Shown here: positions 1 through 64,000 of the stretch, in pieces
How positions within the stretch are numbered: the stretch's first letter is position 1
Layout: every line of letters starts with the position of its first letter
Assembly: GCA_013178225.1 (NCBI GenBank)
Contig: JABLXE010000001.1
Span: 62,001 to 126,000, forward strand
Length of the DNA stretch: 64,000 nt
Reading direction: 5' to 3'
Origin: Methanotrichaceae archaeon
GTDB taxonomy: Archaea > Halobacteriota > Methanosarcinia > Methanotrichales > Methanotrichaceae
The notes under the pieces: model-generated
What the model was told of the DNA's origin: nothing
The model's database searches: none
Seen by the model: the letters and a program-made list of their open reading frames with translations, nothing else
Program-made: the position numbers and the translations under genes

Positions 1-24
1 CCGCTCGTAAGCGAAGTTGCTCAT
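1..24 (-). CDS. istB: IstB transposition helper ATPase, first codons only
   Basis: Only the first eight codons lie in the window; the gene runs off the left edge. The ATG overlaps the TGA of the upstream istA as ATGA, the usual translational coupling of istA and istB in IS21 elements. The peptide begins MSNFAYER, compatible with an IstB N-terminus. IstB is the AAA+ partner that selects target DNA for the IstA transposase. The identification rests on position and overlap, since no catalytic motif is in view. Confidence 0.55.
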
Positions 25-1256
25 TTCTCTATCCCCTCACTGAACCTATCATAAACGTCTAGCGGTCTTGTCTCAACCATTACTTCGCTAAATCTCAGTA
101 CTGAAGGAGATTGATTCAGCCTGGCCTTGTTCTCTTTAAGAACCTCTGAAAGAAGACCCGAGAAATGATCTTTATCTCGGCATATCCTACCACTGCCGGT
201 TAGGATCGCATGTTCGCAGATCAGCTCTGAACCAACATAGACCTTGATGCTATTGTTTCCTATCCGAACCCTGGCCTCTCTTCCTGCAAACCGATAAGGA
301 ACCGAATAGCGGTTGCCGTTGTAAGACAGGTATGCGTCTCTTGAAATCTTCCTAGTGCACTCTCTGTTGACGACATATGCAGGAATGACCTCGACTGGAT
401 TCAATCCTTCTAGCTTCAGTCTCTCAACCGGGATTTCATGAGTGGTTCCGTGAATGCTTGAGTTGACGCGCTTAAGCCATATCTGGACCTGGTTGTTGAG
501 ATCTGAGAAAGAGCTAAAGGAACTGCCTTTGAAGAAATCGCGTTTGACAAAACCCACAGTGTTTTCGATCTTGCCTTTCGTCTGAGGACGATAAGGCCGA
601 CAGAGCCTGGGTATAAAACCAAAATGCCTGAAAAATTGCTCGAACTCAGGATTCCATTCGGAATTGGCAGGCTTCGACGCTCTTCTCAAAACAACCTGCT
701 TCATGTTATCGTAAAGGATCTCCTCTGGATAACCTCCAAAGTAGTTGAAGGCATTCAAATGACACTGAATCAGCGTGGCAGCATCTATCGATAAGGTAAA
801 CTCTGCGTACCTCATACGCGAGTATCCGAGAACCATCGTGAAACAATAGAGCTTGAGGATCTTATCATCAATCTCGATATAGCCGCATTCGCCCCAGTCT
901 ACCTGACCCTGCTTACCAGGGCGAGTCTCATAACGATATATGGCGCAGACTCCGGATTTGGGCCGGACCTTCCGAACGAAGTCTTTGACTATCGTGTATT
1001 TCCCGGTGAATCCCATCTCCTGGATCTCACGATAGATTCTCGAAGCGGTTAATGGATAGCTGTTCAGCCTCTGAGCGATATAATCCTTGTAATCATCCAG
1101 CTTACTTGGCTTAGGCAATCTCTTTTTGGCGACTGGAGGGGTATCCGAATTGATATACTTGCGCACGGTTCTGCGGTTGTATCCGGTCTCCTTGGCAATC
1201 TCGCTGATGCTCAATCCCTGCTCGTGTGTTCTCTTAACATGAGAAACTCCTCCCAT
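21..1256 (-). CDS. istA: IS21-family transposase IstA
   Basis: A 411-residue DDE transposase of the IS21 family. From the N-terminus there is a helix-turn-helix (LSISEIAKETGYNRRTVRKY), an rve integrase core with VDWGE as first acidic site, LYDNMK as second and TKGKIEN carrying the glutamate, then a C-terminal beta-rich domain. The start at 1256 (MGGVSHVKR) gives the usual short lead into the HTH. The open frame actually continues upstream to 1649 through the element end into HEAT-repeat codons, so an automatic call would give a 542-residue chimera. The coding region looks intact and istB follows with an ATGA overlap. Confidence 0.88.
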   Translation of the reverse strand: MGGVSHVKRTHEQGLSISEIAKETGYNRRTVRKYINSDTPPVAKKRLPKPSKLDDYKDYIAQRLNSYPLTASRIYREIQEMGFTGKYTIVKDFVRKVRPKSGVCAIYRYETRPGKQGQVDWGECGYIEIDDKILKLYCFTMVLGYSRMRYAEFTLSIDAATLIQCHLNAFNYFGGYPEEILYDNMKQVVLRRASKPANSEWNPEFEQFFRHFGFIPRLCRPYRPQTKGKIENTVGFVKRDFFKGSSFSSFSDLNNQVQIWLKRVNSSIHGTTHEIPVERLKLEGLNPVEVIPAYVVNRECTRKISRDAYLSYNGNRYSVPYRFAGREARVRIGNNSIKVYVGSELICEHAILTGSGRICRDKDHFSGLLSEVLKENKARLNQSPSVLRFSEVMVETRPLDVYDRFSEGIEK

Positions 1257-1353
1257 TTCAGCATCAATACAGCCTTTGATTTGAAAATCAAAAGCTGTAG
1301 AGGTGGGCATTTTTATCCCGCCGAAATTGAGCACTTTTTGACCGCCTATGACA

Positions 1354-1649
1354 TCGGGTACCTGAGAGAAAGTCTGTCCCAGAGCATCTGCTGCCTTACC
1401 TCGCACATAGCTATCTTCATCATAGGTTAGTTCGATCAGGTCCTTCCAAGCCTGAGTTTTATCGGGTACCTGAGAGAAAATCCTGCCCAAAGCTGTTGCT
1501 GCCTTTCCTCTTACATGATTATCTTCGTCCTGAGTCAGCCTGTGTAGGTCCTTCCAAGCCTGAGTTTTATCGGGTACCTGAGAGAAAGCCTGTCCCAGAG
1601 CCTCTGCTGCTTTCGCCCTCACATCCTTGTCTTTGTCCTGAGTCAGCAT
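1354..1649 (-). repeat. Tandem 108-bp HEAT-coding repeats
   Basis: The plus-strand string TCGGGTACCTGAGAGAAA recurs at 1354, 1462 and 1570, a period of 108 bp or 36 codons. The units are very similar at DNA level, which suggests recent internal duplication. The IS21 element has cut the array at the 1354 unit. Confidence 0.8.
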
Positions 1650-1839
1650 GTGTAGGTTTTGCGTGTGGAGCGTTAATTTTCACCAAGTTTAGATTAGGAT
1701 CTATGGTATAAAAATTTTCCAGACTATCTATAATAGTAGGATAGATACCTTTACCCGAAATTCGAAAATCCACTGCCCTCAGGTTTCTTTTGATCCACCA
1801 ACTTTGGTTGGTGCGGCATTCAAGGACCAATGGTACCAT
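1354..1839 (-). pseudogene. Decayed HEAT-repeat gene interrupted by IS21
   Basis: The 3' part (1354-1649) encodes nearly three HEAT-type units of 36 residues with the pattern VPDKTQAWKDL..LT.DED..VRGKAA.ALG. The 5' part (about 1640-1839) is open in a different frame, starts MVPLVLECRTNQ and runs to NLVKINAPHAKPTH before entering the HEAT codons out of frame. The simplest reading is one former gene with a frameshift near 1640-1660 and an IS21 insertion at 1353 that removed the C-terminal repeats. The function of the 5' domain is not recognised. It could instead be two unrelated fragments. Confidence 0.55.
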
Positions 1840-2224
1840 TTAGTTCCTTTGGAACATAAATGCCCAGTTGCCAATATTCTGTTCTTTCCCTAGCGATTCA
1901 GGAGGGGCCTTGCGCCTCTACATGCCTGTTGGTGGGATCAATAGTCCAAAGTGACACACCATGCTCCAGATCTCCCATCTGGAACCTATTGTCCCTCACC
2001 AACCTATTGTGAGGTCTTAGGATGATGTTCTAATGAAATCGCGCAGGGCCTTATGGCCAAGAGGATTTGAAGATCTTAATTTTTATTCGGAAATTAGCTA
2101 AGAAGGATCAGGTGACAGGATTGTACCTTTTCCATCAAAAAACAGATATATCAATAGGACAATTATTCCCATTGGAGAATAAAGCACAAACATCCTGAAA
2201 TCGCATTGCATCGAACATATAAAG
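1840..2224. other. Intergenic, no gene seen
   Basis: No convincing coding sequence is visible. The stretch holds a short hairpin (GTTCC-TTT-GGAAC, 1843-1855) and an inverted repeat CCTCAC...GTGAGG with a duplicated CCTATTGT nearby, around 1985-2015. A stop codon sits immediately upstream of the pseudogene start. It may be remnant sequence around the disrupted gene. Confidence 0.4.
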
Positions 2225-2307
2225 TGCGGGAGGCGGGAGTCGAACCCGCGAACACCTTCGTGACAGGGTCCTAAGCCCTGCGCCTTTGACCTCTTGGCAA
2301 CCCCCGC
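2225..2307 (-). tRNA. tRNA-Leu (anticodon TAG)
   Basis: The minus strand reads GCGGGGG at the 5' end, pairing with CTCCCGC at the 3' end plus discriminator A. The anticodon stem CAGGG/CCCTG encloses the loop CTTAGGA, giving anticodon TAG. There is a long variable arm as expected for a class II tRNA, and the T-loop GGTTCGACTCC is present. CCA is not encoded. Confidence 0.95.
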
Positions 2308-2379
2308 AACTTGCGTATTCTGGTCCTTGGGGCTAGACCACATAAGAGGATCGTGCTCTACTAGAACTTTGCGATCCCA

Positions 2380-3228
2380 TTACATCCGTGAAGCGGTCCG
2401 GCCCTTGTTTCCAGTCCGGATCAGGTCCATCATCTCTTCCCGGCTTACGCTCTGCCGGTGCTTCTGATCGCCCCACTCGCGCCGGAAGGGATAGAAATAT
2501 TCGTAAAGCTCCAGCCGATCCCTGGATCTGATCACCATCCCTTCCTCAATCACCGCCATCTTAAGGTGCAGGGGCAGCATCTCGAAGATGTGCACGTCGT
2601 AGCGGTCATCTCGAAGGTTTGAGATGAACTCCCTCCACAACGCCGGCAGATCGGAATCTGCAACTTCCGGTGCTACAATGCACAGGTCGATGTCGCTTCT
2701 GAGGCTAGCCTCGCCTCGGGCATGGGAGCCATAGAGCAGAACACCCAAAACCCGTTCCTGCCAGAGCTTATCCTCCAGGAACTTCAGATCCCTTTTCACC
2801 TTGGCGAGAATGCCTGTCTCCAGCCAGGCCTCCACCTCCCGGCAGAAAATCAGAATCCCAGGCAGAAGAGCCTTCATGCTCTCCAGAGCCACTAAATCGT
2901 CTCTGCGGTTGTACCTGTACACAAGATGGTTTCGAAGGCCATTGGCTTCGATGAGCACCTTTCTGGTGCCCTCGGTCAGATACTTTAAATTCTCCAGGTT
3001 GCCGTAATCGTCTTTTGGCTCTATTCCCGTATCCTTGCACATCATGGCCACAAGATCAAGACTTGCCTCTACCGCTTCCTGGAAGGCCTTGTAGGATGCA
3101 AGTCTGGTCTTGTCATCTTCAAGGAACCCCTGATCAGGAGCCTCGACTATCCAATCTGACACCTGCCCGGATCGCCTATGAATTATGTCCAGCTTGTCCT
3201 TGTATCTGCCGGCCCTCTTTGTCTCCAT
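2380..3228 (-). CDS. Fused HEPN-MNT (HepT/MntA-like) protein
   Basis: A 282-residue protein joining two domains usually made as separate toxin and antitoxin partners. The N-terminal helical half resembles HEPN/HepT, with R99-N-H-L-V-Y104-R-Y106 at the R-x4-H-x-Y site, so the usual His is Tyr. The C-terminal half is a minimal nucleotidyltransferase with GS(167-168)-x10-D179-x-D181. The start at 3228 is chosen because a strong Shine-Dalgarno (GGAGGAGAGGTG) directly precedes it; a longer frame from 3267 would overlap argF. It is the last gene of the fwd-argF operon. HEPN-MNT pairs act as RNase or AMPylation systems; activity of this fusion is unknown. Confidence 0.75.
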   Translation of the reverse strand: METKRAGRYKDKLDIIHRRSGQVSDWIVEAPDQGFLEDDKTRLASYKAFQEAVEASLDLVAMMCKDTGIEPKDDYGNLENLKYLTEGTRKVLIEANGLRNHLVYRYNRRDDLVALESMKALLPGILIFCREVEAWLETGILAKVKRDLKFLEDKLWQERVLGVLLYGSHARGEASLRSDIDLCIVAPEVADSDLPALWREFISNLRDDRYDVHIFEMLPLHLKMAVIEEGMVIRSRDRLELYEYFYPFRREWGDQKHRQSVSREEMMDLIRTGNKGRTASRM

Positions 3229-3253
3229 CACCTCTCCTCCGGCAAAAAGAAAA

Positions 3254-4174
3254 TTACCTTCCCGCAATCATCCAGGCAAAGACCGCCTTGGAGGTGTGCA
3301 GCCGGTTCTCGGCCTCATCGAAGACCGCGGACTGCGGCCCGTCCATCACCTCGTCGGTGATCTCCTGGCCCCGGTGAGCCGGAAGGCAGTGCATGGCAAT
3401 GGCCTTCTCGTTTGCCTGCTTCATCAGCCAGGAGCTTATCTGGTACCGTCCGAAAACCCGCAGCCGCTCTGCCGCCTGATCTTCATCTCCCATCGAGACC
3501 CAGGTGTCTGTAACCACCACGTCAGCACCCTTGGCAGCTTCAGGCGGCTCTTCAACCACTTTGGGCTGGCCTCCGAGGCTCCGGGCCTGCTCCAGAATCT
3601 GCTCTGCGGGCTCGTATCCCTTCGGCGAGGCCACCGCAATCTCCATCCCGATGATTGCCGCTGCCAGGATCAGGGAGTTGCAGACGTTGTTGCCGTCTCC
3701 GACCCAGGCCAGCTGCAGGCCCTCCAGGGTGCCGAACCGCTGTCTCACGGTCTGCAGGTCGGCCAGAACCTGCAGCGGATGCTCCCAGTCGGAGAGCGCG
3801 TTGATCACCGGCACGCTGGCGTGCTCGGCCAGCTGGGTAACAGTGTTGTGCGAATAGACCCGGGCGGTGATCCCGTGCACATAGCGCGACAGAACACGAG
3901 CGGTGTCGGCGACGGTCTCGCCCCGGCCCAGCTGCAGCTCATCGGCCGAGAGATAAAGTGCGTGCCCGCCAAGCTCAGTTGTGGCCACCTCCATGGAGAC
4001 CCGGGTTCTGGTGGACGGCTTCTCGAAGATCATGGCCACGTTCTTCCTCCGCAGGGGCAGGGATGGCTCTGAACCCTCCGGATCCCGGCCCCTCATCTCC
4101 TTGAAGCGGTCGGCACTGTCCAGCAGCCACAGGATCTGCTTCTTGCTGAGATCGGAGATAGAGATCAGGTTCAT
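3254..4174 (-). CDS. argF: Ornithine carbamoyltransferase
   Basis: This 306-residue cytosolic enzyme transfers the carbamoyl group of carbamoyl phosphate to ornithine to give citrulline in arginine synthesis. The carbamoyl-phosphate motif STRT lies in KPSTRTRVSME near residue 57, and the ornithine-site motif HCLPAHRG is near residue 262. The length matches the family. It starts 20 bp after the end of fwdD on the same strand and appears co-transcribed with the fwd genes, an unexpected pairing. A full catalytic set is visible, so it should be active. Confidence 0.96.
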   Translation of the reverse strand: MNLISISDLSKKQILWLLDSADRFKEMRGRDPEGSEPSLPLRRKNVAMIFEKPSTRTRVSMEVATTELGGHALYLSADELQLGRGETVADTARVLSRYVHGITARVYSHNTVTQLAEHASVPVINALSDWEHPLQVLADLQTVRQRFGTLEGLQLAWVGDGNNVCNSLILAAAIIGMEIAVASPKGYEPAEQILEQARSLGGQPKVVEEPPEAAKGADVVVTDTWVSMGDEDQAAERLRVFGRYQISSWLMKQANEKAIAMHCLPAHRGQEITDEVMDGPQSAVFDEAENRLHTSKAVFAWMIAGR

Positions 4175-4193
4175 GCAAAAACCTTCATGCAGG

Positions 4194-4580
4194 TCATGCT
4201 TTCATCCTCTGCACCAGATCTTCCATCTCCGTCTGATCGTCGCCTGTGGCTGAGATACTGGCCTTAATCCTCTTGAAGTCGGAGACGCCGGCCTGACAGA
4301 CCTGGTCTGCTGCCAGCTGGTTGGCCCAGGGGCTGCTGACCATGAAGGCCAGGCCGGGATGGGCAAAATCGACCGAGGCCTTTGCCGCCACCACCACGGA
4401 CCCCGCATCGTTCTCCATCTTCACGCGCTCACCATCTTTGATCCCCAGCTTCCCCATGTCTCCCTGGTCCAGAAACACCAGAGCGCTGGCTTTCCGGAAC
4501 TCCTCGGAGTACCTTCCCTTCTTCTGAGCCTCGTACTGGAATATGTCCTGGAAGGTTACTACCTCTATCTCTTCCGCCAT
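4194..4580 (-). CDS. fwdD: Formylmethanofuran dehydrogenase subunit D
   Basis: A 128-residue molydopterin-dinucleotide-binding domain protein. With FwdB it forms the formate dehydrogenase-like module that handles formate in CO2 reduction to formylmethanofuran, or its reverse. The beta-barrel pattern MGKLGIKDGERVKMENDAGSV and VSSPWANQL is typical of the C-terminal pterin domain of the DMSO reductase superfamily. The ATG follows the stop of fwdB with no gap (TAAATG). Whether the Mo or W form is used cannot be told from this subunit. Confidence 0.9.
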   Translation of the reverse strand: MAEEIEVVTFQDIFQYEAQKKGRYSEEFRKASALVFLDQGDMGKLGIKDGERVKMENDAGSVVVAAKASVDFAHPGLAFMVSSPWANQLAADQVCQAGVSDFKRIKASISATGDDQTEMEDLVQRMKA

Positions 4581-5801
4581 TTACACCGCCTCCAATAAGC
4601 GCCTCAAGATCTCTTCATCCGGCGGCAGGTCCGTCTCCAGGATCGGTTCGAACCCGACCTTTACCCCGTCCATACGCAGAGCGCTGCCGCCAGCCTCCAG
4701 GCCGTACATGGCGGAAGGTATGACCACCGAAGCGGCATCGGTGGTCAGGGTGCGACAGGGATCGATGGCGATTGTGGGCAGCTTGGAGAGCGCCCCCGCC
4801 GTCCCGAAGGGCAGCGACGAGAGAGGATCTGATCCGATCACCAGGCAGGCATCGCAGCTCCTGGCCGCCTCCACCACGCTGCATTCCGGGCCGTGTGCGG
4901 GCTTATCGCCGGCAAACGACACCTGGTTCACGAAGCCGGTCTGGTCGAGCAGAAGCTGGTTGAACCCGCGCGCGTTGTAGTGCCCGACCACCGGTATGAC
5001 CTTGAACGGAACCAGCTGGTTGAGCCTCTCCAGAAGCCCATCGAGCAGGTCCATTTTACCTCCCAGCGATTGGACCAGGCCCGGCCCCGGAAATACGGCT
5101 CCAAACTCGGTCTTCTTGAGAAGCTTTCCCAGTTCGATCATGCGCTTCTTGTCGCCGAACTTGGGGATCTTTCCGTCCAGCACCGAGGTCACTGCCGCGA
5201 TAAAATCGGCATCGCCTCCGGGCAGGACCTGGAAGAACATGTCGGCCAGCTCTACCGTTGACGAGCGTCTCACGTCCACCACGATCATGGTCCGCTCCTC
5301 TTCGTAGCTCTTCTGCCTCTTGCTTCCCCGGGGGTAATAGGCAAAGCGCGACAGGTGGCGGGGATGGCTGTTGGAGGGATCCGATCCCCAGTACAGAGAT
5401 ACGTCGGCAAAGTTCCTCACGTCATCCAGCGTGCAGGTCGGAAGTTTGCCTGTAAGCACCCTTTCCATCAGCAGTCCCTGGCAGAACGGGGAGGCGTCGT
5501 CGATTGTTGCGCCAAGCTTCCGGGCCAGATCGATTCCCACGCTCTGGGCCTCCAGGCTGGTGTTGGCCCATCCCAGAAGAAGCGGCCGCTTTGCGTCCTT
5601 CAGGATTTCCGCGGCCCGTTCTATGGCCTGGTCCTGCGAGACCTCCTGGCCGTCCACCACAGGCCCGGTCCTCTCCCCCCACACGGTCTGGAAATGACTG
5701 TGTCCTTTCCGGCACAGATTCTTGACCTTGTCAAATCCTCCTGCCTTCAAGGCCACCTCGATATCATCACACAGAAGCGAACAACCGGTGCATACTGCCA
5801 T
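4581..5801 (-). CDS. fwdB: Formylmethanofuran dehydrogenase subunit B
   Basis: Catalytic subunit of formylmethanofuran dehydrogenase, about 406 residues. It has an N-terminal [4Fe-4S] motif (CTGCSLLC plus a Cys in NLCRKG), and a Cys about 107 residues in, within ASPFCQG, at the place of the metal-ligating Cys or Sec of the family. Here it is Cys, not Sec. A GTG at 5810 and ATGs at 5807 and 5801 are possible starts; AGGTGAT just upstream of 5801 favours that one. The Fe-S gene before it and fwdD after it are contiguous. FwdA and FwdC are not in the window. Confidence 0.92.
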   Translation of the reverse strand: MAVCTGCSLLCDDIEVALKAGGFDKVKNLCRKGHSHFQTVWGERTGPVVDGQEVSQDQAIERAAEILKDAKRPLLLGWANTSLEAQSVGIDLARKLGATIDDASPFCQGLLMERVLTGKLPTCTLDDVRNFADVSLYWGSDPSNSHPRHLSRFAYYPRGSKRQKSYEEERTMIVVDVRRSSTVELADMFFQVLPGGDADFIAAVTSVLDGKIPKFGDKKRMIELGKLLKKTEFGAVFPGPGLVQSLGGKMDLLDGLLERLNQLVPFKVIPVVGHYNARGFNQLLLDQTGFVNQVSFAGDKPAHGPECSVVEAARSCDACLVIGSDPLSSLPFGTAGALSKLPTIAIDPCRTLTTDAASVVIPSAMYGLEAGGSALRMDGVKVGFEPILETDLPPDEEILRRLLEAV

Positions 5802-5810
5802 TTTCATCAC

Positions 5811-6269
5811 CTACACGAACTCGATGGCCTTGCTCGGGCAGGTGGCGGTGCAGGCGTTGCACTGCGTACCCTGCGGCCCGAAGCGGCGGCACTCTTTCAC
5901 GTTCAGACACTTCACCACGCCGTCTTCCACTACCAGGATCACCCGGTCGCTCTTGGGACCCTGGCCCACCGCGCATCCTGTGGGGTCTGCGGCCACGTTT
6001 ACCGGACAGGCCACCACGCAGTTTCCGCAGCCAAAGCATTTCTCCTCGTGGATGATCAGCCCGGTCTCCGAGGCCTTCTGCAGGGGTTCTAAGAGTTCCT
6101 GCAGTTTCTTGAGCTTATCAGCATACTTGGGATCGAAGAGAGCCGGGCAGTCCTCCAGCTTCTTCTCTCGATTGAGCAGGGCCACTGCTAAGGCCATGCA
6201 GGATGAGAATCCGCACTCCTTGCAGGCCGAATTTGGTAAAAGCTTATAGATTTCCATGGCGCTGACCAT
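5811..6269 (-). CDS. Polyferredoxin, FwdG-like, with ACDS-gamma-type Fe-S domain
   Basis: A 152-residue protein with three cysteine clusters. The N-terminus (KLLPNSACKECGFSSCMALA then EDCP) is the same [4Fe-4S] module that opens CdhE. It is followed by a ferredoxin motif CFGCGNCVVACP and a last cluster from CLNVKEC to CNACTATCP. Position directly ahead of fwdB argues that it feeds electrons to formylmethanofuran dehydrogenase. The start at 6269 has GAGGTG nine bases upstream. The subunit letter is uncertain, as Fwd ferredoxin subunits vary among methanogens. Confidence 0.75.
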   Translation of the reverse strand: MVSAMEIYKLLPNSACKECGFSSCMALAVALLNREKKLEDCPALFDPKYADKLKKLQELLEPLQKASETGLIIHEEKCFGCGNCVVACPVNVAADPTGCAVGQGPKSDRVILVVEDGVVKCLNVKECRRFGPQGTQCNACTATCPSKAIEFV

Positions 6270-6282
6270 TAAACGACACCTC

Positions 6283-6297
6283 GTGAGAAGGGCTCAC
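6283..6297. promoter_or_regulatory. Inverted repeat in the fwd leader
   Basis: GTGAG-AAGGG-CTCAC lies in the short 5' leader of the fwd operon. On the plus side TATTTATT (about 6320-6328) may serve as a TATA element for the divergent vWA gene, and its complement could serve the fwd operon. A regulator site is a guess from symmetry only. Confidence 0.3.
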
Positions 6298-6373
6298 ACT
6301 GGCTTTTAGCCTGCGATCGTATTTATTGGCTGCGCAAAACCTTTTCATATTTACAGAGAAAGAGATTTCCTCG

Positions 6374-8119
6374 ATGCCCTTTGCCAATCCTTTAGCATTG
6401 TTGGGCCTGTTAGGCATAATACCGCTAATAATAGTCTATCTGATTCGACCCCGTCCCAAGGAGATCCTCTTCTCCTCCACCATCTTCCTGCAGGAGGGCG
6501 AAGCAGAGCGCTCGGCGGTCTTAAGCCGTCTGATCTTCGACCCCCTGTTCTGGGTGCAGCTTCTGATACTGTGCAGCCTGTCTGTAGCCGCCGCAGGTCC
6601 CTATACCGAGACTTCCGGCTTTGCCGGCAGCCACCTGGTAGTGGTAATGGATTCTTCGGCCAGCATGGAAGACAGCTTTCTACAGGCGGAGTCGCTGGCC
6701 GGGTCGTATCTTGACGGCTACGACAGGATCAGCATAGTCCTGGCGGAGAACATCCCCATCTCGGCTCTCTCCTCTGGCAGTCCGGCCGAGGCCCGTGATA
6801 CGCTGCGAAGGCTCAGCCCCAGAGCAGTACCGGCAGATCTGTCCAGCGCCATGCTCCTGGCAGAGAACCTGCTGGGAAGTGAAGGAGGCGACATCCTGGT
6901 GGTCTCAGACTTCGTGAACTGGATCGGAGACGATCCGGAGTCTACCCGCAGCCAAATCGAGGCCCGGGGCCCCGGTGTGGTCTTTGCCGATTCCTATCGC
7001 GGCGGCAGCAACGCCGCCATCGTCGACGGCTGGAACGTGCTTGCAGAGGGATACGTGAACCACACCGCCCTGGTGCACAATTTCGGTCCTGCCAAGACCT
7101 TCTCCATCTCCATCGACGGCCCAGGCGGATCTTCCTCGCGCTCTGCCACCATTCCCCAGGGCGGTGATTTCTATCTCTCGTTTACTGCCTATCCGGGGGT
7201 AAACAGAATCTCCCTGGACGAAGGCGACGCCATCAATTCCGACAACGCCGCCTATGTCTACGTGCCATCCTTAAAGGACAAGACCGTTCTGTATCTGGGC
7301 GACGAGAGTCCGGCCCTGGTGGCCCTGCGCTCGCTTCCCGGAGTGATGGTGAGGCAGTCCGGCGACTACGACAGCTTTGACCTGGTCGTGGCAGCTGCCA
7401 ACGCCTCAACGGACGGAAAGCTCAACCGCTACATCGAAGGCGGCGGAAGAGTGGTATTTTTGCCGTCTTCAGCTGAAGTCAGTCCCGAGTACCTGCCGGT
7501 TCGGCTGACTGATGTCGCGGAGGGGCCGGCCAATATTTGGCTGCGAAATCCCGGTTTTGCGGAGGAGATCCACTTCGATGAGATCGGGCTTTTCAGCTAC
7601 ATGGATGCCACACCCCGCCGGCGCTCGGTGACGCTTGCCGAGGCCAATGGAGCGCCTCTGCTCTCCTACTGGAACATAGGTGAAGGGACAGTGGTCTACG
7701 ACGGCCTGGAGATGGACTCCGACTTCTTCATGCGGCCTGAGTATCCCATCTTCTGGTACCAGATGGTCTCCTGGCTGACCGGTGTACCCGACCTGTCCGA
7801 ATCCAACCGCAAGACCGGCGAGCTGATCCTCCTGGGAGAGCCGACGACGGTTCAGTCGCCCTCCGGGACCATTACCACCTCCACCCTTCTGCTGGACGAG
7901 GTGGGAATCTACCGCTACCAAACCACGACCATCGCCGCCAACATGTACGATCCGGCCGAATCTGACCTGCGAAAGACCAGGAGCTTCCCGGTAGGTCAGT
8001 TCAAGGGCCAGAGCCGCGAAACTCTGGTCAAGAGCGACCTGTCCAACTGGGTGATAGCGCTTGCAGCCATCGCTCTCCTGGGTGAATTGGCCATGTTGTG
8101 GTGGAGGCGAGAGCTGTGA
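6374..8119 (+). CDS. BatA-like membrane protein with vWA domain
   Basis: A protein of about 581 residues. It opens with two membrane segments (PLALLGLLGIIPLIIVYLI and a second near WVQLLILCSLSVAAAG), followed by a von Willebrand A domain with the MIDAS motif VVMDSSASM, a long extracytoplasmic beta-rich region, and a C-terminal membrane helix before WWRREL. The first segment with RPRPKEILFSSTIFL is the BatA N-terminal signature. An in-frame start at 6326 exists, but MPFANPL at 6374 is the usual BatA start. The next gene overlaps it. Such pairs often accompany MoxR ATPases, none of which is in the window. Confidence 0.78.
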   Translation: MPFANPLALLGLLGIIPLIIVYLIRPRPKEILFSSTIFLQEGEAERSAVLSRLIFDPLFWVQLLILCSLSVAAAGPYTETSGFAGSHLVVVMDSSASMEDSFLQAESLAGSYLDGYDRISIVLAENIPISALSSGSPAEARDTLRRLSPRAVPADLSSAMLLAENLLGSEGGDILVVSDFVNWIGDDPESTRSQIEARGPGVVFADSYRGGSNAAIVDGWNVLAEGYVNHTALVHNFGPAKTFSISIDGPGGSSSRSATIPQGGDFYLSFTAYPGVNRISLDEGDAINSDNAAYVYVPSLKDKTVLYLGDESPALVALRSLPGVMVRQSGDYDSFDLVVAAANASTDGKLNRYIEGGGRVVFLPSSAEVSPEYLPVRLTDVAEGPANIWLRNPGFAEEIHFDEIGLFSYMDATPRRRSVTLAEANGAPLLSYWNIGEGTVVYDGLEMDSDFFMRPEYPIFWYQMVSWLTGVPDLSESNRKTGELILLGEPTTVQSPSGTITTSTLLLDEVGIYRYQTTTIAANMYDPAESDLRKTRSFPVGQFKGQSRETLVKSDLSNWVIALAAIALLGELAMLWWRREL

Positions 8120-10479
8120 TCCAGGGGCTCTATTTCTCATATCCTCAGCTGCTGTGGGCCCTTCCAGTCCTGCTGATAGTAGGACTGATCTACATACAGA
8201 GGAAGGCCAGCAACAGGCTGCTGGCGGCAAGCCGTATGGCGGTCTTCGGTTTGATCCTGATTGCCGCTGCCAACCCTTACGTGGTGCAGACGGTCACGGT
8301 CAGGTCCGACCAGCCCAGCATCACCATTTTAGACGATCATACCGGCTCCATGAGCATCTTCGATCCCGACACCGCCCTGCGTCTGAACCAGTTTCTCTCC
8401 GGCTCTCAGATTCGCACCTTCTCCGGGGACGCCACTCCTCTGGGCGACAGGATCATCCAGTATGCAACACCGGGAGAGACTCTGGTCCTGGCATCAGACG
8501 GTCACAGCACCGAAGGCCGCCCCCTGAGCGAGGCCCTGTCGCTTGCCCGGTCATCGAATGCCAGCGTCTTCGCCATCACCCAGAAGCCGTTAAGAGACGA
8601 TGCCTCGGTGGAGATCTCCGGAACTAACACCGCGGTCGTGGGTGGAGAATATCCCTTCACGGTGGTCGTGCGCTCCTCGGGCGTCTATCAGGGGCCCCTA
8701 TCGGTCTACGCCGATGACAGCCTGATCTACGGAGACACCGTGGTGGCCAACGGCTCCACCTCTGTGAAGATCTCTCACCGTTTCGCTGACACCGGAACTC
8801 ATGCCCTGAGGGCCGAGATCGGCCCCGACTATCTTCCCGTCAACGACCAGTATCAGAAGGCAGTGTACGTAGTTCCCAAACCCGAAGTGCTCCTGGTATC
8901 CGATGCCTCCTCGCCGCTCTCCGAGGTCCTCTCCGACCTCTACAAGCTCACTCAGGCCCCGGAGCTTCCCGAGGACCTTTCCGGGTACAAGGCCGTGGTC
9001 CTGGACGATCAAATGTACCGCCAGTCCCTCTACCGGCTGCAGAGCTATGTGCGCGACGGCGGGGGGCTGCTGGTGGTGGGCGGCCAGAACTCCTTTGAGC
9101 TGGGGGGCTACTACAACTCCAGCCTGGAGAGCATACTGCCGGTTCAATCGTTCTCCAGCACCTTTGAGGGCGGAAAGACGGTGGTGATGGTGCTGGACAT
9201 ATCCTTCAGCCTGCAGGGAACCAGAACTTCAGATGGAACTCCGCTTCTGGACTACGAAAAGGCCCTGGCCATTGAGCTTCTAAAGTCGCCCGATTTCCAG
9301 GATTACAAGGTCGGCCTGGTGGTCTTCGGAACTCAGGCCTACGACGTTTTAGACCCAATCCCGCTCTCGCGAGGCAAACCGGTCCTGGAGGAGAGAATCG
9401 CCAGCCTATCGCCCACCGGCACTGAGAACAGCTTCCTGGACAACGGCATTCGCCTGGCCTGGGACATGCTCAACGAATCCGGTGGAAAGGGTGAGCTGAT
9501 AGTCTTCTCCGATGGAAATCTGTGGAACTACGAGGAGGTCTACCAGAACTCAGCCGACCTGCTGCGCCAGATGAACGTCACGACCCGCCTGGTGCAGGTT
9601 CAGGCCATCCCCGGAAAGACCGGAAGGCTCGATGACCTGGCAACCCTGACTGACGCAGAGTTCGTCTCCTTCATCTATCCATCATCTCTATCCACCAGGG
9701 TGGAAGAACTGCCGCAGACGCTTCCTGAGCAAGCACCTTCGACCGGTGGATTTCCCCTCCTGGTGACGAACCAGAACCACTACATAACTTCCGACCTGGA
9801 GTTCAACGCCAGCATCACCGGGTTCAACGACGTCACTCCCCGGCCGGGCTCGCAGAAGCTGGTGGCCATGAACGACGGAAAACCTGTTCTCACCACCTGG
9901 AGATACGGCCTCGGAAGGGTGGCCGCTCTCTCAACCGATGATGGAACGGCCTGGGCGTCGTCCCTGTACTCTGCTCCAAGCTCGCGCCTGATATCCTCCG
10001 CGGCCAACTGGGCGGTTGGCGATCCCCGGCCGGAGAAGAACCGCATTGAGGCCGAAGACGGCTGGCTGGGAACTCCTCTGCAGATTACCATCAGCAGCAC
10101 TGCCAGACCGAATATCGAGGGAGCAGTCGTCGAGAAACTGAGCGACAACAGGTACAGCGTCACTCTCTCGCCGGAATCCCAGGGGATATACTATCTGGGA
10201 GACTACGGAATCGCAGTCAACTATCCTCTGGAGTACCTGTACCTGGGTCTGAATCCCGAGCTGGCCCGGCTGATCATGGCCAACGGCGGCAAGGTGTTCA
10301 GCGAAGACCAGGCCAGGAGGAGCCTGACCTCTGAGGCCCGCATGCTCAGCCAGCGCACCGTTCAGGAGAGAACCTCACGCCGCGATGTTCTGCTGCTCCT
10401 GGCATTGACTATCTTTCTTGTGGAAGTGGTGGCCAGGAGACTGCGTGAGATCCGAAAGCGAGGCCGGTCTCGGCCTTGA
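8116..10479 (+). CDS. Large vWA/BatA-like membrane protein
   Basis: About 787 residues. Two N-terminal membrane helices (LLWALPVLLIVGLIYIQ and MAVFGLILIAAANPYVV) precede a degenerate vWA-like segment (TILDDHTGSM). There follows a glutamine-amidotransferase-like Rossmann segment (YVRDGGGLLVVGGQNSF), a second vWA with DISFS MIDAS residues, a beta-rich C-terminal region and a final helix near DVLLLLALTIFLVEVV. The GTG start at 8116 shares bases with the TGA of the upstream gene and has GGAGG ahead; a GTG at 8098 is also open. The pair probably forms one membrane complex. Its role is unknown. Confidence 0.75.
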   Translation: MIQGLYFSYPQLLWALPVLLIVGLIYIQRKASNRLLAASRMAVFGLILIAAANPYVVQTVTVRSDQPSITILDDHTGSMSIFDPDTALRLNQFLSGSQIRTFSGDATPLGDRIIQYATPGETLVLASDGHSTEGRPLSEALSLARSSNASVFAITQKPLRDDASVEISGTNTAVVGGEYPFTVVVRSSGVYQGPLSVYADDSLIYGDTVVANGSTSVKISHRFADTGTHALRAEIGPDYLPVNDQYQKAVYVVPKPEVLLVSDASSPLSEVLSDLYKLTQAPELPEDLSGYKAVVLDDQMYRQSLYRLQSYVRDGGGLLVVGGQNSFELGGYYNSSLESILPVQSFSSTFEGGKTVVMVLDISFSLQGTRTSDGTPLLDYEKALAIELLKSPDFQDYKVGLVVFGTQAYDVLDPIPLSRGKPVLEERIASLSPTGTENSFLDNGIRLAWDMLNESGGKGELIVFSDGNLWNYEEVYQNSADLLRQMNVTTRLVQVQAIPGKTGRLDDLATLTDAEFVSFIYPSSLSTRVEELPQTLPEQAPSTGGFPLLVTNQNHYITSDLEFNASITGFNDVTPRPGSQKLVAMNDGKPVLTTWRYGLGRVAALSTDDGTAWASSLYSAPSSRLISSAANWAVGDPRPEKNRIEAEDGWLGTPLQITISSTARPNIEGAVVEKLSDNRYSVTLSPESQGIYYLGDYGIAVNYPLEYLYLGLNPELARLIMANGGKVFSEDQARRSLTSEARMLSQRTVQERTSRRDVLLLLALTIFLVEVVARRLREIRKRGRSRP

Positions 10480-10529
10480 CTCACCATCAGATTTTAATAG
10501 CATATATGCTCAATTGAGGCTAGACTACC

Positions 10530-10539
10530 GGAGGTAACT
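10530..10539 (+). promoter_or_regulatory. Strong ribosome binding site of aIF1
   Basis: GGAGGTAACT precedes the ATG at 10548. TTTAATAG and CATATATG, about 10494-10508, are candidate TATA elements upstream. Confidence 0.5.
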
Positions 10540-10547
10540 GCCACCAA

Positions 10548-10856
10548 ATGAGTTCTCAAATGTGTACTGTTTGCGGCCTTCCCAAGGAGCTCTGCATCTG
10601 CGAGGAGGTTGCCAAGGAGCAGCAGCGGATAGCCATTAAGGTTCAAAAACGCAGGTATGGAAAAGAGGTGACAGTTATCCAGGGAATCGATCCACATGAG
10701 ATAGATCTCCAGGAACTATGCACTTATCTCAAATCTAAATTTGCCTGCGGAGGAACTGTCAAAGATAACCTCATCGAGCTTCAAGGCAATCACATCCAGC
10801 GCATAAAGGAGACCTTGATCAAAAGGGGATTCGGCGCAGACCAGATAAGCACCTAA
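10548..10856 (+). CDS. Translation initiation factor aIF1 (SUI1 family)
   Basis: A 102-residue protein of the SUI1/eIF1 family. The N-terminal knuckle [13 protein letters not shown] is typical of archaeal members. The SUI1 core includes [29 protein letters not shown] and [20 protein letters not shown]. It acts on the small ribosomal subunit in start-codon selection. It has its own strong SD and is followed by a hairpin, so it appears to be a single-gene transcript. Confidence 0.93.
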
Positions 10857-10872
10857 TTTTAGCGTTCTTCCG

Positions 10873-10914
10873 TGCAAAGCCGGGGTGCAGGGCGATCTTC
10901 AGCCTGCCTTTGCA
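10873..10914. terminator. Compound hairpin between convergent genes
   Basis: TGCAAAG (10873-10879) pairs with CTTTGCA (10908-10914), and GCAGG (10887-10891) with CCTGC (10903-10907) inside it. It sits between the ends of aIF1 (plus) and the winged-helix gene (minus) and is followed by TTATTTAG, which fits a bidirectional terminator. Confidence 0.5.
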
Positions 10915-10935
10915 TTATTTAGTAAAAGAAGTTAA

Positions 10936-11328
10936 TCAGGGTGAGGCAGGCCCATGATCTTGCAGGGGGATCTTCGAAATTTCGCCCTCTTCATCTTCGC
11001 CTATGACGATCGCGAATATCCACTCCGAGAGCTTCGCACAGTGCTCGGGCATGCATTCCTCGATACACCCGGCACAGGGCTCGAAAATATCCACTGCCAT
11101 CAGTGACTTGAAACGTCTGCTGTGGGTGCGATCGGCATAAAGAAGCCGGTAGGTCCTGATGCCGTCAATCGATTCTATCTCCCTGGTGATGAGACTCTCC
11201 TTCATGAGCTTGGCCACAATCCGGGAGCATTTGCGGGAATCGATATTCAGCACCTTCCACAGGTCGCTTTGAAGAACGCCTTCCTGGTGCGATTTAATGT
11301 ATTCGAGTGCCTCCTCAGCAGACATCAT
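10936..11328 (-). CDS. Winged-helix regulator with C-terminal Cys cluster
   Basis: About 130 residues. The N-terminal winged helix (GVLQSDLWKVLNIDSRKCSR then LITRE with a beta wing) resembles Lrp/MarR-like and TFIIIC B-block-type archaeal regulators. A cluster CAGCIEEC..EHC at about residues 85-98 could bind an Fe-S cluster or zinc. A TTG at 11343 is open but lacks an SD; the ATGs at 11328 and 11325 follow GAGGT closely, so the exact start is uncertain. It lies in a run with lsm, nfu and a PII-like gene. Redox or metal sensing is an inference. Confidence 0.7.
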   Translation of the reverse strand: MMSAEEALEYIKSHQEGVLQSDLWKVLNIDSRKCSRIVAKLMKESLITREIESIDGIRTYRLLYADRTHSRRFKSLMAVDIFEPCAGCIEECMPEHCAKLSEWIFAIVIGEDEEGEISKIPLQDHGPASP

Positions 11329-11335
11329 GACCTCT

Positions 11336-11560
11336 TTACTCAATGGGACTTATGAGGATGATATTATTACCTCTCAGTATCACCGAGCCCAGAGATCTGG
11401 TCTTCTCTCCACCTATCAGTTCCACAGTCTCCAGTAGATGAAGATTTAGATATTCGTCAACGCTGTTGAGGACTCCCTCCAGCACGTAACGAGGAGAGCC
11501 TTTCATTTCGACCTGTATCTTGCTGCCGACCAGACTCTGGACTTTCTTGGTTGGAAACAT
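11336..11560 (-). CDS. Archaeal Sm-like (Lsm) RNA-binding protein
   Basis: A 74-residue protein with both Sm motifs: Sm1 (KGSPRYVLEGVLNSVDEYLNLHL) and Sm2 (LGSVILRGNNIILI). Archaeal Lsm proteins form heptameric rings that bind U-rich RNA. The closely following regulator gene begins at about its stop codon, suggesting coupled expression. The start ATG at 11560 fits the family length. Confidence 0.9.
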   Translation of the reverse strand: MFPTKKVQSLVGSKIQVEMKGSPRYVLEGVLNSVDEYLNLHLLETVELIGGEKTRSLGSVILRGNNIILISPIE

Positions 11561-11653
11561 AATTCTGACCTCTTAGTAACTAACTGAATAATACTTCAAA
11601 TTTTTGTGTTGAAGATTTGGGTTCATTGGAGATAAAAATTTATGGGAGACTTT

Positions 11654-11884
11654 TTAGGCGGAAACAACGCCTTTTACGCCCGGTACGCTCTTTTTAAGCT
11701 CCTTCTCAATGAAGTTCTTCAAGGTCATCTGGGAGAAGGGACATCCGGCGCAGCTACCCTGTAGCCTCAATTTGACGATCCCGTCTTCGATGTCTACCAG
11801 CTCGACGTCACCGCCATCCACGCGCAAGCCCTCTCGGATCCTCTCCAGAGTCGCTTCCACGTCTTCTCTGAGATTATCTTCCAT
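11654..11884 (-). CDS. NifU-like (Nfu) Fe-S scaffold domain protein
   Basis: A 76-residue stand-alone Nfu domain. The signature is LRLQGSCAGCPFSQMTLKN with the CxxC pair that carries a transient [4Fe-4S] cluster for delivery to apoproteins. The length equals the bare domain. It lies 6 bp beyond the PII-like gene stop on the same strand. An Fe-S carrier fits the heavy Fe-S demand of the ACDS and Fwd enzymes encoded nearby. Confidence 0.92.
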   Translation of the reverse strand: MEDNLREDVEATLERIREGLRVDGGDVELVDIEDGIVKLRLQGSCAGCPFSQMTLKNFIEKELKKSVPGVKGVVSA

Positions 11885-11890
11885 AACAGG

Positions 11891-12217
11891 TTAGTCCCCT
11901 TTTACCTTTATCGATGTGACTTTGTGCCCCATGATGGTGTACCTTATTCCTTTTAAACCTTCCTCGAGGCTCTTGATCAGCTTCTCACATTTGTCAGAGC
12001 CGACCACGGTGTTGACCATAACTCCGGGCTCAGCATGGTTTCTGATGGCAGTACTGGTCATCTCCGGGTCCTCGCTCAGCCTGAAGCTCTTCCAGGTTTT
12101 CGGGGCCATTCCCTGGTATTCGATGAGGTAAAAGCCCGTTATTCCCAGGTCGGTCAGCAGGTTTATGACCCGCATCAGATGCTCGTGGTCTACAAAAATT
12201 TTAACCAAAGTCTTCAT
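11891..12217 (-). CDS. PII-like small protein (MJ1244-type family)
   Basis: A 108-residue protein with a predicted beta-alpha-beta ferredoxin-like fold (MKTLVKIFVDHEHLMRVINLLTDLG, then MVNTVVGSDKCEKLIKSLEEGL). It resembles a PII-like family found in methanogens, but the classical PII T-loop and its Tyr are not evident, so it should not be called GlnB. It is divergently oriented from cobZ, with CCCC-TATT-GGGG (12224-12235) just ahead of its start. The ligand is unknown. Confidence 0.6.
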   Translation of the reverse strand: MKTLVKIFVDHEHLMRVINLLTDLGITGFYLIEYQGMAPKTWKSFRLSEDPEMTSTAIRNHAEPGVMVNTVVGSDKCEKLIKSLEEGLKGIRYTIMGHKVTSIKVKGD

Positions 12218-12223
12218 GGCAAT

Positions 12224-12260
12224 CCCCTATTGGGGTATTCTGGCGGCGAGAATTTAAATA
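12224..12260. promoter_or_regulatory. Divergent promoter region of the PII-like gene and cobZ
   Basis: An inverted repeat CCCC-TATT-GGGG (12224-12235) lies next to the PII-like start. AATTTAAATA (12251-12260) is a good archaeal TATA box for cobZ; a start site about 25 bp downstream would make the cobZ message leaderless or nearly so at ATG 12287. Confidence 0.5.
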
Positions 12261-12286
12261 ACTTCGCCATATCCAGATATTCTTTT

Positions 12287-12778
12287 ATGCTTGCGGATGG
12301 TCTGGGCCCTATTATGGAGACTAGAGATATCCGCGAGGTTCTGGCCGAGAACGGGATCTCCATAGATGATATTGTGGCTTCAGCTTTCGAGCTTTACTTT
12401 CCTCACCCGGGAGTTGAGACCCGGGAAAAGGCCGAGGCCGTCTTTAGAAGAGAGCTGGATCTGGCGCTATCCGATCCCAATCTGGCCCTGCTGATCTACG
12501 CCGGCGTGCTTCTGGAGTCTGAAGGAGGGAGGGGAAGGCTTCCCAACCTCAGATCCTCCGACTACGAGCAGGACTTAACCTACCTGATTGCAGATGAGGT
12601 ATTGGGACTCTCCATTGCCAAATACGTAGGCGGCTATAAAGGGCTGTTTGACTACGTCCGTTACGATAAGGCCAAGCCCGGAATACTCGGACGCCTGGGT
12701 CCTTTCATGGACGATGTGATCGCTGGACTTATAGGCGGCGTCTCCGCTAATATGTACAGCCGGGCGGTGTTGGACTGA
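12287..12778 (+). CDS. cobZ: Alpha-ribazole phosphatase, archaeal CobZ type
   Basis: A 163-residue PgpA-like phosphatase. CobZ removes the 5'-phosphate of alpha-ribazole phosphate (or of adenosylcobalamin phosphate) in the last steps of cobalamin assembly, replacing bacterial CobC. Features include the helical VREVLAENGIS-like start, a PHPGVETREKAEAVF segment and the conserved end GLIGGVSANMYSR. The start at 12287 follows from the TATA position; ATG 12314 is an alternative. cobS and cobY follow with overlaps, which strongly supports this over phosphatidylglycerophosphatase. Confidence 0.82.
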   Translation: MLADGLGPIMETRDIREVLAENGISIDDIVASAFELYFPHPGVETREKAEAVFRRELDLALSDPNLALLIYAGVLLESEGGRGRLPNLRSSDYEQDLTYLIADEVLGLSIAKYVGGYKGLFDYVRYDKAKPGILGRLGPFMDDVIAGLIGGVSANMYSRAVLD

Positions 12779-13539
12779 AGGAATTCTTTTTCGCTCTCAA
12801 GTCGGGATTCGGCTGGCTTTCCACCATCCCGGTGGGAATCTCCATGGAAGGGATCGAGGCCCTTATGAGCCATGTTTACGTCTTTCCTCTGGTAGGGCTC
12901 GTCCTGGGAGCGATCCTAGGCGGGATAGCCTTTCTCGGTGACCTGGTATTTCCATCCAGCCTGGTGGCTTTGCTGGTGACCGTAGCAATCTACAAGCTGT
13001 GCGGCATCAATCATATCGACGGCCTGGCCGACTTTGCCGATGGGGTGATTGCCCACGGATCGCGCGAGAAGAAGATTCAGGCCATGAAGGACGTGGCTCT
13101 GGGAACAGGCGGCGGGGTTTTCATCGCCCTCATGCTTATCGCGCTTTATGCCGCCATCTCATCAAGCCCCTCCTGGCTCCTGCCTCTGTTTCTCGTTGCC
13201 GCTGAAGTATCGGCCAAGCAGTCCATGATCTGCTTTGCCGCCTTTTCGCGATCTCTGCAGAAGGGCTTTGGCCAGATCATGATCGAACGGACCGGAAGGC
13301 GCGAGTTCTTAATGGGGATCGCGATCTCTGCGGCGCTCTGCATCCTGGTACTGGGGCCCCTGGGTCTGGCAGTGCTCCTCTGCGCTCAGCTGGCGGCCCT
13401 TTATATGGTGAGGGTGGCAAACCGGAACTTCGGCGGCTCCACCGGTGACGGCATAGGGGCAGCCAACGAGATCTGTCGAGCCGTGTCTCTGGCGGCAGCT
13501 TTAACCCTCTGGGAGGTTTTGCCTTGGACGCTGTGGTGA
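12775..13539 (+). CDS. cobS: Cobalamin synthase CobS, apparent CTG start
   Basis: Adenosylcobinamide-GDP ribazoletransferase, an integral membrane enzyme that joins the nucleotide loop to the corrin ring. The motif GINHIDGLADFADG and the Gly-rich GGSTGDGIGA near the C-terminus are clear. The first ATG in frame (12832) would delete the conserved opening KEFFFALKSGFGWLSTIPVG. The only in-frame stop upstream is at 12748, and between it and that opening there is no ATG, GTG or TTG. CTG at 12775, overlapping the cobZ TGA and preceded by GGTG, is the best start and gives 254 residues. Confidence 0.88.
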   Translation: MKEFFFALKSGFGWLSTIPVGISMEGIEALMSHVYVFPLVGLVLGAILGGIAFLGDLVFPSSLVALLVTVAIYKLCGINHIDGLADFADGVIAHGSREKKIQAMKDVALGTGGGVFIALMLIALYAAISSSPSWLLPLFLVAAEVSAKQSMICFAAFSRSLQKGFGQIMIERTGRREFLMGIAISAALCILVLGPLGLAVLLCAQLAALYMVRVANRNFGGSTGDGIGAANEICRAVSLAAALTLWEVLPWTLW

Positions 13540-14126
13540 TGGCCGGCGGCCGGGGAACCAGGCTGAAGATGGGAGAAAAGCCGCTGGTAAACCTGCTGGG
13601 AAGGCCGCTCATAGACTATGTGGTCTCGGCTCTCGAGGATTCAGGAGTGGACAGAATCTACGCGGCGGTCACCGCGAACGTTCCCGGCACCCGTGACTGG
13701 GCCGAGGACCGGGGGTTGACCGCCCTGGAGACTCCGGGAACGGGCTTTGTGGCCGATATGGTCAGTGGGGTAAAGGCTGCGGGCTTAAGAGATCCGGTGA
13801 TGGTGATCATGGCCGATCTGCCGCTGGTCACCAGCGACATAATCGATGACATCATAGATACATACGAGGATCGACCGGAGCCGGCTCTGTCCACGCACAC
13901 GCCCCTCCATCTGCACAGCCGCCTGGGAAGAAGGCCCGATTCCCTGTTCAGCTATCGGGGCCAGTTCATCGTCCCCTCGGGAATTAACATCCTCGATGCC
14001 ACCTCCATCGAAGAGGAACAGGAGGACTTTCATCTGATAATGGAAAGAATCGAGCTGGCCGTGAACGTAAATCTGGTCGAGGACCTCAAGCTGTGTGAGA
14101 AGATAATGCTGGGTGATCTCTATTGA
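13524..14126 (+). CDS. cobY: GTP:adenosylcobinamide-phosphate guanylyltransferase CobY
   Basis: A 200-residue NTP transferase, the archaeal non-homologous replacement for the guanylyltransferase activity of bacterial CobU. The nucleotide-binding motif VVMAGGRGTRL with a following EKPLVNLLGRPL is at the N-terminus, and IMADLPLVTSDI holds the metal-binding Asp. The start is TTG at 13524, eight bases downstream of GGGAGG and inside the end of cobS. It supplies adenosylcobinamide-GDP to CobS. Confidence 0.93.
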   Translation: MDAVVMAGGRGTRLKMGEKPLVNLLGRPLIDYVVSALEDSGVDRIYAAVTANVPGTRDWAEDRGLTALETPGTGFVADMVSGVKAAGLRDPVMVIMADLPLVTSDIIDDIIDTYEDRPEPALSTHTPLHLHSRLGRRPDSLFSYRGQFIVPSGINILDATSIEEEQEDFHLIMERIELAVNVNLVEDLKLCEKIMLGDLY

Positions 14127-14488
14127 ACGACTCCGATGTAACCTTCAATGGCGAGAAGTACTCGTCAGCCGAACTGAAATTGATCATGGGCCTCGACGAG
14201 ATAAAGGAGCCGAAGCCCTACATTCTCCTGGTGGCCAGAGCACTGAAGTGTCCCATGAGGCTGCCCTGGTTTTTGAGCGACATTTGCGCCCTTTGCCTGG
14301 CTGAGCCCGACCAGCGGGATCTGCGGCTGGCCCTGATCCGGGTGCAGATAGACGCAGAGCTGAGGATGAACCAGGACATCCAGAAATACCAGCAAAGACG
14401 CTATGTGGCCCAGGTAATTGAGATCCTGCTCTTCAATGAGCTTCTGCTGGCCCCGCGCGAGCCGGTCGAAGAGGCCGTGATGGAGTGA
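14123..14488 (+). CDS. Unknown protein encoded after cobY
   Basis: A 121-residue, largely helical soluble protein that I do not recognise. The TTG start overlaps the cobY TGA (TTGA) with GGTGAT just upstream, so it is translationally coupled to cobY. Two Cys residues sit at DICALCLAEPDQRD, and the C-terminal half (QKYQQRRYVAQVIEILLFNELLL) is a likely long helix. Its place as the fourth gene of the cobZ-cobS-cobY set hints at a link to cobamide metabolism, but nothing in the sequence proves that. Confidence 0.7.
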   Translation: MNDSDVTFNGEKYSSAELKLIMGLDEIKEPKPYILLVARALKCPMRLPWFLSDICALCLAEPDQRDLRLALIRVQIDAELRMNQDIQKYQQRRYVAQVIEILLFNELLLAPREPVEEAVME

Positions 14489-14520
14489 AAGCGAAAACGG
14501 CGACGGCAGTTGAGCTATTG

Positions 14521-14566
14521 GCCCCTTTTTATTTCTCAATAGATAACGACCATGCTACGTCGTTTT
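14521..14566. terminator. Convergent terminator region
   Basis: A T-run (CCCCTTTTTATTTCTC, from about 14522) is followed by a hairpin AACGAC-CATGCTAC-GTCGTT (14545-14564). It lies between the end of the cob genes on the plus strand and the secreted-protein gene on the minus strand. Confidence 0.4.
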
Positions 14567-14614
14567 GAAAAATGAAGAAATAAAAATTTGCGGGATTGCG
14601 GTCGCCACTTCAGC

Positions 14615-15001
14615 TCAGCCGCACCCACACCCTCCGCCACTAGAGGTCGTGGCGGTAAATCCGCTCCCCTCAGAGATTGGATACATGACGTTGGTGTATC
14701 CGGTCAGGTTTCCGGAGATACGGTCCTTCGAATAGGTGGACAGGTCGATTGCTTTCTTTTCAGGACTCTCGCTGATCGAGCTGTTCAGAGTTGCATTGAT
14801 GGCAGTATTATTGAGGGTGGTGTTGTTGGCGAAAGAGACCTGTGCCTCGGGGGCCGTTGCCTCCTCTGCGCCGGACTGCAGCTTGAGCGAGCCCAGGTTG
14901 ATCTCCGTCTTCATGGGCGCAAACTGTGCAGAGGCTGCAAATAAGCAGGTGACGAGGACCGCGGCCAGGGCCATACAGGCGGCTGCATTTTTGGAAAACA
15001 T
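14615..15001 (-). CDS. Secreted sequon-rich small protein with GGGCGCG tail
   Basis: A 128-residue protein not recognised from any family. It starts with a signal peptide (AAACMALAAVLVTCLFAASAQ). The middle has several N-glycosylation sequons close together (NNT, NNT, NAT, NSS, then NLT), and the chain ends SSGGGCGCG. The start has an AGGAGTG ribosome site. It lies directly downstream of cdhE on the same strand, separated by a hairpin. A surface or sheath component is a possible reading; a processed peptide is another. Neither is shown by the sequence. Confidence 0.72.
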   Translation of the reverse strand: MFSKNAAACMALAAVLVTCLFAASAQFAPMKTEINLGSLKLQSGAEEATAPEAQVSFANNTTLNNTAINATLNSSISESPEKKAIDLSTYSKDRISGNLTGYTNVMYPISEGSGFTATTSSGGGCGCG

Positions 15002-15023
15002 GGTATTTCACTCCTGGATTGGC

Positions 15024-15039
15024 CTTCCATATTTGGAAG
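15024..15039. repeat. Inverted repeat upstream of the secreted-protein gene
   Basis: CTTCCA-TATT-TGGAAG lies between the cdhE terminator hairpin and the start of the secreted-protein gene. It could be an operator for that gene. No regulator is assigned. Confidence 0.35.
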
Positions 15040-15044
15040 CGCCG

Positions 15045-15078
15045 GCAAAAATAGAAAGCGGAGTGCCCTTTCGGGCAC
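15045..15078 (-). terminator. Terminator after the ACDS operon
   Basis: On the minus strand GTGCCC-GAAA-GGGCAC (15063-15078) forms a perfect 6-bp stem and is followed by a T-rich run ending TTTCTATTTTT. It lies 20 bp past the cdhE stop. The T-rich run may also act as the TATA element of the next gene. Confidence 0.6.
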
Positions 15079-15097
15079 AGCGTTAGTTCTCAAACGT

Positions 15098-16510
15098 TTA
15101 CTTGGGTGGCCAGAAGCTCTTCATCCAATCAGAGATTCTTCCCGAGTCTTCAGGCCCGACCATGATCTTGGCCTTGCCGGCGAAGAGGTCCTCCAGCTCG
15201 CCGGAGAACTTGGCAGCCATTCCCGGCAGCACCAGGCCGGCGCTCTTCTGGCCAGCCCAGTCGAATCCGGTCTCGTCCATGGAGTCCTTGATCTTGACTG
15301 GAGTCAGCTGACCGCCAGCGACTGAGGCCTGCACTCCGATACCATCGGTGTTGATGGACAGGATATAGGCATCGATGCCGTTGGAGGCGATATCTGACTC
15401 GACGGTGTAGTAGGTCAGGGCGAAGTTGGTGGTCACGAAGACCGGCGACTCGGCTCCGGGGTTGCCAACCTTGTACAGGCCCGGCTTTACCTGCACCGGC
15501 GTCCTGGGATCGGTGTAGATGTTGAACCGCAGATGCATATCCGGCATCATGCTGTGGGCCTCGACGGAGTGCTTGACCATGATGGCGGCGCCGCGAATGG
15601 TGAAGGCCGCGGTCAGGACAGACTCCCAGTAAGCAGCCCTTACCGGATCATCGGTGGTCATCCAGGCGTTGATTGGCAGAGCTATGACTGGATAGGCGAT
15701 GTCCCTCTGAGCTTCCTCGACTGCGGCACGCCGCAGGTTGATGAAGTTGAGCAGGGTCTGCTGCAGCATCTTGCCATTGGGTGCGGTTCCGGGGTCCAGG
15801 ATCAGATCGGTCAGCCCCATCTCGGCAAAGGTAACTGCCATGGACTTGAGGCCGTCCAGGTCGAAGGGCACGCTGAGCGTGACCGGCACCTTGTAGTCAT
15901 TGGCTAGCTGAGCCACTTCCTTCCAGTTGTCCTTGTTGGCGGCGTAGATCAGAGGCCTGGCTTTGCCTGCGACCTCGAGGCCGGCCTTGAGGACTGCCGG
16001 GTTGAATGAGCAGAGGATCAGCGGATAGTCGGTGTTCTCCATAACCTTCTTGACGCAGGCCGCGAACTTGGCCGGGTCGTCGGTCACGGACCGAACCGCG
16101 ATCATCTCTACGCGCTCCCACTTGCCGATGTAGAACTTCTTCCAGGTGGAGACCTTCTTGACTCGTTCGACGAGCTTGGCCTCTTCCATGTTATCGGTTA
16201 CATCGTAGGCAAATGGCGGCTTGTTGAAGAAGGTCATCTGGTGGCGGTACATTACGTCCTCGCCTCCTACCTTCAGCTGCTTGTCGCCAACGCCGATATA
16301 GACCATCTTCAGCTCAGGAGCGATGATGCTCTTGAGTGCTGCAAGCTTCTTGGCGTACTTCTTCTCCTCGACCAGGGGAGGACACTCCTCGATCTTCTTG
16401 GATCTGGCGATCAGGCCGGAGGCAAAGGCCATACAGGTAGTCTCGCCGCACTTCTGACAGTTGGTCTGGGGAAGCTGCTTGTAAAGGTTAAGCGGGCTAG
16501 TTTCCTTCAT
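15098..16510 (-). CDS. cdhE: ACDS gamma subunit, corrinoid Fe-S protein large subunit
   Basis: A 470-residue subunit of the ACDS complex. With CdhD it carries the corrinoid that takes the methyl group of acetyl-CoA and passes it to tetrahydrosarcinapterin or tetrahydromethanopterin. The N-terminal [4Fe-4S] motif NCQKCGETTCMAFA..EECP (about residues 12-37) is the cluster that reactivates the corrinoid. A TIM-barrel and a C-terminal corrinoid domain (DGIGVQASVAGGQ) follow. ATG 16510 is chosen over an upstream ATG at 16537 that would overlap cdhD; GGGGGTG precedes it. It is the last ACDS gene. Confidence 0.95.
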   Translation of the reverse strand: MKETSPLNLYKQLPQTNCQKCGETTCMAFASGLIARSKKIEECPPLVEEKKYAKKLAALKSIIAPELKMVYIGVGDKQLKVGGEDVMYRHQMTFFNKPPFAYDVTDNMEEAKLVERVKKVSTWKKFYIGKWERVEMIAVRSVTDDPAKFAACVKKVMENTDYPLILCSFNPAVLKAGLEVAGKARPLIYAANKDNWKEVAQLANDYKVPVTLSVPFDLDGLKSMAVTFAEMGLTDLILDPGTAPNGKMLQQTLLNFINLRRAAVEEAQRDIAYPVIALPINAWMTTDDPVRAAYWESVLTAAFTIRGAAIMVKHSVEAHSMMPDMHLRFNIYTDPRTPVQVKPGLYKVGNPGAESPVFVTTNFALTYYTVESDIASNGIDAYILSINTDGIGVQASVAGGQLTPVKIKDSMDETGFDWAGQKSAGLVLPGMAAKFSGELEDLFAGKAKIMVGPEDSGRISDWMKSFWPPK

Positions 16511-16515
16511 TTTTC

Positions 16516-17871
16516 TCACACCCCCATCTTGAGCCATCCGGTTGTATCCGGAGTCTTGGCCTCGATTAATCCCATAAGAGACTGGGTGATCTCATGCACA
16601 TAGGAGACCGCCATCGGGTGCATCATCATGAAGATGTCGACGCCGGCCATGGCCAGAGTAAATCCGGTCATGATCTCCCAGATGGGACCGCGTAGCATCC
16701 TGTCTCCCCAATCGGAGTCTTCCTTGTTGGGTGAGCGGACCATCCAGGCCTCTCTTACGCCCCAGGCGTTGGTGGTACCGGAGGACATGGGGAAGGTCAG
16801 CTCATCGTCGCCCTTCAGAGCGCCGAGCCTGATTCTCTCCATGTTGGTGTAGGCGAAGTCCAGGCCGTAAGCCAGAGCTGCGGTGGTCGGGTCCATGACG
16901 ATGGATTCCCTGGGCAGGCCCACTACCTTCATCAGCTTCCTGTTCAGCTCCTTCTGAGAGTTGATCTCCAGCTGAGTCCAGGCCAGACAAACGTGTCCGT
17001 TATCCTTACAGGCCTTGCCGATCATCTCCCAGTCCATGTTCAGGTTGGCGGAGGCGATCAGTGCGCGCTCGCCCTGAGCGGCTTCAGCGGCCTTGGCCAG
17101 CAGGATGGGGTCCTTATCCGGATTACCGGACCCGCCGATGCAGATAGGTACGTCCACTGCCTGCAGGACATCCTCAACTACCTTCACAGCCTCCTGGGGC
17201 GGGGTGTCCTTGAGGAGCGGGTCTGTACTGATCAGGTGAATGGTGACCAGGTCGGCTCCGAACTTATTGACAGCCTTCTTGGCCCACTCGGCCGGGCTTC
17301 CCATGACATCTTCATAGTGCATCTTGACGGCCTTGGCCATGCCGATGGGCATATCGAAGACGTCCATGGTAATCTTGGGGGCATTGGGCATGGGGGCATC
17401 CGGGAAGAATGCCATGGCCTTCTCTCCGCCCAGCTTCCTGACAACTCCGCGGCTTCCGCCGTCTGCTTTGGTGGCGCCGACAGTGACCTCCTGGATAGGC
17501 AACTTCCAGGTCTTATCGGTTCCAACCGAGAACTTGGCGGATGCCAGCTGCGCTGCTACCTTAAAGGCGGGCTCAGCTGCTGCGGCAGCGGCAACCATTC
17601 CGGCAGGTGCCGGAGCAACTGCCTGGGCCACGGCCACGGGCTGCATGAGCGCATCCACGGGATAGCCCACTGCCTTTGCGAAGTTTATGAGCTGCATGGC
17701 GATCTTGGCTGCCTCCTGGCCGAAATAATAGGCAAAGAGGGGGCCAACGCCGCCTGCACCTGCGTCCAATTCAATCTCTATATCGCCCTCGATCTTAACA
17801 CCCTCGAGGGACTGAACATTCATTTCTGATAGCGTCTTATTCAGGTCAGATAATGTCATCTTTCCTGCCAT
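16516..17871 (-). CDS. cdhD: ACDS delta subunit, corrinoid Fe-S protein small subunit
   Basis: A 451-residue partner of CdhE. The N-terminal part ([32 protein letters not shown] region) and an Ala/Pro-rich linker near residue 85 ([12 protein letters not shown]) lead into a TIM-barrel methyltransferase-like domain with VTIHLIST and [12 protein letters not shown]. It helps bind the corrinoid and dock tetrahydropterin. Spacing to the genes on either side is only a few bases, so it is operonic. Length fits methanogen CdhD. Confidence 0.95.
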
Positions 17872-17882
17872 TCAAATCACCC

Positions 17883-18644
17883 TCATAGGCCCAGCTCCTT
17901 GACCACCTGCTTCATCTCCACGATGGCTGGCGAGTCGTCGGGCAGGCCCGTCAACGGATCTCCCACTAGGTCAAATTTGGCTAAATTCTGGTCAAAGGGA
18001 ACGGCGCCGATAACCTTGAGGCCCAGGCCGATGGCTGTTTCCAGAACTTTCTCCCTCCGCTCTGGCGTGACCTTGTTCACGATCACATGCAGATCTTTGT
18101 ACTTGAGATCCATCTCCTTTGCCAGGTCGCGAATGCGTTCTGCAGTCGTAAGTCCTCTCCTGGACTCATCGGTGACAACGATCAGATCATCCAGTTCTGG
18201 GAATATCTTACGGCTGAAGTGCTCCAGCCCCGCTGCTGCATCAATCAGAACAAGATCGTAGTTGACGACCGTTTTATCCATGATGCCTCGCAGAAGGTTA
18301 TTCACAAAACAGTAGCATCCTGAACCTTCCGGCTTTCCCATGATCAGCATGTCATATCCATCCTCTTCGATCAATATCTCAAAGATCTTGGATTCGAAAA
18401 GGCGCTGTTTATCGGTATCGGGGGCCGCAGTGAAGCGAGACTCTTGCATGAACTCCCTCATGTCCCCGACGGTCTTGGAAGCCTCAACTCCCAGCGCATC
18501 AGCGAGATTGGCGTCAGGATCAGCATCGATCACGAGAATATTATATTTATTTTGGGACTCTTTCAGCAGATGCCTGATCAGCATCGCGGTCACAGCCGTC
18601 TTGCCTGTACCGCCCTTGCCGGTTACCGCAATTATCTTCCCCAA
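17883..18644 (-). CDS. cooC: CooC-type nickel-insertion ATPase
   Basis: A 253-residue MinD/NifH-like P-loop ATPase with the deviant Walker A VTGKGGTGKTA at the N-terminus and an Asp-rich switch (LVIDADPDANLADALG). CooC proteins load nickel into the C-cluster of carbon monoxide dehydrogenase. A conserved Cys pair region with GSGCYCFVNN near residue 112 fits the CxC metal site of the family. Its place between cdhC-side and cdhD genes supports a role in maturing CdhA or CdhC. Confidence 0.9.
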   Translation of the reverse strand: MGKIIAVTGKGGTGKTAVTAMLIRHLLKESQNKYNILVIDADPDANLADALGVEASKTVGDMREFMQESRFTAAPDTDKQRLFESKIFEILIEEDGYDMLIMGKPEGSGCYCFVNNLLRGIMDKTVVNYDLVLIDAAAGLEHFSRKIFPELDDLIVVTDESRRGLTTAERIRDLAKEMDLKYKDLHVIVNKVTPERREKVLETAIGLGLKVIGAVPFDQNLAKFDLVGDPLTGLPDDSPAIVEMKQVVKELGL

Positions 18645-18657
18645 GGTTAGCCTTCCT

Positions 18658-18837
18658 TTACTTCTTTGGTTTAATGACCACTTCCGCCACGTGGACGGAT
18701 GCTCCTCTGAGCTCTATTGTGATTCCACCTGAAGAAGCTGCAGGCATCGCAAATCCTGGCGCTGCTGCTGCTGCGGCAGGTGCGGCCGCCGGTGCGGCTG
18801 CTGCTGCAGGCTCCTTCTTCTTGAGTGACAGCTTCAT
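18658..18837 (-). CDS. Ala-rich mini-protein 2, CdhC C-terminal-tail-like
   Basis: A 59-residue protein easily missed because of its size. It begins MKLSLKKKEP, has a long Ala/Pro linker, then GFAMPAASSGGITIELRG and VHVAEVVIKPKK. An SD (GAGGGAG) sits 6-7 bases before the ATG. It is a paralogue of the mini-gene just upstream: same basic start, same linker, same GGI-beta-strand ending. From memory the ending resembles the C-terminal extension of Methanosarcina CdhC. It lies 14 bp before cooC in the ACDS operon. Role unproven; a docking peptide for the complex is plausible. Confidence 0.75.
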   Translation of the reverse strand: MKLSLKKKEPAAAAAPAAAPAAAAAAPGFAMPAASSGGITIELRGASVHVAEVVIKPKK

Positions 18838-18926
18838 AGTTTTCTCCCTCGCAATTTTTCAAGAATAATTTCACCCGCGAAGCAAAAACCGCAGTCATCC
18901 TCCTAAAAAAAGGAAGAGATGCGGCT

Positions 18927-19112
18927 TTACTTGGCGAGTGTCACTTTGTCTATGCTGATCTTAGCGTCCTTGAGCACCAGCTTGATGCCGCCCGATGATC
19001 CGGCAGACATTGCAAATGCGGGTGCTGCGGGTGCTGCACCAGCAGCGGGAGCGGCGGCCGCTGGGGCCGCAGCTGCTGCAGGTTCCTTCTTCTTCAAAGT
19101 TAGCTTTGCCAT
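18927..19112 (-). CDS. Ala-rich mini-protein 1, CdhC C-terminal-tail-like
   Basis: A 61-residue protein: MAKLTLKKKEP, an Ala/Pro linker of about 20 residues, then SAGSSGGIKLVLKDAKISI and DKVTLAK. The SD GGAGGGAG precedes the ATG. It starts 18 bp after the cdhC stop. The ending matches, from memory, the last residues of Methanosarcina CdhC (GGIKLTFKNAKITIDR), which are part of that protein. The CdhC here lacks this ending. It therefore looks like a detached domain of acetyl-CoA synthase that was then duplicated. Low complexity makes homology searches weak, so only the last 25 residues are informative. Confidence 0.78.
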   Translation of the reverse strand: MAKLTLKKKEPAAAAAPAAAAPAAGAAPAAPAFAMSAGSSGGIKLVLKDAKISIDKVTLAK

Positions 19113-19130
19113 TTTTCTCCCTCCTCGATT

Positions 19131-20540
19131 TCACTCGAGTACGCCATCTGCTTGCAGAGCCTCGACGACCTGCATGAACTGGCCCTCAGACATCCCGAGC
19201 TTTGCCTTTACGGCCTCGGTGTCGATGTCGCCGCCAGTTGCCTCTATGAAAGCGATGACCTTTTCCTTCATGTCGTCATCGATATCCTCGAACTTCCAGC
19301 CCTCGGTTATCTTGGCACCGTCAACTGGCCTGCTGACGCCGTTGACCACAGGATGGTCTACCTTCAGCAGGAACTTCTTTAAGGATTCGATATCAGTGGC
19401 ATCGGCCTCGGTAGCGATCTTGGGGAACATGGCCTCGGGAATTCCGGCCTTTACCCTTTCCTTCAGTCCCTTGGACATCCAGACGATCCTGTCCCAGCCG
19501 CCGTCGGCCTGCAGGAACTTGGGCGAGAAGTAGTACAGCACACCCATGCCCAGGAAGCCTACGACCTGCTTGCCGCCGCCGGTCTGGCCAGCCATGGTGG
19601 AGAAGGGCAGGCCGTTGGGGGCAGCTCCCTTGAAGTCACGGTCGGCGATGCCGATTCCGTCTACCTCAGGCATGTAGAAGCCGATGGTCTCGAAGCAGCC
19701 ACAGGAGGTGTGGGGTGCATCGAAGAACGTGTACAGCTTCATGACGCTGTACTCGCCGCCGGACCTCTGCTCGGCCATCTGGTTGATGGCTTCGTACTCG
19801 CCGGCAATGGCGTCGATAGCGGTTCCCTTCTCAATGGGGAACTGGGGTCCCTCTGGGTCTACCTTGGCAGCAGCCCGGCCATCGAACCAGGTGATGGCAC
19901 CGCACAGGGAAGGCCTGTCAGGAGTGACCACGCAGGCGCTGGTGGGGGCGAAAGCCTGGCAGAGAGTGCAGCCGTAGAAGACGTCCACGTCCTCATCGTG
20001 CAGTCCCTTGGCGCGCTCGTCCCTGGCAGCGTAGACTGCCATGGCGTTGGCCAGCTGCTTCTTGACTTCAGCCGGATCGGTGTAGATGGTGATCTCCATC
20101 TTCTCGATGAAGGGCATCTCGGCCTTGTACAGATCGATGACCGGCTTGTAAATCTGAGTCCAGGAGGTGACTCCCTTCTTCTTGAGGTTGGTGCCGATCC
20201 TCATCCAGATATCGTACCTCTGGTTCAGGTGCATGAGCCCGCTGATGTAGGACAGCAGGGCGTGGTTGCGCCTCTCGATGATGGACTCGAGGTCCTTCTC
20301 GATCTTCTCGCCGCCAACCTTGAAGACCATGCCGAAGGGCATGGTGGTGCCCTCTGCCGTCTCGCCGAGATCCGGGCCCACTACTGTAACCTTTCCATCC
20401 TCAATCTGGTCCATGGGGGTGGCCAGGGACAGCTCGAAGCCGTCAGCCTTGGGGCCGCCAAGCTCTACCCATAGATCGCCTTTCCTGATTCTCTCGCCCT
20501 CATACATAGGGGATATATCCAACTTGATCTCTTCTGCCAT
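19131..20540 (-). CDS. cdhC: ACDS beta subunit, acetyl-CoA synthase
   Basis: A 469-residue enzyme whose A-cluster makes or breaks the C-C and C-S bonds of acetyl-CoA. The A-cluster Cys residues lie in FYGCTLCQAFAPTSACVV and SLCGAITWFDGR (about residues 188-222), with another conserved Cys pair in HTSCGCFE. The conserved body ends near HPVV (about residue 398). The last 70 residues (GWKFEDIDDDMKEKVIAFIE to QADGVLE) form a helical tail unlike the acidic, Ala/Met-rich extension recalled for Methanosarcina CdhC. The missing extension is apparently encoded by the two mini-genes that follow. Confidence 0.96.
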   Translation of the reverse strand: MAEEIKLDISPMYEGERIRKGDLWVELGGPKADGFELSLATPMDQIEDGKVTVVGPDLGETAEGTTMPFGMVFKVGGEKIEKDLESIIERRNHALLSYISGLMHLNQRYDIWMRIGTNLKKKGVTSWTQIYKPVIDLYKAEMPFIEKMEITIYTDPAEVKKQLANAMAVYAARDERAKGLHDEDVDVFYGCTLCQAFAPTSACVVTPDRPSLCGAITWFDGRAAAKVDPEGPQFPIEKGTAIDAIAGEYEAINQMAEQRSGGEYSVMKLYTFFDAPHTSCGCFETIGFYMPEVDGIGIADRDFKGAAPNGLPFSTMAGQTGGGKQVVGFLGMGVLYYFSPKFLQADGGWDRIVWMSKGLKERVKAGIPEAMFPKIATEADATDIESLKKFLLKVDHPVVNGVSRPVDGAKITEGWKFEDIDDDMKEKVIAFIEATGGDIDTEAVKAKLGMSEGQFMQVVEALQADGVLE

Positions 20541-20569
20541 TAATACACCTCTTCTTCATGAGATGAACT

Positions 20570-21133
20570 TCATTTCTTCAGTGCCGCAATTATCTCTTCC
20601 ACCGCAGCGTGGTAGTCGTCGGGGTCAAAGGCCATGTTGCCGAAGGTCATGTTCGCATTGATGTGGTAGTACCGGTCGATGGATACGCGCTTGATGTCCC
20701 GCTTGAAGTGCTTGAGGGTCGAGAACATGCCGTTGGCGAACTTGTAGAAGATGCCCATGTAAATAACGACATCATACGGGCCCTTTCCATCCAAGCCCTG
20801 CCAGTCATCGAACCTCATATAGCTGGTGAGTGGGTGCAGGCCTATCTGGTAAACATTGTCCAGATATCCCCGCTCTACGAAGCCCTTGACGCTGTGTGCT
20901 GTAGCGGCGATGGGTATTCCGGTCTTTCCGATCTCGATTGCCTTATCGAACATGATCGGGTCATCGAAGAGCTCTGCTCCGACTACGAGCAGTGGTCTCT
21001 TGGCCTTCTTAATTATGGCGGCTATGACCTTAGGCATGTAGGTCTTAGCCATCTCCGGCCCGGGGTACTGGGCCAGATCAAAGGGAATGGGGTTCTTGGT
21101 GGTGTCAACGCCCTTCTTAACTTCTGCTGCCAT
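20570..21133 (-). CDS. cdhB: ACDS epsilon subunit
   Basis: A 187-residue subunit of the DHS-like NAD/FAD-binding fold that binds CdhA in the alpha2-epsilon2 carbon monoxide dehydrogenase component. Typical segments are IIKKAKRPLLVVGAEL, FDKAIEIGKTGIPI and a late IDRYYHINANMTFGN. It may help FAD-linked electron transfer. It starts 13 bp after the cdhA stop and is followed by cdhC. Confidence 0.94.
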   Translation of the reverse strand: MAAEVKKGVDTTKNPIPFDLAQYPGPEMAKTYMPKVIAAIIKKAKRPLLVVGAELFDDPIMFDKAIEIGKTGIPIAATAHSVKGFVERGYLDNVYQIGLHPLTSYMRFDDWQGLDGKGPYDVVIYMGIFYKFANGMFSTLKHFKRDIKRVSIDRYYHINANMTFGNMAFDPDDYHAAVEEIIAALKK

Positions 21134-21146
21134 CTCTATCTCCTCC

Positions 21147-23564
21147 TCACTTCTTCGCCCTTATCTTTCTGGGGATGTTCGTCGGATCGAAGCTCACGTC
21201 AGCAGGCCGGAGTGGTCCTGAGATGAACTTCTTGGCCTTCCAGTCGATCTTCCAGCCGTGCTTCTCCTCGAGTTCCTTCATCATGTCCGCCTGGTAGGCC
21301 AGAGGCAGATCCTTGACGTCTCGGACGAAGATATGCCAGTCATCGGGCAGCTTGCCGAAGTATTTCATGGAGATATCGCAGTAATGGGTCAGCTTGATGC
21401 CTCTGCCCATAGCGTTATCAGAGGGCCTGAAGCAGAGCTTGGCCATCTCCAGCATGGCTTCCTCTTTGGTCTCGGCGATATAGAGCATAGCCTCGGGTGC
21501 GGGCTCGATCTGCTGCATGCTGCCGTCGCGAGCATCGATGACCTGCCAGTCCTCGGGCTTGTCGGCCCTTCCCATGAAGGTCCTTCTGTAGATGACCGAG
21601 TGGGGCTGAACAACTGCGGGCACGCCCAGCCTGTTGAATCCAGTAGCGATGGATGCCGCCTTCTGGGAGAATGCTCCCCAGGCCACACCGCAGGCTCCGA
21701 CCTTGGACAGAATGTAGTCGGCGATGTCGTCGTAGTTGGCGCGGTGATTTCTGTGAGCGAATATGGTCGCGACCTTGATGGCTGCGCCGTGGATGTGGGC
21801 GTTGGCCACGCAGGAGCCGATGTTGCAGATGTTCCTGCCGTCGAAAGCGCCGCCATACTGCTCCCAGATAGTTTTGCCCTCCTCATCCTTGTAAAGAGAC
21901 ATATCCATGGCCATGCAGCCAGTGGCGACTACGATGTAGCCCCTATCCACGAACTCCTTGGCGATGTCATAGCATTCCTTGGTGCCCTTGGGGTAGTTGC
22001 TGCAGCCGATGATGGCTATAACGCCGGGGATTGTTCCCAGCACAATGGGCGCTCCGACTTTCCTGATCTCGGTGTCGCGCACGGGTCCTCTGCCAGCCCT
22101 CATCTTGAACTTGGCGTTCTTGATGTACTCGCGGTTGGCGTACTCGTACAGCGCGAGAATCGGTATCTCCTGAGGACAGGTTACCTCGCATCTGGCACAG
22201 CCCACGCAGGTCTCATAGGAAGACGAGAACGGCTCCAGATTGCCCTTCTTGGCTTCAGCGATCATCATGCTGATGCTGGTGTGCGGCGGGCACACGAAGG
22301 CACATTGATTGCACCCTGTGCATTTCTCCAGGTATTCCTTGAACTGCGCTTCGGTTAGCAGGCTCTCCTGCTTGTACTGAGCGCGCTTGGGCTTGACGGC
22401 AATGGCGGTCCTGATTCCGACCTCTCCGGCCTTTACGGGGTCCAGAATAGCCACGCCTGGCATCTTGAAGCTTACCAGGTCCTCTACGATCTGATCAGCG
22501 GGGTCGTTGGTCCTGTCGGGAAGCCCGAGCATGATCTTGTCGTTGGTGGCGATGACGGGTATGTGACGCTTCTGACAGTCCTCCAGAACGTCGCAGTACA
22601 CGCACTGCTCGTCTACCATCACGGCATCCATTACGCCGGACCGGACCATCTTTCTCCACCAGCCCATGGCACCGGCTACCTTCGCCTTGGGTCCCAGGTT
22701 CTTGGGGATCTTGGAGTCTCTGCCGGTCTCGGTGATCCTGGTGAGATCAATAGCCGTGCAGCACACGCCACCGATATCTACCTTTTCCCAGAGGTTCTGG
22801 TTCTCGGCATAGATCATGGCCTCGGCGCCAGCTGCCAGGTTGTGGCCGTAGGCGATGAGCACTCCCTTATTCTGATCCAGGGTTCCAAGGCCGATCTCCA
22901 CCAGGGGCGCATCTGCTTCGCCGCGGGGCATGTCGTAGGCCACCGTCTGAAGCATATCGCATATCTCCTTGCCCAGGGAATCGATCATGCCAGAATGCAG
23001 AGCCTTGGACTCGAAGTCCTGGTACCATCCTTCCTGGCCCGAGTGTGTTGCAGCCAGAAGCTGTACGATCTCTTCCTCGCAGTACTCCAGAGCCTCTCCG
23101 TAATCCTTGAGAGACTTGGGCTTGATGCCGAGGATGGTCTGGGTCAGGGGCGCATCCACCAGGATCTCATCGCCCATGTCGAACTTCATGTCGCCGAACC
23201 GGTCCAGGCACCAATGGTAGAGGTGTCTGCCGTGGGCAGTGTGCGCGCAGGTTCCCATTAGAACCGCTATCAAGACGATCTTGCCGCAGGTGCCAGCTAT
23301 GTCAATGCCGCAGGCGCCCTTCTGGTTGCCGGTGAGATCGCATGGTCCGTAGGTACAAAGCGTGCAGGTATCATCGGCGGGACAGTACATGATGTGGTAG
23401 CGGTTCATTATCGTGTAGTCCCAGTTGCGGAGTGTGGCCACTTGGGGCTTGGGGAAAGGTCCCATGGGCTGGTCCCACTCTTCTTCCTCTTTAACGACAG
23501 CTCCGATGTTGATCTGGACGTTCTTCATGTCCTCAACAGAGAAGCTGCCTTCAGGTGTTGCCAT
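21147..23564 (-). CDS. cdhA: ACDS alpha subunit, Ni-Fe carbon monoxide dehydrogenase
   Basis: About 805 residues. It oxidises CO to CO2 at the Ni-Fe-S C-cluster and passes electrons to ferredoxin. Visible motifs are the N-terminal Cys cluster MYCPADDTCTLCTYGPCDL, two inserted ferredoxin motifs (CTGCNQCAFVCP and CVGCARCEVTCP), and C-cluster Cys in the GCSNYP, NIGSCVAN and GACGVAWGA segments. An in-frame ATG at 23642 exists, but ATG 23564 (MATPEGSF) has GAGGAGG upstream and fits the family start. It is the first gene of the ACDS operon. The inserted ferredoxin domains mark the methanogen type. Confidence 0.96.
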   Translation of the reverse strand: MATPEGSFSVEDMKNVQINIGAVVKEEEEWDQPMGPFPKPQVATLRNWDYTIMNRYHIMYCPADDTCTLCTYGPCDLTGNQKGACGIDIAGTCGKIVLIAVLMGTCAHTAHGRHLYHWCLDRFGDMKFDMGDEILVDAPLTQTILGIKPKSLKDYGEALEYCEEEIVQLLAATHSGQEGWYQDFESKALHSGMIDSLGKEICDMLQTVAYDMPRGEADAPLVEIGLGTLDQNKGVLIAYGHNLAAGAEAMIYAENQNLWEKVDIGGVCCTAIDLTRITETGRDSKIPKNLGPKAKVAGAMGWWRKMVRSGVMDAVMVDEQCVYCDVLEDCQKRHIPVIATNDKIMLGLPDRTNDPADQIVEDLVSFKMPGVAILDPVKAGEVGIRTAIAVKPKRAQYKQESLLTEAQFKEYLEKCTGCNQCAFVCPPHTSISMMIAEAKKGNLEPFSSSYETCVGCARCEVTCPQEIPILALYEYANREYIKNAKFKMRAGRGPVRDTEIRKVGAPIVLGTIPGVIAIIGCSNYPKGTKECYDIAKEFVDRGYIVVATGCMAMDMSLYKDEEGKTIWEQYGGAFDGRNICNIGSCVANAHIHGAAIKVATIFAHRNHRANYDDIADYILSKVGACGVAWGAFSQKAASIATGFNRLGVPAVVQPHSVIYRRTFMGRADKPEDWQVIDARDGSMQQIEPAPEAMLYIAETKEEAMLEMAKLCFRPSDNAMGRGIKLTHYCDISMKYFGKLPDDWHIFVRDVKDLPLAYQADMMKELEEKHGWKIDWKAKKFISGPLRPADVSFDPTNIPRKIRAKK

Positions 23565-23642
23565 CGAGTTCTTAGCCTCCTCTTCTTTGATATACGCCGC
23601 TTGCGTTGGCTGAAAATAGATAAAACACTTTCGGATACCCAT

Positions 23643-23652
23643 TAATATAAAA
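23643..23652 (-). promoter_or_regulatory. Candidate TATA box of the ACDS operon
   Basis: TTTTATATTA on the minus strand would place transcription start near 23620, with a leader of roughly 55 bases before the cdhA ATG at 23564. The flanking region (23640-23690) is markedly AT-rich and also faces the divergent cobD. No other operator-like symmetry was seen. Confidence 0.5.
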
Positions 23653-23796
23653 TAAGATCTATCTAAAATATTTCATAGTTATCGGTTTTTGCGGTCGTTT
23701 TTCAGTTCTGTTGCGCGGAGCTGATCACGATTGTTAATGGAGGATTGTCTTCCGCCAGCTTGAAATGGGTGCATCAAAAAATGCCCTTGGGAAACC

Positions 23797-24888
23797 ATGA
23801 TTGATCTCATCCGTAAGAGCTTCGCATTCGCCGAGGTGTGCCAGCACGGCGGCAAGTTCAGAGAGGCGGCTAAGAAGACCGGCAAAGAGCCGCTGGACTT
23901 TTCCGCCAACATAAACCCGCTGGGCTCGCCCCCCTTGGAGGAGGTGATAGTGCACGAGCTGAAGAGAATTGGCTACTATCCCGACAACGATTACCTGGAA
24001 TTTCGGCAATCTGCGGCCCGGTTTGTGGGTGTCAATCCCGAGAACGTCGTTCCGGGAAATGGGTCCTCAGAGCTGATCAGGCTATTTTCAGAGACGGTTC
24101 TCGGGGACGGTGGTCTGGCGCTGATACCAAGCCCCACCTTCGGGGAATACGAGAACCAGTCAAGGCTTGCCGGAGCCGAAATTCGCCATACGGAGCTAAA
24201 AGAAGGGCTGCCGGATGTAAGCGACGCCGACCTGGGCCGGGCAAAGGCCCTCTTCTTCTGCAACCCTAACAATCCCACCGGGGCACTATTCTCGAGGGAA
24301 GAGGTTGCAGAACTGGCAAAAAGATGCGAGAAGAGCCGGACCTTTCTGCTGGTGGACGAGGCTTTCATCGAGCTGTCCGACCCGGAGCAGAGCATAGCCG
24401 ACTTAGCTCCGGCTAGAGAGTTCCTGTTCGTGATGAGATCGCTCACCAAGTCCTTCGGCATACCGGGTCTCCGGCTGGGCTTCGGGGTCACAAATGAGCG
24501 TTTGGCAAATATCATGAACCGGGCTCGAATACCCTGGTCCATTAGCTCTCTTGCTGCTGCCGCAGCCACTTATCTCCTGGGTCAGGATGAGTTCCTGAAG
24601 CGCTCGCGTGAAGTGATCAGGGAAGAGCTGGCATTTTTGGACAGCTCTCTACGCGGATTGGGACTTTTACCGCTTCCCAGCCGGGTGAATTTCATTCTGG
24701 TGGACATAAGCGAAAGCGGCCTTTCCTCGGACCGGCTCTGTGAGAATATGGGCGCTCAAGGGGTATTGATCAGGGACTGCCAGTCCTTCGGCCTGGGAAA
24801 GAGATACATACGGATAGCGGTCAGGAATCGTGAGGAGAACCTCCGCCTGCTGGAGGCACTGGAGCTGGCGATTGGATGCAGAGGCTGA
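23797..24888 (+). CDS. cobD: L-threonine-O-3-phosphate decarboxylase CobD-like aminotransferase
   Basis: A 363-residue PLP enzyme of the HisC-like fold I class. CobD makes (R)-1-aminopropan-2-ol O-phosphate, the linker that CbiB attaches to cobyric acid. The start HGG..REAAKKTGKEPLDFSANINPLG is the CobD signature; FFCNPNNPTG and the PLP lysine in SLTKSFGIPGLRLGF are present. The downstream cysteine-rich gene and cbiB confirm it against histidinol-phosphate aminotransferase. The product lies divergently from cdhA. Confidence 0.9.
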   Translation: MIDLIRKSFAFAEVCQHGGKFREAAKKTGKEPLDFSANINPLGSPPLEEVIVHELKRIGYYPDNDYLEFRQSAARFVGVNPENVVPGNGSSELIRLFSETVLGDGGLALIPSPTFGEYENQSRLAGAEIRHTELKEGLPDVSDADLGRAKALFFCNPNNPTGALFSREEVAELAKRCEKSRTFLLVDEAFIELSDPEQSIADLAPAREFLFVMRSLTKSFGIPGLRLGFGVTNERLANIMNRARIPWSISSLAAAAATYLLGQDEFLKRSREVIREELAFLDSSLRGLGLLPLPSRVNFILVDISESGLSSDRLCENMGAQGVLIRDCQSFGLGKRYIRIAVRNREENLRLLEALELAIGCRG

Positions 24889-25118
24889 ACTGCGAAAGAT
24901 ATCCCTGTCATTTTCCCGAACAGGATTGCTCCCTGTGCTTCTGTCCATTTTATCCCTGCATGGATGACCGATTTGGGGGCTATCTTGAGGACGGCGTCTG
25001 GTGCTGCCGGAACTGCACCATAGTTCACCTCCCCGAGGTCTCCAACATGATCCTCGATGCTCTAATGGACGGCCAATCCTCTGAAGATCTATGGAAGCGG
25101 CTGGTGGCAGTGCTGTGA
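24876..25118 (+). CDS. Cysteine-rich small protein of the cobalamin locus
   Basis: An 80-residue protein with Cys at NCERYPCHFPEQDCSLCFCPFYPC and later VWCCRNCTIVH, the pattern of the cysteine-rich small domain family that accompanies CobD and CbiB in archaea. It probably binds zinc or an Fe-S cluster. The start overlaps the end of cobD, and its TGA overlaps the likely GTG start of cbiB, so all three are coupled. The molecular role is unknown. Confidence 0.85.
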   Translation: MQRLNCERYPCHFPEQDCSLCFCPFYPCMDDRFGGYLEDGVWCCRNCTIVHLPEVSNMILDALMDGQSSEDLWKRLVAVL

Positions 25119-26041
25119 TCCTGGAAATCTTCATTCTGGCTGTGGCCATAGACCTCCTTCTGGGCGAGCCTCCGGCCTCTATTCATCCCGTGGTCTGGAT
25201 CGGGAAGCTGATCTCATTTCTGCGCGCCCGGGCAAGGCCGACCCGACTCTGCGGGCTGGTCCTGGCAATCCTGGTGATCGCGATCACAGTTCTTTGCGGC
25301 CATCTCCTGGCGGCGGCCGCCGGACTGATTCCGGTCCTGGGAATCGTTGTATCGGCGTATCTCCTCAAGTCCACCTTTGCTATCAGATGTCTCCTTGAGA
25401 CCTCGCGGGACATCGGCCGGATGATCGAGGAGGACATGGGAAAAGCCAAAGCAATGCTTCCGGCGCTGGTGGGTCGCAAGACCTCCGGGCTTTCGCCGTC
25501 GCAGGCATCCTCGGCAGTGATAGAGTCGCTCTTCGAGAACTATGTGGACTCCATCCTTTCGCCCATCTTCTATTTCATTATCTTCTCCCCCCTGGGACTG
25601 GGCCTGGAGGCGGCGCTGGCCTTCAAGGCCATCAGCACCATGGACTCCATGCTGGGCTACAAGACCCAAGAGCTGAAGGATCTGGGATTTGTCGGGGCTC
25701 GGTCCGACGACCTGGCGAACTGGATTCCGGCCCGCCTGAGCGTGGTCATAATGGCTCTGGCAAAGCCCTTCAGGACAGTCCATGCTATCAGCGCCGCATT
25801 TCGTTATCACAATCGAACCCCCAGCCCCAACTCCGGCTGGCCCATGTCAGCGGGCGCGGGAGCCCTGGAGATACGCCTGGAAAAGCCCGGATACTACATA
25901 ATTCTGGACCAGGGCTGTCCGCCCCAGCCCGGAGACATCAGCCGCTCTTTGAGATACATGGCTGCGGTGATAGCCCTGACCCTGGGAGCATCAATTATCG
26001 CTCTGGCCCTGCTGAACCAGCATAATATTTATCCCATTTAG
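25115..26041 (+). CDS. cbiB: Adenosylcobinamide-phosphate synthase CbiB
   Basis: A membrane protein of about 308 residues that attaches aminopropanol phosphate to adenosylcobyric acid. The start ILEIFILAVAIDLLLGEPP with IHPVVWIGK is diagnostic; KTSGLSPSQASSAVIESLFENYVDSILSP is the conserved middle, and GWPMSAGAGAL lies near the end. GTG 25115 shares bases with the TGA of the upstream gene (GTGA) and is favoured over ATG 25091. Several transmembrane segments are visible. Confidence 0.93.
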   Translation: MILEIFILAVAIDLLLGEPPASIHPVVWIGKLISFLRARARPTRLCGLVLAILVIAITVLCGHLLAAAAGLIPVLGIVVSAYLLKSTFAIRCLLETSRDIGRMIEEDMGKAKAMLPALVGRKTSGLSPSQASSAVIESLFENYVDSILSPIFYFIIFSPLGLGLEAALAFKAISTMDSMLGYKTQELKDLGFVGARSDDLANWIPARLSVVIMALAKPFRTVHAISAAFRYHNRTPSPNSGWPMSAGAGALEIRLEKPGYYIILDQGCPPQPGDISRSLRYMAAVIALTLGASIIALALLNQHNIYPI

Positions 26042-26058
26042 AAGAAGAGCGGTTATAA

Positions 26059-26709
26059 ATGGACACCATGGAAGATCTGCTGAACAAAGTCCGTGAGTTC
26101 GCGTCTCAGGATCTGAGCAAAGAGGAAGCGCAGAGGCTCTTCGGCTGGGAGGTCAAGGATGTGACGGTGCGTGCGACTGAGAAGGATGAAACTGAGGTGA
26201 ATGTGTTATTCGATAACAACATGATCCTTCACATCAGATATTTCCTGAACCTGGACCCCACCGAGACCAATGATACCTGCGAATTCACTCTGGCGCTGAA
26301 AACCGATCTGCGTTCCAGAATCAAGTACTCCGTTCACTACTCGGGCTACATTCACGGCCAGGGCTATTTAAGGCTCAAGATCGCCGAATTCGAGAACAGG
26401 ATGCTGCAAAGGATGCTCGAGGACTTCTATGTTCCGGCTCTTAGAACGATTTACAAGCCCATCATCGAGCGGTTTAAGGGCTTTTTCTCCAAGGACTACT
26501 TTGGAGTGGACGCCGATAGCAGCAGCGGAATTATTTACTATTCTCCAGTGCGCAATCGAAGCGAGCAGAAAGATGTCAAGATCTGGGATGTAGTCTCCCG
26601 ACTGCACGAGCTGGATGCCCTGCTGAGGAATGAAAAGCTGAGGCATCAACTGGCCGAACTCGATCTCCAGCTAAGCCTCCTGCCCAGCGTGATGTGGTCG
26701 GATGTTTGA
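26059..26709 (+). CDS. Conserved-looking protein of unknown function
   Basis: A 216-residue soluble protein not recognised. The N-terminal 100 residues look like an alternating alpha/beta domain (VKDVTVRATEKDETEVNVLF), the middle is basic and aromatic (YVPALRTIYKPIIERFKGFF), and the C-terminus is helical (LHELDALLRNEKLRHQLAELDLQL). It starts 17 bp after cbiB on the same strand and may be co-transcribed, but nothing else ties it to cobalamin. Confidence 0.7.
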   Translation: MDTMEDLLNKVREFASQDLSKEEAQRLFGWEVKDVTVRATEKDETEVNVLFDNNMILHIRYFLNLDPTETNDTCEFTLALKTDLRSRIKYSVHYSGYIHGQGYLRLKIAEFENRMLQRMLEDFYVPALRTIYKPIIERFKGFFSKDYFGVDADSSSGIIYYSPVRNRSEQKDVKIWDVVSRLHELDALLRNEKLRHQLAELDLQLSLLPSVMWSDV

Positions 26710-26765
26710 GCCCCTGCTTTTTCCGCGGAGACGAGCGGAATTTGCGCTTTTTTCGTTGATCCCGT

Positions 26766-29700
26766 TCAATCTTTCTCCCGCAGACTTTGCCGGAGTGCTT
26801 CCAGGTGTTTTTCCGGCTCTGTCAGGTCCGGTTGTGAACTTTTTGGATCGCGGTCGTCCAGCCATTGCCCGAATTTCTGCAAGAGATGGCTGATGGTGGA
26901 GGATGGCACGCTGCCGCCGTGCTCGCAGGCCAGAGCCGCGGCAGAACAATAGTCCTCTGCCGCTCTGGAGCAGCGGTCGGTGCGCTGCTCGCACTCCGCA
27001 AGCGCTATCAGGGCTTCGATGGTGAGTTTCGGGCAGCCCAATAGACGGCCGTTTCGTTCCAGCAGCGCGGCCACTTCCTCCGCCTTTGCGAAGTCCTCGC
27101 TGGCCAGGAAAAGCTCTGTCAGGTCGTGATAGAGCGACATCAAATCGTAAACGGCCCCCAGGCGGTTGAATATGCCCAACGCTTGCTCGAACCTGACCTT
27201 GGCCTCAGCCAGGTTCTCCTCCGCCAGAGCAACCGCCCCCAGATTTCGCAGCGCTTTCGCCTCATCGAGCACACTTCCCTGCCTCCGGGCACTGGCCAGT
27301 CCCTCTTGATAATAGCTGTCTGCTTTGCCGTAGCTTTCCGCCTTGAAGAAGAACTTTCCAAAGGCATCACAGAGCCGGGTTCTCATGGGAGAATAGTCCA
27401 ATCTGAGGATCAGAGTCTCGGCTTCGGTCAGATAGAACCTGGCCTCTTCGAACAGTTCCGAGTTTATCTTCAGATCGGCCATAGCCAGATTGGCTTCACA
27501 CAGGTCGGGAAGGGCGCCCATCTCCTCGAAAGTGGAAACGGCGAACGATAGATGCACCTCCGCCTCCATCAGCAGGCCCCTCAGATTACAGATCATCCCC
27601 TGGTTCATCCGGACCAAAGCCAGGTGCGGGAGAGCCCCAAGGCCCTCAAAGATCTCGCGGCTCTCCTCCAGCATCTCCCAGGCCCTGGCCCAATCGGCCC
27701 GGTTCTTCAGGACCAGGGCGCAATTGAACCTGGTCTGGGCCGCTCCAAAATGGTCGCCCAGCTGCTCAAAGATGGCCAGGCTCTTCAGGTAGTTGGCTAT
27801 TGCCAGGTCCCACTGATATAGATCGTCATGGGCATTGCCTATGGCTGCGAAGGTCTCCGCCTGACCGCTCAGATCTCCTTCCGCCTCGAAACATCGCAAC
27901 CTTTCCTGGTAATCGGCCAGGTCCTTTCTGGCGTCTCCCCGGCAGGACCTGACCATATCGATATTGGATGAAAGCTCGGTTGCGCACTCCCAATCGCCCT
28001 CTCTCTCGCTCAGGTCCAGGCCCCTCCGAAAATGATCGATGGCCAGCGTCCACTCTCCTCTCTTGAAGTAAAAGAGCCCCAGGTTGTTCAATACCTGGCA
28101 GATGCCTCTCGAGTCTTCCAGCATCTCGAAGAGGTCCAGGCTCCTCTGATAGTGCTGCAGGGCCGGTTCCCATTCCCCTCGGTTAAAGCAGATGGAGGCC
28201 ATATTGCTCAGGACTGAAGCCGCGCTCTTATGGTCTCCGGCGCGCTCCAGTTTCTCCAGCGCCTGGCGGTAGTACCCCATGGCGGAGGTCCAGTCTCCGC
28301 GGCGGAAGAAGATATTTCCCAGGTTGTTCAGGGCAATTGACGCGCTGTAGTCGTCTCCAGTCCGCTCCAGGATCTCCCTGCTCTCCAGATAGCTGTCCGC
28401 TGCCTGGTCCCACTGGGACAGCTCGGTATAGATATTTCCCAGGTTGCAGAGAACGGCTGCCGCTGCCTGAACCTCGCCTCTCTGACGCATGACCCGGAGA
28501 ACCTCACGGTAGTGCTCGATTGCCTCCTGCCATCTGCCCAATCGATAGCAAACGCCGGCCACCTGATTAACAGAGCCTATGATGGTGCGGCTGTCTGAGA
28601 GGGTCTTGCTGATCTCCAGAGCTGCCAGATACAAGCGCAGCGCCTTCTCCCAGTCCCCGTGGCGTGCCGATACGTCTCCTAAACCGTGAAGCGAGTTGGC
28701 CTCCCCAGCCGGATCTCCCAGTTCATGAAAGTCCTCCAGACAGCGGTGGTAGAGGTCTTCTGCTCTCTTCGTCTCCCCCTGCAGAATGTAGATTGCTGCC
28801 AGGTTGCCGGCTGCTGTGGCCTCGCCGTGCCGATCTCCGGCAGCCCGCCTGGCTTCCAGGCTCAGATTATAGTGCTTGATTGCTGCCAGGAAGTCCCCCG
28901 TATCGGCATAGATATTTCCCAGGTTGTTCTGAACAGATGATGCTCCCAGGACATCGCCTATGCATTCGAAGGTCTCCATGGCCTCCTGAAAGTGGGATAT
29001 CGCCTCCTCAATGCGACCTCTGGCCTGGCATATCTGACCCAGGTTTGCATGCACAACCGCCGAGCCCTGGACGTCACCCGTCCTCTCCTTGAGCTCCAGG
29101 CTCTTCTGCAGGAAATCTTCGGCCTCTTTCCAGTCCCCTTTGCTCTGATAGATCAACCCCAGGTTGTTCTTGGTTCTGGAGGCACCCAATAGGTCTCCCT
29201 GATCCTCCTGAATCCGCAGGGCTTCGCAATGCTGCTCTATGGCCCGATCCAGATCCCCCTGCAAGTGATAAACACTCCCCAGACTGGAGATGGCCTGGGC
29301 CCTTTCCAGGGGGCTGTCCAGCAGAAGGATTGCCCGTTGATAGCAATCCTCCGCACTCTCCCATTCACCCAGATCGGCATGGATTCTTCCCATGCTGTTC
29401 AGAGCGGAGGCGGCTCCTCTCTGGTCATTTAGCCTCTCTTTGTATTCCAGGCTGCTCTGGAAACATCCCAGCGCCCGGTTGTGTTCGCCAGTCCGGTAGT
29501 GGATGCCGCCGAGAATATCGAGGGCCTGGGATGCTTCACCTATATCGCCCAGTTCCTCCCAAATTTCCGCTGCCCTCTGAAAATGGCCGGAAGCCGCTTC
29601 CCAGCTCTCCAGCCCGGAAGATGCCTGTCCCATCTTGCTGAGGGCCTGGGCGGCAGCAGACAGATCTCCTTCAGACAACAGGAAATCCAGGCTGCTCTGA

Positions 29701-30566
29701 AGACAGTTTAGGGCTTCCGCCCATCTTCCTGCCAGGAGGTAAACGTCGCCCAGTGAACTCTTTGTCCTGGCGATAGCCTCAAGATCCCCCCGGTCCTGGT
29801 GCAGGTGAAGCGCCAGATCGTAGCACTCCTCTGCCATGCCCCACTCGCCACTGATCCGGTAAAAGGCTCCGAGCCGCAATAAGACCCCGGCTGCAGCCTG
29901 CATGTCTCCTGAACGTTCGCACTCCTGCAAGCTCAACCTATAATTTTTTTCACTGGCTTTCAGGTCGCCCATGATCTGGCAGGACTCTGCCATTCCGGAA
30001 AGGGCCGCTCCTGCCAGGGATCCTTGTCCCGACTTTTTCAGCCGGTCCAGAATCTCCTGGAAGCAGTGCCGGGCCTGGTCATGCTCGTTCATTCGCTGCA
30101 ACAACTTGGCCCGGTCGAAGAGCATCGATAGCAATTCACTGTCCGCCTCGGACCGGCGGAGGAGATCTATCCCCTGGCGGTAGCAATCACAGGCCGGTGT
30201 CCAGTCTTCCACCTCGGCATAGAGGCCGCCGAGGTTATGCAGTGCCGATGCTTCTTTCCTTCCGTCTCCTGAGGCTTTGGCCAGGATAAGGCTCCTTTTA
30301 AAGTAGCCGATAGCCGCCTGGTTGAAGAAAAAGCGACGTGCCAGAAGTCCCAGGTTGAACCAGTCCTCAAAACGGTCGGTTCGAGCAATACACTCGCTCA
30401 GCTCCTGCAGCCTTTCATGCATGAGAGGGCCGTCGGAGTCGATTGCAGCCCGGATAAATGATGAAAGAGGATCCGAATCATTCCTGCAAATGGAATGCAG
30501 CATCTCGGACGGGAGGATATCTGCACCGGCCAGAACTCCGGCCAATTCTTCCAGGCCGGAAAGCAT
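26766..30566 (-). CDS. Giant tetratricopeptide-repeat protein
   Basis: About 1266 residues, almost all of them TPR units of 40 residues in the pattern ALNNLGNIYxxxGDWxxAIxxYxxSLEIxExxGD. Roughly 28-30 repeats are visible from about residue 60 to the C-terminus, the last several being more divergent. There is no signal peptide or catalytic domain. The frame is open up to 30764, but the extra 66 residues are Arg/Cys/Pro-rich and unlike a domain; the ATG at 30566 has GGTGA just before it. Long TPR superhelices act as protein-binding scaffolds; the partner is unknown. Confidence 0.85.
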   Translation of the reverse strand: MLSGLEELAGVLAGADILPSEMLHSICRNDSDPLSSFIRAAIDSDGPLMHERLQELSECIARTDRFEDWFNLGLLARRFFFNQAAIGYFKRSLILAKASGDGRKEASALHNLGGLYAEVEDWTPACDCYRQGIDLLRRSEADSELLSMLFDRAKLLQRMNEHDQARHCFQEILDRLKKSGQGSLAGAALSGMAESCQIMGDLKASEKNYRLSLQECERSGDMQAAAGVLLRLGAFYRISGEWGMAEECYDLALHLHQDRGDLEAIARTKSSLGDVYLLAGRWAEALNCLQSSLDFLLSEGDLSAAAQALSKMGQASSGLESWEAASGHFQRAAEIWEELGDIGEASQALDILGGIHYRTGEHNRALGCFQSSLEYKERLNDQRGAASALNSMGRIHADLGEWESAEDCYQRAILLLDSPLERAQAISSLGSVYHLQGDLDRAIEQHCEALRIQEDQGDLLGASRTKNNLGLIYQSKGDWKEAEDFLQKSLELKERTGDVQGSAVVHANLGQICQARGRIEEAISHFQEAMETFECIGDVLGASSVQNNLGNIYADTGDFLAAIKHYNLSLEARRAAGDRHGEATAAGNLAAIYILQGETKRAEDLYHRCLEDFHELGDPAGEANSLHGLGDVSARHGDWEKALRLYLAALEISKTLSDSRTIIGSVNQVAGVCYRLGRWQEAIEHYREVLRVMRQRGEVQAAAAVLCNLGNIYTELSQWDQAADSYLESREILERTGDDYSASIALNNLGNIFFRRGDWTSAMGYYRQALEKLERAGDHKSAASVLSNMASICFNRGEWEPALQHYQRSLDLFEMLEDSRGICQVLNNLGLFYFKRGEWTLAIDHFRRGLDLSEREGDWECATELSSNIDMVRSCRGDARKDLADYQERLRCFEAEGDLSGQAETFAAIGNAHDDLYQWDLAIANYLKSLAIFEQLGDHFGAAQTRFNCALVLKNRADWARAWEMLEESREIFEGLGALPHLALVRMNQGMICNLRGLLMEAEVHLSFAVSTFEEMGALPDLCEANLAMADLKINSELFEEARFYLTEAETLILRLDYSPMRTRLCDAFGKFFFKAESYGKADSYYQEGLASARRQGSVLDEAKALRNLGAVALAEENLAEAKVRFEQALGIFNRLGAVYDLMSLYHDLTELFLASEDFAKAEEVAALLERNGRLLGCPKLTIEALIALAECEQRTDRCSRAAEDYCSAAALACEHGGSVPSSTISHLLQKFGQWLDDRDPKSSQPDLTEPEKHLEALRQSLREKD

Positions 30567-30764
30567 GGGGTCACCGGGCACGACCGGCCTCCCCGGCGGT
30601 CTCTCGCAGCATGGCGCTGGATGGGATCTGAAATGGACGCAAAGAGAGCTTTTCATCCACCTTCCGGCCGGGATGTGGGGCTCTTGGCGTGCAGAAATCG
30701 TTTGACCTCTCACAAACCCGTGTCCATTTAAGATGCATCTTTTCCGTCCTCCCTCCTCACCCAA

Positions 30765-31001
30765 ACATGGCCAGAATATAGACCGCTAACTTATTTGAAG
30801 AGTAATAACTGTTCTAACATATATAATCTGCGATTTCTTTAGTGAGTTAGTTAACTATAGTATTAATATTATAAATATAAATAATATTTTGCGTCCGGGC
30901 CCCTCATCAGACCTTAATATATTCAATTAGAAAATAAATGTATTGAGGCTCAGACTATCGTAATATTGTCCCGGCCCCGAAAAAAAATGGCTGTCGCGCC
31001 C
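30765..31001. promoter_or_regulatory. AT-rich intergenic region upstream of the TPR gene
   Basis: The stretch is very AT-rich. ATTATATATG on the minus strand (30819-30828) and TCTATATTC (about 30773-30782) are possible TATA elements for the TPR gene. No gene is seen. Confidence 0.4.
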
Positions 31002-31388
31002 TCATTTGAGCACCAGCCTCAGGGCCCGCTGAGGACATCCGGCAACGCATGCTCCACACTGGATACACTTGCCCGAATCGGCCACCACGCGCCAGTTCTC
31101 GAAGCGGAAGGTCTTGGTGGGACAAATTGATACGCAGGCTCCACAGTGAACGCACTCCTCTTCGTCTCTGACGACCGGATTTTCCAGCATCACCACATGG
31201 ACTCCCCGCCTCTCAAATGCCCTCTTCACTTCCTGGCATTTGTCCGGAGAGACCTCGATCACGATCTCCCCGCTGGCGGCATCGATGCTGGCCCGCTCGA
31301 TGTTGAAGAGCGCTTCCGTCTCCAGTATCACCGAGGCGATGAGCGGTTGACGGACAATTCCCGGAGCCACGTGAAGCATCAGCTTCAT
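31002..31388 (-). CDS. NIL-domain ferredoxin of homocysteine synthesis
   Basis: A 128-residue protein. The first 75 residues form a NIL domain (ACT-like: MKLMLHVAPGIVRQPLIASV); the rest carries two [4Fe-4S] motifs, CVHCGACVSICPTKTF and CIQCGACVAGCPQRAL. It corresponds to the ferredoxin partner (MA1822 type) that supplies electrons for sulfide incorporation into homocysteine. The start at 31388 has GGAGG upstream and follows the stop of the partner gene by 2 bases. The longer open frame from 31541 lies inside the partner gene and is rejected. Confidence 0.88.
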   Translation of the reverse strand: MKLMLHVAPGIVRQPLIASVILETEALFNIERASIDAASGEIVIEVSPDKCQEVKRAFERRGVHVVMLENPVVRDEEECVHCGACVSICPTKTFRFENWRVVADSGKCIQCGACVAGCPQRALRLVLK

Positions 31389-31390
31389 AT

Positions 31391-32893
31391 CTACCGCCTC
31401 CTGGCCAGCATGCGGGATAAGTGATCGCTGGTGATCATTCCTATCACCCGGTTCTCCCTGTCCACCACCGGAAGGGCGGAGATACTGTGAGTGTCCAGGG
31501 TCCGGGCTGCAAGCTCGATCGGCTCGTCTATCCGGGCACATTGGACCTTGCGGGTCATGATGTCCGAGACCCGGACCGCCTTTCCGCTGGCTACAGCCTT
31601 GGATATGTCCCAGGCTGTGACGATCCCTGTAAGCCTTCCCTCAGCTGATACCACCGGCAGGTGATCAAAGCTGCCGTTCACGATCAGCCTGGCAGCATGG
31701 TCGATCTCGATATCTTCCCTCGCCGTCACCACCTCCTTGCTCATCACCTCGCCGACGTTTGGCGACTCTTTGGTCTGCTTCATGGGACCTGCAAAGCCCT
31801 TGCGCGGCAGAGGCTCGGCGGCCTGGGTCAGCAGGAACTCGCCTTTAGCAACCTGGTCCTTGAGGTTTTCGGCAATCTCCCTGGCCATGAAGAAGCTGGA
31901 GAGCGGGGATGCGGGCACTTCCCGGCCGTTGATATCGACGCAGCCCGACTTCAGGTCCTGGTAGGTAACGGTGGCTACCGTTGGCCGGTCCCGGCGGGGA
32001 ATGCCGTAATCGATAATTGGCACCGGAATATCCTCGTCCTTGACGGCGGTGCTGATGGCGATCTTTTCGTTTAAAACCGGTATTGGTATGCCTATTCCCA
32101 CGTAGAGGCTGGGGCCGTAGCCGTGAAAGGTGGCCGCCCGCAGGTAGCGCGGAGACATCTTCTTCAGGTCCCCGGTCACCATCAGCGTGGAAAAGCCGCT
32201 CTGAGGGCTGTGCTGGGTTCCGGGTCCGATCACAAACCCCTGCGAACCCCCCAGGAAGATTCTGGTTCCAACCCCAATGTACTGGAAGCTGGGATCGTTG
32301 GAGAGGGGTGAGAGCACACCTGAGCCGCTGTAGTGGACGTTTCCCATTTTGGGCAGGAGCGTGCCCATGTAGGTGTGAAGGGTTCTGTCAGCGGTGCTGG
32401 TGGCCGCGTTGTACCTCTGATAAGCGTTTCTGGGATTGACCATTGTAGCCTGGTTGAAATCCTCCAGGCGCAAGCTGGTCTCCAGATCGGACTGAGGATA
32501 ACAGTCGGTGACCCCGCCCTCCGCTTCAACCTGAATTTGCCGGCCTGATACCAGATCTTCTATGACGTGCGCCCCACCGTATTCTATCCCCCGGTTCTCG
32601 GAGGGCTGCGTGGCTCCCAGGAACAGATCGACCGCAGCAATACCCCCGTAAGCCTCTACCTTGTTGAGCCAGGCTCTGGCAATTTTTATAGGAGGATCGC
32701 TGTGTCCCAAATTCAGGAATACTCCAGACGAGCACATGGCTCCGAAGGTGCCTGTTGTTACCACATCCACCTCGCGCACGGCTTCGGCTGTGCCCAGCTC
32801 GTCGACAATTAAAGGCATCTCTTCGGCTGTCACCACTCGGGCACAGCCATCGCGAATACGTTGATTGATCTCAGAAAGCGACTTCTCTTGCAC
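31391..32893 (-). CDS. L-aspartate semialdehyde sulfurtransferase (HcyBio) with CBS pair
   Basis: A 500-residue enzyme. The HcyBio/DUF39 domain (about residues 1-360) carries Cys54 in TFGAMCSSGVFLNLG and Cys131 in GGVTDCYPQSD, the two cysteines known to matter in Methanosarcina MA1821. Two CBS domains (about residues 378-500) follow and may bind an adenosyl ligand. It converts aspartate semialdehyde and a sulfur donor to homocysteine. The next gene is its NIL-ferredoxin partner, and the two are coupled. Confidence 0.9.
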   Translation of the reverse strand: MQEKSLSEINQRIRDGCARVVTAEEMPLIVDELGTAEAVREVDVVTTGTFGAMCSSGVFLNLGHSDPPIKIARAWLNKVEAYGGIAAVDLFLGATQPSENRGIEYGGAHVIEDLVSGRQIQVEAEGGVTDCYPQSDLETSLRLEDFNQATMVNPRNAYQRYNAATSTADRTLHTYMGTLLPKMGNVHYSGSGVLSPLSNDPSFQYIGVGTRIFLGGSQGFVIGPGTQHSPQSGFSTLMVTGDLKKMSPRYLRAATFHGYGPSLYVGIGIPIPVLNEKIAISTAVKDEDIPVPIIDYGIPRRDRPTVATVTYQDLKSGCVDINGREVPASPLSSFFMAREIAENLKDQVAKGEFLLTQAAEPLPRKGFAGPMKQTKESPNVGEVMSKEVVTAREDIEIDHAARLIVNGSFDHLPVVSAEGRLTGIVTAWDISKAVASGKAVRVSDIMTRKVQCARIDEPIELAARTLDTHSISALPVVDRENRVIGMITSDHLSRMLARRR

Positions 32894-32982
32894 CTTGGAT
32901 TTCAGGTCAACTATCCGATAAAAACCTGTTGGAAACCCCGCTCAACAACGTTATCTGCCATGCCGGAGCAGGGGACCAAACA

Positions 32983-34476
32983 ATGGCAGGAAAGAGAATT
33001 GTGCTGACCAGCGATCCTACTATGATGAGCAGCTATCACGGGGGCGTGCTTTTGGGCTTTGCTGCCACCCTGCCGGAGGCGGTCATGCCTAACTGGATCT
33101 TCGAGCGGCTGTTCTGCCCACCTCTTCCGGCAGCATCCGATGGATCGGCCATGTTTGCGCCCTGTGGGATGAGGAAAGTAGAGGCTGCACTGCTGGAGTC
33201 GGGGTTTGGAAGGGACGAGTTGATGGTCGCCCACCCTGCCCATCTCGACCGGGCCATCGGCTCCGACACCGAGATTGTTGGGATCACCCACGACGATCCG
33301 CTGGGAAAGATCGCCGTTCGAGAGATCGAGGAGATGATCAACCGAGGTGCACCTCACAATCGATCCAAATTCCTCTCCCTGATAAACCACCCTCTGATAA
33401 AGGAACACCATCCTAGGCTGGTGGTGGGCGGAAACGGTGCCTGGGAGCTTCTGGGAGAAGACCTGCCGATCGATCACATTTACCTGGGAGAAGGAGAAAG
33501 CGATTTTCCCGATATCTGCCGGCACATCATGGCCGACCGGGAGGTTCCGCGGGTGATCCGGGGAAGAGCCGTTCCCGGAGAGGAAATTCCCGTCAACCGA
33601 GGTGCGGCCATCGCCGGCATCGTGGAGGTTGGACGGGGCTGCTGGAGAGGATGTGCCTTCTGCTCTCCGACCATGCGCACCCTCAGACACCGTCCTTTAG
33701 ACCGGATCCTGGAGGATGCCAGAGTTAACCTGGAAAGCGGCCAGAGGGATATCCTGCTGCACTCCGAGGACGTCTTCACCTACGGGTCCTCGGGCATGAA
33801 GCCCAACCGGGATAAGATCCTGAGGCTTTTTTCCAGCATAAAAGAGCTGGGGCCCCGGACCGTAGACGTCTCGCACATGACGCTTGGGACGGTCCACAAG
33901 AATCAGGACCTCCTCCGGCAGGTCTCGGAGATTGTGGGCATCGGATCGGACCAGAAGTACATGTCCGCCTGGATAGGGATTGAGACAGGCAGTTGTCGCA
34001 TCCTGGAGATGCACATGCCCCGCAAGGCCCTGCCCGGAAACACCGAGAACTGGCCCGAGATTGTCCGCGATTGCTACCGCCTGTTTGCCGAAGAGTCCTG
34101 GCTGCCGGTGGCCAGCCTGGTGCTGGGGCTCCCAGGCGAGACGGCCCAGGACGTGAGGGCCACCATCGATCTGGTAGATTCCCTGAGAAGCTATACCGGA
34201 CTGATCCTTCCGCTGTTCTTCTCCCCCATGGTCGAGACCCGTCTGGGGGGAATCGAAGGGTTCGGGCGATCCCGTGCTCTTCCCGAGCACTGGGAGCTGG
34301 TGGGCATGTGCCTCGAATACAACCTGAAGCACCTGAAGACGCTGCACAGCTATTACAGCGAGAGGATGACCGCAGGACCGGCGGTTCACGCGGCTCTGAC
34401 GGCCATTAACCTGGTCGCAGACCTGGCCCTGAACAAGTATCTCCAGAGAATGAAAAGAGGCGAGCCGCCGAACTAG
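32983..34476 (+). CDS. B12-binding-type radical SAM protein
   Basis: About 497 residues. The N-terminal part resembles a cobalamin-binding Rossmann domain (THDDPLGKIAVREIEEM, then VVGGNGAWELL and YLGEGESDFPDI). The radical SAM core has GRGCWRGCAFCSP, a C-x3-C-x2-C cluster near residue 218, and GIETGSCRILEMHMPRKA later. Family members often methylate or thiomethylate unactivated carbons; the substrate here is unknown. The start at 32983 has GGGGA upstream. It is divergent from the homocysteine genes. Confidence 0.8.
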   Translation: MAGKRIVLTSDPTMMSSYHGGVLLGFAATLPEAVMPNWIFERLFCPPLPAASDGSAMFAPCGMRKVEAALLESGFGRDELMVAHPAHLDRAIGSDTEIVGITHDDPLGKIAVREIEEMINRGAPHNRSKFLSLINHPLIKEHHPRLVVGGNGAWELLGEDLPIDHIYLGEGESDFPDICRHIMADREVPRVIRGRAVPGEEIPVNRGAAIAGIVEVGRGCWRGCAFCSPTMRTLRHRPLDRILEDARVNLESGQRDILLHSEDVFTYGSSGMKPNRDKILRLFSSIKELGPRTVDVSHMTLGTVHKNQDLLRQVSEIVGIGSDQKYMSAWIGIETGSCRILEMHMPRKALPGNTENWPEIVRDCYRLFAEESWLPVASLVLGLPGETAQDVRATIDLVDSLRSYTGLILPLFFSPMVETRLGGIEGFGRSRALPEHWELVGMCLEYNLKHLKTLHSYYSERMTAGPAVHAALTAINLVADLALNKYLQRMKRGEPPN

Positions 34477-34775
34477 TAATTTTCCAATACGGACTTGACA
34501 GCGCTCTTGTGGTCGTTTTTCAGAGAATAGACGTTATGGTCTCCCGAGACGTCTATGCTCAAAATGCCGAGACGGGTGTTCATGAGCCCGACCATGGCCG
34601 ATACTCCTCTGTAGCTTACGTCGAAGCCTTCTTTATCCAGGTATGTAAAAACGTCCTCAGTGGTGTAAGATCCGTCATTTAAAAACAGCTTCAAAACAGC
34701 TTTTCTAATCCCAATGCCGTCTCGCTTTAGATAGTTTCTGAGCCTTTCCTGGATTCGTTCTTCAGCGCTCTCCAT
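34473..34775 (-). CDS. DUF2551-type winged-helix protein
   Basis: A 100-residue protein whose middle (AVLKLFLNDGSYTTEDVFTYLDKEGFDVSYRGVSAMVGLM) reads as a winged helix with a C-terminal beta wing (GILSIDVSGDHNVYSL). It matches what I recall of the archaeal DUF2551 family. It overlaps the end of the radical SAM gene on the opposite strand by 4 bp. A DNA-binding role is likely but the target is not known. Confidence 0.68.
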   Translation of the reverse strand: MESAEERIQERLRNYLKRDGIGIRKAVLKLFLNDGSYTTEDVFTYLDKEGFDVSYRGVSAMVGLMNTRLGILSIDVSGDHNVYSLKNDHKSAVKSVLENY

Positions 34776-34813
34776 CCGGCAAAATCACCGCCCCATAGAA
34801 ATGAATTTAAGGA

Positions 34814-35851
34814 TTATAAAGGTATTCTCTCCACCACCATCCCCCCCACCAGGGGATAGCGTTCGATGAGATGGATGTCCAGGCCGATATCCTTCAGATC
34901 GGCGGATATATCTTCCAGTATGATGGCCGCGATCTCAATTCCGTCCTGATTCTGAGCATACATGTCCTCCGGGACTCCCAGCTCCTGCAGGACCCGCAGG
35001 GCTTTGGCCTGATCTCCGGATATGATGCCGTACACGATCGTTCCGTCTTCTGTCGGCCGGTCAAAGGGCCTCGCCACCCTCTCCGCCCGGCGGCGGAGCC
35101 TCTCTCTGAGCTGAACTGCGTCTTTGAAGACGGAAGGGCAGTAGTGCACCTTCAGCCCCTCATCCCTGAAATGAAGTCTCACGATCTCCTCTGAGGCTTG
35201 CACTCCGCAGCCCAGCTCCGGAGCTGTGAATCCCCGGGACCTCAGGGCCTCTGCATTGCTGTCTGAGAACTCCAGCTGGTTTAGGTTGAGAAAAGCCCCG
35301 GCCTCCTTCACCGCTTTCACGATCTCGGGAGCTGGAGCGATGGCCGGGATCTCCACCCCGGCCTCCAGCCCCAGGCTCTGGGCCTCCCGGAGCGAACGCC
35401 TCAGTTCCTCAGGCGAGGACCACATGGATTCCGGAGGGTGAAATCTGATCTCATCTAACCCGGCTTCCTTCAGCCTCTGCAAAACGGCGAAGGAAGGCAG
35501 GGTTCCGGTGTAGAGGTGAATATGATGCTCAGCTCCGAACTCTCTCTTAATGCCTGATATGAATTCCAGGACCCGATCCAGCCTGAGCAGGGGCTCTCCT
35601 CCGGTAATCCCGGTTCCCTCAGCCCCGATGAGGTGGGCTTCCTCAATGATGTCCTCCAGGCTTTGCACCGGACGTTCGTCGGCAAAGACCACATCCTTTC
35701 CACTCCTCTCCTCCGAGAGGGGGCAGTAGAAGCAGGCCCGGTCGCAAAGGCCGGTCACAAACAGAACCAGGCTTGCGCCCTTCTGACAGATGCGGCAGCC
35801 CCTGGGCAGGTAATTGAAAAATGATCCGACTTCGTCAGTTTGCCATCCCAT
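34814..35851 (-). CDS. Radical SAM protein, PflA-related (COG2108 type)
   Basis: A 345-residue enzyme with the [4Fe-4S]-SAM motif C36-x3-C40-x2-C43 (TGLCDRACFYC), a preceding Cys pair CRIC at 19-22, and the SAM-binding GITGGEPLLR. The C-terminal 90 residues form an added domain ending LVGGMVVERIPL. It resembles uncharacterised archaeal relatives of pyruvate formate-lyase activating enzyme. Both flanks are unrelated, so context does not define the substrate. Confidence 0.8.
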   Translation of the reverse strand: MGWQTDEVGSFFNYLPRGCRICQKGASLVLFVTGLCDRACFYCPLSEERSGKDVVFADERPVQSLEDIIEEAHLIGAEGTGITGGEPLLRLDRVLEFISGIKREFGAEHHIHLYTGTLPSFAVLQRLKEAGLDEIRFHPPESMWSSPEELRRSLREAQSLGLEAGVEIPAIAPAPEIVKAVKEAGAFLNLNQLEFSDSNAEALRSRGFTAPELGCGVQASEEIVRLHFRDEGLKVHYCPSVFKDAVQLRERLRRRAERVARPFDRPTEDGTIVYGIISGDQAKALRVLQELGVPEDMYAQNQDGIEIAAIILEDISADLKDIGLDIHLIERYPLVGGMVVERIPL

Positions 35852-36051
35852 TCTTCATCTCGTATTTTTGTATTCGTATTTAATTTTGCCTTTTCTTTTT
35901 CCATTTCTTTTTCTCCCCCCTCCCGCCGCAGATCTGCTCCTGAAGGCCACATTTGACCACCACCCTGGCAGAAACAGTTATCAGGCCGGAGTGGATTTAT
36001 TCTATCTACAAATTGAATAAATAGTAAAAATATATTAAGGATGGTTTATTC

Positions 36052-37839
36052 GTGAGAGAGTATCTCCTCGGAAATGTCGCCATTGCCAAGGGCTTATTGG
36101 AGGCCGGCATGGGCCTGGCCGCGGGCTACCCCGGTACCCCCTCCTCAGAGATCGTGGAATCTCTGGTCGATCTGAAAGGGGATCTGCCCTTGCATGTAGA
36201 ATGGTCGGTAAACGAAAAGGTCGCTCTGGAAGTGGCCATTGGAGCGTCCTGGACGGGAACGCGCTCTGCAGCAACCATGAAGCACGTTGGCCTGAACGTG
36301 GCTGCCGATCCCTTCATGACCCTGGCCTATCTGGGGGTCGGCGCGGGGCTGGTGATAATATCGGCTGATGATCCCTACTGTCACTCTTCCCAGAACGAAC
36401 AGGACAGCCGCCGCTATGCCCAATTTGCATCTGTCCCCTGCCTGGACCCCGCCGATCCCCAAGAGGCCAAGGACATGGCCCGCTACGGCTTCGATCTGTC
36501 GGAGCGCTTCTCGGTTCCCGTGATTTTGCGGCCCACCACCCGGGTCTCTCATTCTCGGGCCGATGTAGAGGTAGGAGCTACCAGGAGAGCGGAAAAAGAC
36601 CCCAAGTTCATCAAGAATCCCGGCAGGCGGGTGTCTTTGCCGGTGCACGTCCGACCCTTGCACACTGAACTCTTGCGAAAGCATAAGGAGATCGAAGCAG
36701 CCCTGGAGAGCGTTCCCTGGAACCACCTGGAGCTTGCAGGCGAGCACGGCATAATCGCCTCGGGAATAGCGGGTCTATATGCCGAGGAGGCCATCAGGGA
36801 TCTGGACCTCGACATGTCCCTCCTGCGAATCGGAACCACTCCCGCACCATCCGCCCTCATCGCCAGGATGCTGGAGCACGTCTCCTCGGTCCTGGTGGTG
36901 GAAGAATTGGAGCCGGTCCTGGAGGAGCAGGTGCAGAGGGTGGCCCTCTCAATCAAGCCGGAGGTGGAGATCCTGGGCAAGGAAAGCCACATCCCCAGAG
37001 AAGGAGAGCTGGATTTCCTGGCCGCCAGAAATGCGGTAGCCCGAAGAGAGGAGCTTGACCTGAGGCCAGCCAAGGCTATTGCCGGGGCCAAGATGATCCT
37101 GCCTCCAAGGCCTCCCAGCCTATGTCCCGGCTGCAGCCACAGGGCGGCCTACTACGCCATGAGAAAAGCCTTCGGAAAGAACGCAGTCTACCCAAGCGAC
37201 ATCGGATGCTACACCATGGCGGTGGGAATGGATACCGTGGACACCTGCCTGTGCATGGGTGCGAGCATTACCGCTGCCACAGGCATCCGGCTGGGCGGCG
37301 AGACCGCGCCCATCTGCTGCAGCCTGGGCGACTCCACATTCCTGCACAGCGGCCTTACCGGCCTGCTCAACGCGGCCTACAATAAAGCCCGAATCACTGT
37401 AACCATCCTGGACAACTCCACCACGGCCATGACCGGGCACCAACCTCACCCCGGCACGGGATTTACCGCCACCGGAGAAGCCTCTGTTGAGATCTCCCTA
37501 GAAGACGTATGCCGGGCGCTGGGAGCAGGAATGGTGGAGACGGTGGACCCCTACCAGCTGGAGGACACAATTGCCGGCTTTAAGAGAGCACGAGATTTCG
37601 AAGGGCTGTCGGTGGTAATAGCCCGCCAGGCCTGCGTGATCCGGGCCCGCCGCTCGGGAGCGGCTCGCAAAATGTACGCCGTAAACCAGGACTGCGCGGG
37701 ATGCAAGCTGTGCGTGGATTTCGGCTGCCCGGCCGTGGAGTTCGACGGCCAAAAGGCCAGAATCAATTCGCTGTGTACCGGATGCGGGGTGTGCGCCCAG
37801 ATCTGTCCTGCCTCGGCCATACAGGAGGTGAGAAAATGA
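36052..37839 (+). CDS. iorA: Indolepyruvate:ferredoxin oxidoreductase alpha subunit
   Basis: A 595-residue thiamine-diphosphate enzyme that oxidatively decarboxylates aryl pyruvates to aryl acetyl-CoA, or runs in reverse for aromatic amino acid synthesis from aryl acids. The start GNVAIAKGLLEAGMGLAAGYPGTPSSEI is diagnostic. The TPP motif lies in IGCYTMAVGM to GDSTFLHSG. The C-terminus has two [4Fe-4S] motifs, CAGCKLCVDFGCP and CTGCGVCAQICP. Start is GTG at 36052, with AAGGATGG upstream. It overlaps iorB by ATGA. Confidence 0.93.
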   Translation: MREYLLGNVAIAKGLLEAGMGLAAGYPGTPSSEIVESLVDLKGDLPLHVEWSVNEKVALEVAIGASWTGTRSAATMKHVGLNVAADPFMTLAYLGVGAGLVIISADDPYCHSSQNEQDSRRYAQFASVPCLDPADPQEAKDMARYGFDLSERFSVPVILRPTTRVSHSRADVEVGATRRAEKDPKFIKNPGRRVSLPVHVRPLHTELLRKHKEIEAALESVPWNHLELAGEHGIIASGIAGLYAEEAIRDLDLDMSLLRIGTTPAPSALIARMLEHVSSVLVVEELEPVLEEQVQRVALSIKPEVEILGKESHIPREGELDFLAARNAVARREELDLRPAKAIAGAKMILPPRPPSLCPGCSHRAAYYAMRKAFGKNAVYPSDIGCYTMAVGMDTVDTCLCMGASITAATGIRLGGETAPICCSLGDSTFLHSGLTGLLNAAYNKARITVTILDNSTTAMTGHQPHPGTGFTATGEASVEISLEDVCRALGAGMVETVDPYQLEDTIAGFKRARDFEGLSVVIARQACVIRARRSGAARKMYAVNQDCAGCKLCVDFGCPAVEFDGQKARINSLCTGCGVCAQICPASAIQEVRK

Positions 37840-38423
37840 AGACCTCGGAATGCGACATAGTAATAGTCGGAGTCGGCGGACAGGGCGTGATTCTGATTTC
37901 AGACGTCATCGGCCGGGCGGCAGTGAAGGCCGGAAAGCCGGTGCGAGGCGCAGAGACCCACGGCATGGCCCAGCGTGGCGGAAGCGTGATCAATCATACT
38001 CGCATCGGCTGCAGGTACAGCCCCATGGTCGCCTCCGGTGGCGCAGATGTTCTGCTGGCGCTCGAGCCCGCAGAGGCGCTTCGCTTCGGACATTTTCTCT
38101 CCCGGGAGGGCACTGCTCTGATCAACACCGTCCCCGTCCTACCGGTGACCGTTACCACTGGAACGGCCAGCTACCCATCCCTTCAGGAAATTATGGATCT
38201 CCTGCGCGAGGAGTGTGGCGATGTGAGAGCAATAGAGGCCACTGCGCTAGCCAGGCAAGCCGGAACTGCACAGGCCATGAACGTGGTTATGCTGGGGGCT
38301 TTATCCCGGTTCATTCCTCTTCCCGAGGAGCTGCTGCTGGAGGCTTTGAGCGAGGTCGTCCCTCCCAAATACCTGGAAGCGAACCGCCGTGCCTTCATGC
38401 TCGGAAAGGCTGAAGTAGAATAG
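37836..38423 (+). CDS. iorB: Indolepyruvate:ferredoxin oxidoreductase beta subunit
   Basis: A 195-residue gamma-domain subunit. It shows GVGGQGVILISDVIGRAA and GAETHGMAQRGGSV, both typical of 2-oxoacid:ferredoxin oxidoreductases. The ATG at 37836 overlaps the stop of iorA. It should form the heterotetramer with IorA and exchange electrons with ferredoxin. Confidence 0.94.
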   Translation: MKTSECDIVIVGVGGQGVILISDVIGRAAVKAGKPVRGAETHGMAQRGGSVINHTRIGCRYSPMVASGGADVLLALEPAEALRFGHFLSREGTALINTVPVLPVTVTTGTASYPSLQEIMDLLREECGDVRAIEATALARQAGTAQAMNVVMLGALSRFIPLPEELLLEALSEVVPPKYLEANRRAFMLGKAEVE

Positions 38424-38442
38424 GCGCTCTAAGTAAAAAAGC

Positions 38443-38982
38443 ATGGAAGAAAAAAAGGCTGAAGGGAAGAGCGAAACGGCAGAGAAGAAGATGCCGGCCA
38501 TGACCCGTTCCATGATGGAGGAAGCCTGTCCCAGTTGTGGTGCGGATCAGCCGCCCATGCCTGCGGTTCTGCCAGATCCCGATTGGTCTACGGAGAAGCT
38601 GATTGAGGCCCTCAAAGACCCGCACATGCTGGTCCGGTCCAATGCCATCGTGCTTCTCTCCAAGCGCGAACCCTCTTCCGTGCTTGGAGCCCTCATCCAG
38701 GCTATGAAGGACGAAGACAATGTGGTCCGCAGCAACGCCATGGTTGCTATCGCCTCTTTTGGCCCTCAGGCATCCGATCGCGTAATCGAAGCGCTGAGCG
38801 ATCCCGATCCTGAGATACGGGCGGGGGCCGCATGGGTCATGGGCGAGCTGAAAGATCCAAGGGCTGTAGAGCTGCTGGAGAAATTGGCCCAGGACGAGGA
38901 TCCGCTGGCCAGAATTCAGGCCAAGGCCTCTTTGATGGCCATGGGCAAGGGCCCCAAGAAGAAGGAAGACGCAATAGATTGA
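38443..38982 (+). CDS. HEAT-repeat protein
   Basis: A 179-residue protein. After a charged Lys/Glu-rich start and a CPSC pair at about residues 29-32, it has about four HEAT units of the PBS-lyase type: LIEALKDPHMLVRSNAIVLLS, LIQAMKDEDNVVRSNAMVAIA, VIEALSDPDPEIRAGAAWVMG and LLEKLAQDEDPLARIQAKASL. It probably binds another protein. It lies 20 bp after iorB on the same strand. Confidence 0.8.
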   Translation: MEEKKAEGKSETAEKKMPAMTRSMMEEACPSCGADQPPMPAVLPDPDWSTEKLIEALKDPHMLVRSNAIVLLSKREPSSVLGALIQAMKDEDNVVRSNAMVAIASFGPQASDRVIEALSDPDPEIRAGAAWVMGELKDPRAVELLEKLAQDEDPLARIQAKASLMAMGKGPKKKEDAID

Positions 38983-39131
38983 GCGGCATCTGCTGGCGTC
39001 CCGGTGCAACCCAACTGCCATCGGCTGTCGGTCGTGACGTCCCCGTTTTTGATCTTTTTTTCTTTATTTGTCTGCACCTTTTCCGCCGTAGCTTTAACTG
39101 GATTTCAAATCAGGCAAAATTTTTTGATGCC

Positions 39132-39383
39132 TTAGAGCGCGAATGCGTACGGGATGAGGTCTATCGCAGTCAGGATAATTATCGCCGCTATCCAGTATAA
39201 TGGTTTATTATAATAATATGTCCTTCTGCTTCGGGCATAGATGTACGCCAAATAGGGAACGAGCGGTATGAAAGACACCAAAGCGTGAGGTTCGACCTTT
39301 AATACGTATGTAAATATATAGCCCTGCAGGATTAGGCAGATCACGGTCACCAGGCCCACTTTGGCTTGGTTATTAAGTTTCAT
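39132..39383 (-). CDS. Small membrane protein
   Basis: An 83-residue protein with three likely membrane segments (VGLVTVICLILQGYIFTYV, ALVSFIPLVPYLAYIYA, PLYWIAAIIILTAIDLIPYAF). Basic residues between the last two (RSRRTYYYNK) suggest topology. No family was recognised. It stands alone between two plus-strand genes. Confidence 0.55.
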   Translation of the reverse strand: MKLNNQAKVGLVTVICLILQGYIFTYVLKVEPHALVSFIPLVPYLAYIYARSRRTYYYNKPLYWIAAIIILTAIDLIPYAFAL

Positions 39384-39648
39384 GCCTCAAGCTCTGGCCA
39401 TTTTGGTATTAAGCCTTTTATCTTCAGTGATGACTGCTCCAGTTGTGGCGACACACAATTGCCATGCCGCTACTTCTTGAATTGGGCGGTTGATCGGCTT
39501 TTCAATTCGGCAATTATAGCATGCGCTTGTGCATAAGGCCATAACTTTACATTCGCTTTTTAAAATTATGAAATATACAAAAACTATATATCCGATATAT
39601 AGTAAAATTATACTAGAGGATCGCAGGAAGTTGCGGAGCGATGGGTAG
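39384..39648. promoter_or_regulatory. Upstream region of the caspase-fold gene
   Basis: ACTATATATCCGATATATAG (39582-39601 region) supplies TATA-like sequence about 55-65 bases ahead of the ATG at 39649. The rest shows no confident gene; a minus-strand frame with a CYNC pair is judged spurious. Confidence 0.4.
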
Positions 39649-41505
39649 ATGGGAGTCTCTTCTTGGGTTTCAGTCATTTTGCTGGCTTTGCTTATGTTCC
39701 CGCCTGCAGGAGCCCAAGATCTGCAAAATGATACCGGCCAGGTGCCGTCTGATAATACACCTTTGCAGGATTTTGATTTCTTGACCGATTTGGATATCGG
39801 CCACGCGGGCGAAGTTTTTCTGCAAGGAGAGGGAGTGAAAAGCGAATGGGGATCAGAAGACCTCTTGGATACCTCCATCTATAATATGTTTAGCACCTCC
39901 CTGATATACCCGGAAAGTGGTCCGATTCAGGAAGCTTGGACCTCAAATTATAACCAAAATACCTCAATTAGTGGCCAAAATATCAGTCGCGACCTCCTCA
40001 AACTGCCAGCCGACGGCAGGGATTCCTCCGATTCCATCTGGGCCAAGAGAGACCTAGAATCCATGAATTTAGAGATGAGAAACAATCTGGCAATTCTCAT
40101 GGATTACGGCTCTCGTGACGCCAGCCGCCCCGAAAACAGAAGTCCAGAAGACGACGCCAGCTTGAGCGAATATGTTCTCGATCTCTATTCCCCGTTTGCG
40201 ATCGGACTTTCCATTGAAGAGATAGGATATATGCCAAAGGAGGATGAAGCGCAGGGCTTGGTCGAAAACTCGGATATCATGCTCAGCCTGGATTATCTTC
40301 AATCAGGGACAGGGAATGTTTCCATCGACTATGATATCTCTTACTCTCCTTCGAACTGGGAAGAATACGACCTGGGATCTTGGTCCAGGACGAGCCAGGT
40401 TTTTCCTTCGCAGACCAATTTATATTTAAACCAACTTGCTCAGGTGAAGGAAGACGTTCCTGCTCCCGGCGAGGAAAAGACCCTGCAAGATGCAGCCCTT
40501 CAGCAGATAATTGATGACCCTCGCGGCTTCTTCGGTATCGCTGACCATGAGAGTGCGGCCCCGCAGTCGATAAAAGAAATTTTATCGCAGATGCAGCCTA
40601 ATCTATCAACGTCAGGGCTACCATCAGGCATGACTCGCGATCAGTATCCAAATCTGCCGTTGGAGAGCCTTCAGGGTTCCGGAGTCGTGGATGATCTGAA
40701 CTTGGACGACCTCTCGATACATCTGCAAACTCAAACTCTCTGGCCGTCTCAATCATTGAACCAAGGATATGGCGCCAGCAAAGTCTGGTCCATCGATGGA
40801 GAAAGGACACACGGCCCTACCAACTACGCCGTGGTAATCGGAATCAACGGCTACAACAAGCCCTTCGATCAATTCCTCAACCTCAACGCTCCAGCAAACG
40901 ATGCTAAGGAGCTGGCGGAATTGCTGGGGGAATGCAACTATCAGGTCATCAAGCTGACCGATGACAATCCAAAAGAATCATTGCCGACCAAGGAAAAAAT
41001 ATTGGACGAGGCCCTGGCCACGGTGAAGGCCGCCCCCAATAAAGGAAACGTGATCGTGTACTTTTCCGGTCACGGCGAGATTGGGCCGGACGGTAGATAT
41101 TATTTGATACCGCTGGATGCCGATGGCACGTCCTCTTCATACATAAGCGAGGAAGAGCTGCGCCAGTATGTAGAGGGGATCCCCCGGCTATCGCTGATCG
41201 TTGATGCCTGTTACAGCGGCGCTCTCTGCGACAAGTTCCGCGATATGCTAAATGGTGGAGAACTCATTATGGCCTCCTCAACCCAGAGCGAGCCCAGCAA
41301 CGAGCTGTGGTTAGGCAATAAAAGCGTCTTCACCTACTTTTTAATCCGGGCCATTGAGGAGGAACGCCGGGAAAGAGGAGAAATTCGGCTTGAACGGTGT
41401 TTTTCCAGGGCCCGCAACGATACACAAGAATGGGCCCGCGCCCGTCTGCTGAACCAGACACCGGTTATGATTCCCGAGAGCGGCGCTAACTATCGCCTGG
41501 CCTAA
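39649..41505 (+). CDS. Secreted caspase-fold (C14/metacaspase-like) protease
   Basis: A 618-residue protein with a signal peptide (WVSVILLALLMFPPAGAQ). Residues 25-385 are an unrecognised acidic, Ser/Asn-rich region. The C-terminal 230 residues are a caspase-like domain: YAVVIGINGY at 393, catalytic His475 in YFSGHGE and Cys521 in DACYSG. Both catalytic residues are present, so activity is likely. The position of the protease at the C-terminus, exported, argues for a role at the cell surface rather than in the cytosol. It converges on a two-helix membrane protein gene. Confidence 0.85.
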   Translation: MGVSSWVSVILLALLMFPPAGAQDLQNDTGQVPSDNTPLQDFDFLTDLDIGHAGEVFLQGEGVKSEWGSEDLLDTSIYNMFSTSLIYPESGPIQEAWTSNYNQNTSISGQNISRDLLKLPADGRDSSDSIWAKRDLESMNLEMRNNLAILMDYGSRDASRPENRSPEDDASLSEYVLDLYSPFAIGLSIEEIGYMPKEDEAQGLVENSDIMLSLDYLQSGTGNVSIDYDISYSPSNWEEYDLGSWSRTSQVFPSQTNLYLNQLAQVKEDVPAPGEEKTLQDAALQQIIDDPRGFFGIADHESAAPQSIKEILSQMQPNLSTSGLPSGMTRDQYPNLPLESLQGSGVVDDLNLDDLSIHLQTQTLWPSQSLNQGYGASKVWSIDGERTHGPTNYAVVIGINGYNKPFDQFLNLNAPANDAKELAELLGECNYQVIKLTDDNPKESLPTKEKILDEALATVKAAPNKGNVIVYFSGHGEIGPDGRYYLIPLDADGTSSSYISEEELRQYVEGIPRLSLIVDACYSGALCDKFRDMLNGGELIMASSTQSEPSNELWLGNKSVFTYFLIRAIEEERRERGEIRLERCFSRARNDTQEWARARLLNQTPVMIPESGANYRLA

Positions 41506-41852
41506 GGCATTCTTGCCTTCAGAACTTCGTTGTAGATGGTCTCCTCAAATAGATCGATCTGCACAAGCATAGCCTTCAATCTCTTAACCGATCTGTATTC
41601 TCTGATGCCCACCATTATCGAGACCAGAGAGAGGCAGGCGATGACAACCATTAGTACCAGGTTCAGATCCGATATTCCTCCCTTTTGATGTGTTGCCACC
41701 GTGATTAGATAGGCATCCAGGCCGACGCCTACTGGTGCCAGAATCAGACACACAATAGCGATGGCTGTAAACCACATCTTCTTCTTCTCAACCCGTTCTA
41801 TCAATCTATACGACTCTTCGGTCAAGTTCTGGACGTTCGGCATAATGATCAC
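41502..41852 (-). CDS. Two-helix membrane protein
   Basis: A 116-residue protein with a helical N-terminus (LTEESYRLIERVEKKK), two membrane segments (WFTAIAIVCLILAPVGVG and LVLMVVIACLSLVSIMVGI) and a charged C-terminal helix. No family was recognised. It directly follows the winged-helix gene with no gap and overlaps the protease gene end by 4 bp, so it may be part of a regulator-membrane pair. Confidence 0.65.
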   Translation of the reverse strand: MIIMPNVQNLTEESYRLIERVEKKKMWFTAIAIVCLILAPVGVGLDAYLITVATHQKGGISDLNLVLMVVIACLSLVSIMVGIREYRSVKRLKAMLVQIDLFEETIYNEVLKARMP

Positions 41853-42152
41853 TCAATAGGCCCAATCATTTGACTTGAAGAGCTCTGTGTTTATGGTTTT
41901 GAACCAGTTGTACCGCTCCACACCCAGGGCGGTAAGCTCATAGGCTATGACCACTCTCTCCCCCCAGCTCTCCTTCTTTTCTGAGATGTAACCTGCGTCC
42001 TTGAGCATCTCGATGTATCTCTCGGCAGACGTGGCCTTCAGATTTGCGCACTGAATTATGTGGGTCTTCAAGGCTCTGCCTCTGGATTGATTTACGGCTA
42101 TGCATTCCAGTATCTTCAAGACGATTTTGATCGCAGGTCTATAGCGGGCCAA
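41853..42152 (-). CDS. Winged-helix transcriptional regulator
   Basis: A 99-residue protein: KIVLKILECIAVNQSRGRALKTHIIQCANLKATSAERYIEMLKDAGYI forms the helix-turn-helix, followed by a wing with KESWGERVVIAYELTALG. This is the common archaeal single-domain winged helix (HTH_45 like). It abuts the two-helix membrane protein gene and probably regulates locally. Confidence 0.75.
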   Translation of the reverse strand: MARYRPAIKIVLKILECIAVNQSRGRALKTHIIQCANLKATSAERYIEMLKDAGYISEKKESWGERVVIAYELTALGVERYNWFKTINTELFKSNDWAY

Positions 42153-42342
42153 TTTAACCTTCTCTTTTCCAATTTATTTCTTAATAAGACTTCTGGATAA
42201 TTGGTACGTGACATTTAGAATGTTTATTGTCTCACAATCCTTTTTATCCTTGATATACAAAATAAGTTTTTAGGGTAGATCTGTTTGGACATGCTCGCCT
42301 CCTAGGATTTTCCTCCTTATAGGATCTATCCTCCCTCTCATT

Positions 42343-42381
42343 TTCTAAGGCGTGATTTGTGAATCACAGAATACCTTAGAA
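42343..42381. repeat. Compound palindrome downstream of polX
   Basis: TTCTAAGG (42343-42350) pairs with CCTTAGAA (42374-42381), and inside it GTGATT (42352-42357) pairs with AATCAC (42362-42367). The inner part contains TGTGAATCACA. It lies 66 bp past the polX stop and 190 bp upstream of the winged-helix gene, so it may be a terminator or an operator. The rest of 42153-42446 shows no gene. Confidence 0.5.
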
Positions 42382-42446
42382 GCTACTTGCGTATCAATTT
42401 TTCTCACACCAGATTCGTTGATATTATAGAATGTCAGAATCTCAAG

Positions 42447-44162
42447 TCAGGGCTTCAAGGCCCTGATCAGCTCCTGCAGGCCGAGAGCGTTCAGAAGATC
42501 CTTTCTTTCCAGCCAGCCCCTGCGAGCGACCTTTACGCCAAAGCGCATGACTTTGAGCTGTTCGGGATCATGAGCATCCGAATTTATGCTCATCTTGACG
42601 CCCATCTCTTTGGCGGTCCTGGCCCAGACCTCGTTCAGGTCCAGCCGATTGGGATAGGCATTGATCTCCATGGCCGTGCCGGTCCTGGCGGCCGCCTCCA
42701 GAACAGCCGGCATGTCCACATCATACGGATCTCGTTTGCCGATTATCCTGCCGGTAGGATGGCCGATGATGTCCACGTGCTCGTTCTCGATGGCCGAGAT
42801 GAGCCGCCCGGTAATGGTCCGCTCCTTCTGCTGCTGGGCCATGTGAACCGAGGCCACTACGACGTCGCATTTGGCTAAAATCTCGTCCGGGTAATCCAGG
42901 CGGCCGTCGGCACGGATGTCCACCTCAGTCCCTACAAGAACCGTGAAGCCCTTCAGGGTCTCGTTCAGAGCAGCTATGGCCTCGATCTTCCGGTCCAGTT
43001 TTTCAGGAGAAAGGCCCCCGGCAATTCCCACCGACGGCGAGTGATCGCTAACTGCAATGTACTCGTAGCCCAGAGCCAGGGCCTCCCTGGCCATCTCCTC
43101 CACTGAGCCCCGGCCATCCGACCAGGAGCTATGAACGTGCAGGTCCCCTCGTATGTCCTTGAGATCCACAAGCTGCGGCAGGCGGCCTGCTGCTGCAGCT
43201 TCGATCTCTCCCCGGTCCTCTCTCAGCTCTGGAGGGATGGCCGGCAGGCCCAGGAAGGCATAGACGTCATCCTCCTTGTCAAAGAAGAGGTCACGCCCGT
43301 CGGAGAGCCGCTTCAGTGAGTACTCGCTCAGGGAATAGCCCCGGTCAAGTGCTACCTGGCGCAGGTGTACGTTGTGGTCTTTGGAGCCGGTGAAATATTG
43401 AAGTGCGGTTCCATAGGACCTGGGCTCCACGATTCTCAGGTCCACCTGCACCGTCTCTTTAACGATCACCGATCCCTTGGTGGGCCCCTTTCCCAGTACT
43501 TCTTCCACCAGGGGCATGCGAACGAAGGCCGAGATAGCCTCCTCTGGCCGGGAGGCGGTAGCCAGGATGTCGATATCCCCAACCGTCTCCCGTGCCCGGC
43601 GAAAGCTTCCGCCTGCGGTGATGTTCTCAAGGCCGCTTATGGTTCTCAGATAGCCCGAAACTTCATCCACGATCGGCTCGGCCGCGCTCCAGAGGATACG
43701 GGTGCTGCGTTTTTTGTACCGTTCAACGGCCTTGAGGATGTTCTTCTCGCTGGTGGCTCCCATCCTCGGCAGGCGGCGGATGCGGTGCTCGCGCGCGGCC
43801 TTCTCCAGATCGTCCAGGTTATTGACCTCCAGCTTCTCGTGCAGCATGAATATGGTCTTGGGGCCCAGGCCCGATATCTGAAGAAGCTCGGCCAGGCCGG
43901 CAGGAGTGTTCTGAAGCAGGTCCTGATGGACCTGGATCTTTCCGGTCTTCAGGTACTCCTCAACCTTCTGGGCAATAGCCTTTCCCACTCCCGGAATGGC
44001 ATCCAGACGGCCTTCCCGGCATACGACTTCGATATCCTCCTTTTGGGACTCAATCGACCTGGCTGCCCGGCTGTAGGCTATGACCTTGAAGCGGTTCTCG
44101 GCATGCAGCTCCAGGAGCTCGGAGATTTGATAGAGAACTCCGGCTACCTCGCGATTTTTCAC
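42447..44162 (-). CDS. polX: Family X DNA polymerase / PHP exonuclease
   Basis: A 571-residue repair polymerase. Helix-hairpin-helix segments (IPGVGKAIAQKVEEYL and ISGLGPKTIFMLHEKL) come first. The polymerase site has GGSFRRARETVGDIDILAT and a later VDLRIV for the metal-binding Asp residues. A C-terminal PHP domain (DLHVHSSWSDGRGS and YIAVSDHS) gives 3'-5' exonuclease or phosphoesterase activity. Full length and all metal residues appear intact. Confidence 0.94.
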   Translation of the reverse strand: MKNREVAGVLYQISELLELHAENRFKVIAYSRAARSIESQKEDIEVVCREGRLDAIPGVGKAIAQKVEEYLKTGKIQVHQDLLQNTPAGLAELLQISGLGPKTIFMLHEKLEVNNLDDLEKAAREHRIRRLPRMGATSEKNILKAVERYKKRSTRILWSAAEPIVDEVSGYLRTISGLENITAGGSFRRARETVGDIDILATASRPEEAISAFVRMPLVEEVLGKGPTKGSVIVKETVQVDLRIVEPRSYGTALQYFTGSKDHNVHLRQVALDRGYSLSEYSLKRLSDGRDLFFDKEDDVYAFLGLPAIPPELREDRGEIEAAAAGRLPQLVDLKDIRGDLHVHSSWSDGRGSVEEMAREALALGYEYIAVSDHSPSVGIAGGLSPEKLDRKIEAIAALNETLKGFTVLVGTEVDIRADGRLDYPDEILAKCDVVVASVHMAQQQKERTITGRLISAIENEHVDIIGHPTGRIIGKRDPYDVDMPAVLEAAARTGTAMEINAYPNRLDLNEVWARTAKEMGVKMSINSDAHDPEQLKVMRFGVKVARRGWLERKDLLNALGLQELIRALKP

Positions 44163-44218
44163 CTGATGATAACCGACCTGAAAGTATAAGTAGCTCCCTT
44201 TCGGGAGAGGCTTAGAAC

Positions 44219-44959
44219 CTAAAACAGCTCATCTATATGCTTCATCTCCGAAATCTCGGAGAGGTCGCTGATGGATTCGTGTTCGACCAAAATTCCGAAC
44301 TCCTGGGCTGCAGCAACCAGGTTGGTTCCTCCAACCAGAGCCACGCCCAGGTGGTCTCTCTCTACCGATACTCCCAGCACGTCCATGTTGGGCTCACCAA
44401 GCTCAAGGATGCCCGTGAATCCTGCGTCTGCCAGGTCATCCAGCAGCTCCTCAATCTGCTCCTTGGCCAGCATTGGCGCCTCTTGCAGGTTGCCCAGGAT
44501 GCGGCCGTTTCCGGTCCGCATCATGCCGGTGATGTCGGTCAGCTCCTGGGCCGTCAGGACATCGATCGGGTCAATAGTCGTAGCCCAGTACATGAGCATG
44601 TCTGTGAACCTCACCGGCTCGCGCTCGATCACCTCGATTATGCCGCCGCCCTTGGGCCGGACGGGTATGCCGGCCTTTAGCAGCACCCCGTCCAAGGTCA
44701 GACTGCAGGCGGTCTTGATGCTGACCGTATCTCCCTCGTCGATCAGCTTGATCCGGGGACAGACGGAGAGGCCGCTTTGTATGGCGTCGGAGAATAGCGC
44801 CAGCAGATCCTGCAGCCGCTCTTTTCTCACGCGGGAGGTGTTGGTTATGATCCGCCCCTCGCCACTCCGCGGGTCGAATGTCACCTGCTGCATCAGGTTC
44901 TCAATTCTCGAAAGCGTGAAGATCAGCGGCTGTGAATGTGGCACGGAAATATCAGACAT
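44219..44959 (-). CDS. NrpR-domain regulator lacking the DNA-binding domain
   Basis: A protein of about 246 residues consisting only of the NrpR regulatory domain (DUF128): LLKAGIPVRPKGGGIIEVIE, ISDLSE, and GVALVGGTNLVAAAQEFGI. In Methanosarcina, NrpRII has this build and acts with NrpRI to repress nitrogen genes through 2-oxoglutarate sensing. No winged helix is present, so it should need a partner. ATG 44959 (MSDISVPHS) is chosen over an upstream frame to 45010; the SD is weak. Confidence 0.72.
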   Translation of the reverse strand: MSDISVPHSQPLIFTLSRIENLMQQVTFDPRSGEGRIITNTSRVRKERLQDLLALFSDAIQSGLSVCPRIKLIDEGDTVSIKTACSLTLDGVLLKAGIPVRPKGGGIIEVIEREPVRFTDMLMYWATTIDPIDVLTAQELTDITGMMRTGNGRILGNLQEAPMLAKEQIEELLDDLADAGFTGILELGEPNMDVLGVSVERDHLGVALVGGTNLVAAAQEFGILVEHESISDLSEISEMKHIDELF

Positions 44960-45036
44960 CTTTTGGCCATTTATCTCTTTTCTCGGAAGGGGTCTGCTAG
45001 AAGCTATCATATATCACTTCATATCTATCAGTAATA

Positions 45037-45756
45037 ATGCTGCGCCAGAGGTTCGTGCTGGACACCACTGCTCTCACTGACTCCATGGCCTGGGAGAGCG
45101 AGGGGGCCACCAGCATCTGCGAGGGGATGAATGCCATACTGGACCGGGTGGCCCAGGCCAGGCTGTACCTGGGGATCAGCTGCTACATACCGTATCCGTC
45201 GGTGTACAATGAGATAAAGGATTTTTCCCGGCACAACAATTGCGATTCCGAAGTTCTATCCAAGGTGGACACGTGGCTGGTGAAAAAGACCCCGGACCGC
45301 TACAAGGTCAAGGTCCCGTCCAAGATATTTTACGAGTACGTCGATTACATGCGCAGCCGCATAAACAAGGGCATGAACATCTCGGAGGAGGCCATCTGGG
45401 AGTCGGTGTCGCGCTGCATCGCCCTTTCCGAGAGCGGGGCCAGCCTTCGGGAGATGAAAGACGAGATCGAGCGGGAGACGGTGGGAAGCATCATCCGCAA
45501 GTTCCGGGAAAAATACCGCTCGGCCCTTCGCTACGGCATCCTGGACAGCGCCCCGGATATCGACGTGCTGCTGCTGGCCAAGGATCTGGATGCGGCTGTG
45601 GTGTCCCAGGATCTGGGAATACAGAGGTGGTCTGAGCAGCTGGGCCTGCGCTTCATGGAGTCCCGGTCTTTTCCGGTCATGATCCGCGAGTACATGGGCG
45701 CTCGGGGGCATGGAGGAATGCCGACCGAAGAGTTCGAAGAGAACCGGATGATATGA
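45037..45756 (+). CDS. HARP-type RNA-free RNase P (PIN-domain, RNA ligase partner family)
   Basis: A 239-residue PIN5-type protein. FVLDTTALTD holds the first catalytic Asp (Asp9); the C-terminal part has DIDVLLLAKDLDAAVVSQDLGIQRWS with the remaining acidic residues. The family was called RNA ligase partner or COG1458 and was later shown in Aquifex to be a minimal protein-only RNase P. In archaea, which also have the RNA-based enzyme, its role in tRNA 5' processing seems accessory. It is divergent from the NrpR-domain gene. Confidence 0.85.
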   Translation: MLRQRFVLDTTALTDSMAWESEGATSICEGMNAILDRVAQARLYLGISCYIPYPSVYNEIKDFSRHNNCDSEVLSKVDTWLVKKTPDRYKVKVPSKIFYEYVDYMRSRINKGMNISEEAIWESVSRCIALSESGASLREMKDEIERETVGSIIRKFREKYRSALRYGILDSAPDIDVLLLAKDLDAAVVSQDLGIQRWSEQLGLRFMESRSFPVMIREYMGARGHGGMPTEEFEENRMI

Positions 45757-45792
45757 GCCGGAGGCCGGGCTGAAAGCCGCAGCCGCTGATCG

Positions 45793-46923
45793 CTATCGTT
45801 CACCATTTCGGACGACCTGCCCGTTCCCTGAAATTTTATATTCTACGTTGATCCCCATGCGCCGAATATCTTTTATCAGAAGTTCAGGATCTATTGCCAG
45901 TCCCATCATCTGAAGTCCGGGCTTAATCCTGCCATCCAGAAGTTGCCGTATGCAGGCCACCACCGGAGCGGCAGTTATGTAGTAAGCGTCCTCGTGCTCC
46001 AGCACTATCCGAATTTCGGCATCTCTTTCTTCATAATTTCCCTCTGCTTCGACCACCAGAACGACCTCTTCTTCAGGTGGCGAAAATAGCTTTGTCCCCC
46101 ACACCATCATGGATGCCAGGGCCTCTCGGCCCAAGCTCTTTCGAATTCTTCCCAGCACGTAGGCCCAGGGTATCACCAGGTAATCCACAAACCAGTTAAT
46201 ACCGGCAGCATAGACTCCCAGCTCTTTCAGCTGCAGGGCTTTGGGGAGAGGCCGCATCTCTGCAAGGTTCATCAGGTAGCATTGTTTTCTTCCAAACAGA
46301 TGGCCGAAATCAATAGTGGCCGTATCTCTCAGTCCGGCAGGACGCCATCTCCCCTCGAAGACCTCGCCACGAAAATCGGCAAAAGAGTCCAGCAGCTCAT
46401 AGAGCGCTCCGCCTTTCTCAAAACGCGTGTTCATGGCCACGCCTACAATGGCCCGGCGGATATCTTCAAGATGTAACGCCGCCAACCTGACCAGGGTGGA
46501 TGGCAATCCGGGGCAAAATCCAGCTTGAGTGATGAAGCGCAGTCCGGCCAGTTCTATTTGCGAAGCCAAAGGATTCAATGCTGTGACCACCTGCTGAGGA
46601 TAATGGATGTCCAAATAATCTATTCCCGTATCAATAGCTGCCTGAGCAACCGTTTGTACATGATCGGCAGTTGTGGATGCCACAACAACCAGGTCGGCAT
46701 TTTCAAAAACAGCCGCCAGACTCTCTGGGTCGGAGGCATCTGCAAAGGCACTGGTGGTCCTTCCCGGATATTTGGAGTTCAGAATCCGCGCCAGCTCCTC
46801 CGCCATTTCTGTCCGCCGGCCGGCGATGACGATGCTGGCACCGGTTTCCTCCAGCAAGAGACGGGATATGCAACTACCTGCTCCGCCATAGCCGCCCAGT
46901 ACCACAATCTCCTTGGCCTTCAT
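45793..46923 (-). CDS. Saccharopine dehydrogenase-like NAD(P) enzyme
   Basis: A 376-residue protein. The Rossmann start IVVLGGYGGAGSCISRLLLEETGASIVIAGR is followed by ADLVVVASTTADHVQTVAQAAIDTGIDYLDIHYP, typical of the saccharopine dehydrogenase NADP-binding domain. The C-terminal part (VVLVVEAEGNYEERDAEIRIVLEHEDAYYITAAPV) fits uncharacterised relatives. True lysine-pathway enzymes are unlikely here; the substrate is unknown. Confidence 0.78.
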   Translation of the reverse strand: MKAKEIVVLGGYGGAGSCISRLLLEETGASIVIAGRRTEMAEELARILNSKYPGRTTSAFADASDPESLAAVFENADLVVVASTTADHVQTVAQAAIDTGIDYLDIHYPQQVVTALNPLASQIELAGLRFITQAGFCPGLPSTLVRLAALHLEDIRRAIVGVAMNTRFEKGGALYELLDSFADFRGEVFEGRWRPAGLRDTATIDFGHLFGRKQCYLMNLAEMRPLPKALQLKELGVYAAGINWFVDYLVIPWAYVLGRIRKSLGREALASMMVWGTKLFSPPEEEVVLVVEAEGNYEERDAEIRIVLEHEDAYYITAAPVVACIRQLLDGRIKPGLQMMGLAIDPELLIKDIRRMGINVEYKISGNGQVVRNGER

Positions 46924-47050
46924 GGTCTCTTAGAAATTGATCAGTCCTCACTCACGTATATCAGCATGCCGCCTTAAAAAGACCCTGAAACTGCTGTGGG
47001 AATGCTCTCGACTTTTTTTATTATTCAGAGATTCACAAGCGAATTGCACT

Positions 47051-47090
47051 TCAGAAAATAAAAAGAGAGATGTTCTGGGTTTCAGAACAT
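47051..47090 (-). terminator. Terminator of the thermosome gene
   Basis: ATGTTCTG (47070-47077) pairs with CAGAACAT (47083-47090), an 8-bp stem whose loop includes the thermosome stop codon. On the minus strand it is followed by CTCTCTTTTTATTTTC. This is a clear intrinsic-type terminator overlapping the end of the coding region. Confidence 0.65.
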
Positions 47091-48758
47091 TCCGGGCATT
47101 CCCATGCCAGGCATGCCCATTCCCGGCATGCCGCCCATGCCGCCCATTCCCCCCATTCCAGGAGGCATCTGGCCACCCGCTTCCTTCTTCTTGGTGGAGG
47201 AGAGGACGTCGTCGATTCGCAGGATCAGGGCTGCGGCATCGGTGGCGGAGTTGATGGCCTGAATCTTGACCCGCAGGGGCTCGACCACGCCCAGTTCGTA
47301 CATGTCTTCCACCTGGCCGGTGTAGGCGTTCAGGCCGGCGTTCTTGTTCTTCTCGTGGCTGGACTTCAGCTCCACCGTCTTGTCGATGGAATTGAAGCCG
47401 GCGTTTTCGGCCAGAGTTTTGGGGATTATCTCCAGGGCCTCGGCGAACTTGACCACTGCCAACTGCTCCCGTCCCTTGAGGCTGGCCGCGTACTCTCTCA
47501 GCCTGAGCGACAGCTCGATCTCCGGAGCCCCGCCGCCGGCCACCATCTTGCCGTCCTCAATCACGTCTGCCACGGCGTGCATGGCGTCGTCCAGAGCCCT
47601 CTCCAGGCCGTCCAAGACCTGCTGGGTTCCGCCCCTCAGGAGCAGGGTCACAGCCGGGTTGCGGGTTCCGGTAACAAAGGTCATGACGCCTGACCCAACC
47701 CGCTTCTCCTCAACTAAGGCTGCGGTTCCGAGGTCCTCAGGCGTCAGCTCGTCCAGGCTGGTGATGATTGCAGCTCCGGTGGCCTTGGAGAGCTTATCCA
47801 GGTCTGTCCTGATCACCCGGCGGAGAGCCAGCACACCGGCGTTGGCCAGCAGGTGCTGGGCCATATCGTCGATTCCCTTCTGGCAGAAGACCACGTTAGC
47901 GCCGCTGGCCAAAACCTTGTCCACGACCGCCTTGATGGCCGCCTTCTCGTGCTCCATGAAGAGCTGGAACTGGGCGGAGTTGGTGATCTGGACCTCGGCC
48001 TTGGTCTCAGGATCGCGGGCCTCTATGGCCACCGCCAGGAGAGCGATCTTCGCGTTTTCGACCTTGCGGGGCATGTTGTGGTGCAGGATCTCCTTGTCCA
48101 CCACAATTCCTTCAATCATCTCGGTGTCCTGGGTGGACTCGCCGACTTTCTTCTCCACGTTGCAGCGGTCCAGGTCGACCGAAGTCTTGCCGTCAGTGGT
48201 CTCAACGGCATTGAGGACCAGGTCCACGGTGTAGCCGGCGATCTTGCTGCTGGGCGAATCGGCCAGCTTTCCGGTCATGGCGGTCTTGGCGATCTTCTCC
48301 AGTACGTCTCTGTCTTTTTCCGAGACGTTCAGGGCCATGGACTTGAGGATCTGCAGCGACTTTGCCGCAGCCTGCTGGTAGCCGCCCACGATCACTGTGG
48401 GATGAACGCCCTGCTCCAGAAGATTCTCGGCCTTCTTCAGCAGCTCGCCGGTCAAGACAGCCACGGTGGTGGTGCCATCACCCACCTGGTTGTCCTGGGT
48501 CTTGGCGGCCTCGATCAGCATCTTGGCTGCCGGATGCTGCACGTCCATCTCCTTTAAGATGCTCACGCCGTCGTTGGTGATGGTGACGTCGCCGATGGAA
48601 TCCACCAGCAGCTTGTCCATGCCCTTGGGGCCAAGGGTGCTTCGCACCGCATTGGCCACCGCCCGGGCTGCCATGATATTATTGGAAATGGCATCTTTTC
48701 CCGTCTCTCTGCGAGTGTCTCTCAGAATGATAATCGGCATTCCGCCCATTCCTGCCAT
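47082..48758 (-). CDS. thsA: Thermosome subunit (group II chaperonin)
   Basis: A 558-residue chaperonin. Near the N-terminus are [23 protein letters not shown] and [15 protein letters not shown] for ATP binding and hydrolysis. The C-terminus is the Gly-Met tail [15 protein letters not shown]. It has GGAGGATT ahead of ATG 48758. TATA-like TTTATAGA (48803-48810, minus) suggests a promoter of its own. Several thermosome paralogues usually exist in methanogens, so the letter is nominal. Confidence 0.95.
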
Positions 48759-48802
48759 GAAATAATCCTCCGCTTGCTTCTCAGGTTCACAGTATTTGAT
48801 CT

Positions 48803-48810
48803 TCTATAAA
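48803..48810 (-). promoter_or_regulatory. TATA box of the thermosome gene
   Basis: TTTATAGA on the minus strand lies about 50 bases upstream of the start codon, giving a short leader with a strong SD. Confidence 0.5.
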
Positions 48811-48870
48811 AGAGTTTTCCCATAAGGTTCTGTTGAATCCTATGGTTGTGGAGCCGTGCGCACTATGTAT

Positions 48871-49140
48871 CTAGATGAAATCGGTGAGCCTTATTTGACC
48901 AGTCTTTTTTATCGCTTGGACTGCCTTTAGCAGCCTTTCCTGTAAGATTTCGTATCGTTGTTCACGGATGATTTCTGCAAAGACGGACACCATATCTGCA
49001 TACTTTTCTTCGTCACCAAATTTGAGCGCTTGGAGATATTTCTCTCGTACATGTACACCATTTTCAATGTTTCGAAAAAAGGGCGTCATGTACATACGAC
49101 CACTACGATCGATGTCGGCTTTGCAATAGAGCTTAGTCAC
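48871..49140 (-). CDS. Small protein, possibly a gene remnant
   Basis: An 89-residue frame starting at GTG 49140, without a clear SD and with a stop two codons upstream. The C-terminal half is helical (EKYADMVSVFAEIIREQRYEILQERLLKAVQAIKKTG). It could be the tail of a lost larger gene; a Fic-type C-terminus crossed my mind but the match is weak. Confidence 0.4.
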   Translation of the reverse strand: MTKLYCKADIDRSGRMYMTPFFRNIENGVHVREKYLQALKFGDEEKYADMVSVFAEIIREQRYEILQERLLKAVQAIKKTGQIRLTDFI

Positions 49141-49453
49141 AGCTTCTCACAAGGTATTGATAGCAACCTCCGCCTTGTGCATCTCTTTAGGCGCACGTAT
49201 TACTTCGCGCCTTTTTTTATGCCGATCTACCATTCAAGGCCTTCTATCCTTCCGGCTGCATGGGCGACTGGGGCGGCGTGTCTCTAGACGAGAACTCGGC
49301 CAAGGGCCCCACTCCGGCTCCAATTGCATCAAATCAAAATAGCGTATTCGGCAGCCCAATCCTGAGGCAAGGCTGGCGTCTGCTGTCAGCACCCGAACCG
49401 AAAACTCCGCGCCCTGAGCCGGGAAGATCCCACCCCTTCGATAACCCCAGCAA
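49141..49453. other. Intergenic region with a hairpin-T run, no gene seen
   Basis: AGGCGC (49189-49194) pairs with GCGCCT (49207-49212), followed by a T-run to 49218 on the plus strand. It looks like an intrinsic terminator for a plus-strand transcript, yet no plus-strand gene precedes it. The GC-rich part from 49250 shows no convincing frame. Confidence 0.4.
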
Positions 49454-50410
49454 TCATGAGGATGCAGCCAGGTGATCGAGGATGTGCTTCTGCACAGCCG
49501 TCCGGATAGTCGGCTGCTCGACGATCATGAGGAGGTGGCCGCCTCTATCGAAGCTGACCAGCTCTGCACCGGGAATGGTGGAAGCGGCAAACTCGGCATT
49601 ATGGTAGAGCTGCAGCGTGTCGTCTGTAGCATGCAATATTAAGGTCGGAGCCTTGATTGCGGCAATCCTCTCGTTGGGCATTGCAGCCTGGTTGTCGAAA
49701 GCCGCCCCATCGGACCGCAGCGAGACCGGATTCATGTAATCGATCACCTGGCCAGCCAATTCCCTCTGGCCGGTGGTGAGATTGGCAATGACCGCCTGGT
49801 TAGCGCCCATCAGCTCCATCAACTGGCCCATGAACAGCTTGGTAATGGCCCAGTACAGCGGGTCGTATTTGAAGATCGTCACCCACATCCCGCCTTTCTG
49901 GTTCGCTTCCACTTGTTCTTGGGTGGCTGAAGACGCGACGCCACAGGAGATGAGCGTGAGCGAAGACACTCGTTCAGGGTACAGCACGGCAAAGAGGAGA
50001 GCCGAAGGGCCGCCATGAGATAAAGCGACGACAGCTACCTTTTCAATGCCCAGCTGGTCGAGCAGATAGGCATAGGCGTGCGCCTGGTCATCAAATGTAG
50101 CATTCTGATTAAAGGTCGAGCCCAAATACCCAAAGCGCGAGGGGGTAATCCAGTGGAACTGATCGCCCAGCACAGTCCGCACCAGGAGTTCCCCCTGATC
50201 AAAGCCGCCGCCGCTACCGTGAATCACCAGAACATCGGGACCCGATCCGCCCTGGGTAAATTCGATATCCCCGTAGGGCGAAGGCATGACCGTGCTCTTT
50301 CCACTGACCCGCCCGTAGGCCCCACTCATATCCCAGAAATAAACTGCTGAAACCAGGGCGATAGTCAAGATTAACCCAATCGCAACCCAACTTAGAATCC
50401 GCTTTGACAT
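49454..50410 (-). CDS. Membrane-anchored or secreted alpha/beta hydrolase
   Basis: About 318 residues. A basic start and hydrophobic segment (ILSWVAIGLILTIALVSAVYF) form a signal anchor. The fold has an oxyanion motif HGSGGG, nucleophile Ser in VALSHGGPS, acid in LHATDDT and His in DRGGHLLM. All three catalytic residues are in place. The start at 50410 (MSKRILSW) is preferred to 50425. The substrate is unknown. It reads like bacterial homologues and sits next to apparent remnant sequence. Confidence 0.8.
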   Translation of the reverse strand: MSKRILSWVAIGLILTIALVSAVYFWDMSGAYGRVSGKSTVMPSPYGDIEFTQGGSGPDVLVIHGSGGGFDQGELLVRTVLGDQFHWITPSRFGYLGSTFNQNATFDDQAHAYAYLLDQLGIEKVAVVALSHGGPSALLFAVLYPERVSSLTLISCGVASSATQEQVEANQKGGMWVTIFKYDPLYWAITKLFMGQLMELMGANQAVIANLTTGQRELAGQVIDYMNPVSLRSDGAAFDNQAAMPNERIAAIKAPTLILHATDDTLQLYHNAEFAASTIPGAELVSFDRGGHLLMIVEQPTIRTAVQKHILDHLAASS

Positions 50411-50578
50411 CCGGCTCTCCTTCAATGCAGCTTGTTAAGCATTAGCATCAATCATTTTAAGAATCTTTCCCGGAATATTCTCGGACGCTAAACTGAACAA
50501 GCCTATATTGTCAGGCTAAACAGTGATCGGAAACCGAAGCATGAAAAAGAGGAATTGCTAGAAAGAGAGGTTCATATC

Positions 50579-50881
50579 ATGACCGGCGAGGACGAAGATC
50601 TATGTGCATTCCTGGAGCGCTTCGGGTTCTCCAGAGATGAACTCCAGTCAGTCCTGTACGAGCTGGAGGCCTACAGGTCGATTCCCGGCACCACAATCGG
50701 GCGGTACATCAACAGGGTCGCAAACAGCCTGACAGATGAGGATAGAAGCGCTTTTTTGAAGGGGATAATGGTAGGCGTGGCCATCAGGAAAGCCGTTGAT
50801 GCCCTGGAAGAGCCTGAACTGACCGAGGAGGAGAAGCGGGTTTTGGAGGAGATCGAAAGGCTGAGATCGAGAAGCAGCTAG
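50579..50881 (+). CDS. Unknown small helical protein
   Basis: A 100-residue acidic, mostly helical protein (DLCAFLERFGFSRDELQSVL, then LTEEEKRVLEEIERLRSRSS). SD GAGAGGT precedes ATG 50579. No family was recognised. It stands alone between two minus-strand transcripts. Confidence 0.6.
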   Translation: MTGEDEDLCAFLERFGFSRDELQSVLYELEAYRSIPGTTIGRYINRVANSLTDEDRSAFLKGIMVGVAIRKAVDALEEPELTEEEKRVLEEIERLRSRSS

Positions 50882-51001
50882 GGCTGGAGAAAATGTGCGG
50901 TGTTTCCGGCAATGTGCATTCAAGAAGTGGTCGAAAATCTCGACACGAATGTCAATCGAGCAAATCAAGATCATCGCCTGAGACGTGTCATCAAATATTC
51001 T

Positions 51002-51913
51002 TTAGACCAGATCCTCTTTCCTAAACACATACTCTCCTTCCACCTGCACCCTTTCCGGCAGCCCCCCGAACTTCGCCTGCAGGATCAGCTCGCCGATCTC
51101 CTCCTTCATAACCCTGGAAATTCCGATGATCGAGGTCGTCGGCCGGGCGTTCACATCCACCGCTCGGGGTAGATCGGCCACTACGAAGTCGATCCCGGCG
51201 TAGCCCCGCAGCCCCAGCACTCTGGCCGCCTTCTCCGCCGCCTCCCAGATCTCGTCTGCCCGCGGCGTCCTGTAGGGGACCTGGCTTCCCTGATAGCTGA
51301 TCCCATCTCCCTCGAACTCGATCAGCTGGCGGTTGATGGTGAGTGGCAAAAATCGCTTTCCCACCACGAAGCTCGCGCTCAGGTGCAGCCCCTGGTAGTA
51401 GCGGGTGACCATCTCCCCCGGCCCAGCCCTGGGATACGAGCTGATGCGAACTCCCTCTGAACCGCAGCCTGTGCGGGGCTTGATTACATAGCGGTGACAG
51501 CCCTTCTCGCAGGGATCGGGCCGGGTCACAATCTCGGCCACGGGAACTCCGGCAGTCTTCAGCTTGCTGGTGCAGAGCAGCTTGTCCGCACAGATCCGGG
51601 CCGCCTCGGGGCTGCAGCCCAGGTTTTCAGTGTTCCTCTCCAGGGTTTCCAGAAAATGGGGCTGCATGCCGTCCGGAGCGATCAGCAGTCCGGCATCAAC
51701 CTTTATGGCTTCCAGATAGGTCTCAAAGTCCTCCTGGCGGTCCAGGACATAGGGCTTTCCGGCCCGTATCTCAGGTCCCGAGGTGATGTAGACTACATCG
51801 TGTCCGGACCTCTGAAAGCTCTCCGCGAGCACGGAGAGCATGGCCCGCCCCTCCAGCTCGCACGTCCCGCCCATGCCGATGGCGGAGGCGTACTCTGCGA
51901 CCAGGATCCGCAT
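51002..51913 (-). CDS. mfnD: ATP-grasp ligase, probable tyramine-L-glutamate ligase
   Basis: A 303-residue ATP-grasp enzyme. The start MRILVAEYASAIGMG with ELEGRAMLSVLAESF, the nucleotide-binding KPRTGCGSEGVRI and the metal site DFVVADLPRAVDVNARPTTSI match what I recall of MfnD, which joins glutamate to tyramine in methanofuran synthesis. That fits the formylmethanofuran genes elsewhere in the window. Other COG2232-type ligases are possible. It lies 50 bp downstream of proS on the same strand. Confidence 0.68.
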   Translation of the reverse strand: MRILVAEYASAIGMGGTCELEGRAMLSVLAESFQRSGHDVVYITSGPEIRAGKPYVLDRQEDFETYLEAIKVDAGLLIAPDGMQPHFLETLERNTENLGCSPEAARICADKLLCTSKLKTAGVPVAEIVTRPDPCEKGCHRYVIKPRTGCGSEGVRISSYPRAGPGEMVTRYYQGLHLSASFVVGKRFLPLTINRQLIEFEGDGISYQGSQVPYRTPRADEIWEAAEKAARVLGLRGYAGIDFVVADLPRAVDVNARPTTSIIGISRVMKEEIGELILQAKFGGLPERVQVEGEYVFRKEDLV

Positions 51914-51963
51914 AAACCCAAGGCCCCCAAATTCAGCTTAGTGCCTACTTACCTACTTAGTGG

Positions 51964-53409
51964 CTAATACTGCCTGGCCATGTAGGTCCGGCCCCGGCCG
52001 ATCTTCCCGCAGACCGCGCAGGCCGCCTCGGGAAACATCTGGCCCTGCGGCTCGCCCAGCATGTTGGCCTCCACCTGATCCTCCAGCTGATGCCCGCACT
52101 CCACCGAGCCGCACCAGGGCACGATGGCCACGCCCTTCTTGGTCTGATCCTGAGCATCCTCCACGCTAGAGACCTCTTTGATCTGCCCCAGGGCGTACTT
52201 CTCAGCCCGCTGGTAGAGCGACGCCTGCAGGTCGTTTGCCTCGTTCGCAATGGCCTCCAGCAGGTTCTCCATGGACACGGCCTTCTTGACTCCATCCCTG
52301 CGGGCAAGAGTGACTACGCCCTTCTCCAGATCCCGCGGCCCGATCTCGAGGCGCAGGGGAACGCCCTTCATCTCCCACTTGTAGAACTTGGCCCCGGGCC
52401 GCTCGTCGCTTGCGTCCAGCTGCACTCGCACGCAGGCTCGCTGAAGCTTCTGTCTCAGCTCATCTGCTGCAGCCAGCACCTTCTGCTTGTCGCCCAGGAG
52501 GATGGGAATTATCACCACCTGCACCGGCGCCACCTCAAAGGGCAGGGCCAGACCTTTTTCGTCTCCGTGAACGGAGATCAAGGCCGCAATGCAGCGCTCC
52601 GAGATGCCGTAGCAGGTCTGGTTGACCAGCTTCTGCTCTCCGTCCTGGGCCTCGTAGGTGATCTGGTAGGTCTTGGCGAAGGTTGACCCCAGATGATGGG
52701 CCGTTCCCACCTGCAGCGTCCGGCCATCAGGCATTATTACATCGATGGCCGTGGTGTAATCGGCTCCAGGGAACTTGTCCCAGGAAGGCCTGCGGCTAAC
52801 CAGGAAGGGTATGGCCAGCCGGCGGTAAAACTCCGAGTACCGGCTGATGGCCACCTCCACCTGCTCCGCAGCCTGCTCCCAGGTCTCGTGCACGGTGTGA
52901 GCCTCCTTGAAGGAGGTGATCTCCCGCAGCCGGATCAGGGGCCGGGTGTGCTTGGTCTCGTAGCGGAAGGTGTTCACGATCTGATAAATGCGCAGCGGCA
53001 GGTCGGCATGAGAGCGAATCCACAGCTTGAACATGGGGTAGATGGCCGTCTCGCTGGTGGGCCGCAGCGCCAGCTTCACGTCCAGTGGCGATGTGCCCCC
53101 GCAGGTCACCCAGTAAACCTCTTCCTCAAAGCCCTTGATATGCTGGGCCTCTTTCATGAACTCGTTCTCGGGGATCATGAGCGGGAACATGGTCTCCTGA
53201 TGATCCACGTCCAGGAGCTGCCTGATTATGCCGTACACGTTCTTGCGAATGGCAAAGCCGAAGGGGAACCAGACGCACATGCCCTTCACAGGGTAACGGT
53301 TATCGATTATCTCCGCCATGGACAGTAGTTCGTGATACCATTCGCTGAAGTTCTCCTTGGAAGGGAGCTTGCTGATTTGGGTTTTGGAATCGGATTTGGA
53401 ATCGGTCAT
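51964..53409 (-). CDS. proS: Prolyl-tRNA synthetase, archaeal/eukaryal type
   Basis: A 481-residue class II synthetase. Motif 1 lies in the [18 protein letters not shown] area, motif 2 in [25 protein letters not shown], and motif 3 near [23 protein letters not shown]. An anticodon-binding domain and a C-terminal Zn-like domain with C..C ([10 protein letters not shown], then CAVCGKIG) follow, as in ProS type 3. It overlaps the SpoIIM-like gene by ATGA. Confidence 0.96.
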
Positions 53410-53990
53410 GCTACCACCGATATAGCTAGAGGTGTGATATAGGCTTCAATGAACGCCGCCAGTAACAGCAGCGGTGCTGCCCACCAGATCAGAAAACGAA
53501 TTGCCTTTTCCGTCTCGCCTCTCAGGTCTGCGTTCTCCCTGGCCAGGCTTAAAGCCATCACATGCCCCAGCCGAAATCCAATGGCAATGGCGATTAAGAC
53601 TACCGGAAGCTCGATTATGCCGTGGGGAAAAATTCCGGCCAGCAGATAGAGCAGGCCTTCGCTCTGGATCACGTTATAGGCGACTATTCCCAGCAGAAGG
53701 CCGTTGCTCACCACCACCAGAATTGGGACTATTCCCAGGCCCAGGCCCAGCAGCACAGCCATGGCGCTGGCCAGCAGGTTCTTGGCGAAAATTATGACCA
53801 TTATAAGGATGGTGGGCTGGTCCATGATCCATTTGAGCATCTGCAAATCCTCCAGCATCATCGCTGCCACCTCAGAATCGGCCGAGGCCAAGATATAGCC
53901 TGCAACTCCCGTCGCTGCAAACAGCAAGACCGATAGACCGATGTAAATGCGAATCGACTTCAGATAGAGGACGTCATCCCGGAAAGACAA
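53406..53990 (-). CDS. SpoIIM/DUF95-type membrane protein
   Basis: A 194-residue protein with about five membrane helices. It shows the DUF95 pattern [36 protein letters not shown] and [22 protein letters not shown]. The start is TTG at 53990 with GGAG eight bases upstream. Function in archaea is unknown. It is coupled to proS, which looks incidental. Confidence 0.82.
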
Positions 53991-54027
53991 TTGCGATTTC
54001 TCCGTTTCAACGAGAGAGCCCTGGCAT

Positions 54028-54897
54028 TTATATAAGCCTGGCGCGGTTGCGGGCCCATGTGAGGAGGATGTAAAACCCGTTCTCAGCCAGGATGCAAACC
54101 GCAGCCGGGATTCCGGCTTCAGGTCCGAAGAGGACCACCGAGACGGCTGCCGCCAGCCCCAAATTCTTGTAGGAGCCGAACAGCGTGTACGAGATCCTCT
54201 TCTCCGGGGATGACCCCGCAGCTCTGGCCAGGAGGTAAATGGCTGAACCTATGGCAAAGGTGCGCATAAATGCGATGGCTGCCAGCTCACCCGCATTCAC
54301 CAACAGATCTCCGCGGTTGAGCCCGACTACAGCGTAGGTCACGATGAAAAGCCCCAGGTTGATGGGCAGAACCGGATCGAGGTTCAGTCGCTTAAGGTAC
54401 AGAGAGGCGATTATGGGAAGGAGAATTAATATTGCTGAAGTCCTGGCCACGTACTCGATGCTCACATCGCCCCGTCCGGAGAAGAGATAGATCAGCCCCG
54501 GCATCAGAAACAGGGCCGCCCCGTAGCTCAGGGCTTCGCCGTACAGGGAGAGCCTGACATCCCCATTCAGGAGCCTGGTTAGGGGCAGAACCGCGACGGC
54601 AGGAGGAACCGCAGCCATCACCACCAGTCCCTGATGAAGAGACTCTTTTTCCACAACAGAGGCCAGCGCCAGGATCAGACCTGATAAAAGGACGTAGTTT
54701 ATGAAAAATCCCGTAAGGCCCCCTCTCAAGTCCCCCCTGACCCGGAGGTCTATCTCGGTGAGGGAGAAGGACATCATCAGCAGCAACGCCGGGGTGATGA
54801 GCACCTCGGCGAGGCTGGAGGGCGCGGGAAGTGTAAGCCCCATGGTGATTGCCAGCAGCAAAACCAGGCTTGAGTCTCTGAAGATCATAGCGGCCAT
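54028..54897 (-). CDS. BASS-type (bile acid:sodium symporter-like) transporter
   Basis: A 289-residue protein with eight or nine membrane helices. Features such as LLMMSFSLTEIDLR, AAVPPAVAVLPLTRLLNGD and TLFGSYKNLGLAAAVSVVLFG correspond to the two halves of the BASS fold. The substrate cannot be told. It starts ten bases after a LysE-type gene stop, so the two are likely one transcript. Confidence 0.75.
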   Translation of the reverse strand: MAAMIFRDSSLVLLLAITMGLTLPAPSSLAEVLITPALLLMMSFSLTEIDLRVRGDLRGGLTGFFINYVLLSGLILALASVVEKESLHQGLVVMAAVPPAVAVLPLTRLLNGDVRLSLYGEALSYGAALFLMPGLIYLFSGRGDVSIEYVARTSAILILLPIIASLYLKRLNLDPVLPINLGLFIVTYAVVGLNRGDLLVNAGELAAIAFMRTFAIGSAIYLLARAAGSSPEKRISYTLFGSYKNLGLAAAVSVVLFGPEAGIPAAVCILAENGFYILLTWARNRARLI

Positions 54898-54907
54898 GGC
54901 ACGTAAC

Positions 54908-55519
54908 TCAGGTGCCGGTCAGGTAGTACATCCCGAAGAGGATCAAGAAAAGGCCGCAGACGGTCATTATCCGCTGGTAGTTGGCCTCTGAAATGATGCT
55001 CTTTCCCCGGTAAAGCCCGGTCGACACCACGGTGTACCAGGCGAAATCTGCACCCCAGTGGCCGATCATGAACAGGCCTGCCATCATGAGCCCTCCGCGA
55101 AGGCCGTCTAAGAGCAGCGCGCTTCCAACAGACAGCCACCAGATCCAGAAATAAGGATTGGCAGCGCTGGTCAGGGCGCCGGCCAGATAGGGATTGCCGG
55201 ATAAGCCTTCTGCAGGTGCAGCCAGCCTGGCGCGGCTGCTGCCTTTTACGGTCAGCAGCCCGAAGATCACCAGTGCCAGGCCTCCGGCCACAGCTACGTA
55301 TCGAGAATACTGCTGCGCAGCGGCGGCCAGGCCCAGGGAGATGAGAGCAAAAACGAAGAGCTCGACCGCCGCGTGCCCGGCAGCGACCTTGGGGCCGGCG
55401 GTCCATCCGGACTTGAGGGTTGAATTGACCGCAGCCACCAGAGTGGGGCCGGGTGCCAGTGCTCCGGTCAGTCCGATAGCGAAGGCTGTCGCCAGTATCA
55501 CCAGCATCTCGTACATCAT
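54908..55519 (-). CDS. LysE/RhtB-type exporter
   Basis: A 203-residue membrane protein. The LysE signature is in FAIGLTGALAPGPTLVAAVNSTLKSGW with GHAAVELFVF next, and later SAANPYFWIWWLSVGSALL. Six helices are visible. Members export amino acids or related solutes; the specific substrate is unknown. Confidence 0.87.
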   Translation of the reverse strand: MMYEMLVILATAFAIGLTGALAPGPTLVAAVNSTLKSGWTAGPKVAAGHAAVELFVFALISLGLAAAAQQYSRYVAVAGGLALVIFGLLTVKGSSRARLAAPAEGLSGNPYLAGALTSAANPYFWIWWLSVGSALLLDGLRGGLMMAGLFMIGHWGADFAWYTVVSTGLYRGKSIISEANYQRIMTVCGLFLILFGMYYLTGT

Positions 55520-55585
55520 CGATAGATGAGAAAACCTTCAGGCAAAAAAAACCTCCGCAAAAACGTCCCAAAATAATGCCTGAAA

Positions 55586-55658
55586 TGGACAGGTCGGGAT
55601 TTGAACCCGAGGCCTCTACCATGCCAAGGTAGCGATCTTCCAGCTGATCTACCTGCCC
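55586..55658 (-). tRNA. tRNA-Ala (anticodon GGC)
   Basis: The minus strand has acceptor GGGCAGG pairing with CCTGTCC, discriminator A, D-arm GATCAGCTGGAAGATC, anticodon stem CTACC/GGTAG around the loop TTGGCAT and T-arm TCGGG-TTCAAAT-CCCGA. The anticodon is GGC. No CCA is encoded and no intron is seen. Confidence 0.95.
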
Positions 55659-55722
55659 TGCGGTAGCAAAGTACTGCACATGGCCCTCTTAAACGTGTCG
55701 GTCCGCGCGTCGGTCGGCGGCT

Positions 55723-56502
55723 TCATTTGATCCGCTTCATGCCGCCACGGAGAACGGACTGTGCGCTTCTGAGCAGACCATCGCAGCGATTCGGCCACAG
55801 ACACGTCCACCCCATCTCTTCGGGCTTCGGATAGTTGAGCAGCTTCTTGTGGTCCGGCGAGATATCGTAGTAGTAGTGGCCGTAGGCCACCAGAGCTGCA
55901 TAGGTGAAGAGCTTCTCCACCCGCCGGGCAGAGGTGTAGACCGTCTGCCGGGAGTCGAACTTTGACGCCGCTCCCGCCCGGAATAGCTTGCAGGAGAGGT
56001 CGTAGTCATCGAGGAGAGAGATGTCGCCGTGTCCGCCCGCCCTCCAGTAGCTATCCTTTCTGACCGCCATGTTGGAGCCTATGATATAGCAAAACCTGGA
56101 GAGCCCAAGAACGCGGTATAGGCTGCGCCAGCGCTCGATCAGCTCTGATTTTAGGTCCGTTTCGAGGTATATCACCGGCCCGGTGCTGGCGTCCCAGTCG
56201 CTGAGATTGGTGGATATACTCTGCAGCCACTGTGCACCCACCACGGTGTCCGCATCGGTGAAGGCCAATTTGTCTCCGCGAGCCTCTGCTGCTCCGTCTC
56301 TCCTGGCCCCGCCAATCCCCAGGCCCACCTGGGGTATCACCCGGTCAGCATACCTCTCGGCCAGGGGCACCGTGCCGTCCTTCGAGCCTCCGTCTACCAC
56401 TATTATTTCATAGCCTTCGCAGCATCCCTGTTGCGAAAGGGCCTGCAGACAGGCCTTCAGCTCTTTTTCCTCATTGAGCGCTGGCACTATGACTGAGATC
56501 AC
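55723..56502 (-). CDS. Family 2 glycosyltransferase
   Basis: About 259 residues. The GT-A start VISVIVPALNEEKELKACL is followed by VVDGGSKDGT, RRDGAAEARGDKLAFTDADT (DxD metal site) and a late DDYDLSCKL acceptor motif. GTG 56502 has GAGGT eight bases upstream and is preferred to the upstream ATG at 56550. It overlaps the end of the UbiA gene. It probably transfers a sugar to a lipid carrier; the acceptor is unknown. Confidence 0.85.
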   Translation of the reverse strand: MISVIVPALNEEKELKACLQALSQQGCCEGYEIIVVDGGSKDGTVPLAERYADRVIPQVGLGIGGARRDGAAEARGDKLAFTDADTVVGAQWLQSISTNLSDWDASTGPVIYLETDLKSELIERWRSLYRVLGLSRFCYIIGSNMAVRKDSYWRAGGHGDISLLDDYDLSCKLFRAGAASKFDSRQTVYTSARRVEKLFTYAALVAYGHYYYDISPDHKKLLNYPKPEEMGWTCLWPNRCDGLLRSAQSVLRGGMKRIK

Positions 56503-57256
56503 GAAACATACCTCTACAAGAGTAGGCCGGATAGGCCAGGAGATACACACCGACCGGAGCTGCCGCCCACACCGGCACCAATTCCTGCGCGGTCAATGCC
56601 AGAAGTATCACTAAAGACAAGGCGGCCGATGCTCCCAGCAGCACAAGACCTCTCTCCCGTCCAATAATGGTTGCGGTGGTCCTGGTGCTTGATATGTCCG
56701 TCTCGTAGTCCATCACCTGGTGGATGATCAATGCCTCGCATCCCAGCAGGAAGGGGATGGCAGATACGGCCAATATCTCTGGGCTGATCCGGCCTCCCGC
56801 CAGCGCAAATCCCGCCAGGAAAGGCAGCCCGCCGAACATCAGGCCGTGGGTGACAATGTCCAGGAACGGGCGCTCTTTGAGTCTTGGCCCTCCGGAGTAG
56901 GCTGCCACCAGCAGGAGGTTTGCGAACACCAGAACACTGCCCGCGGGGCTGACGAAGATCGATAGCATGGCTATTCCCGCGAGAATCAGCATCATCGCCT
57001 GAGCGCCGCTCCTGCTGACCCGTCCTGAAGCAAGAGGATTTTTATTGGCCTCCAGCTTTCCCTTATGCTTCCGGTCGATCTCCACATCATAATAATTATT
57101 GATCACAAAGGCGAAGCCTATCAGTGCGCAATAAACTATCCAGATGACCAGCAGCACCGGTGCTTCCGCTCCGGCCAGAACGGCTCCTGCCAGCGGCACG
57201 AACGGATAAAACCTGATCCAATCGCCGACCCGCAGCATGCGCAAATAGTCAATCAC
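56471..57256 (-). CDS. UbiA-family prenyltransferase
   Basis: A 261-residue membrane enzyme. The first Asp motif is NNYYDVEIDRKHKGK and the second YETDISSTRTTATIIGRERG. About eight helices are visible. UbiA members in archaea make ether lipids (digeranylgeranylglyceryl phosphate) or prenylate quinone-like rings. A Tes-like enzyme upstream and a glycosyltransferase downstream favour lipid chemistry, but the substrate is inferred. Confidence 0.87.
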   Translation of the reverse strand: MIDYLRMLRVGDWIRFYPFVPLAGAVLAGAEAPVLLVIWIVYCALIGFAFVINNYYDVEIDRKHKGKLEANKNPLASGRVSRSGAQAMMLILAGIAMLSIFVSPAGSVLVFANLLLVAAYSGGPRLKERPFLDIVTHGLMFGGLPFLAGFALAGGRISPEILAVSAIPFLLGCEALIIHQVMDYETDISSTRTTATIIGRERGLVLLGASAALSLVILLALTAQELVPVWAAAPVGVYLLAYPAYSCRGMFRDLSHSASAQ

Positions 57257-57371
57257 CCTAAAGCCCGACCCCCAAAGCCAGCCGTGTGATGGCAGCGAGG
57301 AAGGTATAATAAAGCTTTGGCTAATGCCCGGAGCTGTTCCACAAATCGATTCAGAAATTTAAAATGGTTGT

Positions 57372-58838
57372 TTATTTGGAGAATCGAGCCTCAACGTCCT
57401 TTCTGTGGACGTTGTTGTAGGAGCAGAAGGGGATGATGCGCCCGTCCGGAACTGCGTAGTGCACCCCGCACCGCTGCAACCGCTCCAGATCCATGTTGTA
57501 CGGGTCCTGGAAGTGCATGGCACCCAGGAAAAGCGTCCTGTTGTGGAACTCTCTCACCGAATCCATCGTACCACTCCTGAGCACCCTCAGGAGCATCTTG
57601 GTGACGCTCAGGTCGCCTGGCGCTCTGGATTCGTCCACGAACCTCGGGATCTCCTTGAGAATCATGCCCTTCATCTTGAGCTTGCTCAGGCTCGAGCCGT
57701 TGAAGGCCTCCACCTCGATCCTGACCTTCTCCATCAGGCCCTCCACGTCTATGAACCTGGTGATGGGGACCAAATGCCCGTTGTACTTGTAAACGTAGGT
57801 GGCCGCACCGCAGCAGGGATGAACGGCGAATGAGGGCTGAGGCGATCCTCGTTCTGCAGTAATGAGCTGAGAGATGGGAAACACGAAGGGAACGGGATAG
57901 AAGTCATCGCGGGTGATCTCGTTGTCCATCTGCTCTTCAAGAAGAATCATCAGGTCCGGGATGGTGATCCTTTTTTCGTCTCGTTCTTCCTGCTCGATTC
58001 TTCCTGCAAATGCGACCGGCTGAAAATTGATTCCCTTGACGATGTCCAGGTTCTGAGAGGCAAACCTGACTATACCCCCCGCCTGGTAGTCGTTCACGCC
58101 CTTGGCCATGGTTGGCACCAGCACCACGCTGGTCTGACCGGCACGTCTCATGTTGTCTAGAGCTTTGAGCTTGGTCGGGAAGAGATCCCTTCCCCTGACG
58201 ACCTTGTAAGGCTCGGCGGTGACTCCATCGAATTGAAGATAAACCGTGTTGAGGCCGCTTTTTTCCAGCCTTTTGCAGAAATTTAGGCTTTCGGCCATCC
58301 TGATGCCGTTTGTGGCGATCTGGATCTGAGAGAAGCCCAATCCCTTGGCAGCGGCGATGATCTCCGGCAGGTCTTCCCGCAGCGTGGGCTCGCCGCCCGA
58401 GAACTGAACGGCAGGACAGGGTACCGGCCGTTCGGCTCGCAGAGACCGCATCATCTCCCTGATCTGATCCATGGTGGGCTCATAGATGCGGCCTCCGGCA
58501 TCGGCAAAACATACCGGGCAGGCCATGTTGCAGCGGTTGGTCAGATCGATGTTTCCGAGCAGGGTGCCTGTGAGGTGGTTGCGACAAAGCCCGCAGTCAA
58601 GAGGACAGCCATTTAGTGCAGAACGGGAGTTGGTCAGCCCCTGGTCGTTGCACCAGTACCGGTTAAATTTTTTATATAGAGATGCGTCAGACCAGTAAAG
58701 CTCGCGAAAGTCTCCGTGCTCCTGGCATCTCTTTTGCATATAGATGCGGCCATCTTCTTGAACGATTTGTGCCGGCACTACCTTGAGGCAGATCGGACAC
58801 AAAGATGAAACTGTTTTTTCCAGGTTGGTAGGCGGCAT
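57372..58838 (-). CDS. Tes-like radical SAM protein (tetraether synthase / MJ0619 group)
   Basis: A 488-residue enzyme. An N-terminal rubredoxin-like Zn site (C14-x2-C17 and C38), an extra cluster motif GCPLDCGLC (Cys78, 82, 85), and the radical SAM motif C103-x3-C107-x2-C110 in NRCNMACPVC are in the order seen in tetraether lipid synthase. GGEPT follows for SAM. Tes couples two archaeol chains into GDGT. MJ0619-like proteins have also been proposed to methylate methanopterin, so the assignment is tentative. The neighbouring UbiA gene supports the lipid reading. Confidence 0.65.
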   Translation of the reverse strand: MPPTNLEKTVSSLCPICLKVVPAQIVQEDGRIYMQKRCQEHGDFRELYWSDASLYKKFNRYWCNDQGLTNSRSALNGCPLDCGLCRNHLTGTLLGNIDLTNRCNMACPVCFADAGGRIYEPTMDQIREMMRSLRAERPVPCPAVQFSGGEPTLREDLPEIIAAAKGLGFSQIQIATNGIRMAESLNFCKRLEKSGLNTVYLQFDGVTAEPYKVVRGRDLFPTKLKALDNMRRAGQTSVVLVPTMAKGVNDYQAGGIVRFASQNLDIVKGINFQPVAFAGRIEQEERDEKRITIPDLMILLEEQMDNEITRDDFYPVPFVFPISQLITAERGSPQPSFAVHPCCGAATYVYKYNGHLVPITRFIDVEGLMEKVRIEVEAFNGSSLSKLKMKGMILKEIPRFVDESRAPGDLSVTKMLLRVLRSGTMDSVREFHNRTLFLGAMHFQDPYNMDLERLQRCGVHYAVPDGRIIPFCSYNNVHRKDVEARFSK

Positions 58839-59182
58839 AATTAGTAATTAACATTCTTTTGGAAAACATATAAGGATTATGCCTCCAGTGGGTGGACAAA
58901 ATATGCCTGCATGAAGGAGACTATGCCCGAAGTCCATATATATTTGTCAAAAGCAACCAGGAGTAATTTAATTTATAGAATTGCTGAATATCAATTAAGT
59001 CATTATATTCGAATTTAGCGCTTTTTTCTTCCGGAAACAATATATCAAAAAGTTTCCGTTTATCTGCACAGATAGTTTTTAAATGCGCAGGAAAAAAGAA
59101 GGATACAGGCACGAACCTCCGGCCTCAGCCAAACTGCATCACAAATATTGCAGAGTTTCCTCCAGAAGCCCGTGAATGCATT
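58839..59182. other. AT-rich intergenic region, no gene seen
   Basis: The stretch has the promoter of the Tes-like gene at one end and the 3' flank of katG at the other. A 63-codon minus-strand frame (58921-59112) lacks an SD and has low-complexity AT-driven composition, so it is not called. Confidence 0.4.
58868..58875 (-). promoter_or_regulatory. TATA box of the Tes-like gene
   Basis: CTTATATG on the minus strand sits about 33 bases upstream of the ATG, so the message would have only a few leader bases. A leaderless start is likely. Confidence 0.45.
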
Positions 59183-61453
<2,271 letters not shown>

Positions 61454-61472
61454 CTCCTTCCTATCCTGCAGA

Positions 61473-62111
61473 TCAATCCGGTCTCTTTCGACCAATCATC
61501 AAAAATATGGAGAACCGCTCCATCTCACCGCTACTGTTGGGCTTCACCCTTTCAGTTGCGGTTATATTCCAGACATCACCAAATCCAGCTTTTGCGAAAT
61601 CCTCTTGCAGTGCAGCCCGATCAAATCCGAAATGAAACACGCCGGCATTGTCTTCATGAAATTTGCCGCCTTCAAGGTCCAGATCGGAGATGCACAGATG
61701 ACCGCCGGGGGCCATGACTTTGTAAAACTGGACTAAAAGGGGTTTTATCTCCTTTATGTGATGAAGGGTCATATTGCTCAGGACGAGATCGTAGCTGCCC
61801 GTCAGAAGATCGCCACGGTCCAGATCCACGAGCGCGGTGCTGACGTTTTTAAGCTTCAGATCGGCGATCTTGGCGTTAAATACGTCGAGCATCCCCTTCG
61901 AGATGTCGACTCCGGTAACAGAACGGACCCGCGGCTGCAGCCGGAGGGCCAGAAGCCCGGTGCCGCAGCCGAAGTCCATGACATCCATCTCGGGTGTCAG
62001 GGCGATCTGTTCTGATACCGCCTGGACGATATCATCCGCCATCTTGATCCGTTCAGGGTTTTCATCCCACGAGGCTGCATATTTGTCGAAGTCCCTTTTT
62101 TCGCTGCTCAT
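61473..62111 (-). CDS. Class I SAM-dependent methyltransferase
   Basis: A 212-residue protein. Motif I is VMDFGCGTGLLALRL, followed by VTGVDISKGML and YDLVLSNMTLHHI, giving a UbiE/Methyltransf_11-like fold. The substrate is unknown. It is a bacterial-looking sequence next to katG. Confidence 0.88.
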   Translation of the reverse strand: MSSEKRDFDKYAASWDENPERIKMADDIVQAVSEQIALTPEMDVMDFGCGTGLLALRLQPRVRSVTGVDISKGMLDVFNAKIADLKLKNVSTALVDLDRGDLLTGSYDLVLSNMTLHHIKEIKPLLVQFYKVMAPGGHLCISDLDLEGGKFHEDNAGVFHFGFDRAALQEDFAKAGFGDVWNITATERVKPNSSGEMERFSIFLMIGRKRPD

Positions 62112-62188
62112 GAGTTCACTCCGTGCACTTGGCTCCCAATCGATGATCGCTACATCTCGCTTGATTCTCGCGCTGCTTTCCCGGCAGC

Positions 62189-62638
62189 TCAGAGCCTGGA
62201 GGATGATCTCATCTTTTTGAGATATTCCTCTTTGGACAGACCCCGGATCTTCTTTAAGTTCTCTTTGACCTCGCGGCTGTGCTCACCCAACCACTCGAAC
62301 CTATCGCAGCCGTCCAGATCTTCGCAGGAGCTGCACAGCTCCAGCCCCCTTTCCCGAGCGCAGATTCTGATGGCGCAGTCGGGAGGGCCACCCCCGTTCC
62401 GGCATCCTTCACAGCGCGCGTACTTTTGCATCCATTTCAAGCCCCGATCCACAGAATCCCAGTCGATTTTCTCGCCCCCGGCAATTAAGGGAGCCCACAC
62501 GGGAATCTGGCAATCGGCAATGTATTTTCGGGTCTGATCGGCGCTCTTGGCCACTTCGCCGTTTCCCAGAGGACATGCGCCGCAGATGACGCCGCACGGA
62601 CCGACCTGATTCTCGATGCCAACCCAGGCCTCATTCAT
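62189..62638 (-). CDS. DUF3795-type Cys-rich protein
   Basis: A 149-residue protein with CGVICGACPLGNG near the start and later CEGCRNGGGPPDCAIRICARERGLELCSSCEDLDGCDRF, the cysteine spacing of the DUF3795 family. It probably binds metal. Function is unknown. It lies upstream of the methyltransferase on the same strand, about 80 bp away. Confidence 0.82.
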   Translation of the reverse strand: MNEAWVGIENQVGPCGVICGACPLGNGEVAKSADQTRKYIADCQIPVWAPLIAGGEKIDWDSVDRGLKWMQKYARCEGCRNGGGPPDCAIRICARERGLELCSSCEDLDGCDRFEWLGEHSREVKENLKKIRGLSKEEYLKKMRSSSRL

Positions 62639-62806
62639 GAAAGCAGCTAGTCGGTTCCAAAATATTTATGCATTCCTTCGGCCAACGGCGAGAAGTCCGG
62701 GAAGAGCAACCCGGCACAGGCCCCGAACCTCAAGCATTGGAATTTTAGTTTGCCGTTGAGCTTTCAAAAACTTAAAAGGAAGAGCCCGTCTGTCGCTTTT
62801 AGCCCT

Positions 62807-64000
62807 TCAATCCAGCTCCAGCATCTGCCAGATGGCCCCCATGTCCAGGTGCTCCTCGACGGTCCTGGCCAGGTCGTCGTATCCCTGGCCGGGCCTTGCG
62901 GACTTCCGGGACAAGTTCTTCCGCTGGTAGAGATAATCCAGGAAACTGTTGCAGAAGTTCTGGTTCTCGAAGATCCCGTGCAGATAGGTGCCTATCACCC
63001 GTCCGCTCGCCGCCACTGCACCGTCATCCTCAAAGGCGGCCTCGTCTTTGGGCCAGGTCTTTCCCATGTGGATCTCGTAGCCGGATACCTCCTGGCCTTG
63101 AATCTTCTCCAGAATCGGTCCCCCGCCGGTAACCTTCTTGGTCACCTGAACCGTCCTCTTCTCGTAAAGATCGAAGCGCGTGGTGGCATCCAGAAGCCCC
63201 AGCCCGGGAATCGTGCCCGCGGTATCCTCAACTCCCGAATCCACGATCTCCTTTCCCAGGATCTGATAGCCTCCGCAAATTCCCAGCACCGGCGTGTCCT
63301 TCTGGGCCAGAATCTGGCGGTCCATTCCCTTCTCTCGCATCTCGGCCAGATCCGATACGGTGTTCTTGGTGCCGGGGATGATGATTGCATCCGGCTGGCC
63401 GAGGTCTTCAGACAGCCCCACGTAGCGCACGTGAGCGGATCTCTCCAGCGGCTCGAAGTCGGTGAAGTTGCTGATGCGGGGAAGCTTAATGACCGCGATC
63501 TCCACCAGCGCCTCCTCAGACCGGGACCTCTTGTCTCCCAGGGAGACCGAGTCCTCAGAGGGAATGGCCAGGTCAAGATAGGGAAGAACTCCCAAAACGG
63601 GGATTCCGGTCAGATTCTTCAGGTCTTCCAGGCCTGACTGCAGGATGGCGGGGTCGCCGCGGAACTTGTTTATGACCAATCCCCTGACCAGGGGTCGGAT
63701 ATCCTCCGGCAGGAGCTGAACCGAGCCGAAGAGGCTGGCAAAGACGCCACCGCGCTCGATATCTCCCACCAGGATGATTGGAGCCTGCAGATGCCGGGCC
63801 ACGTAGATGTTGGCGATATCGCGGTCGAAGAGGTTGATCTCTGCCGCTCCACCCGCGCCTTCGACCACGATGTAGTCGTACTCCTTTTCCAGCTCTTTTA
63901 TGGAGCTGTCCACGGCCTCTTTCAGGCTCTCGATGTCCTTGTAGTACTGCTCTGCGGATTTGTCGAACCTGGGCCGGCCGAGGACTATGACCTGTGAAGT
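62807..64000 (-). CDS. cobQ: Cobyric acid synthase CobQ, C-terminal part
   Basis: The gene enters from the right edge; 397 residues are in the window. CobQ amidates adenosylcobyrinic acid a,c-diamide to adenosylcobyric acid. The end of the MinD-like synthetase domain (YDYIVVEGAGGAAEINLFDRDIAN) is followed by the class I glutamine amidotransferase domain with Cys in GICGGYQILG and His in GTYLHGIFEN. The frame continues in from 64000 without a stop, so the GTG at 63913 is internal. Confidence 0.95.
   Translation of the reverse strand, partial: TSQVIVLGRPRFDKSAEQYYKDIESLKEAVDSSIKELEKEYDYIVVEGAGGAAEINLFDRDIANIYVARHLQAPIILVGDIERGGVFASLFGSVQLLPEDIRPLVRGLVINKFRGDPAILQSGLEDLKNLTGIPVLGVLPYLDLAIPSEDSVSLGDKRSRSEEALVEIAVIKLPRISNFTDFEPLERSAHVRYVGLSEDLGQPDAIIIPGTKNTVSDLAEMREKGMDRQILAQKDTPVLGICGGYQILGKEIVDSGVEDTAGTIPGLGLLDATTRFDLYEKRTVQVTKKVTGGGPILEKIQGQEVSGYEIHMGKTWPKDEAAFEDDGAVAASGRVIGTYLHGIFENQNFCNSFLDYLYQRKNLSRKSARPGQGYDDLARTVEEHLDMGAIWQMLELD

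Follow-up and report, generated by a model that had tools for sequence, protein, structure and literature searches.

A conserved, putatively exported protein with a terminal cysteine pair, normally encoded behind the ACDS operon in Methanotrichaceae

Three described systems come closest to the protein considered here. DUF4266 (PF14086) comprises small secreted proteins with a C-terminal CXC motif that may undergo redox cycling (PMC8238504). The Erv/ALR sulfhydryl oxidases carry shuttle disulfides on flexible loops or tails, and the spacing of these pairs varies, from CXC and CXXC to CX4C in cellular Erv enzymes and CX9C in mimivirus R596 (PMC3509050). The third system is the sheath of Methanothrix and Methanospirillum, whose hoops are held by disulfides and require the strong reductant DTT for disassembly, with DsbB/DsbD present in sheathed Methanotrichales (PMC6242892, PMC11576556); the cysteines of the sheath proteins MspA/SH serve inter-subunit disulfides (PMC6242892).

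The protein named X in the following is a predicted secreted protein of 128 residues with two cysteines in its tail, encoded in the assembly of a Methanotrichaceae archaeon (the own genome); all positions refer to the window, i.e., the whole stretch of 64,000 nt that was analysed. Like DUF4266 proteins, X is small and, by its N-terminus, secreted, and it ends in a cysteine pair, but the spacing of this pair is not fixed at CXC, and X has in addition a sequon-rich linker and a GYTNIMYP module. With the Erv/ALR tails it shares a cysteine pair of varying spacing on a flexible segment; FAD or another folded domain is absent, such that the likeness is one of working principle only. Similar to MspA/SH, it appears to be exported, occurs in the same or in similar organisms and has cysteines capable of forming disulfides (PMC6242892), whereas MspA is a 40-61 kDa, amyloid-forming protein with cysteines inside the chain, and X has ~100 mature residues with the cysteines at the very end. 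A large amyloid-forming sheath subunit of the MspA/SH type was rejected as an identity for X, with its 128 residues and no fold in the model, as was an archaeosortase substrate (PGF-CTERM and similar), there being neither a hydrophobic C-terminal helix, in the sequence or in the model, nor a credible NCBIfam CTERM match.

The gene for X occupies positions 14615..15001 on the minus strand, starts with ATG and is preceded by a ribosome-binding site, AGGAGTG (15009..15015, minus), most relatives having a GGAGG-like site in the corresponding position. The initial annotation had set the feature at 14615-15078, a span that holds the gene but merges it with a hairpin further upstream; the gene itself extends only to 15001. 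The protein reads MFSKNAAACMALAAVLVTCLFAASA and, after the predicted cleavage point, QFAPMK...SSGGGCGCG. Residues 1-25 (MFSKNAAACMALAAVLVTCLFAASA; 14927..15001, minus) form a putative signal peptide with cleavage before Q26. Export had been claimed from the outset, and the AxA/Q site bears this out in 21 aligned homologues, with A23 and A25 invariant and Q26 nearly so; from this signal-peptide-like N-terminus and its AASA/Q site, X is predicted to be exported.

Homologues, whose absence from all relatives would have counted against the initial annotation, are plentiful, and X is not an orphan. With the single protein as query, relatives were found in 24/50 Methanotrichaceae genomes, and with an alignment of 21 homologues (A1) in 30/50, belonging to genera g1, g2, g7, g8 and g10; the g10 copy was recognised in part only and appears frameshifted. 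A profile of the C-terminus, run against 394 genomes of the phylum, added one g7 genome (G010) and gave no convincing match beyond Methanotrichaceae, and the weak matches outside the family that were inspected look like chance hits on sequence that is unrelated or of low complexity. The relatives that carry names come from MAGs labelled Methanothrix/Methanosaeta or, less precisely, archaeal. Genomes of g9, which are M. thermoacetophila-like and sheathed, lack X. The homologues, together with purifying selection (dN/dS well below 1 in close pairs), place the gene beyond chance. No Pfam or NCBIfam family reached its cut-off for X, in agreement with the earlier statement that it stands outside known families; a PDB profile search returned nothing credible, no mention of the gene was found in the literature, and neither proteomic nor transcript evidence for it turned up. 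By these comparisons X is an undescribed, lineage-specific family, confined to Methanotrichaceae as far as searched.

The layout shared by the A1 sequences consists of the AxA/Q site, a conserved mature N-terminus, a variable linker, a C-terminal module and finally glycine and two cysteines. In g8 the mature N-terminus reads QWSPGGxMVYMGDLNLAxSS, and the window copy is more diverged. The C-terminal module, residues 85-121 (IDLSTYSKDRISGNLTGYTNVMYPISEGSGFTATTSS; 14639..14749, minus), has the A1 consensus LDLSxYxxDRxNKNLxGYTNIMYPISxSRGxTxST, with D86, L87, Y90, D93, L99, Y102, N104, Y107, P108 and G114 invariant in all 21 sequences, and its dN/dS is the lowest or near-lowest in most pairs. The module is common to the g7 relatives (alignment A2 and others), which retain a WS or WSPG start, LxLSGY...GYTNIFYP and the Gly/Cys tail, and show QLGS-like repeats where X has its sequon-rich linker. 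In close pairs dN/dS is low overall, low in the N- and C-terminal modules and higher in the linker; both modules are thus under strong purifying selection, the linker under a weaker one.

Within this fast-evolving linker lies the sequon cluster, residues 59-75 (14777..14827, minus), to which the initial annotation had drawn attention. NxS/T sites (x not P) occur at residues 59, 60, 64, 69, 73 and 98, i.e., six in total, five of them within 17 residues; shuffled versions of the mature chain average 2.2 sites (P = 0.007), and every one of the 21 close homologues carries 4-9. A predicted signal peptide combined with sequons above chance is the signature of a secreted N-glycoprotein, and X is probably N-glycosylated. 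AlphaFold returned mean pLDDT values of 55 and 33 for the two models and no domain, such that the chain is apparently disordered. A second sequon-rich exported protein type, with NNTTLNNTT runs and ENET motifs, occurs in g8 (L164:1814-2392 and L050:6178-6795) and, sequons aside, seems to have no relation to X.

The glycine-rich tail, GGGCGCG, comprises residues 122-128 with C125 and C127 (14615..14638 including the stop codon, minus). The terminal cysteine pair of the proposed Gly/Cys tail is kept in 29/29 tails compared, one of which has three cysteines, and the remainder of the mature chain is free of cysteine in 19/21 close homologues. The spacing drifts over the 29 tails: CXC in 13, CXXC in seven, CXXXC in five and CC in four. 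As the pair is constant while its spacing varies, the conserved feature is a close thiol pair and not a fixed ligand geometry. A second match to the GCGCG pattern in the own genome is not the end of any credible gene, and a pattern scan of eight genomes showed no other secreted protein with an X-type tail among those inspected. A possible paralogue in G034 (L162:2397-2885, plus) has an FTN...RGFTATTAAG module and a glycine stretch, and ends GGGGGGDYLP without cysteines.

Directly upstream of X lies cdhE, the gene of the ACDS gamma subunit (15098..16537, minus; NF003195, E = 7e-172), preceded in turn by cdhD, a MinD/CooC-like ATPase, cdhC, cdhB and cdhA (16516..23642, minus), with NCBIfam matches confirming the order cdhA-B-C-ATPase-D-E, which is the same in relatives. 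X starts 96 nt past the cdhE stop, and its described placement behind the ACDS hairpin recurs: in 16/16 loci with both genes called on one contig, X is the gene that immediately follows cdhE, in the same orientation. Genera g4, g6, g9 and g11 showed no X immediately behind cdhE, nor did a few members of g8. The G028 copy is interrupted by a stop and sits ~1.7 kb farther along, the copies of two g8 genomes (G025, G020) adjoin unrelated genes, and the g7 gene is separated from cdhE and preceded by conserved sequence in which a promoter of its own may lie. As X is found elsewhere in these genomes, or not behind cdhE in some lineages, its link with ACDS is strong yet not obligatory, and since it is unlinked in the two g8 genomes and in g7, the context names no partner. 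Linkage of X to a gene for DsbD, thioredoxin or a sheath protein was not observed. In its codon usage X ranks as average among the ORFs of the window (24/51 others score higher), unlike most cdh genes, and strong expression is therefore not indicated. On the opposite strand, a 121-residue protein without NCBIfam match (14123-14488, plus) is convergent with X; similar reading frames lie antisense after cdhE in other genera. In L108 of G040, downstream of cdhE, what by eye is a HEPN/MNT-like gene pair directly follows the hairpin, in the place where one would look for X.

The cdhE-X gap contains the hairpin TGTGCCC-GAAA-GGGCAC (15063..15079, minus), an ACDS 3'-end element conserved after cdhE in relatives, and a U-rich tract, TTTCTATTTTT (15047..15057, minus). 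In nearly every syntenic locus TGTGCCC-loop-GGGCACA has a CTTATTTT-like tract behind it. In the own genome the hairpin is the sole TGTGCCC..GGGCAC match, and the RNA fold of the 96-nt gap gives z = -2.9. Across the eight stem pairs, 93.5% of cells retain pairing, compared with 24-64% if the partner is shifted by 1-3 columns; changes in the stem are one-sided wobbles and one C-G to U-A double change, and support from shuffles is modest, the percentage paired being reached by 8/500. Irrespective of the presence of X, the hairpin follows cdhE in g8, g1, g2, g10, g11 and two g7 genomes; cases without an intact X there are G023, G028, G040, g11 and the two g7 genomes. Since it also follows cdhE where X is lacking, the hairpin belongs to ACDS, and a role as an X-specific regulator was rejected on the same ground. 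The GTGCCC/GGGCAC stem sequence is kept across several genera, beyond the needs of a plain terminator. In L049 only ~27 nt, holding the ribosome-binding site, separate the hairpin from the X start codon, a spacing that fits, and would favour, read-through into X.

It can be rationalized from these features that X is a disordered, probably glycosylated envelope protein with a vicinal dithiol on a glycine arm, serving thiol-disulfide exchange or cross-linking in the sheath or envelope; this is the reading to which most weight is given, tentatively and well short of conviction. After removal of the signal peptide behind AxA, a partner at the surface would be contacted by the DLSxY...GYxNIMYP module together with the short N-terminal segment; the linker with its sequons would act as a hydrophilic spacer, and the glycine tail would be the flexible arm bearing the dithiol. 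Most likely, the cell surface is thereby provided with a reactive pair of thiols, which would engage in thiol-disulfide exchange or form disulfide cross-links beyond the membrane, the sheath or envelope being the most plausible site. What favours this dithiol arm is that drift in spacing is tolerated in shuttle disulfides and that the sheaths are held by disulfides; the own genome encodes two DsbD_TM proteins. The earlier proposal of a cell surface or sheath component is plausible, and X would be dispensable for the sheath as such, because the sheathed g9 genomes do without it. The gene, its conservation, the selection on it, the architecture, the constant cysteine pair and the placement behind ACDS are demonstrated; glycosylation, location, redox use and partner are what we infer. 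Its position behind cdhE most likely allows X to profit from transcription running through from the very active ACDS operon, and is less likely the mark of a function in acetyl-CoA cleavage.

Vicinal dithiols also bind soft metals, and the metal-binding anchor proposed in the initial annotation is the chief competitor of the dithiol arm. The tail could accordingly be read as a ligand for Ni, Cu, Zn or Fe, making X an extracellular metal catcher or buffer that perhaps supplies ACDS with nickel or iron, and the close thiol pair on its glycine arm, as well as the frequent linkage to the operon of a Ni-Fe enzyme, are consistent with such a function. A tail of this type occurs in a metal-handling context too, an IscA/HesB protein of G015 ending GGGCGCS in a His/Cys-rich stretch. 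Yet neither His nor acidic ligands stand near the cysteine pair of X, no linked metal transporter was seen, and in genus g7 as well as in two g8 species the gene stands apart from ACDS; the variation in geometry among the 29 tails counts against a single fixed metal site, and this alternative, although the first to be weighed after the dithiol arm, is considered unlikely. That IscA/HesB-like protein (L212:1940-2329, minus), with its long His/Cys-rich tail (CDHDHDSCDHDHGGCDHGHGGGCGCS), is itself probably metal-binding. Ranking next, and likewise unlikely, is a structural surface component without a redox cycle, in which disulfides of the cysteine pair would tie X permanently to the sheath or link it with itself, and the linker, being glycosylated, would serve as a coat. 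A sequon-rich linker, the missing fold and the disulfide-linked sheath of these organisms agree with it, but a single cysteine would suffice for cross-linking, the strictly kept close pair suggests more, and the g9 group lacks X. The favoured order therefore runs from the surface dithiol arm through the soft-metal ligand to the structural cross-linker.

Two further readings are given very little credence. The processed peptide suggested in the initial annotation would correspond to a RiPP-like precursor whose Gly/Cys core is modified and released, and a short protein with a leader-like N-terminus and a Gly/Cys C-terminus, adjoined in genus g7 by a radical SAM/SPASM-like gene, has that appearance; this gene is convergent, though, and its 60%-identical orthologue lies on another contig of the own genome, unlinked to X, such that it was rejected as the maturase partner of the g7 protein. 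With no linked modification enzyme, no conserved maturase or transporter near X and no credible RiPP family match, the suggestion finds no support. Just as improbable is a distant archaeal DUF4266 protein of the ApbE/DUF3570 flavin-thioredoxin relay. It draws on the C-terminus, which Pfam matches weakly to DUF4266 (E = 0.035, or 0.0065 when the C-terminal piece is taken by itself), and on the small, secreted, CXC-ended nature of DUF4266, but the match scores 15.5 bits against a gathering cut-off of 27, appears in only 5/21 members and in 0/3 g7 members scanned, and CXC is kept in no more than 13/29 tails. Membership in PF14086 is largely refuted by the score below cut-off, the lack of ApbE in the own genome and the cdh genes as conserved neighbours. 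The DUF4266 profile gave nothing above cut-off in 200 genomes of the class, and a search of plasmids with an approximate query found no DUF4266 sequences.

Methanothrix is a major producer of methane on acetate, and X is a conserved, unannotated and by all indications exported protein that is normally encoded behind the central energy operon, ACDS, of this organism. A bolder version of the dithiol arm, which we regard as a long shot, would make X a stand-alone extracellular dithiol carrier, i.e., a disordered glycoprotein whose sole active part is the cysteine pair, co-transcribed with ACDS and setting the disulfide state of the sheath or relaying surface electrons in step with acetate metabolism. 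As it stands, X represents a concrete candidate for the poorly understood disulfide chemistry of the sheath, or for electron or metal traffic at the cell surface, in Methanothrix.

Follow-up and report, generated by a model that had tools for sequence, protein, structure and literature searches.

About two-thirds of the methane produced by methanogens stems from acetate cleavage, a process in which the ACDS complex is central (PMC11474084). The closest described relative of the proteins treated here is the C-terminal extension of the M. thermophila CdhC (ACS beta) subunit, residues 398-472, where an Ala/Pro/Met-rich linker precedes a hairpin (PDB 9c0s, 9c0t; PMC11474084). Cryo-EM did not resolve the extension in the sole CODH/ACS structure from a methanogen and its role was stated to be unknown, so no function can be transferred from it; it probably matters for the swinging of ACS between CODH and the corrinoid protein (PMC11474084). 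A homologous hairpin, and the position in the operon at the 3´ end of cdhC, are common to this extension and to a small protein that we call m1. The M. thermophila extension is, however, covalent and present in a single copy, and it has neither an N-terminal KLxLK strand nor a winged helix. Methanotrichaceae instead possess a separate tail gene, a second companion gene (m2) and a CdhC that ends in a predicted winged helix. In the open-access literature we found nothing on point for a small ACDS protein of Methanothrix or for a winged helix in ACDS.

The 64-kb window (the whole stretch of DNA that was analysed) carries on its minus strand a complete ACDS operon, in the order cdhA, cdhB, cdhC, m1, m2, cooC, cdhD, cdhE. 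Its relevant features are:

23642-21147, minus strand: cdhA
21133-20570, minus strand: cdhB
20540-19131, minus strand: cdhC, acetyl-CoA synthase (ACDS beta), 469 aa (PF03598, PF19436)
19134-19292, minus strand: predicted acidic winged-helix domain, CdhC residues ~417-469, net charge -10 (profile, AF2, Foldseek)
19126-19118, minus strand: Shine-Dalgarno-like sequence of m1, gaggaggga
19112-18927, minus strand: m1, 61-aa mini-protein with type-1 hairpin, the putative detached CdhC C-terminal extension
19083-19112, minus strand: basic N-terminal beta-strand of m1, MAKLTLKKKE, proposed as the missing wing strand (docking inferred)
18930-18992, minus strand: C-terminal hairpin of m1, GGIKLVLKDAKISIDKVTLAK (profile specificity, pN/pS)
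18850-18844, minus strand: Shine-Dalgarno sequence of m2, gagggag
18837-18658, minus strand: m2, 59-aa mini-protein with an N-terminal half like that of m1 and a type-2 hairpin
18661-18729, minus strand: C-terminal hairpin of m2, GGITIELRGASVHVAEVVIKPKK, of the type common to Archaeoglobaceae mini-ORFs
18644-17883, minus strand: cooC, homologue of the Ni-insertion ATPase, conserved downstream neighbour
17871-16516, minus strand: cdhD

The first-pass annotation had described two ORFs of 61 and 59 codons between cdhC and cooC, each behind a Shine-Dalgarno sequence of the GAGGGAG type and each encoding a KKKEP start, an Ala/Pro linker and a beta-strand ending. This description proved accurate for both genes. 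In both proteins a flexible, Ala/Pro-rich linker free of K/R precedes the hairpin; the fraction of alanine plus proline is ~0.40 (m1) and ~0.38 (m2). Neither protein is covalently linked to CdhC; both are separate ORFs with their own Shine-Dalgarno sequence and ATG, and their frame relative to cdhC is not conserved. The source genome harbors a single CdhC (PF19436) locus and a single m1/m2 pair, and the core of the window CdhC is homologous to residues 3-399 of M. thermophila CdhC (9c0s_E, E=7e-180).

The suggestion that the ending of m1 resembles the end of Methanosarcina CdhC was borne out by alignment. In a phmmer search against the PDB, m1 is matched with E=8.8e-9 by the M. thermophila CdhC (9c0s chain E) over residues 414-465 of the latter; the counterpart of the m1 C-terminal hairpin GGIKLVLKDAKISIDKV is the hairpin of the Methanosarcina extension, and m1 carries the motif G-I-K-[LI]-x-[LF]-K-[DN]-A-K-I-x-I-[DE]-[KR] of that module. 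Run on the remaining families of the class, the m1 profile matches the last ~50 residues of ~470-aa CdhC ORFs; the exceptions are a few ORFs truncated at contig ends. In the wider phylum, too, most matches are CdhC C-termini. An artefact of low complexity or composition is excluded by a 20-residue hairpin profile built without the linker. Searched at E<=10 against 33,870 six-frame ORF segments (1.9 million residues), it gave 128 matches, composed of 90 CdhC C-termini, 32 mini-ORFs and 6 others (one CdhC-type tail behind Ns and five matches at E>=2.7). That m1 represents the CdhC C-terminal extension made as a separate protein is well supported.

Both ORFs are kept between cdhC and cooC in relatives, as the first-pass annotation had proposed to check. 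The pair was recovered in most of the 50 Methanotrichaceae genomes searched, and the order m1-m2-cooC could be read outright in 35 of the 36 loci with m1 and cooC on the contig; in the 36th (L056), m2 runs into an assembly gap. A Shine-Dalgarno sequence precedes 37 of 38 m1 genes and all 34 m2 genes of the family, and the same numbers start with ATG. Pooled pN/pS of the hairpin codons (Nei-Gojobori) is 0.14 in m1 and 0.34 in m2, hence the hairpins are under purifying selection. Apparent loss of the ORFs in some relatives is mostly explained by the absence of any cdhC match from the genome, by truncation of cdhC at a contig end or by the assembly gap; one cdhC copy (in G009) truly has no m1 downstream. 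Both mini-ORFs are confirmed as real genes and are not due to chance.

A second cluster, cdhA-cdhB-(cdhC)-m1, is present in genomes of the M. harundinacea type (L070, L071, L037, L032, L064), and downstream of it lie genes similar to those for heterodisulfide reductase subunits. One such Methanothrix cluster (G008) has lost cdhC and has an intact m1, and in that of G011 m1 has decayed. Another detached ACDS module is seen in some Methanotrichaceae, Methanoliparia-like and Methanoperedenaceae-like loci, where separate ORFs of 73-108 aa resembling the N-terminal domain of CdhD lie just upstream of a full cdhD (L061 7256-7477, L063 5966-6217, L117 2126-2353, L133 5921-6247, in operon-strand coordinates).

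The second mini-protein is of a different kind. Its match to M. thermophila CdhC (9c0s chain E) is weak (E=0.05), and by profile comparison its hairpin is related to the extension module of CdhC but distinct from it. Hairpin scores between loci are 85 for m1-m1 and 69 for m2-m2, compared with 28 for m1-m2. Type 1 comprises the fused CdhC tails together with the mini-proteins of Methanoliparia and of family f12, while strong matches of the type-2 profile in the phylum are confined to Methanotrichaceae and Archaeoglobaceae. Most Archaeoglobaceae have an ORF of 27-45 aa between cdhC and cooC, which shares with m2 the type-2 hairpin KGAxIHIxELII and the syntenic position. Unlike m2, this ORF has no N-terminal strand or linker, and the neighboring CdhC retains a fused type-1 hairpin and lacks the winged helix. 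Because these type-2 ORFs adjoin fused type-1 tails, the hairpin of m2 probably predates the split, a dating that 20 residues cannot prove. In two Archaeoglobaceae loci (L125, L126; g78), the 33-aa ORF after cdhC is of type 1 (KDAKIYIEK), unlike in most of that family.

The N-terminal halves of m1 and m2 behave differently from the hairpins. Over the first 14 residues, m1 and m2 of the same genome score 49.4 against 25.8 between genomes (0 of 5000 permutations), and with one locus per genus the values are 55.0 and 27.6 (0 of 20,000 permutations). The hairpins show no such same-genome effect. By these scores the N-terminal halves evolve in concert, which would be best explained by gene conversion or by selection exerted by one common partner.

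A candidate for such a partner is found at the end of CdhC itself. The first-pass annotation had noticed that the local CdhC bears a helical tail; the tail is there, but we predict it to be a winged helix, and it is tied to the split state. AF2 places helices at residues 422-435, 441-448 and 452-464 and a strand at 468-471, with pLDDT of 84-92 by blocks (421-470), and the chain ends right after this first wing strand (GVLE). Behind matches to ACS, Foldseek retrieves winged-helix proteins, including PefI and Zalpha; the first of them reach probabilities of 0.94-0.99 with E-values of only 0.09-0.2. The predicted order H1-H2-H3-strand is shared with winged-helix domains of this kind (DUF7343/MarR-like; PefI, Zalpha). 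The tail differs from them in scoring below Pfam gathering thresholds (DUF7343, E=0.0084, 16.4 bits against a cut-off of 27.6), in ending before the second wing strand, and in being acidic, a property which makes DNA binding unlikely.

A winged-helix profile trained on Methanotrichaceae alone scored 61-77 bits in Methanoliparia, 56-58 in f12, 32 in the second cluster of f21, 28 in f23 and 17 in one Archaeoglobaceae genome (G223), as opposed to at most 2.5 bits on all other CdhC tails in the set. Methanotrichaceae, Methanoliparia, f12, f23 and the second f21 cluster combine the winged helix with a separate mini-gene directly behind cdhC. Among the loci compared, CdhCs without the winged helix carry their hairpin fused. 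When the winged helix was the sole query in a search of the phylum, additional second-cluster CdhC loci emerged in f21 and f29. In three of them (G341, G242 and G318 contig C90), cdhC is immediately followed by a new separate mini-gene whose product starts with a KLKxK- or KIKxK-type sequence, and one contig (G318, C44) ends at the cdhC tail. In split lineages the first wing strand (GILE, GVLE or a comparable sequence) is the last element of CdhC, and the mini-proteins begin with an alternating strand (KLTL, QLKL, LKLKI, VLELSL). The link between a winged helix on CdhC and separate hairpin genes is new.

Several cdhC copies stand outside this pattern. Extra copies in G009 and G015 have no adjacent m1; the one in G015, a near-complete genome of the Methanothrix family (L307, C1, ~1657344), is the exception in the winged-helix search. 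It is ~79% identical to the window CdhC and has a winged-helix tail, with no other ACDS genes or mini-gene in the 8 kb inspected. Some f11 genomes (L277-L281) encode a second, diverged CdhC, and this copy has neither a hairpin nor a winged helix at its end.

Taken together, we consider it likely that m1 is a detached structural tail of CdhC, that m2 carries an anciently different hairpin, and that both act as tethers which re-attach to CdhC. Each mini-protein would be a two-ended tether, in which a flexible Ala/Pro linker of ~25-30 residues joins a basic N-terminal strand, K[LI]xLKxK, to the C-terminal hairpin. Most likely the hairpin would dock at the site that the fused tail uses in other archaea and serve the movement of ACS between CODH and the corrinoid protein. 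ACS has to travel between these two (PMC11474084), which makes either of them a candidate partner of the hairpin. Docking of the putative tail peptides within the megadalton complex is plausible. At the other end, the N-terminal strand would complete the CdhC winged helix that stops after its first wing strand. In this way the hairpin would be re-attached to CdhC without a peptide bond, and m1 and m2 would share one site.

The completion of the wing by the mini-protein strand is a tentative part of this model. AF2 was run on natural cdhC-m1 concatenations with stop codons read through (the window TGA as Trp). In the window model KLTL pairs with the last CdhC strand, and MQLKL does likewise in the model of L171, a locus whose spacer is longer, both with pLDDT of ~50; the second wing strand appears only with m1 linked, at low confidence. 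Such contact is favoured by joining the two proteins in one chain. The short model has a pTM of 0.38, and the hairpin alone is predicted to be disordered (pLDDT ~28-40). Other observations also speak against the overall reading. Firstly, charge pairing between winged helix and mini-protein N-terminus fails as a general rule, the values in f23 being -2 and -11. Secondly, the G223 CdhC unites winged helix, linker and hairpin in one chain of 553 aa. Thirdly, the secondary cluster of G008 keeps m1 after the loss of cdhC, and the extra cdhC copies of G009 and G015 lack a neighbouring m1. If the strand does complete the winged helix, CdhC copies could carry either tail; m1 and m2 might then compete for the truncated winged helix of each CdhC, and their ratio might tune the movement of ACS, a speculation that we regard as rather doubtful.

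It is also conceivable, though on balance we would not expect it, that m1 and m2 are trans-acting ACDS tails attached elsewhere, for example with both ends to CODH or to the gamma-delta corrinoid protein. The winged helix of CdhC would then have a separate, older role, and its association with the mini-proteins would be historical. The cdhA-cdhB-m1 cluster of G008 fits this explanation, as do the faint AF2 signal for strand pairing and the Archaeoglobaceae type-2 peptides; since the latter have no N-terminal strand and their CdhC no winged helix, hairpins can act without it. On the other hand, the mini-proteins bear an N-terminal strand in all five winged-helix lineages with separate mini-genes, searching with the winged helix uncovered further split loci, and the confinement of concerted evolution to the N-terminal half agrees with a single common partner.

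According to the first-pass annotation, the extension of CdhC underwent fission and the fragment was then duplicated into m1 and m2. Such a split in the Methanothrix lineage would accord with the fused tails of the other families in the class, the tandem arrangement and the near-identical N-terminal halves, but we hold it to be improbable. The m1 and m2 hairpins have diverged deeply and show no same-genome similarity, m2-type ORFs sit beside fused type-1 tails in Archaeoglobaceae, which argues against the m2 hairpin as a recent copy, and the split state is found also in Methanoliparia, f12, f23 and the deep f21/f29 type of CdhC. Duplicate-like behaviour is confined to the N-terminal half, by way of concerted evolution. 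As for fission, a separate tail protein does exist; there may have been fission here or fusion elsewhere, because the split state recurs in several lineages. On the tree of CdhC cores it needs approximately four changes, and a grouping of Methanotrichaceae with Methanoliparia is not rejected (AU p=0.62). As the winged helices are homologous by profile, two histories are possible: an old protein of core, winged helix and hairpin may have undergone later splits and losses of the winged helix, or an old split state may have been followed by fusions. Our survey covers one phylum, and we favour neither.

The position of the mini-genes directly before cooC might suggest that their products mature the nickel clusters and have no structural role. 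CooJ and similar nickel carriers are His-rich. The mini-proteins do not show the metal-binding His/Cys of CooJ/CooT-like factors; no m1 or m2 contains Cys, no m1 contains His, and m1 shares ancestry with a covalent portion of CdhC, so that such a role is very unlikely. Synthesis of CdhC and m1 as one protein through stop-codon readthrough is hardly credible: in the window the two genes are in the same frame with one TGA between them, and in f23 a single in-frame TAG separates cdhC from the mini-gene (G247, L283 4856-4858), but the frame is shared in only 11 of 36 family loci, roughly the one-third expected by chance, and m1 has its own Shine-Dalgarno sequence and ATG nearly everywhere, which refutes conserved readthrough or frameshifting for the family as a whole.

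Among other assemblies, 2-oxoacid dehydrogenase complexes have swinging arms with Ala/Pro linkers as well as docking peptides. The likeness lies in a flexible linker between small binding elements that serves moving active sites; the mini-proteins have no sequence relation to these arms and no lipoyl or biotin attachment site.

We suggest that m1 and m2 are likely, still putative subunits of ACDS. No Pfam or NCBIfam model covers either of them and both are shorter than common gene-length cut-offs allow; preparations of Methanothrix ACDS, whether purified or recombinant, may therefore lack them. Since obligate acetate users make the extension separately, its role could be tested by adding or omitting a 6-kDa peptide. 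If the proposal of interchangeable tails is true, one megadalton ACDS complex would carry a mixed set of docking tails with different hairpins.
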